21,083 nucleotides of DNA from a virus: positions 1 to 21,083 of IMG/VR virus record IMGVR_UViG_3300034106_002537, one strand, 5' to 3'. This document shows, in pieces, positions 1-21,083 of the stretch (the stretch's first letter is position 1; the number at the start of each line of letters is the position of its first letter). The translations under genes and the position numbers were made by a program. Under the pieces are notes generated by a model. The model saw only the letters and a list, made by a program, of their open reading frames with translations, made no database searches and was not told the DNA's origin.

Positions 1-808
1 CCGCAACGCCATTGACCGCCGTGTTCCCAGATGTTAAACCTGAACCACCCGAGCCGCCTTGCGGCCCGCCAGTGCCGTTGGTAATTGCTTCAAAACCAGC
101 CTGTGTAGTGCTCCCATTTGTAGAACCAGTTCCGCCTTGCGTGCCGCCTATGGCATATGGCCCGCGCGCGGGAGTGCATAGCGAAGCTTGACCACCAGCG
201 CCAGCAGTTCCACTACTTGATCCTCCGCCCTGACCGGCATTTCCCTTGTCGGCGATCACCAAAGAACCGAAAGATGTTTGACCGCCATTAGTCCCTGCGT
301 TGCCCGAAGTATTATCTGTAGTCTGAGCTGCTCCGCCATTGCCACCCGCACCAATGGTTATTGAATAAGTAGGTGACGTTAGTGTCGCTGCCCTCATAAA
401 TCTTTGCACAAAAGCTCCGCCACCACCAGCGCCACCGCCTGATCGTATTACTCCTGTCGGCCCGCGTCGACCACTTCCACCACCACCACCTGCGCCAATG
501 CAGATTACAAGAGCACCCCAAAAGTTAGAGGCCGTTGGTTTTGTCCATGTGTCGTTGGCTGTGTATTCGCGAATGACGGGATTGGTTCCCCCACCGCCCG
601 CAGTTGTTAGGTCGTATTCCGTACCACCGTCATTTTTGAAATACACCTTGCCGTCTGTCTTTGCATAGATGACACCATAACCAGACGACGGCGTCCCTAG
701 TGAAGATGCCTGCTCGGCAAGGATGTTCCCCTGACCTGCGATCAGCTGATCGGCGTCCGGGTGCTCTTGCAAGTTGCCTGTGGTCGTTATCGGTCTTTTG
801 TTCGCCAT
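1..808 (-). CDS. Glycine-rich tail fibre protein, C-terminus cut by window edge
   Basis: Open from an ATG at 808 to the left edge: 269 codons with no stop, so the gene is incomplete. Residues 1-68 form a compact N-terminal domain containing SGYGVIYAKTDGKVYFKNDG, a motif I know from phage fibre proteins. A short domain with TWTKP follows. After that come repeated Gly-rich blocks (GAGGGGGSGRRG, GGAGGGGAF, GAGGNGGAA) typical of glycine-rich fibre tips that touch host receptors. The ATG overlaps the TAA of the upstream gene by one base (TAATG), which suggests coupled translation. Residues 1-66 closely match the whole of that upstream small protein. The fibre role is inferred from composition and position; the receptor is unknown. 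Confidence 0.8.
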   Translation of the reverse strand, partial: MANKRPITTTGNLQEHPDADQLIAGQGNILAEQASSLGTPSSGYGVIYAKTDGKVYFKNDGGTEYDLTTAGGGGTNPVIREYTANDTWTKPTASNFWGALVICIGAGGGGGSGRRGPTGVIRSGGGAGGGGAFVQRFMRAATLTSPTYSITIGAGGNGGAAQTTDNTSGNAGTNGGQTSFGSLVIADKGNAGQGGGSSSGTAGAGGQASLCTPARGPYAIGGTQGGTGSTNGSTTQAGFEAITNGTGGPQGGSGGSGLTSGNTAVNGVA

Positions 809-1014
809 TAGCTCAGTAGTGTTTCCGTGCCTGCGTCATTCTTGAAATACAACAGACCATCTGTCTTGACATACAACACGCCATAACCAGATGACGGGGT
901 CGATAGTGAGCTTGCTTGTTCTGCCAACACTAACCCCTGACCACAAAACAGACCATCGGCGTCCGGGTGTTCTTGCAATACGGTTGGCGTAGTGATCGGT
1001 CTTTTATTCGCCAT
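808..1014 (-). CDS. Free-standing copy of the fibre N-terminal domain
   Basis: A 68-residue protein that aligns almost without gaps to the first 66 residues of the glycine-rich fibre encoded next. Both share MANKRPITT, LQEHPDAD, LAEQASSL and TPSSGYGV, and YFKND near the end. It therefore looks like a tandem duplication of the fibre's anchoring or trimerisation domain, here without shaft or tip. Its ATG lies beside the stop of the upstream gene and its TAA overlaps the fibre ATG. Possible roles are a separate adaptor at the fibre base, a second fibre anchor, or a remnant of a fibre that lost its distal part. The intact frame and tight spacing argue against recent decay. Function is inferred. 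Confidence 0.75.
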   Translation of the reverse strand: MANKRPITTPTVLQEHPDADGLFCGQGLVLAEQASSLSTPSSGYGVLYVKTDGLLYFKNDAGTETLLS

Positions 1015-1523
1015 TACGCGAGCGTTATTGGTTGCTGTTCTTCGAAGTTGAGCTCAGTAGCTGAGAGCGCTACACCGACCTCTTGCGAGAGATATCCCGA
1101 TGTTGACGGGGCCGTTGATACAATTGCGCCTGCCGTTGCACCGCTTAGATAGTACGCCGCGCCGGGGGTTAGGGACGTTAGCCCCGTGATCGTACCATCA
1201 AGGTACACGGTTGCGTTGTTCGGCGAAGTGACTGCCGAGAGAACAAAGCCGTGTGCACGACGGCCGTTGCTTGCGTCTGCCTTGCGTGCCTTGACTGTGC
1301 CGCTATCGTTCCACAAGTTCACTAGATCACCTGCGCTAAGGTTCTCAGATGTTGCGGCGAGCTTGGTCGTAGCGCCTACGCCCGTTGGCATCATCGTGCT
1401 ATCGAGCTTGCCAGCGCTGTCGAGAGCGACAATCTTGCCAGCAGAGCCTGCGCCCGCTGATGTGGTTGTGCCTTCGACTTCGGCAAGTTGTCCGCTATTG
1501 TTCTTTATATACTTGTCTGCCAT
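1014..1523 (-). CDS. Small virion structural protein (beta-rich domain)
   Basis: 169 residues, rich in Ala, Ser, Thr and Gly, with no catalytic motif. Residues ~60-160 show a pattern I associate with small phage virion proteins: LSAGDLVNLW, then a strand pair around VYLDGTITGL, then LTPGAAYYLSG and a final VGVALSATELNF. The N-terminus (ADKYIKNNSG) resembles the start of fibre-associated proteins. The next gene upstream carries the same order of elements, so the two may be diverged paralogues. Start ATG at 1523 has only a weak GGTG upstream and overlaps the previous gene by 19 bases, so translation is probably coupled. It lies between head genes and fibre genes; decoration, neck or fibre-connector roles are all possible. 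Confidence 0.7.
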   Translation of the reverse strand: MADKYIKNNSGQLAEVEGTTTSAGAGSAGKIVALDSAGKLDSTMMPTGVGATTKLAATSENLSAGDLVNLWNDSGTVKARKADASNGRRAHGFVLSAVTSPNNATVYLDGTITGLTSLTPGAAYYLSGATAGAIVSTAPSTSGYLSQEVGVALSATELNFEEQQPITLA

Positions 1524-1996
1524 TGTTTACACCGTTTGAATGAGAGTGTCACGTCTATTTGAAGTGTCGTTGCAGTGAGCGCCCGCCCGATGTGGACGAT
1601 GTAAGCGCCGCCGCTTGGGATTGTCTGTGTTAGCTGGCCGTTCGTGCCAAGGAAAACCGTGCCCTTCGTCCACGTCCAGTTTGCATCTGTCAAGATGCCT
1701 GACGTTTTGATCGTAACGCCAGCACCCGAAGACGCCGCATTGGAAGTAATGCCGATCACCTGAGCGTTTGCAAGCGTATCGTTTGATGCGTAGACAGCCT
1801 GGCCAGTTACGTTGGATGTTACCGCCCGCAGTGCCGACAGGTTTTGGCCAGCCGTCAACGACACGTCATCGGAAATAGGCACGAGACCGCCAGATAAAAT
1901 GTCGAGGGTCACCGACTGATTCACCGTATTGACGTTGACGTTTTGCTCGACGATGTCGATGGCAAGTGTTGACTGATCAACGTTTACGGTCGTCAT
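1505..1996 (-). CDS. Small virion structural protein, paralogue-like
   Basis: 163 residues. After an N-terminal segment rich in Val, Asn and Thr, residues ~45-150 follow the order seen in the gene just downstream: LTAGQNLSALRAV, a VTIKTSGILT strand, GTVFLGTNGQL, and HIGRALTATTLQIDVTL. Start ATG at 1996 has a good GAGGTGA eight bases upstream and forms an ATGA overlap with the previous gene. The last residues (SFKRCKQWQTSI) are basic and polar and do not look like the usual end of such a domain. Removing one TC from the CTCTC at the end would give the ending LIQTV and a stop just before the next ATG. A structural role is inferred from fold pattern and position. Confidence 0.7.
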   Translation of the reverse strand: MTTVNVDQSTLAIDIVEQNVNVNTVNQSVTLDILSGGLVPISDDVSLTAGQNLSALRAVTSNVTGQAVYASNDTLANAQVIGITSNAASSGAGVTIKTSGILTDANWTWTKGTVFLGTNGQLTQTIPSGGAYIVHIGRALTATTLQIDVTLSFKRCKQWQTSI

Positions 1997-2340
1997 GCCG
2001 TCACCTCGTCGAGCACCACCTGTACGTAGCCTCGCAATAGCTCACTCGTTAGGCTGCTTACGGTCTGCTCCAAACTCCAGAGGTATGTTGTGCCGGCCGT
2101 CAGTGCGCTCGTCTGCGCTGCGGACAATGCTACTGAGAATGTACCTTGTGCGGCGTTCACGGTCGTTATCGTAAACGATGCTACCAAAGCCCCCGCAGTG
2201 GTGCGGATTTGCGCGGCGAAGGTGTAACCTGAAATGTTCGTAGCTACGCCGTTGGTCTTATGCGTGAACGTGCGGGCAAACCCTGCGTTTCGCACAAGGT
2301 TGAAGTCTACACGTTCGCCAGTGTTTGACAGGATGACCAT
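1993..2340 (-). CDS. Small phage structural protein, Ig-like/BppU-N-like
   Basis: 115 residues. The pattern is FNLVRNAGFARTF, then ISGYTFAAQIRT, GALVASFTIT, GTFSVALSAAQT and YLWSLEQ...RGYVQVV. This strand order is one I associate with small beta-sandwich proteins found between phage head and tail-fibre genes, including the N-terminal domain of BppU-type baseplate proteins. No enzyme motif is visible. The ATG at 2340 has only a weak AAAGG upstream and lies 17 bases past a strong RNA hairpin. The stop overlaps the next ATG (ATGA). The exact place in the virion cannot be told from sequence alone. Confidence 0.65.
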   Translation of the reverse strand: MVILSNTGERVDFNLVRNAGFARTFTHKTNGVATNISGYTFAAQIRTTAGALVASFTITTVNAAQGTFSVALSAAQTSALTAGTTYLWSLEQTVSSLTSELLRGYVQVVLDEVTA

Positions 2341-2357
2341 CGTTTGCCTTTGGTATG

Positions 2358-2389
2358 CTGACCACGAGCCCCGAAGGGCCCGTAGTCAG
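2358..2389 (-). other. Strong intergenic RNA hairpin with UUCG loop
   Basis: A 14-bp stem closed by a UUCG tetraloop in the minus-strand transcript. All 14 pairs form if two G-U wobbles are allowed; read on the plus strand, the same two positions would be A-C mismatches. The fold therefore fits the RNA made from these genes. No U-run follows, so it is not a standard intrinsic terminator. It sits between the small head-type protein gene (stop at 2395) and the next gene (start 2340). Such hairpins often mark mRNA processing, 3' end protection or partial termination after highly expressed head genes. The role here is inferred. Confidence 0.75.
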
Positions 2390-2394
2390 AACAC

Positions 2395-2838
2395 TTAGTC
2401 CTTAATCAGATTAGCAGCAAGACCGCGTGTTGTTGCGTCCTTGCCGTAGTCGCCGTTATACAGCACAGCCCAAGCCGATCCGAAGGTTCCCGCAGAACCA
2501 TCGCCTGCCGTTGCTACCAAGTCAAGATAACGATCGCGGCCTGCGAGGTTGATGAAGAAACCGAAGATCTTGTTATCGTCGTTAGCAGTTGGGAGCGCAG
2601 GGGCCCCGCTTGCACCGAAGACACAACCCGTAATGTCGGCAGCGCCGGACATTCCCGAATCGTCAGACTCTTGCACCTTCAAAGCCGTCATGGCAATATC
2701 AGTTGCACCGAGTGCGAAGAAGATAGCGACCTTGCCGTAGCCGGCCGTGTCGATCGTGTTAGTCGTGAACGAAGCGTTGTCGACGATAGCCGCAGGAGGC
2801 GTAACGAGAACGTGCTTCACGCTTTGCATGATGTTCAT
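2395..2838 (-). CDS. Small head protein, candidate capsid decoration protein
   Basis: 147 residues directly after the major capsid gene, the usual place for decoration or head-stabilising proteins. The sequence is beta-rich with no cysteine cluster or catalytic motif. Segments such as ALKVQESDDSGMSG, ITGCVFGASG and RDRYLDLVATAGDGSAG fit small phage proteins that describe a per-sample deviation fold often annotated only as structural. Start ATG at 2838 has a good AGGAGA at a spacing of about eight bases. The 19-base gap to the capsid stop implies co-transcription with capsid. The decoration role is an inference from position and size. Confidence 0.65.
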   Translation of the reverse strand: MNIMQSVKHVLVTPPAAIVDNASFTTNTIDTAGYGKVAIFFALGATDIAMTALKVQESDDSGMSGAADITGCVFGASGAPALPTANDDNKIFGFFINLAGRDRYLDLVATAGDGSAGTFGSAWAVLYNGDYGKDATTRGLAANLIKD

Positions 2839-2857
2839 AGTTCAGTTCTCCTGTGGA

Positions 2858-4207
2858 TTAAGAGTTGATGGAAGCGAATGCGATGACAGGGCCAGCAACA
2901 CGAGCCGAAGCCGTCGCACTGTAATTGCCGATGTCATGCACGTTGATGTCGATGTACTGCGTTGCCTTGACGTACACGCTGTCGGTAGCGAAACCGAGTG
3001 ATGTGTCCTGTTTGATGGCAGTCGTCATGCGATCGCCGAACGAAGAAGCCTGTGCAAGGTTGCCGAAGTAAGCGCAAATCTGCGAGTTCGCGTCTGCTGT
3101 TGGCATGACGTCAACATACTCGACAGGATAACCAAGGAAGCGCTGACCGAAAGAACCCGAAAGTTCTGCGGCTGTTGCGCCACCCGTGGCGTATGCCAGG
3201 CGCTCTGCAGTTGCGGCGAAGGCTTGCTTCGAGAAGTACCACTTTGCACCAGCCAGGGCGTAGGTTGGAAGCTTAGCCTTACCCGTGAGGAAGTCACCAA
3301 TGACGGCTTCGCTCCAGAGGTTGCCCGTCAGTGTCTGCACACCAGCGGCCTTGACCTTGTCGGCATCCGTCGTCCAGGTTCCGCCACCGTCTACGACGAG
3401 CTTCTTAAACTTGCCATCGAGGCCGAGAACACCACCGTAGGTAGATGTAGCATCGCCGTTAAATCCGGCTTCGTCTTCCTTCTTGGCGAACTGGCGAGCG
3501 ACCGATTCAGCAAAGCGCAAACCGAGGTTCTGCGTGCTGTTCATGATCAGCTCTTCGCTGAGTTGTGCGTAGGCGTACATCTTCTTGGCATTCAACGTCA
3601 CAGCGTCGAAGCTCATGTCCGATGTCTGCAGTGTTCCCAGTTCCGAACCCCAGTATGCGGTGACGTCATCACCGGCACGGAAGATGCGGATCGACTCCGA
3701 GCCCATCGGCTCAACACGTGAGTTCCGACGGAATGTTCCGTAGGTTTCCTTCAGGCTGATGATCAGCGCAGAGGTTTCCGTAGGAACGAAGATGCCGCCC
3801 GTGGCGTCGTTGCCTTGCGTGTGGCTCTTATACTCTGTGCCTGTTACCTCTTGATACTTGGCACGTGCGGCCTCCGATGTCAGACCACCGACGAAGAGAC
3901 CCGTGACGAGGCTCTTGTATTCGGTGTCGCTCAGGTTTGACTTAGCAGCCGAATCGCCGACCTTGACAGTCTGCGTTTGTGGAAGGCGGTTGGTAGGTGT
4001 GTTGCTTTGAGCAACACGTGAGGCGTTGGATGCCTTGATAGCTTCGAAGCTCTTGACTTCGTCGAGCTGCTTCTGCAGGCCTTCGATCTCTGTGTTCAGA
4101 GACTTAGCCGTTGCGACGTCGTCCATCGTCGGCTCCGTCTTAGCGAGCACGGTGTCGAGCTCGGCAGACTTCGCGCTGATGGCGTCGTTGATGCTTTGGA
4201 TGTTCAT
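2858..4207 (-). CDS. HK97-fold major capsid protein with N-terminal delta domain
   Basis: 449 residues, a usual length for an uncleaved HK97-type capsid subunit. Residues 1-60 are a charged, helical, coiled-coil segment (AISAKSAELDTVLAKTEP onward), the scaffolding-like delta domain. A polar linker follows to about residue 125. From about GIFVPTETSALIISLKETY the mature shell domain starts, with the N-arm, the long spine helix region (LSEELIMNSTQNLGLRFAES) and the P and A domains (YPVEYVDVMPT). The prohead protease lies immediately upstream, so the delta domain is probably removed during maturation; the cut is likely between residues ~100 and 130. The ATG follows the protease stop by two bases with no clear ribosome-binding site, pointing to coupled translation. 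The subunit forms the icosahedral shell. Confidence 0.93.
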   Translation of the reverse strand: MNIQSINDAISAKSAELDTVLAKTEPTMDDVATAKSLNTEIEGLQKQLDEVKSFEAIKASNASRVAQSNTPTNRLPQTQTVKVGDSAAKSNLSDTEYKSLVTGLFVGGLTSEAARAKYQEVTGTEYKSHTQGNDATGGIFVPTETSALIISLKETYGTFRRNSRVEPMGSESIRIFRAGDDVTAYWGSELGTLQTSDMSFDAVTLNAKKMYAYAQLSEELIMNSTQNLGLRFAESVARQFAKKEDEAGFNGDATSTYGGVLGLDGKFKKLVVDGGGTWTTDADKVKAAGVQTLTGNLWSEAVIGDFLTGKAKLPTYALAGAKWYFSKQAFAATAERLAYATGGATAAELSGSFGQRFLGYPVEYVDVMPTADANSQICAYFGNLAQASSFGDRMTTAIKQDTSLGFATDSVYVKATQYIDINVHDIGNYSATASARVAGPVIAFASINS

Positions 4208-4209
4208 AG

Positions 4210-4959
4210 TTAGTTGCGTTTTGCGTTGATGACAGCGCGGAGACGCTCCATTTCGAGGAGTGCCTTCGCATTGGTTGGTGTTGCCGAATCAATCAATATC
4301 TTTAGATCGCCTACGGCTGATGACAGAGTTTCCAGCAATGTCGAAAGACGCGCCACGTTTGCCGACGACAGCGTGCGCCCTTCTTTTTTGCGAATGTCGG
4401 CACGTTCGTTCAGCCTCGTAATGACGCGCGTGAGTTCTGACGTTACCGTCTGCACGTCGTCATTGAGTCCCGATTTCACACCGAGCACCGCAGTAGCTGG
4501 GTTAGCTCCAAACAATACCGGGCTCCACTCGTACAAGCGGCCCTTGACTAATTCACGAGCACCATCAGGAGCATAGGTTTCTTCGATTACCGAATAACCA
4601 ATGCTGAATTCATCGATGATGCCTTCTTTTATGTTGCTGAATGTTTCGCGTCCGGCTTGCGTATTCAAATTGAATTGGCCCTTGATGTACAGCCCGCCCA
4701 AGTCACGCAGCCCGACAGGCAACATAGGGTCACCTGCCATGAGTTCACGAGCTTCCAAGGTCTTTGCTACTGGCGTATTCCAATCATGCTGCCATACACC
4801 CTTCGGTAGCTTGCTTTTGATGCTTTCGTCGAAGAACCCATACTTGACACGATCGCCGACACTGTCCACGTTATTGAAAACGGAAACGATGGCCTCGACG
4901 ATGCCCTCATCGCCTAGCGCTTTCAATTCCGTCTGAAATGATTTACGTTCGATGTTCAT
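4210..4959 (-). CDS. HK97-type prohead protease (S78-like)
   Basis: 249 residues. The N-terminal two thirds match the HK97 prohead protease pattern: an opening strand (FQTELKAL), VSVFNNVDSVGDRV, the catalytic His in VWQHDW (His58), and the catalytic Ser in DEFSIGYSV (Ser119), followed by LYEWSPVLFGANPAT. The C-terminal ~80 residues are helical and charged. The gene sits between portal and major capsid, the standard order. The enzyme removes the capsid delta domain inside the prohead and itself. The ATG at 4959 follows a 65-base gap that carries a possible promoter element; no strong ribosome-binding site is visible. Confidence 0.93.
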   Translation of the reverse strand: MNIERKSFQTELKALGDEGIVEAIVSVFNNVDSVGDRVKYGFFDESIKSKLPKGVWQHDWNTPVAKTLEARELMAGDPMLPVGLRDLGGLYIKGQFNLNTQAGRETFSNIKEGIIDEFSIGYSVIEETYAPDGARELVKGRLYEWSPVLFGANPATAVLGVKSGLNDDVQTVTSELTRVITRLNERADIRKKEGRTLSSANVARLSTLLETLSSAVGDLKILIDSATPTNAKALLEMERLRAVINAKRN

Positions 4960-4984
4960 TTTCTAATCGTCCCCGATTTGTTTG

Positions 4985-5033
4985 CACAATTCTATGGACA
5001 TTTCCAAAGAAAATCCCGACACTGTTAGGATTC
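4985..5033 (-). promoter_or_regulatory. Shared intergenic element, copy 1 (hairpin plus promoter-like boxes)
   Basis: On the minus strand, the gap between portal and protease holds a weak hairpin (AATCC/GGATT arms) running into TTTTC. After it come TTTGGA, eight bases, and TAGAATTGTG. A very similar series lies at 8547-8596 before the small terminase gene, with the same eight-base spacing. In both places the last box is 20-25 bases upstream of a start codon. The TAnnTTTG-like box resembles the Bacteroidota -7 element, but the distance to the TTTG is shorter than usual. A late promoter or terminator/promoter junction is inferred. Confidence 0.4.
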
Positions 5034-6956
5034 TACACGACGTGCACGGGTGAAACAACGGCAATTCACGGCATTACCAGCAGATAGCCCCGGCCCGGAA
5101 GGGTAGGGGGTGGTCTCGCCACCGACTACGAAGTTGCCAGCAGCATCCTCACGTTCGCCATGCGCGGCCGCGTGTGCGGGCCTTGCACCCGCCAATGCCA
5201 CCCATTCCCGTTTGATACCGCCCAGGTCGGCCCATACTTTTTTCTGGACTGTCCCCGTTGTTGCCGTCGAAGTCGTGCGAGCTATGGCGTCGGCACGTGA
5301 GGCCTTCAGGTCTGTGAACTTCGCCTTGAGTAGCTTGGCGAGGTCGTCTTCCTTGGCAAGTGGGTTATCGGCGATCAGCTTCTGAACATCGGTTCGTATT
5401 GTCCCCACCGATTCGGCAATCTTGTCGCTAGAAATCGTCATGCCCTCACGACGTGCCGTAGCGTATTCGCCCTCGGGAGCGTCGACCTCCTCAGTTGCTA
5501 AGGTAACCAGCAGGCTGACCAGCTCTTCGCGGCTGCCTTCTGTCATGTCGCTGAATTCCTTCTCCCATACGTCGACACTGAAGTCTTCTATCTTGAGCTG
5601 CAAGCTTTTGGTATTCGTGATGCTCCGATACAGCTTGTCCAGCGCGCGGCCCCAGTCACGGGCGATCTTGGCGGACGCTTGGTTCAACACTTCGTCGTAG
5701 GCTTTGGCGTACACCTGATCGTCGGGATGGTGCAGCCATGCTTTCGTTTCGGGGCCGACAATTACGGCAGTCTTACTACGAAAGGGCGCAGGCGTTGAGC
5801 CCGCACCTCCTTTCAAGCTTGCGGTTTCGATGTTGTCGTCGTCGTTGTCGTCGTCGTCAGGCGTTTCGTTTTCACCCTGCGTAGATACCGCTTCGACGGC
5901 TACCATCTGGCCGGCAAGGGCCTGGACAGTCGATAGGTCAAAGCCGACCTCGACACCGTAGTCAGGGATTGCGATTTGTGCGTTCAGCTGGTCGGCGATC
6001 ATGTTCCAAAAGGGGACGCGAACCATGTTCGTGAAGTCTTTGGAGGCCTGTTCAAAATTCGAATACGTGGATTGGCTGAGTCCCATGTGCGTACCGGCAA
6101 TGATCGGGTGAACCTTGTACGTACCGCAGATGCGGGTCTCGTATTGGCCGAAGGTTTCCGATAGCCCCATTTCGTCATAGTCCAGCGCAAGACGTTTGAT
6201 GTCCTGCACGCCCCAGAGCACGCCTACCGAACCACGTTTGTTGCCACCGTAACGCCGTTTGAATGTGCGCTCCATCACGTCGATCTGTTCGGGTGATGCC
6301 TCTTCATTGAGCAGGATAGTAGTCTTCGGCACGGCGTCGTTCTTATGCACGTTGAATACCGTCGAAGCGGCCTCGTTGAAACCTTCGATGGATTCACTCG
6401 CAAGAGCAACAGGGCTTGCACCACCGAGCGGCTTGCCCGGGTCATACCAGAATCCGCGGATGTGCACCACGTCGGCCTTGTCAATCATGTACAGTTTCGC
6501 ACCGTCCCAGTAGTGATACGCTGCCACGTCACCGTAGCCGTCGTCGATAGGGGCGAAGTACTGATCCGAGTACCATCGCATCCCGATAACCGCTCCCGAT
6601 GCGTTGCGTAGCTTGTAACCGTAAGCGTTGCCACCGACGCACATCATGGTCAGGATTTCACCGAACACGATACGCCAGTTGTTGCGGGTTAGCATACCGA
6701 TCACCGGCGCTTGGAAGTCGTAGCCAGTCGGTGTGATGACACCGATTTGCGCTTCCGGCATCATGAGCGAATACGTGATCGTGCATGCCTGCGCTATCGG
6801 GTTTGACTTCCACATACGCAAGGCCATAGGGAAATCGGTCACCGGTGTGAAACTATGCCGCGTCCACATCGTCGTTGTAAGGATGGGCGCAAGGTCGTTG
6901 ACGGCACGCTGGCCGTCGGGGGAGATGAACTCTTTAAAGCGTTGTATTAGACTCAT
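5025..6956 (-). CDS. Portal protein fused to a MuF-like minor head domain
   Basis: 643 residues, longer than a usual HK97-type portal (about 400). Residues 1-345 match a portal: MWKSNPIAQACTITYSL near the N-terminus, GGNAYGYKLRN, DVVHIRGFWYDPGKPLGGASP, and FGQYETRICGTYKVHPIIAGT. An acidic, low-complexity linker follows (PDDDDNDDDN, residues 367-375). The C-terminal part is helical and ends in a MuF/SPP1 gp7-like module: RADAIARTTSTATTG (554-568), EWVALAGARPAHAAAHG (584-600) and the closing NAVNCRCFTRARR with its CRC. The portal forms the dodecameric DNA entry ring; MuF proteins are carried in the head and may enter the host with DNA. The ATG at 6956 lacks a clear ribosome-binding site and follows the terminase stop by 12 bases. 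Confidence 0.9.
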   Translation of the reverse strand: MSLIQRFKEFISPDGQRAVNDLAPILTTTMWTRHSFTPVTDFPMALRMWKSNPIAQACTITYSLMMPEAQIGVITPTGYDFQAPVIGMLTRNNWRIVFGEILTMMCVGGNAYGYKLRNASGAVIGMRWYSDQYFAPIDDGYGDVAAYHYWDGAKLYMIDKADVVHIRGFWYDPGKPLGGASPVALASESIEGFNEAASTVFNVHKNDAVPKTTILLNEEASPEQIDVMERTFKRRYGGNKRGSVGVLWGVQDIKRLALDYDEMGLSETFGQYETRICGTYKVHPIIAGTHMGLSQSTYSNFEQASKDFTNMVRVPFWNMIADQLNAQIAIPDYGVEVGFDLSTVQALAGQMVAVEAVSTQGENETPDDDDNDDDNIETASLKGGAGSTPAPFRSKTAVIVGPETKAWLHHPDDQVYAKAYDEVLNQASAKIARDWGRALDKLYRSITNTKSLQLKIEDFSVDVWEKEFSDMTEGSREELVSLLVTLATEEVDAPEGEYATARREGMTISSDKIAESVGTIRTDVQKLIADNPLAKEDDLAKLLKAKFTDLKASRADAIARTTSTATTGTVQKKVWADLGGIKREWVALAGARPAHAAAHGEREDAAGNFVVGGETTPYPSGPGLSAGNAVNCRCFTRARRVES

Positions 6957-6968
6957 GGCGTTGGTTGG

Positions 6969-8150
6969 TTAGAGTAGCACAGCACCGGCCCCTACGGATT
7001 TCACCGCGGCAAGCTCGGCGTAAACGAGCGCGTCGACCATATCGTCATGGTCGGCCTCGGGGAATGAAAGCAGTTCACGTTCGAACTCAGGTGTTAGCCC
7101 TCGCACGTGAGAGACAAGCAGTTGTTCGTAGCGAGCGTGCAGGCCTTGGAATCGTGTCACCTTGTCGCGCTCTGGTTTGACGGCGCGGACGGGCAAGGAT
7201 GTCTTGCGGAGTAGCTCTTGCACCACGGCCACTTGATACTGCACGGCTTCGATGTTGATGCGCTGCGGGTTCCATTTGGCCGCCATCGAAACTATCATTT
7301 GGACGATTTCGTGAAAGCCCTCTTTGCCACGCCAGATGTCCAGCACGTACCGACGGCCTGAATCCTTATCGTAGCCGATGACGGCGATAGCTGAGTAGTC
7401 TGCGGTTTCGGATTTGGAAATAGCCAGGTCAACGCCCATGCCGATCTTTAGGCCAGACGGGACAGACGAGCTGTCCATATACGTGATCATCTCACGTTTG
7501 ATGAGAGCCCCCTGAACGTCGATGAACTCGGCAAGGTACTCTTGTGCGAACACGGTAGATGGGAGCTCGGTACGTGCCGCGTCGATTTCGTCAGCGGCGA
7601 TGAACGGATTAGCGGACGTAGGCATCTGCCAGTACGTCCATACCTCGTCTGTCTTCGCACGTTCTGACAAATGATAGAAGTAGTTACGGCCCTTCGGTGT
7701 CGAGAAGAACCACGCATCACCACGATAGTCGGATAGCGTTGGACGTATGGCCATCGTCCATGCCTCCTCCAAATCGGGAACCATAGCAGCTTCGTCAATG
7801 ATCACCCGGCCGTACTTCCTACCACGCACCGCGTCGAAGTTGTCCAGCGACCACATGTCGAGTTGACCACCGTTGATGTACGTGATGCGCTTTTCAGACT
7901 CGTTCGTTTCTGCTATCACATCTCGGAAGTCGCGTTTGATCGTGCGCCAGACTTCCATCAACATCTTGTAAGTCGGGGCGAAGTACGCCGCAGGCTTGCC
8001 CGTGGTAATCATGTCACCTAATGCCGCCTCGGCCAGCACTGTCTTGCCCCACCGACGTCCGCAGTTTACGACGTTAAAACGCCTGCGCCCACCCCATACG
8101 GTTTGCTGGCCAGAATGCAGTTCGAACCTGAGATCAATGCGCTTCGGCAT
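6969..8150 (-). CDS. terL: Terminase large subunit
   Basis: 393 residues from the ATG at 8150. A TTG at 8177 could extend it by nine residues but would deepen the overlap with the small subunit, while the ATG has an AGGA eight bases upstream. ATPase domain: Walker A GRRWGKT (31-37), Walker B VIIDEA (116-121), coupling motif FFSTPKG (148-154). RNase H-like nuclease domain: GVDLA with Asp241, INIEAV with Glu301, and HDDMVDAL with Asp370. This is the motor and headful- or end-cutting nuclease that pumps DNA through the portal. It overlaps the small-subunit gene by 17 bases and lies next to the portal, the standard packaging order. Confidence 0.95.
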   Translation of the reverse strand: MPKRIDLRFELHSGQQTVWGGRRRFNVVNCGRRWGKTVLAEAALGDMITTGKPAAYFAPTYKMLMEVWRTIKRDFRDVIAETNESEKRITYINGGQLDMWSLDNFDAVRGRKYGRVIIDEAAMVPDLEEAWTMAIRPTLSDYRGDAWFFSTPKGRNYFYHLSERAKTDEVWTYWQMPTSANPFIAADEIDAARTELPSTVFAQEYLAEFIDVQGALIKREMITYMDSSSVPSGLKIGMGVDLAISKSETADYSAIAVIGYDKDSGRRYVLDIWRGKEGFHEIVQMIVSMAAKWNPQRINIEAVQYQVAVVQELLRKTSLPVRAVKPERDKVTRFQGLHARYEQLLVSHVRGLTPEFERELLSFPEADHDDMVDALVYAELAAVKSVGAGAVLL

Positions 8151-8526
8151 CGTCTTCGTCCTGACGTGCCCCGCCAATGGTTACGGTGATGGATTGTTCG
8201 CCCTTGACAGTCTGCTCTACCTCTTGGCGATCCCGCCAGCCGAGTACGTTCTTGGCAATGAAGATGGCGACTGAGCCGTTGCCCTTTTCGATGTTGCCCG
8301 TAGCATGGTCGTCGAGTAGTGAGGCGATACGATGCTTGCAAGCGAGGCGCACATCTTTAACCGCGGCGGAAAACTCGGGGTAAATCTTCTCCCATTCGCG
8401 CACGGTTTCGTCATGGATTCCGAGGTGAGTTGCCAGCTGTTCAATGTACATACCCCGGTCAACGGCTTCTGCCATCAACGGCTGTATTCGTTCCCAGCTG
8501 TACTCACGTGGTCTTCCGCCCGGCAT
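8134..8526 (-). CDS. terS: Terminase small subunit
   Basis: 130 residues from the ATG at 8526, chosen over a TTG at 8544 because GAGG lies five bases upstream. The protein starts with MPGGRPREYSWE, typical of small terminases. Residues ~25-55 form a helix-turn-helix (EQLATHLGIHDETVREWEK) that would recognise the packaging site. The following helical region (CKHRIASLLDDHATGNIEKG, then SVAIFIAKNVLGWRDRQEVE) is the oligomerisation part. The acidic C-terminus (DEDDAEAH) may contact the large subunit. Position directly before terL supports the call. Confidence 0.88.
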   Translation of the reverse strand: MPGGRPREYSWERIQPLMAEAVDRGMYIEQLATHLGIHDETVREWEKIYPEFSAAVKDVRLACKHRIASLLDDHATGNIEKGNGSVAIFIAKNVLGWRDRQEVEQTVKGEQSITVTIGGARQDEDDAEAH

Positions 8527-8546
8527 TTTGCCCTCGTTAGTCAATA

Positions 8547-8596
8547 CACAAACCTAGCCTAACATCCAAATGAAAACCTAACAGTGTAGGGATTTT
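8547..8596 (-). promoter_or_regulatory. Shared intergenic element, copy 2 (hairpin plus promoter-like boxes)
   Basis: On the minus strand: AAAATCCCTA, a six-base loop, TAGGTTTTC, then ATTTGGA, eight bases and TAGGTTTGTG. The inverted AAAA..CCTA/TAGG..TTTT arms span the end of the DnaA-like gene, whose stop is inside the element, and form a weak hairpin with a T-run. TAGGTTTG is a perfect match to the TAnnTTTG form of a Bacteroidota -7 box. The first base of the small-terminase ATG lies 20 bases further on. The same design occurs at 4985-5033. A weak terminator followed by a late promoter is the simplest reading; this is inference. Confidence 0.45.
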
Positions 8597-8868
8597 ATCA
8601 GCGCTTGGATGATTTGCCCCTCATCAGACTGCGAAGGTAGATCAGCGACGGCGTCGATGCCCATGGTGACAGTGATACGATTCCACTTGCAATGCCGAGC
8701 GATCACCCTACGTGGCCATCCGAGGTGCTCATTTAGCACAAACCAGGCAATGCGACGGGCGCGGGCTGCGTTATGGGTCTTGCCGTTGTGGGCTTCGTAG
8801 ACGTCCATATCGCATAGAGTGGCAGCGCGTTGCATGATGTCGTTGTATGTGGTTTGGGTTGGTGTCAT
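8578..8868 (-). CDS. Small DNA-binding protein resembling DnaA domain IV
   Basis: 96 residues. Residues ~30-70 follow the pattern of the C-terminal DNA-binding domain of DnaA: a basic helix (ARARRIAWFVLNEH), a short turn (LGWPRRVIARHC), and a recognition-like helix (WNRITVTMGIDAV) where DnaA has its HSTV-type signature. There is no AAA+ domain. Phages do carry such stand-alone domain IV-like proteins; they may bind DnaA-box-like sites at the phage origin or act as regulators. The ATG at 8868 was chosen (AGGA eight bases upstream, ATGA overlap with the HNH gene) over an upstream TTG. It lies between nuclease genes and terminase. The DNA-binding role is inferred. Confidence 0.65.
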   Translation of the reverse strand: MTPTQTTYNDIMQRAATLCDMDVYEAHNGKTHNAARARRIAWFVLNEHLGWPRRVIARHCKWNRITVTMGIDAVADLPSQSDEGQIIQALIKSLHC

Positions 8869-9353
8869 GGGCTCATTCCTAAAAGTTGTGCGCAATCAAT
8901 CATGTTTGGTCTCTCCCACGGCGGCATAGTGCGATATCTGTCAATCATGTAATCGAAAAAAGTACCGTGATATCCATAATCTATTTCAGATGCCCACTCA
9001 CGATTTGCATTACACCAACAACAGGCTGGAACCAAGTTTGTGGGCCTGTTGTCTAATTTGTCAGAGTTGAGGTGATCAACATTTACAACTTTCTGTTGTG
9101 CATGATTTACGTTTACACGCATTTTCCAAAGTATTGGGTAATCGCAATAACTACATTCGCTGTAATAGGGCGCACCATGTGATAGCCAGCAGATCAGACG
9201 ATGTGCAGGCACTTCCCCGTTTTTGTTTGCCATTGGTGATTTTGGTAAATACACGCTGAAATACGGCTTAGGAGCAAATAGTTTAATCTCATCATCAGGC
9301 AATAATTCAGATAAAATATATATCGTTTGTTGCTTCCGTTGTTCTTTTGTCAT
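8865..9353 (-). CDS. HNH endonuclease
   Basis: 162 residues. The HNH core is clear: a CSYC pair (Cys67, Cys70), the VDHLNSDKLDNRPTNLVPAC segment with the Asp-His pair (93-94) and Asn106, and a second cysteine pair CWC (Cys112, Cys114). The cysteines suggest a structural zinc. The N-terminal APKPYFSVYLP and VPAHRLICWLSHG resemble phage HNH proteins of the homing type. The gene is visibly richer in A and T than both neighbours, as expected for an inserted mobile gene, yet it joins both neighbours by ATGA overlaps. It could be a free-standing homing endonuclease or a packaging-related nuclease; its distance of only one gene from the terminases allows either. Confidence 0.85.
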   Translation of the reverse strand: MTKEQRKQQTIYILSELLPDDEIKLFAPKPYFSVYLPKSPMANKNGEVPAHRLICWLSHGAPYYSECSYCDYPILWKMRVNVNHAQQKVVNVDHLNSDKLDNRPTNLVPACCWCNANREWASEIDYGYHGTFFDYMIDRYRTMPPWERPNMIDCAQLLGMSP

Positions 9354-9823
9354 TGCCTATCCCCTATTATTTCCAATGCTTTAACAGCTTCGTCTAAACT
9401 GGTCACCACGAGATAGACCATGCCGTACCGGTGGCAGCAGTCGCGGAATCTGACTTGGGATTCGGATAGCCTATTGCGTGTTTTTGGCCGTTTGACTTCC
9501 AAGAACACGGCCTTGCCGTTGCGATAGACCACCAAATCCGAGTGCCCGGCAGTGGCGTTGATGTTCGTAACGCGATACGATGACAGCCGTGTTCCGGATT
9601 CAGCTTCCATGGTGCTCGAATTGATCCGCACGACCAAAAAACCGAGCTTTTCAAGACCACCAGCAATATTTCGCTGTATGTCCTGTTCACGCAATGGCCT
9701 TTTTTGGCCGTTTCCAGCCCCGCCACGGCGTTTTTCTGCCTTAAGCCTAGTCCAAGTACGTTCCGAACGTTCATCGGCCTCCCAAATCAATTTGTGGAGA
9801 TCGTCGTCATTCGAATTCAGCAT
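9350..9823 (-). CDS. VRR-NUC domain nuclease
   Basis: 157 residues from the ATG at 9823; a GTG at 9856 would lengthen it by 11 residues. The C-terminal ~110 residues match a VRR-NUC (PD-(D/E)XK) nuclease: REQDIQRNIAGGLEKLG with Glu47, then AGHSDLVVYRNGKAVFLEVKRP with Asp96, Glu109 and Lys111, and LSESQVRFRD with Gln123. In phages such proteins are small nucleases found in replication modules and are thought to resolve or trim branched DNA. The N-terminal ~40 residues are charged and probably flexible. The gene overlaps the upstream unknown gene by 17 bases and the HNH gene by four. Confidence 0.85.
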   Translation of the reverse strand: MLNSNDDDLHKLIWEADERSERTWTRLKAEKRRGGAGNGQKRPLREQDIQRNIAGGLEKLGFLVVRINSSTMEAESGTRLSSYRVTNINATAGHSDLVVYRNGKAVFLEVKRPKTRNRLSESQVRFRDCCHRYGMVYLVVTSLDEAVKALEIIGDRQ

Positions 9824-10373
9824 GGCACACCCATCGCTTGGTGATTGGATCAACACTCCAGACGAACCGATCGATATTCGACCGGTTCATCATCGCAATC
9901 GTGGACTGACGGTCTCCGACGCTTCGCAGATGATCCGCGGCGGCGAGCACCTGATCGGCAGGGATCAGTTCAGCAGGTTGCAAGTCAAAGCCGACCATCT
10001 CGAGGATGTCCTCGGTTTGGGGTTCGAAGGCGTCGCCCATCTCGCAGTTGTGACGCCTAGCGAACCATGCTCCCCAAATGTCCTGTTCTGGGTTGTTACC
10101 CCTGTTATCGGTAAATACATCGTTTCTAAGACTATTACTATAGACTTCTTTTACAGAATCTATCAAACTATGTTTTAAGGTATAACAGGGGGTAACAGAT
10201 GGTGTTAACTGATCCTCGCAAGGCGTTGACAAAACAGGGACTTGCGGCTCGACTACGTAGTTATACGTATCGCCACCTTGACCCATAACAGTACGGGAAA
10301 AATTTTCGTAATCCTTGGGGTCTTGTCCGTATTTCTGCTGAATTCCCGCAATTTTAGAACGAATCCTGCTCAC
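9807..10373 (-). CDS. Unknown protein downstream of primase
   Basis: 188 residues that I do not recognise. The GTG start at 10373 is supported by GGAGG six bases upstream, a very good ribosome-binding site. The N-terminus is basic (MSRIRSKIAGIQQKYG). The middle (SVTPCYTLKHSLIDSVKEVY to RGNNPEQD) lies in a conspicuously AT-rich stretch. The C-terminal half is acidic and helical (FDLQPAELIPADQVLAAADHL) and ends with DRFVWSVDPITKRWVC. No membrane segment and no catalytic motif are evident. It overlaps the primase gene by 20 bases, so it is probably made together with it and may serve in replication. Confidence 0.6.
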   Translation of the reverse strand: MSRIRSKIAGIQQKYGQDPKDYENFSRTVMGQGGDTYNYVVEPQVPVLSTPCEDQLTPSVTPCYTLKHSLIDSVKEVYSNSLRNDVFTDNRGNNPEQDIWGAWFARRHNCEMGDAFEPQTEDILEMVGFDLQPAELIPADQVLAAADHLRSVGDRQSTIAMMNRSNIDRFVWSVDPITKRWVCHAEFE

Positions 10374-12456
10374 GTTGGCCCTCCACTAGTTTGACCTGAT
10401 GATTAGCAGACACGACCACTTGATACCCGTGGATGACCTTCTCTTCGTAACGTTTTGAGGTCTTTAGATACCCTGCTTTGCCAAGCGATTTGCCCATCGC
10501 TGCCACCGTCCGACCATCGACAGATAGAAACCTACCGATACCTTGCAAGATGCTGGAGATCTCATGTGCAACATCCGTCGCCGTCTTCGGCCGTCCCTCA
10601 ACAGTCGCTGCCCTGACATAAATCTCGACAAGGTCATCGGTCATGGTGTTCTGTTGGAAAGGCTTGTTATACTCATTCAGCAGGTCGATGTCCTCAGCAT
10701 CCAGCCAATAAGGAAAGCGCGTGCTGTAAAGATGCAAGGCCTGTGCCCATACCTTGTCGATGGAGATCGCCATGACCTTTGCCATATCGACGTGGCCCCC
10801 TAATGCGATCACCGGAAACCGTCTCGACCCCGTTTCGTCGCTCAGGAAGTTTCGCCTATTCACAGACCCGATGTATGACACAATGCGTCTGATGGTCACG
10901 AAAGCCCGCCCGTAGGGTGGCCTGACGCGGTCGGAGGCCTTCGTGATGATGCCTTTCATTGCTTCGGCTTCGCGCTTGTTCATCGACTCGAGTTCGTCGT
11001 CGACTGCTATGAACGACGAGCCCAGGACTAGCTTATCGTCTTTCTCCCCTGATATGCTGCCCTCGTAATAGTGATTCTTGCGAAGCGCATCAGGGCACAA
11101 ATACCGAATGAATCGCGTCTTGCCGACACCCTGAGCCCCTTGCAAGATCGGCATCAGATGATTCGGGTGGTTGTCAATAGCACACGCCACGGCCCCGACC
11201 AGCCACTTGCGAATGATGCCATCATTGAACCTGCTAATCACCTCAGCAGGGTAATGACTGTTGGTATCGACAGGCAAGCAAGCGGCCAGCGCTCCAATGT
11301 GGTCAGCATCCTCGGGTCGCCATTCCGGCAGGTTCTCAAAATAGTCTATTATCGGGTTGAATCGTGGGGCAAAGTCTGACATCAGGATTTCCCATATCTT
11401 CGTCGACGGTATCTTGATTCCCGATGCCCTCATCTTGCGTAAGCACGAGTGAACATAGTAGTCCGACATCGGTTCCCATTCCTGCTCACGGACGTCTTTG
11501 TATTCTACGCACAGCGTGACGTCGTTGTATCGAAATTGCCCACTTGCCAGCAGCCACGATTCGGCAGCGTCATAAGCTTCGATCGCCGTCGTCGGGGCCT
11601 CGCGCATCATGTTCTTTGGCGGCTGGTAGCCGTGTTTCTTGGCGATGTAGATAACCGTCCCAATACCGACTTTCGTAAGCCTGTTGGCATATAGCTTGCG
11701 ATATGGGATGGTAGATGGTGACCACTTCTCTAATGCCTGGCACACGTCATCCGTGCATCCGTAATAGTTGAACACGCCGGCCACAGTCCGTTTCCAGTCG
11801 AGGTGCTCCTGATGAGGTGGCACGAAAGCCAACATCTGGCGTAGATCGTCCATTGTGAGGTCGCGGTCTTTGAACGCTTCAAACTGTACTTCGCTGGCGT
11901 GCGCTTCGTCGTCCTCGCCTACCATCTCATCGACTACGGTCTTGCCGATCGTCTTTCGAAACCAAATCGTTTCTGCCTGCGGGTTGCCATACCATATCCG
12001 CACGGCGTCGCGCGTGTTCGTATCACCTTCGTAGCGTGCGCACAAAACGCTCACAACGCGCTTGTATTCCTCAACCCTACGGATGGGCGCGTCGAGAATG
12101 AAAACGATCCTGTATCGCGGATGTTCAGGCGTATGGCTTGCCGTCGTGTATGCAAACGCGGCATTGGCGGCGAGAAACGGATCGTCTTTCAACGTGTCGA
12201 ATGCCGTCTTGCCGTGATCGACGTCGACACCGACGACCTGCGCAGACTTGAAAGACGCTACTGTCCTATGGCAGTATTGCGTCTTCTCGTTCGCCACCAG
12301 GTCAGCGCAGCATATGGCGTGGCCCTTGACTGCCAGATGATCGTGCAAATCGTACATGGTCATTTCGAGCGACTGCAGGCGATCTGATAGGGCCAAAAAA
12401 TCTTCACGGGAGGCCTTGCCTATGACCTCCCGTGATACTGTAAGTCTGAATTGCAT
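10354..12456 (-). CDS. PrimPol-VapE fusion: primase-helicase for phage replication
   Basis: 700 residues. The N-terminal part looks like an archaeo-eukaryotic primase-polymerase (BT4734/VirE-N style): VVGVDVDHG carries the Asp-x-Asp metal pair (Asp78, Asp80) and SHTPEHPRYRIVF (107-119) resembles the Ser-x-His nucleotide motif, followed by RDAVRIWYGNP. Residues ~190-275 are a helical linker. The C-terminal half is a VapE-type superfamily 3-like helicase: Walker A LQGAQGVGKT (ends 447), acidic Walker B FIAVDDELE (482-490), and SYIGSVNRRNFLSDETGSRRFP (527-548). Both priming and unwinding would thus sit in one protein, as in many phages and satellites. The ATG overlaps the TAA of the tiny gene upstream. 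Function is inferred from motifs. Confidence 0.88.
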   Translation of the reverse strand: MQFRLTVSREVIGKASREDFLALSDRLQSLEMTMYDLHDHLAVKGHAICCADLVANEKTQYCHRTVASFKSAQVVGVDVDHGKTAFDTLKDDPFLAANAAFAYTTASHTPEHPRYRIVFILDAPIRRVEEYKRVVSVLCARYEGDTNTRDAVRIWYGNPQAETIWFRKTIGKTVVDEMVGEDDEAHASEVQFEAFKDRDLTMDDLRQMLAFVPPHQEHLDWKRTVAGVFNYYGCTDDVCQALEKWSPSTIPYRKLYANRLTKVGIGTVIYIAKKHGYQPPKNMMREAPTTAIEAYDAAESWLLASGQFRYNDVTLCVEYKDVREQEWEPMSDYYVHSCLRKMRASGIKIPSTKIWEILMSDFAPRFNPIIDYFENLPEWRPEDADHIGALAACLPVDTNSHYPAEVISRFNDGIIRKWLVGAVACAIDNHPNHLMPILQGAQGVGKTRFIRYLCPDALRKNHYYEGSISGEKDDKLVLGSSFIAVDDELESMNKREAEAMKGIITKASDRVRPPYGRAFVTIRRIVSYIGSVNRRNFLSDETGSRRFPVIALGGHVDMAKVMAISIDKVWAQALHLYSTRFPYWLDAEDIDLLNEYNKPFQQNTMTDDLVEIYVRAATVEGRPKTATDVAHEISSILQGIGRFLSVDGRTVAAMGKSLGKAGYLKTSKRYEEKVIHGYQVVVSANHQVKLVEGQREQDSF

Positions 12457-12593
12457 TAGTCCCCCGTTAGTGCTTGATAAACTGTCGTGATAGTGTCGAC
12501 GACGTGCAATAGTGCATACATCATCGCGAATGTCAAAGCCGCAATCGTGAGGTAGCCGATGACCTCAGCAACACGTACGGCGTAGCGTTTCAT
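12456..12593 (-). CDS. Tiny single-span membrane protein
   Basis: A 45-residue gene easily missed because of its size. It begins MKRYAVRVAEVIGYLT and continues with a hydrophobic stretch (IAALTFAMMYALLHVV, residues ~11-32) long enough for one membrane span, after a short basic N-terminus. It ends ALTGD. Its ATG overlaps the upstream gene's stop (ATGA) and its TAA overlaps the primase ATG (TAATG), so it fits exactly between two genes. That fit is the main reason to believe it. Small membrane proteins in phage early regions can act in exclusion, host takeover or holin-like roles; nothing here decides among them. Confidence 0.65.
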   Translation of the reverse strand: MKRYAVRVAEVIGYLTIAALTFAMMYALLHVVDTITTVYQALTGD

Positions 12594-12841
12594 GGCGTAG
12601 CCTCCGAAGGGTCGACGTCACGGCTGCAATGCGCACTGTACTCAAAATCACAACCATACTTACGTGTTCCAATCAATTTTGAAAACCTGTAATGTTCTCC
12701 ATCCACATTGTGAATGTCGATACTAAACAGCCCATGAAGAGGTAAAGACTTCGCTGCGTCGTACGCCTTAGCCCAAGTGCTATGTACTGAACATAGATCG
12801 TTCGTTTCGTAATCATCCCACATCAAACAGTAGACTTTCAT
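12590..12841 (-). CDS. Small unknown protein with MKVYxxMWD start
   Basis: 83 residues from the ATG at 12841, which makes an ATGA overlap with the upstream gene and has GGGGG about five bases upstream; an ATG at 12853 is possible but less well placed. The opening MKVYCLMWDDYETNDLCSVHSTWAKAYDAAKSL recalls small phage proteins that read as a strand, a gap and an alpha helix (alike to DUF7336-type proteins, from memory). Several Cys and His residues are present but with no clear zinc pattern. Function unknown. Confidence 0.6.
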   Translation of the reverse strand: MKVYCLMWDDYETNDLCSVHSTWAKAYDAAKSLPLHGLFSIDIHNVDGEHYRFSKLIGTRKYGCDFEYSAHCSRDVDPSEATP

Positions 12842-13038
12842 GCATGCCCCCATACAACGTGGTCGTCGTCCTGATCATCGCTATCGACTTCGACGACGAT
12901 CCATTGCGGAAACGGCACGTCCTTAAAACGATTTAGCTGTTCGCACCGCGCTTCGGCACTGCTAAGGGTAGGGTATTGACTGTGCACAGTGTAATTGTCA
13001 GCGTTGACGATTTGGTATCGGGCTGGTGCGTCAATCAT
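12838..13038 (-). CDS. Small unknown acidic protein
   Basis: 66 residues from the ATG at 13038. The frame is open further upstream, but that would overlap the previous gene by about 110 bases. The ATG at 13038 has GGTGA four bases upstream and overlaps the stop of a ten-codon mini-ORF. The protein begins MIDAPARYQIVNADNYTVHS, has a helical middle (LSSAEARCEQLNRF) and a C-terminal strand and acidic tail (WIVVEVDSDDQDDDHVVW). The pattern of a strand, a helix with SSAEAR, and another strand suggests a compact alpha-beta fold like its downstream neighbour. Function unknown. Confidence 0.6.
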   Translation of the reverse strand: MIDAPARYQIVNADNYTVHSQYPTLSSAEARCEQLNRFKDVPFPQWIVVEVDSDDQDDDHVVWGHA

Positions 13039-13067
13039 AGCGTCACCGTTTTGCATTTGTTGTTCAT
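13035..13067 (-). promoter_or_regulatory. Ten-codon mini-ORF between two genes
   Basis: The ATG at 13067 has GGAG five bases upstream and shares ATGA with the stop of the upstream gene. It encodes MNNKCKTVTL and stops in a second ATGA shared with the ATG at 13038. It could be a leader that passes ribosomes from one gene to the next, or a small peptide. The exact joints at both ends are visible; use by the ribosome is inferred. Confidence 0.35.
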
Positions 13068-13432
13068 ACAAACTCCGTAGTAATCGGCTCCCATGTGCTG
13101 AGCCGGAATTGTGTGTAATACTCGTGATACTTGGCAGTATACTTGATGACTTCAGTCTCGACCTGGTAACCACGTTTCTGCAGCGTCGCGATACACCATC
13201 TCAGCACGGTCGGTGACATCTTCCACATCTCCCGAGCCATTACGGTGGTCAGCCATTCACCCGAACGCATGTAGTCGAAGACCTCTTGAATCCTGCCGTG
13301 GTTATTCTTGTGTTCGGCATATAAGTAGATTCTCATGTCGGGTGCTGAGGGCCTTGCAGACTGTGCACGTTCTCGAAACATTGCAGCAGCCTGGTCGGTG
13401 TAGATAAGTCTGGTGGCCCATTTGGTTTTCAT
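13064..13432 (-). CDS. Winged-helix-like small protein
   Basis: 122 residues. Residues ~45-95 read as a winged helix-turn-helix: RIQEVFDYMRSGEWLTT, AREMWKMSPTVLRWCIATLQKRG as the helix pair, then YQVETEVIKY and YHEYYTQFRL as the wing strands. This suggests DNA binding, perhaps regulation or replication initiation, but no family name can be given. It joins the upstream gene by ATGA. Nothing visible suggests a ligand domain. Confidence 0.6.
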   Translation of the reverse strand: MKTKWATRLIYTDQAAAMFRERAQSARPSAPDMRIYLYAEHKNNHGRIQEVFDYMRSGEWLTTVMAREMWKMSPTVLRWCIATLQKRGYQVETEVIKYTAKYHEYYTQFRLSTWEPITTEFV

Positions 13433-13800
13433 GGCTGTTCCCCTGTCTTACGCATCTGCTTCACACAAATCTCGTGATACATCGGTATCCGCTGCATCCA
13501 CGACTTGTTTCGTTCCCTCTTGTTCGGCAGGGTGATCGTCCGTGACGGTGGATGTTTACCAGCCGCCTGCTTACGTGTCCGGTCGGTGATGCGCACAGCC
13601 CAGTAGATCTTGCCATTGGCATTATAGTGCGCTTCGCCTCTGATGGCCAGCCCTTGCCGTATGTGCTGGGCTGCGCCTCCGGTGCGTTCGTATAAGAGAA
13701 TCTCAGCATCTTGAATACCGGCCTCCTTAGCTTCCCGGTAGCGTTCGGCAAATGCCGTGTCGGCTGCGGTCAGCTCTTGAATTTTAGAATCGATGGGCAT
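13429..13800 (-). CDS. Unknown basic protein
   Basis: 123 residues that I do not recognise. The ATG at 13800 has GAGGTGA five bases upstream, an excellent ribosome-binding site. The N-terminal half is helical and acidic (ELTAADTAFAERYREAKEAG, then DAEILLYERTGGAAQHIRQG). The C-terminal half is strongly basic (DRTRKQAAGKHPPSR, PNKRERNKSWMQRIP). The basic tail could bind nucleic acid, as expected for a gene set between an SSB-like protein and the primase, but this is a guess. It overlaps the downstream gene by four bases. Confidence 0.6.
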   Translation of the reverse strand: MPIDSKIQELTAADTAFAERYREAKEAGIQDAEILLYERTGGAAQHIRQGLAIRGEAHYNANGKIYWAVRITDRTRKQAAGKHPPSRTITLPNKRERNKSWMQRIPMYHEICVKQMRKTGEQP

Positions 13801-13804
13801 CGCA

Positions 13805-14263
13805 TCACCTCACGAACGGATTACTTGCCAGTTGCCCGTAGACGTTGTGGTATTGATACGCACGTGCCACGGTGTCTTTATCAATCCCCAGCGCCTGCAA
13901 TGCCGTCTGCACGTCATTCGCCGCGCGTTGTCGTAGGGCTTCAGTGCGTTCGGCTTCGACACGCCTTCGCACCTGTTCCATGAATTCCATGTCTGATATT
14001 TGCCCCCGCACTTCGCTGAGTACACGCTGCTCAATAGCCTCGCGTCGCTCTGCTAAGGTCTTACTACGGGCTTGCTCGACTTCGGCGGCTACCCTAACCA
14101 GAGCCGCGAGCACGTCCCCACCTGGGGGGACGTACTCGTGCGTTGTGGTGTATTTCGTTCCGTCATCGGTTAGGCTGGGAATGCGTCCCCAGACGTGGCA
14201 GTGGCGGTCGTTGAGATACTTGTAAAACACTCCGGGCCGGTATGTTTTGAATCCTGTTTTCAT
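13805..14263 (-). CDS. Unknown coiled-coil protein
   Basis: 152 residues from the ATG at 14263, with AAGGGG about seven bases upstream. A longer frame would run far into the previous gene and start with an unlikely basic Pro-rich stretch. Residues 1-45 (MKTGFKTYRPGVFYKYLNDR, then VWGRIPSLTDDGTKYTTTHE) form a small beta-like part. Residues ~48-135 are a long charged helix with heptad-like spacing (AAEVEQARSKTLAERREAIE, VRRRVEAERTEALRQRA), a likely coiled coil. The end is short and aromatic. It follows the SSB-like gene directly and may work with it, but no function can be named. Confidence 0.6.
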   Translation of the reverse strand: MKTGFKTYRPGVFYKYLNDRHCHVWGRIPSLTDDGTKYTTTHEYVPPGGDVLAALVRVAAEVEQARSKTLAERREAIEQRVLSEVRGQISDMEFMEQVRRRVEAERTEALRQRAANDVQTALQALGIDKDTVARAYQYHNVYGQLASNPFVR

Positions 14264-14273
14264 GACAGGCCCC

Positions 14274-14936
14274 TTAGAACGGTAGCGAGCCATCGTCTTC
14301 ACTATCGACGACCGGCACGGTGGTGGTGGTTGGCATGGCAGTCGTGGCCTGCGTCTTCGTTTCACTCAGCTTCGGCGTGACCTTACTTGCGAGTTCGGCC
14401 TCGACAAATGCGAGCTGCTTAGTGCTGTCGTACATCGTCTGACCATTGACCATCATAACTTCCAAGTCCGGCAGTTGCGTCTTGGTCGGATCAGGACGCA
14501 TGGACGTGCAATACGGACGCTCCAGTTTGTTACCATTCTGGTAAACGGTCGCCCCGATGATGGTCTTTTTCGGGTTGTCGTCTGGGCTGAATGAATACGG
14601 GACGATCTTAATGGCCTGCTTGCCATCGAAGGCCGGGTTGCACAGTGCCAGGATGATCGTCTTAGCATAGCTCGACGTGTACTTCATCGTCACAACGTAG
14701 CGCTGATCGTCTTCGATGACGATTCGCCACTGCTTGCCGAAGTCACTGTCAGCAGTGCTAATGCTACGGACAATGCCGCTGATGGAATCGGCGACCCATT
14801 CGTAGACGACGTTACCGTCTTTCGTGGTGCGGGTGGTTGTGGACGCGTTCGGTTCCTTATATCGCACCCGAAGTTTGCCCTCCGAGATGGACACATAGAC
14901 CGAGTTGGTGGTGGGGGTTTCTTGATTCAAACCCAT
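14274..14936 (-). CDS. Putative single-stranded DNA-binding protein
   Basis: 220 residues. The first ~150 residues are beta-rich (VYVSISEGKLRVRYKEP, KQWRIVIEDDQRYVVTMKY, IIGATVYQNGNKLERPY), fitting an OB-fold core. A Thr- and Pro-rich flexible stretch follows (ATTAMPTTTTVPVV). The protein ends in the acidic tip DSEDDGSLPF, which matches the acidic ...DxPF tips by which SSB proteins recruit partners. The gene stands beside a PD-(D/E)XK nuclease and upstream of the primase, the expected company of a phage SSB. The start ATG has AGGAGA at a good distance. It is not a plain bacterial SSB, so the call rests on tail, fold pattern and context. Confidence 0.72.
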   Translation of the reverse strand: MGLNQETPTTNSVYVSISEGKLRVRYKEPNASTTTRTTKDGNVVYEWVADSISGIVRSISTADSDFGKQWRIVIEDDQRYVVTMKYTSSYAKTIILALCNPAFDGKQAIKIVPYSFSPDDNPKKTIIGATVYQNGNKLERPYCTSMRPDPTKTQLPDLEVMMVNGQTMYDSTKQLAFVEAELASKVTPKLSETKTQATTAMPTTTTVPVVDSEDDGSLPF

Positions 14937-14970
14937 GGTGGTGTCTCCTGATGGAGTGAATGAAAGGGGG

Positions 14971-16008
14971 TTAACTGTGCGACTCTATAGCCGCGATTGC
15001 TCTAAAAATTTGTAGTGCTACTTGTGGGACGATTGCGTTTCCATATCCTTTGATGGATTCGTTGCGCCACTTTGGAAAGGTAATTCCGTCCAGTTCACGG
15101 GGAATCCCATCATCTCCGCCACAAATCGGGGTGACAGTTGGGAAGACTTCCCAGTCGGCTGGTATGCCGAAGCTATCGCATCCGTCAGATTTGCCTTGCC
15201 ACGATCTATGCTCGCATTGCCTCGGGCTTCTTGGCATTTTGGCGTTGGAAGCAATCCGCTTTTGGCTAATTGTGGTAAAGCCACGCCAAATCTGACGCCC
15301 TTGCTGTTGACATTCTGCCCAGCCTCGTTGAGATCTCTGTTGCCTCGCGCTAAATCCGATGCTTTGGGCGTGGGCAACAAACGCATCATTTGCACTTGTT
15401 GCGTTAGCCCCACTTGCGCCAGACGGCCCGTGTGCTTGTCGTATGCCCTCTTGCCTATCTCGGCAGGAAATCCCTCCTTCGTTACAAGTCGATCTACTGT
15501 AATTCCTGGCTCCTGCGCCGACGGCGTGTGCAACAAACCAAACTCTATCCCTTCTGTGCGGAGCGCCGACGGCGCAAGCTGGAATAATAAACGGCTGTAC
15601 GGCGTAACCTTCAGCTTCCAGGTCAGCGCACACCTCTTCGAGTACCACGCCCCCGTTCCAATTAATAAGCCCGAAAACATTTTCTGCCACGACCCAGCGC
15701 GGTCTGATCTCTCGAATAGCTCGTAACATGTGGGGCCAGAGGTGACGATCATCGTCTTTCCCTTTGCGCTTGCCTGCCGCGCTGTACGGCTGACAAGGGA
15801 ATCCTCCGGTGAGTATATCGATTCCTCCTCGATGAATAGAGAAGTCTGTCCTTGTGATGTCGTCATAGCTTATAGCCTTCGGCCAGTAGTGGTGTAAGAC
15901 CTTACGTGGGAATTCCATCCATTCGCAATGAAAAACATTTTCCCAACCCATCCATTGCGAGGCGAGATCGAAGCCCCCAATTCCCGAGAATAGACTGCCG
16001 TGCCTCAT
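14971..16008 (-). CDS. dcm: C5-cytosine DNA methyltransferase
   Basis: 345 residues from the ATG at 16008 (CGGAG upstream). Motif I is HGSLFSGIGGFD (3-14), motif IV GGFPCQPYS (68-76) with catalytic Cys72, motif VI AENV (108-111), motif VIII HRRDRVWFVAHA (151-162), and motifs IX-X end in KWRNESIKGYGNAIVPQ (313-329). It adds methyl groups to carbon 5 of cytosine in phage DNA, probably to evade host restriction. The target-recognition region (~165-280) is poor in hydrophobic residues and rich in Arg, Gln and Ser, unlike an ordinary folded domain. A second open frame covers this same region. The gene lies between the exonuclease and the SSB-like gene. Confidence 0.93.
   Translation of the reverse strand: MRHGSLFSGIGGFDLASQWMGWENVFHCEWMEFPRKVLHHYWPKAISYDDITRTDFSIHRGGIDILTGGFPCQPYSAAGKRKGKDDDRHLWPHMLRAIREIRPRWVVAENVFGLINWNGGVVLEEVCADLEAEGYAVQPFIIPACAVGAPHRRDRVWFVAHAVGAGARNYSRSTCNEGGISCRDRQEGIRQAHGPSGASGANATSANDAFVAHAQSIGFSARQQRSQRGWAECQQQGRQIWRGFTTISQKRIASNAKMPRSPRQCEHRSWQGKSDGCDSFGIPADWEVFPTVTPICGGDDGIPRELDGITFPKWRNESIKGYGNAIVPQVALQIFRAIAAIESHS
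15018..15866 (-). CDS. Overlapping 282-codon ORF nested in the methyltransferase gene (+1 frame)
   Basis: The ORF lies wholly inside the cytosine methylase gene, same strand, +1 frame. Its ATG at 15866 has GAAGG nine bases upstream. The product looks protein-like: SGPTCYELFERSDRAGSWQK (43-62), LTWKLKVTPYSRLLFQLAPS (81-100), three repeats LLHTP (111-115), LLPTP (163-167) and LLPTP (205-209), two ARGN copies, SSQLSPRF (241-248) and MMGFPVNWTELPF (252-264). I recall similar LLPTP and MMGFP segments in proteins found with phage and Bacteroidota cytosine methylases; this is memory, not a search. Against it: VAHA and GDDGIP in the methylase frame automatically produce LPT and MMGxP in this frame. 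A real product is plausible, not shown. Confidence 0.5.
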   Translation of the reverse strand: MTTSQGQTSLFIEEESIYSPEDSLVSRTARQASAKGKTMIVTSGPTCYELFERSDRAGSWQKMFSGLLIGTGAWYSKRCALTWKLKVTPYSRLLFQLAPSALRTEGIEFGLLHTPSAQEPGITVDRLVTKEGFPAEIGKRAYDKHTGRLAQVGLTQQVQMMRLLPTPKASDLARGNRDLNEAGQNVNSKGVRFGVALPQLAKSGLLPTPKCQEARGNASIDRGKANLTDAIASAYQPTGKSSQLSPRFVAEMMGFPVNWTELPFQSGATNPSKDMETQSSHK

Positions 16009-16017
16009 TGTGTCTCC

Positions 16018-16059
16018 GTAAAATAATCGCCCCGGCACGCACACACTGCACACCGGGGC
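16018..16059 (-). terminator. Candidate terminator or attenuator before the methylase gene
   Basis: In the minus-strand transcript GCCCCGG (16059-16053) pairs perfectly with CCGGGGC (16035-16029) around a 17-base GT-rich loop. The T-rich GATTATTTTA follows at once. It lies between the exonuclease stop and the methylase ribosome-binding site, so it could reduce methylase expression relative to the exonuclease. The T-run is interrupted and the loop is large, so termination is probably partial. Confidence 0.5.
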
Positions 16060-16065
16060 TTGGGG

Positions 16066-16968
16066 TCAGACCCCGCGCGTAGGGGAAGGCGTCATCTTAG
16101 GGGGAGCAGACGAAGGGCCTTTGGTCGCAGCGGGGCTGTCAAATATACGCGATTGTGTGTTTGCGTATGCTTCAAGAATTACCTGATCGGGATCGATTTC
16201 GACGAAGTGACCATCTCCCGGCAACGTGCCACGGAATATAAACTTCGACTTTGGCTTGCGTTCGTTGGTGAGCTTGAATAGCTCGCTGCGCAGCCGCGGC
16301 ACTTCGGAGTCGACGTTAAACGTGTTCTCCTTCAAGTTGTACGTCGGCGAGCGTCGCCAGTCCTTCGGATGCCAGTTGTAATGACGTTCGACTTGGTACT
16401 CTGGCTTTTTGTAGGCCATCTCATTCCACGCCTGCCGGTACATTTCCGTTTGCACCGCGTGGTCATCGTAAGACGACGAACCGCTCTTGAAATCGATGAT
16501 CGACAAATCGCGGTGGCCGGTCTTCGGGTCGGTCAGCCAGGCGATCAGGTCACACGCTCCGGCATAGCATAGTTCATCGTTCCACAGCATGACCTCGATA
16601 CCGAGCGGCTCGACTTTGTAGTCACGGCAAAACTGGTCGAAGGATAGCAGCGCCTTGCTCTGAAAATCCGTCAGCATAGCCAGCTCAACGTTGTGCCCCT
16701 GCAAGTACCGCTCGAAGTTTAAGTGCATCTCCGTACCGCGTTCTGCGGCTTCGTCTCTGAGCTCGTTAGCGCCGTCGATGCCATGCTTTACATACCACGC
16801 CAGCAGGCCCGGAGGCGTCGGCGAAGTGGCGCGAATGATTGTAGTTACCGATGGATACCAAATGACCTTCCCGCGTTCGTCAACTCGGGCGTATCGGCGA
16901 TCGCCTGCGTTATGGTCGTAGCGGTATAATGGTTCGACGCTGATGGCGTCGTAGATGGATGGTTTCAT
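16066..16968 (-). CDS. PD-(D/E)XK exonuclease, RecB/Cas4-like
   Basis: 300 residues. The core motifs are in the expected order: YPSVTTII (38-45), GTEMHLNFERYL (78-89) with His82, a conserved acidic site in YAGACDLIAWL (135-145, Asp140), SIIDFKSGS (156-164) with Asp159 and Lys161, and QTEMYRQAW (173-181). This is the RecB-like nuclease set, including the late Gln-x-x-x-Tyr motif. In phages such exonucleases process DNA ends for recombination and replication, often with an ssDNA-binding or annealing partner; the SSB-like gene is two genes on. Residues ~205-300 are polar with a Pro- and Ser-rich tail. CGGAG precedes the ATG. Confidence 0.87.
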   Translation of the reverse strand: MKPSIYDAISVEPLYRYDHNAGDRRYARVDERGKVIWYPSVTTIIRATSPTPPGLLAWYVKHGIDGANELRDEAAERGTEMHLNFERYLQGHNVELAMLTDFQSKALLSFDQFCRDYKVEPLGIEVMLWNDELCYAGACDLIAWLTDPKTGHRDLSIIDFKSGSSSYDDHAVQTEMYRQAWNEMAYKKPEYQVERHYNWHPKDWRRSPTYNLKENTFNVDSEVPRLRSELFKLTNERKPKSKFIFRGTLPGDGHFVEIDPDQVILEAYANTQSRIFDSPAATKGPSSAPPKMTPSPTRGV

Positions 16969-16984
16969 GGGTGGCTCCGTTTTG

Positions 16985-17203
16985 TTAGTTCAGTTTAGCT
17001 CTTTGCGCTTCGTCGTCGTACCGTTCCCTGCGGTCTGCTTCCGTCACCATGTTCACGACGTCCAGCAGACTGCCGGCCAGTTCCTTCGGGATGGCCTCGA
17101 GTTTCACCAGGTGATTGGCTAGTGTGCACAGCATTGTGTAACTGTTCAGGATAGCCATCTTCTCTTCATGGGAGCGCTCACGCCATTTCAGTTCAAAAAT
17201 CAT
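16985..17203 (-). CDS. Small unknown helical protein
   Basis: 72 residues, mostly helical: ERSHEEKMAILNSYTMLCTL, then LEAIPKELAGSLLDVVNMVT, ending with a charged tail (EADRRERYDDEAQRAK). Short helical proteins of this type occur widely in phage early regions. The ATG overlaps the upstream stop in ATGA. It precedes the exonuclease by 16 bases, so they are probably on one transcript. Function unknown. Confidence 0.6.
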   Translation of the reverse strand: MIFELKWRERSHEEKMAILNSYTMLCTLANHLVKLEAIPKELAGSLLDVVNMVTEADRRERYDDEAQRAKLN

Positions 17204-17424
17204 GGCCGTGCCTCCATCTGGTATAAGTCAACGTGAGCGTGCTGCGGTGGCACGTCGGTATAAATCATGCCGAGTAGCAACACGCCAGCCATGCCCACGA
17301 TTACGGTCGTGATCACTAGCGAGTAGATACGCTGCTTTGCGGTTCCTCTGAAATATGGCGCAAGTCTGAAGTGCTTGCGACCGATAGCGTCTTTGCACGT
17401 CGTGCATTCGATGCCGAGTCTCAT
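17200..17424 (-). CDS. Small membrane protein with CxxC
   Basis: 74 residues. An N-terminal Cys pair in ECTTCKDAIG (Cys7, Cys10) lies before a basic stretch. Residues ~33-55 (IYSLVITTVIVGMAGVLLLG) form one clear membrane span, followed by a short His-containing tail. By the positive-inside rule the Cys pair and basic region would face the cytoplasm. A single CxxC is not enough for zinc in a monomer but could work in a dimer. The start is preceded by GGGAGCAGACAG and a (CA)10 tract, the same leader type as two other early genes. Role unknown. Confidence 0.65.
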   Translation of the reverse strand: MRLGIECTTCKDAIGRKHFRLAPYFRGTAKQRIYSLVITTVIVGMAGVLLLGMIYTDVPPQHAHVDLYQMEARP

Positions 17425-17481
17425 CTGTCTGCTCCCAAAATGTGTGTGTGTGTGTGTGTGTTATGGGTTGTTATCCCATAA
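17421..17481 (-). promoter_or_regulatory. Leader with palindrome, (CA)10 tract and repeated RBS module
   Basis: In transcription order: a perfect 7-bp inverted repeat TTATGGG-ATAACAA-CCCATAA (17481-17461), ten CA repeats (17460-17441), TTTT, then GGGAGCAGACAG and the ATG of the membrane-protein gene. The 16 bases from 17421 to 17436 recur exactly at 18761-18776, in front of another early gene that also has a CA tract. The palindrome could be an operator or an RNA hairpin. Upstream, TAAATTTC is a near match to a TAnnTTTG-type promoter box, but no complete promoter can be claimed. Confidence 0.5.
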
Positions 17482-17500
17482 CGTGACCAATCTACGAAAT

Positions 17501-18175
17501 TTACTGTGGAAATAAAAACGGCAATTCTGCGGCATCCTCACGGACGCGATGCAAGTAGTCGTAGGCTTCCCTCGCATCGGCAAGGGCCTTCTCACGGTTT
17601 GCGATTGTCAGGCCTCCGACGTGGTGGACGTAGGCGCGGGAAACGAACAGTCGAGCTCCTGCGGTCGTCATGTCGTAACATTGCACGTTATCCGAGTAGG
17701 TGTTGCAGTGCGGGAAATCTACCCAAGTCGAGGGCTGGACTACCGAGCATATCGGGGCGATCATCTTAGTTTCACGGATGGCGCTACCGTCGTTGTTACC
17801 GATCCATTGGAGGTTCCGCAGAATGTTATCAGCACGGCAAGCGACGTGCCCCCAGTTCGTGATGCCTTGAGCCTCGAGGGCGTCGACGTCTTCCATCAGG
17901 ATGCGGTGGGTATCGGGCCGGAATACGATGTCGTCATTGCAGATAACCACGCGATCATATCCAAGGTTGAAAGCCTGGCGGACGGCGGCGTTGTAGGATT
18001 CGCCGAATGACGTTCCTACGTTGGGCATCCAGTGATTCGTACCGGCGTACTCACGTTGTGCATCCGGGTGGCTGATGACCATCGGAATAGTGTGCAGATA
18101 GGCCTGCTTAGATGCAAGCATGACATCCAGCGTATTGCGATCGCGTGTACAGACGACGTAGCAAGTGAGTTTCAT
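17501..18175 (-). CDS. Glycosyltransferase-like protein (GT-A fold)
   Basis: 224 residues. The N-terminal strand MKLTCYVVCTRDRNTLDVML opens a nucleotide-sugar fold. GTSFGESYNAAVRQAFNLGYDRVVICNDDIVF (54-85) is the classic family 2-like segment: a helix around the Asn-Ala pair, then the strand ending in the acidic NDDI, the DxD-like metal site. PSTWVDFP and MTTAGARLFVSRAYVHHVGG read as the acceptor side, with His residues near the end. Phage enzymes of this type may glycosylate modified DNA bases, virion proteins or host surface sugars; the sequence does not decide. It joins the upstream gene by ATGA and stands in the early block with a cytosine methylase. Confidence 0.75.
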   Translation of the reverse strand: MKLTCYVVCTRDRNTLDVMLASKQAYLHTIPMVISHPDAQREYAGTNHWMPNVGTSFGESYNAAVRQAFNLGYDRVVICNDDIVFRPDTHRILMEDVDALEAQGITNWGHVACRADNILRNLQWIGNNDGSAIRETKMIAPICSVVQPSTWVDFPHCNTYSDNVQCYDMTTAGARLFVSRAYVHHVGGLTIANREKALADAREAYDYLHRVREDAAELPFLFPQ

Positions 18176-18354
18176 GACGGCCTCCGAGTGTTGAGGTCTC
18201 TCAATTTCGAATCTAATTCTTGTAGCCGTTCGGCGGCCTCGAGTAATGCGGCCTCAGCTACGCCGTCGCCAGTACTAAGAGCGGCGGCGAGAATGCGCAG
18301 GGCTTTGATAAGGGTTTCGGTGGATGAGCGGCCGGGTGTGTGCGAGCTACTCAT
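18172..18354 (-). CDS. Small unknown helical protein
   Basis: 60 residues: a Ser- and Thr-rich start (MSSSHTPGRSSTETLIKAL), an Ala- and Leu-rich helix (AALSTGDGVAEAALLEAAER) and a charged helix (LQELDSKLRDLNTRRPS) with heptad-like leucines. It may form a small helical bundle or dimer. It overlaps both neighbours by ATGA, which supports its reality and its co-translation with the glycosyltransferase-like gene. Function unknown. Confidence 0.6.
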   Translation of the reverse strand: MSSSHTPGRSSTETLIKALRILAAALSTGDGVAEAALLEAAERLQELDSKLRDLNTRRPS

Positions 18355-18488
18355 GACCTACGCCCCTTATCTATCGTCGCGTTGGCGGCTTTGAGCTTCT
18401 GCTCTGCGTCTTTGACGGCTGCGGCAAGGGTCTTGCCAGTGCCGATAATCTTACGACCGCGTCGGTCGAATGTGGTGGCTGTTGCCAT
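18351..18488 (-). CDS. Tiny 45-residue protein of unknown function
   Basis: A gene below common size cut-offs. It begins MATATTFDRRGRKIIGTGKT and continues with a helical stretch (LAAAVKDAEQKLKAANATI) and a basic end (DKGRRS). Its ATG is preceded by GGGAGCAGACACC, the same module found before two other early genes, and its stop overlaps the next ATG (ATGA). A longer frame covering the same bases differently starts upstream but lacks this ribosome-binding site. Gly-rich turn and Lys/Arg content would suit a nucleic acid-binding peptide, but this is only a guess. Confidence 0.65.
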   Translation of the reverse strand: MATATTFDRRGRKIIGTGKTLAAAVKDAEQKLKAANATIDKGRRS

Positions 18489-18490
18489 GG

Positions 18491-18507
18491 TGTCTGCTCC
18501 CGTGTGT
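18491..18507 (-). repeat. Repeated RBS module, third copy
   Basis: These 17 bases are identical to 18766-18782. On the minus strand they read ACACACGGGAGCAGACA, followed by CC and the ATG of the 45-residue gene. Two further copies lie at 18761-18776 and 17421-17436. The GGGAG is the likely ribosome-binding sequence. Identity beyond GGGAG (the GCAGACA part) exceeds what ribosome binding needs. Confidence 0.7.
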
Positions 18508-18512
18508 ATGTC

Positions 18513-18764
18513 TTAAGCGTGGATACAAATCTGGCGAAGTACGCGACGTGGGCGACGGTATACGATTCCCTCAGATGCACGCAATCCGTCAAGGATAGGC
18601 TTCAGTGCTGCAAATTCGGCAGTCGAGCAATAGGCCATCTTGCCATACTTACGGCATTGCATTTCGAAATAAGCCTGCGCATCGGCAAAGTTAGCGAATG
18701 AACGGCCGGCAATGTTTGCTGGCGTTGTTTCTGTCAAAGGGCGGTTTGTGCTGCGCTTGATCAT
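18513..18764 (-). CDS. First gene of the early block, unknown protein
   Basis: 83 residues from the ATG at 18764, placed right after GGGAGCAGACAG. A longer frame starting at a TTG would read through the CA tract as a His-Thr repeat and begin inside the promoter, so it is rejected. The protein starts MIKRSTNRPLTETTP and has a helical middle (FANFADAQAYFEMQCRKYG) and a strongly basic end (YRRPRRVLRQICIHA). Its place directly behind the promoter suggests an early, highly expressed product. No family recognised. Confidence 0.65.
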   Translation of the reverse strand: MIKRSTNRPLTETTPANIAGRSFANFADAQAYFEMQCRKYGKMAYCSTAEFAALKPILDGLRASEGIVYRRPRRVLRQICIHA

Positions 18765-18802
18765 CTGTCTGCTCCCGTGTGTGTGTGTGTGTGTGTGTGT
18801 GT
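18761..18802 (-). repeat. (CA)13 microsatellite and repeated RBS module
   Basis: Bases 18777-18802 are thirteen GT units on the plus strand, read as (CA)13 in the leader of the first early gene. They run straight into GGGAGCAGACAG and the ATG. The 16 bases 18761-18776 are an exact copy of 17421-17436, where a (CA)10 tract also stands upstream. The tract lies between the likely promoter and the ribosome-binding site, so changes in its length would alter the leader. Confidence 0.8.
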
Positions 18803-18814
18803 TGACTGACAGAT

Positions 18815-18850
18815 GCAATATAACAGTTATTTCAATAATGCAAACACTTT
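18815..18850 (-). promoter_or_regulatory. Likely early promoter with palindromic operator
   Basis: On the minus strand TTTGCA (18844-18839), 16 bases, and TATATT (18822-18817) form a fair sigma-70-like promoter behind an AT-rich stretch. TTTG with TATATTGC is also a partial fit to the Bacteroidota type. ATAACAGTTAT (18820-18830), a near-perfect palindrome, overlaps the -10 side and could bind a repressor. It follows a terminator and precedes the first early gene. Confidence 0.5.
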
Positions 18851-18864
18851 TTTTCCAAATCGTG

Positions 18865-18903
18865 AAAAAAGTTTTAGCCCCCTCCGCATTAGGCAGAAGG
18901 GGC
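18865..18903 (-). terminator. Intrinsic terminator at the end of the virion block
   Basis: The minus-strand transcript folds 18903-18893 against 18887-18877: nine of eleven positions pair, including a five-pair G/C run at the base. The loop is five bases. CTAAAACTTTTTT follows. No T-run occurs on the other side, so it works in the direction of the genes. It lies 28 bases after the last gene of the structural block and before the early promoter, separating two transcription units. Confidence 0.75.
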
Positions 18904-18931
18904 CATGACTCATCATAGGACTTGCGCCCTA

Positions 18932-19114
18932 CTATTTCGTTTCTATCCTCGCAATACTTGCTATTGCCCGAATGCGATCTTCAGTTATACCGAGGAGCTT
19001 TTGCATTTCAGACTTGCGTACCGGCAGGCCCTCGTGGTCAATGCATCGCCGTAAAGCCCTTGCGAGCTCCATGTAGTCCGCCATGCGTTGATCGTTTGCT
19101 ACGGGACTCATCAT
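18932..19114 (-). CDS. Small helical protein, possible helix-turn-helix
   Basis: 60 residues (59 if the second ATG is used). The ATG at 19114 makes an ATGA overlap with the previous gene. After MADYMELARALRRCIDHEG comes LPVRKSEMQKLLGITEDRIRAIASIA, which could be a small helix-turn-helix: helix, LGIT turn, and second helix. It is the last gene before the terminator. It could be a regulator linking the late and early units, but no family is recognised. Confidence 0.55.
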   Translation of the reverse strand: MMSPVANDQRMADYMELARALRRCIDHEGLPVRKSEMQKLLGITEDRIRAIASIARIETK

Positions 19115-19647
19115 GACAGTGCCGTCGCTTGCTCAACAAACAACCGAACACGTCCAGCCGCGCCGGTGGCGTAGCTTACTGACGACGCCGAATCACTGAC
19201 GATGGCCAGTAACAAGTTCTGCGCAGATGCTGCCGTTGTCTGACGAATGTAGAGATTCGGTTTGATGCTGGCCGTCCACTTGGTATCGGTCGTCCGTTTG
19301 TAATCGGCTGCGGGAACTTCAAACTGACCTAACAGATACGTCGTATCGGGATTGTAAACAGCGCCCGACGACGGGGAAGTACCCGCACCGGCCCCGAGCA
19401 CGTACACGAGGAGGGGATGCTTTTTGATATCGCCAGACGTCGCCGCTGTCTCCTCGAAATCGACCTGGCGAATGATCGCGTGTTGATTCGTGGTGGTCAT
19501 CGCCCGAACGGTCACCAGAGCAGCTACGATTGGGTAGTAGCGACTCAGCGATGTAGTGATGAGGCCAGACCCAAGGTCAGACCACCCGAGCGCTGCCGGG
19601 TCGGAAAGGATGTTTGCCGCGATCGGCGTGTTAGGTAGGCAAGACAT
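19111..19647 (-). CDS. Virion structural protein of unknown type
   Basis: 178 residues, rich in Ala, Thr and Ser, with alternating hydrophobic strands: RYYPIVAALVTVRAM, PLLVYVLGAGAG, TYLLGQFEVPAADY, TKWTASIKPNLYIRQTT, AQNLLLAIVSD, and GRVRLFVEQATALS. This is typical of a beta-rich virion subunit; no enzyme motif is present. The start ATG has a weak AAAGA upstream. It follows the protein with a C1q-like end and may form part of the same tail or fibre assembly. Confidence 0.6.
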   Translation of the reverse strand: MSCLPNTPIAANILSDPAALGWSDLGSGLITTSLSRYYPIVAALVTVRAMTTTNQHAIIRQVDFEETAATSGDIKKHPLLVYVLGAGAGTSPSSGAVYNPDTTYLLGQFEVPAADYKRTTDTKWTASIKPNLYIRQTTAASAQNLLLAIVSDSASSVSYATGAAGRVRLFVEQATALS

Positions 19648-19655
19648 GATGATCT

Positions 19656-20444
19656 TTAGATAGTGTTATCGAAATTGTTTCCGGTGGAAGCGCTGTTGAT
19701 CGTAGCCGAAGTGCAGCGCACCCGAGCACCCGAGACGTAGCCGTAATAGTTAGCCTCCCCTGACAACGTGCCAGAGCCCGTGCCGTTTTGATCGTTCAAA
19801 TATACGCCGATGGACACGGCATCGCCATAGGCCAGCGGGATTAGTGCCGTGCCTTGCATGACTACCTCTTCGACGTGTGACTTGTCGTTAAAATGGTTGT
19901 TGAACATATCAATGTTGCGGTACACAGTGCCGTTTTTGAGCAGCACCAACCGCGTCTCTGCAATCTTGTCATTCGGTGAAAATCGCATGGCCACCATAGC
20001 AGACACTAGCCAAATACCGCTGATTTCATCAGATGGCCTGAATGCCCAGGCATTGCTGACAACCTGTCCCTGCACGCTGCGGATTACTTCGTTAGTGAAC
20101 TTGAGAATGTTCAGCGCACCTAACCTACTGCCGTTGGCAGTCCACGCCAGCGAATCGGAGTTGGTGTCCCATTCGAACGCATGATGCCAATCACTCGAAT
20201 AATGCTTGGCACGATGTTCGGCGTTTGCCATCGCTGTCATGATCGACCGGGTTGTGGCCTCGGCTTGCGTGACGTTGATGTTTGCAGTCAGGCGCAGACC
20301 GGTATTGATGATCGTCTGGTAGGTGACGTTTCCAGTCTGGGAACCTGCTATCTCACCTGAGTACAAACCCCCTTGCCGGCGCGATTCGAACGCCAGCGAT
20401 GCGGGGGCCACCTTGCCACGTTTAACGGGATCATTGACTGGCAT
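19656..20444 (-). CDS. Virion protein with C1q/TNF-like C-terminal domain
   Basis: 262 residues. The N-terminal half has a polar stretch and a helix-rich segment (AEATTRSIMTAMANAEHRAK). Residues ~120-245 follow the C1q-like jelly-roll pattern: GIWLVSAMVAMRF, TRLVLLKNGTVYRNIDMFNN, VMQGTALIPLAYGDAVSIGVYLND, and ANYYGYVSGARV near the end. Phages use such trimeric jelly rolls for receptor binding or virion surface contacts. The ATG at 20444 has AGGA eight bases upstream. The fold call is by pattern, so moderate. Confidence 0.6.
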   Translation of the reverse strand: MPVNDPVKRGKVAPASLAFESRRQGGLYSGEIAGSQTGNVTYQTIINTGLRLTANINVTQAEATTRSIMTAMANAEHRAKHYSSDWHHAFEWDTNSDSLAWTANGSRLGALNILKFTNEVIRSVQGQVVSNAWAFRPSDEISGIWLVSAMVAMRFSPNDKIAETRLVLLKNGTVYRNIDMFNNHFNDKSHVEEVVMQGTALIPLAYGDAVSIGVYLNDQNGTGSGTLSGEANYYGYVSGARVRCTSATINSASTGNNFDNTI

Positions 20445-20448
20445 TGGG

Positions 20449-21083
20449 TTATCCTATGTTTCCGGTGGCTGCGAGTAGAAAGAACTTAGTTGAGATCTCC
20501 CCAGTCATCCAATTGTGGGATGACGACGTCATTACGGCTTTCGTCCATGCGAGGTTTGGCAGGACGTCGGCATAGTCTGCCGTGCCCCCAGAGCCGCCCG
20601 GATTGGTCGAGAGGTCATATACACCCCCGACGTTATTCGGGAGCATTGCAGGCGTTTTAAGTGCGTTCCAGGTGCATTCTATTGTGGCGTTGTCTGGGTT
20701 GCTGAAGAGGTGCAACAATAGCTGTGTGAGGCCATAGGCCATCGTGGCTTGCGCTTGCACACTGTTGAGTTGCACTCGGTAGTTGCCCTCATTGTCATCA
20801 TGCTGGACAGGCTGCTTCATAGCCGTCGTCGTCACCTGCACATACGACCCGCCCGGCAGGTAGTAATAGCGCGTGTTCTCATGTGCCATAACAAGCGTGT
20901 TCTGGCCTGCCTCCGGACGTTTGAAATAGATGAGGTTCGTCTGGAGTAGCGGCCCGTATCGGCCGTCGTCTTCGTCTGCCTTCGGCAAGTACACGGGTGC
21001 GTTATGGATGATCGGCTCGACGTTCATCGACCGCGATCCGTCCGTGCCGCGTTTTAAGCGCACAAGCTCCTTTACATCTTCTG
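20449..21083 (-). CDS. Tail or virion protein, N-terminus beyond the window
   Basis: The frame is open through the right edge; codons upstream of the GTG at 21063 (EDVKEL) continue it. The C-terminal 210 residues are visible. They begin with EDVKELVRLKRGTDGSRSMN, then SVYLPKADEDDG-like polar text around residue 25, NLIYFKRPEAGQNTLVMAHE, RYYYLPGGSYVQVTTT, and end in HNWMTGEISTKFFLLAATGN. Repeated beta-strands and no catalytic motif suggest a structural protein, possibly of the tail tip or neck. A GTG start is not excluded, but the AAGGAG there is only three bases away, too close for a good ribosome-binding site. Confidence 0.6.
   Translation of the reverse strand, partial: EDVKELVRLKRGTDGSRSMNVEPIIHNAPVYLPKADEDDGRYGPLLQTNLIYFKRPEAGQNTLVMAHENTRYYYLPGGSYVQVTTTAMKQPVQHDDNEGNYRVQLNSVQAQATMAYGLTQLLLHLFSNPDNATIECTWNALKTPAMLPNNVGGVYDLSTNPGGSGGTADYADVLPNLAWTKAVMTSSSHNWMTGEISTKFFLLAATGNIG

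Follow-up and report, generated by a model that had tools for sequence, protein, structure and literature searches.

Nested genes for the two parts of a cytosine-C5 methyltransferase are already known as a kind from M.EcoHK31I: Lee, Kam and Shaw reportedly described in 1995 that the gene of its small polypeptide is contained, in a different frame, in that of the large one. Of the two polypeptides of this C5 methylase, the large one carries motifs I–VIII and X and the small one motif IX (PMC3404938). In M.AquI, the catalytic and recognition parts are on separate chains, and the small subunit holds motif IX as well as motif X (PMC3404938). Natural and engineered C5 methylases split between motif VIII and the recognition domain are functional (PMC3404938, PMC5944983).

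The depositors of two phage genomes annotated both genes of a pair with the same nested +1 layout as the one described below: gp49/gp50 of Paenibacillus phage Diva ("g49 internal gene") and ORF29/ORF28 of E. coli phage K1ind1 ("Mte8-like protein"). These annotations give no mechanism, and many related records list the outer gene only. The BASEL phages Bas73 and Bas78 of E. coli also have the pair. No paper on nested phage methylases was found in a literature search. Here, an overprinted gene pair of a tailed phage is analysed, which very probably encodes one two-subunit cytosine-C5 methyltransferase.

Organization of the locus

The DNA analysed (the window, 21,083 nucleotides) covers 21 kb of the genome of a tailed phage. 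Its minus-strand genes include those for the terminase, portal, head protease, major head protein, primase/helicase, resolvase and exonuclease. The methylase gene sits between the exonuclease gene (16066–16968) and a gene of unknown function (14274–14936). M.EcoHK31I and M.EaeI belong to bacterial restriction-modification systems, whereas this is a phage gene, and none of the window genes examined was recognised as encoding a restriction enzyme. It should be mentioned that an ORF of 208 codons (9552–10178) is on the plus strand, whereas the phage genes are on the minus strand.

The outer gene (14971–16008, minus strand, as for all features below unless stated; stop codon 14971–14973) encodes α, the large subunit of 345 residues. 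Its start was set at the ATG at 16008 (MRHGSLFSG...) by comparison with relatives, instead of the listed GTG at 16053. The match of α to PF00145 is strong (E = 2.5e-41; 142.6 bits against a cut-off of 22). The inner gene (15018–15866) encodes β, the predicted recognition subunit of 282 residues. It begins with ATG, is in the +1 frame of α and lies wholly within the methylase ORF (14971–16053): the same 849 bases are open in two frames, as the initial annotation had stated. The β protein matches the phrog_1008 profile over residues 19–267 (E = 2.3e-26); nothing matched it in Pfam, NCBIfam, PADLOC or the PDB sequences. The phrog_1008 family, labelled "DNA methyltransferase", contains both nested proteins and C-terminal parts of actinophage enzymes that are made as a single chain, and its label is silent on the nested nature of the subunit.

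Motifs and predicted structures

Comparison with relatives located five motifs in α: motif I (SLFSGIGGFDL, 15964–15996), which is outside the overlap, the catalytic motif IV (GGFPCQPYS, 15781–15807), motif VI (AENVFGL, 15667–15687), motif VIII (HRRDRVW, 15538–15558) and motif X (GYGNAIVPQV, 15019–15048). All five are near-invariant in the relatives. Motif IX, (R)LTPREx..LQGFP, is absent from the α chain, and its counterpart is in β: the segment LSPRFVAEMMGFPVNW (15090–15137), to be compared with the classical RKLTPRECWRLQGFPDW, is near-invariant in 100 sequences. The classical form, (R)KLTPxExWRLQGFPD, was seen in two loci (L213 and L214). This division, with motifs I–VIII and X in α and IX in β, resembles that of M.EcoHK31I and M.EaeI when compared by description, and the nesting of the β gene in the α gene in another frame is likewise what is said of M.EcoHK31I. 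The separation of catalytic and recognition parts into two chains resembles M.AquI, but motif X stays in α here.

In the AlphaFold model of α, the catalytic core and the C-terminal helix are confident, with most blocks of the catalytic domain having pLDDT values above 90, whereas the pLDDT is below 50 for nearly all of residues 175–298. M.HaeIII and M.HhaI were the best Foldseek matches of this model, over the catalytic domain. The PADLOC model DruM2 (PDLC00026) matches residues 20–255 of the 360-residue reading of α, which is further than most other models.

The β sequence contains three LL(H/P)TP repeats (LLHTP, 15522–15536; LLPTP, 15366–15380; LLPTP, 15240–15254), two copies of ARGN, TWKLK and MMGFPVNWTELPF; every element listed for it in the initial annotation was recovered. 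The N-terminal segment SWQKMF...ALTWKLK...LLFQLAPS (15567–15692) is conserved. The number and spacing of the repeats differ between members of the β family, and we propose that the region containing them (15231–15536) reads the DNA target.

Conservation of the nested arrangement

A database search with the β protein, suggested in the initial annotation, gave 73 viral-contig loci and 57 genome loci (mostly of Bacteroidota) among the matches listed; at least 575 related viral-contig stretches were listed, of which 80 were kept. A six-frame profile scan was applied to 209 loci chosen by β motifs, and β was in the +1 frame of α at 201 of them. The eight loci without a nested call consist of six contig ends and two with an in-frame TGA in α. 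Stops in the +1 frame of homologous methylase genes were also looked for: where both genes are present, β is stop-free in 200 of 200 loci and both frames are stop-free in 189 of 200. All 167 distinct loci have β in the +1 frame.

Since these loci had been picked by β motifs, two samples chosen by α motifs only were added. Scanned with the same β profile, relatives of the window α have β in the +1 frame in 80 of 80 cases, and so do relatives of the K1ind1 α (80 of 80), in each case among the matches listed. In these two samples, the median open length of the +2 frame is only 40 and 60 codons.

Some loci deviate in α. In nine loci of Bacteroides or Parabacteroides, α has an in-frame TGA and β is intact. 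These stops are TGA, never TAA or TAG, and several occur where relatives have Trp; α may have decayed there, or the codon may be read through or recoded. The DNA of a flanking record (L417) looks like ordinary Bacteroides sequence in the standard code. Two phage contigs from different samples (L040:2485 and L187:2536) have a 6-base insertion with a stop in the catalytic motif of α (GGFP*PCQPYS), and β is open in both. Four loci (L033, L054, L063 and L175) have two matches to the β profile each; in L063 and L175 both matches are nested in an α, suggesting tandem copies of the pair.

Selection on the two reading frames

Synonymous divergence of α was measured at fourfold-degenerate third positions in 77 non-overlapping sequence pairs. 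Outside β it was 0.475 before the β start and 0.448 after the β stop; within the overlap it was 0.246 in the catalytic part, 0.255 in the middle part and 0.120 in the C-terminal part. The synonymous change of α therefore falls by half or more within the β ORF, which answers the constraint check proposed in the initial annotation. The α-selected sample gave the same picture (28 pairs; flanks 0.422 and 0.430, overlap 0.221, 0.224 and 0.106). The lowest values, 0.11–0.12, are at motif IX of β. At the D-D-G sites of α found in the α-selected sample, codons ended in T in 69 of 69 cases, as the Met-Met of β (MMG) requires, compared with about 60% elsewhere. A corresponding result of 167 out of 167 was set aside, since it was built into the search pattern (MMGFP); the α-selected sample was used instead. 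In the K1ind1 family, a clear synonymous drop is confined to the C-terminal part (0.228 against 0.454); the constraint is weaker in the catalytic part (0.350 against 0.454, with overlapping intervals), and the D codons are without strict bias (48 GAT and 30 GAC).

The ratio ω was obtained for each frame from pairwise counts of substitutions by their effect in that frame, without a tree. It was 0.15 for α and 0.55 for β in the catalytic part, and 0.48 for α and 0.32 for β in the C-terminal part, which contains motif IX. In the middle part (16 pairs), ω was 0.88 for α (CI 0.68–1.22) and 0.23 for β (0.14–0.34); across the estimates, with 16 or 9 pairs, it ranged over 0.88–1.6 for α and 0.09–0.23 for β. 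This shows that both frames are constrained over the catalytic part, whereas in the middle β is strongly constrained and α is near neutral. From the polar, Arg/Gln-rich target-recognition region of the methylase, the initial annotation had supposed that constraint acts there on the nested frame, and the ω values support this. The middle of α therefore looks like an unselected shadow of β: residues 161–298 (15115–15528), with pLDDT values mostly below 50, seem to be filler over the proposed recognition region of β. The predicted recognition domain of M.EcoHK31I is in its large subunit (PMC3404938), whereas here the near-neutral, low-confidence middle of α and the constraint on β at the same bases suggest that it is in β.

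Relatives, the open +1 frame and synonymous constraint together demonstrate dual coding at this locus and its conservation, in agreement with the overprinted gene pair proposed in the initial annotation.

Layouts in actinophages

The initial annotation had stated that some actinophage methylases carry LLPTP and MMGLP in the same frame as GNGVVPQ. This is correct: in Mycobacterium phage WillSterrel, Gordonia phage MelBins and Propionibacterium phage PFR2, an LLPTP...MMGxP block is in frame with the catalytic domain and motif X, the MMGxP motif reading MMMLP in MelBins. In a profile comparison, β columns 114–257 aligned with this in-frame block (97.3%, E = 2.5e-11). Columns 19–127 matched the open +1 frame of the same actinophage genes in hhalign (97.9%, E = 4e-13), so that the conserved N-terminal segment of β has its homologue in that +1 ORF. 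The C-terminal block is in frame in these actinophages and nested elsewhere, and has therefore been read in different frames in different lineages, as had been suggested.

In many actinophage methylases, the N-terminal half of β persists as an open +1 frame although the C-terminal half is fused in frame. In Mycobacterium phage Shygu2 and three further loci (L408, L411 and L412), the catalytic and recognition parts are in different frames, with motifs IX and X together. This layout resembles that of M.AquI, and the Shygu2 sequence is related to the present pair.

The proposed two-subunit enzyme and its alternatives

Going beyond the initial annotation, β looks like a second subunit of the same enzyme and not like an unrelated protein. 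In the proposed model, α would form the large catalytic domain, consisting of motifs I–VIII, a long linker and then the motif X helix packing on the same domain, and β the small domain with target recognition and motif IX. Translation of β would be initiated at an internal ATG near codon 48 of α and proceed in the +1 frame. The two chains would bind each other: α would take the methyl donor and attack the cytosine, and β would pick the DNA site and so set the specificity. Together they may methylate the phage DNA, most likely evading host restriction; such protection seems the likeliest role because no restriction enzyme gene was recognised alongside.

The first alternative is that β is a real protein with another job, for example a regulator or an anti-restriction factor, which merely shares the DNA of the methylase. 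The AlphaFold prediction for β alone was poor (pLDDT 60.6, pTM 0.25) and its model matched no solved structure; because of this, we can only infer a recognition-domain fold for it. However, β carries the signature of motif IX that α is missing, the recognition segment of α itself is under little or no selection, and β always accompanies α: no free-standing β was seen in the loci examined. In addition, the fusion of the C-terminal block in frame to the catalytic domain and motif X in actinophages ties the function of this part of β to the methylase. Taken with these observations, an unrelated job for β is improbable.

The mode of β synthesis allows a second alternative, in which β is made as an α-β fusion by +1 slippage of the ribosome and not from an internal start. 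The GAAGG to which the initial annotation had drawn attention is indeed present 9 bases upstream of the β ATG (GAAGG-N9-ATG, 15864–15880), but its frequency in the window is no higher than chance and it is not conserved in relatives. Shine-Dalgarno-like sequences precede β starts in 20 of 167 relatives, compared with 28% at random positions; this lack of enrichment counts in favour of slippage. The position of the ATG is conserved, by contrast. The β start is ATG in 163 of the 167 loci, at α codon 43–61 in nearly all and mostly at 47–49, and an ATG is at about the same position in 74 of 77 α-selected sequences. Furthermore, α shows no loss of synonymous change upstream of this ATG. Slippage is thus very improbable, and initiation of β at the internal ATG is preferred.

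That the open frame simply follows from base composition or from the α amino acid sequence is hardly credible and a chance ORF was rejected: the catalytic part of α is strongly conserved and an antisense frame over the same region (15022–15726, plus strand, about 234–236 codons) is also long, but synonymous recoding of α puts about 4.6–4.8 stops on average into the β frame and leaves it open in only 0.2–0.5% of trials, 564 stops were expected under this null over 140 relatives and 0 observed, the synonymous loss in both samples is bounded by the β ORF, ω of β is below 1 in every part, and the antisense frame is not conserved (median 112 codons). The initial annotation had considered 282 codons an outlier for this window, which holds: the longest stop-free same-strand shadow frame in 16 other genes of the window is 112 codons. 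The antisense ORF was also considered as a third gene and rejected; it has no match in Pfam, PHROGs or NCBIfam.

Implications

A variant with the proposed recognition region in β and a near-neutral middle of α, and the spread of this variant, have, to our knowledge, not been described. We consider it likely that a large phage-wide family of C5 methylases encodes its recognition half in the frame +1 to that of the catalytic half. More than 100 middle residues of the catalytic subunit would be an unselected shadow, the C-terminal recognition block would have shifted frames in some actinophages, and M.EcoHK31I would be one member of a much larger dual-coding system.

Cellular and DNA-phage genomes have few long same-strand overlaps in which each of the two frames is under selection. 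The nested layout is kept across phages of Bacteroidota, Bacillota, Pseudomonadota and a cyanobacterium, and split or fused versions occur in phages of Actinobacteria; the evolution of two-frame coding is therefore measurable in this family. Probably, many of the phage methylases that are listed as single proteins represent one half of an enzyme; this bears on gene annotation, on the prediction of phage modification and on attempts to express such enzymes. The nested arrangement is old and common in phages, and its second protein is usually missing from genome annotations.
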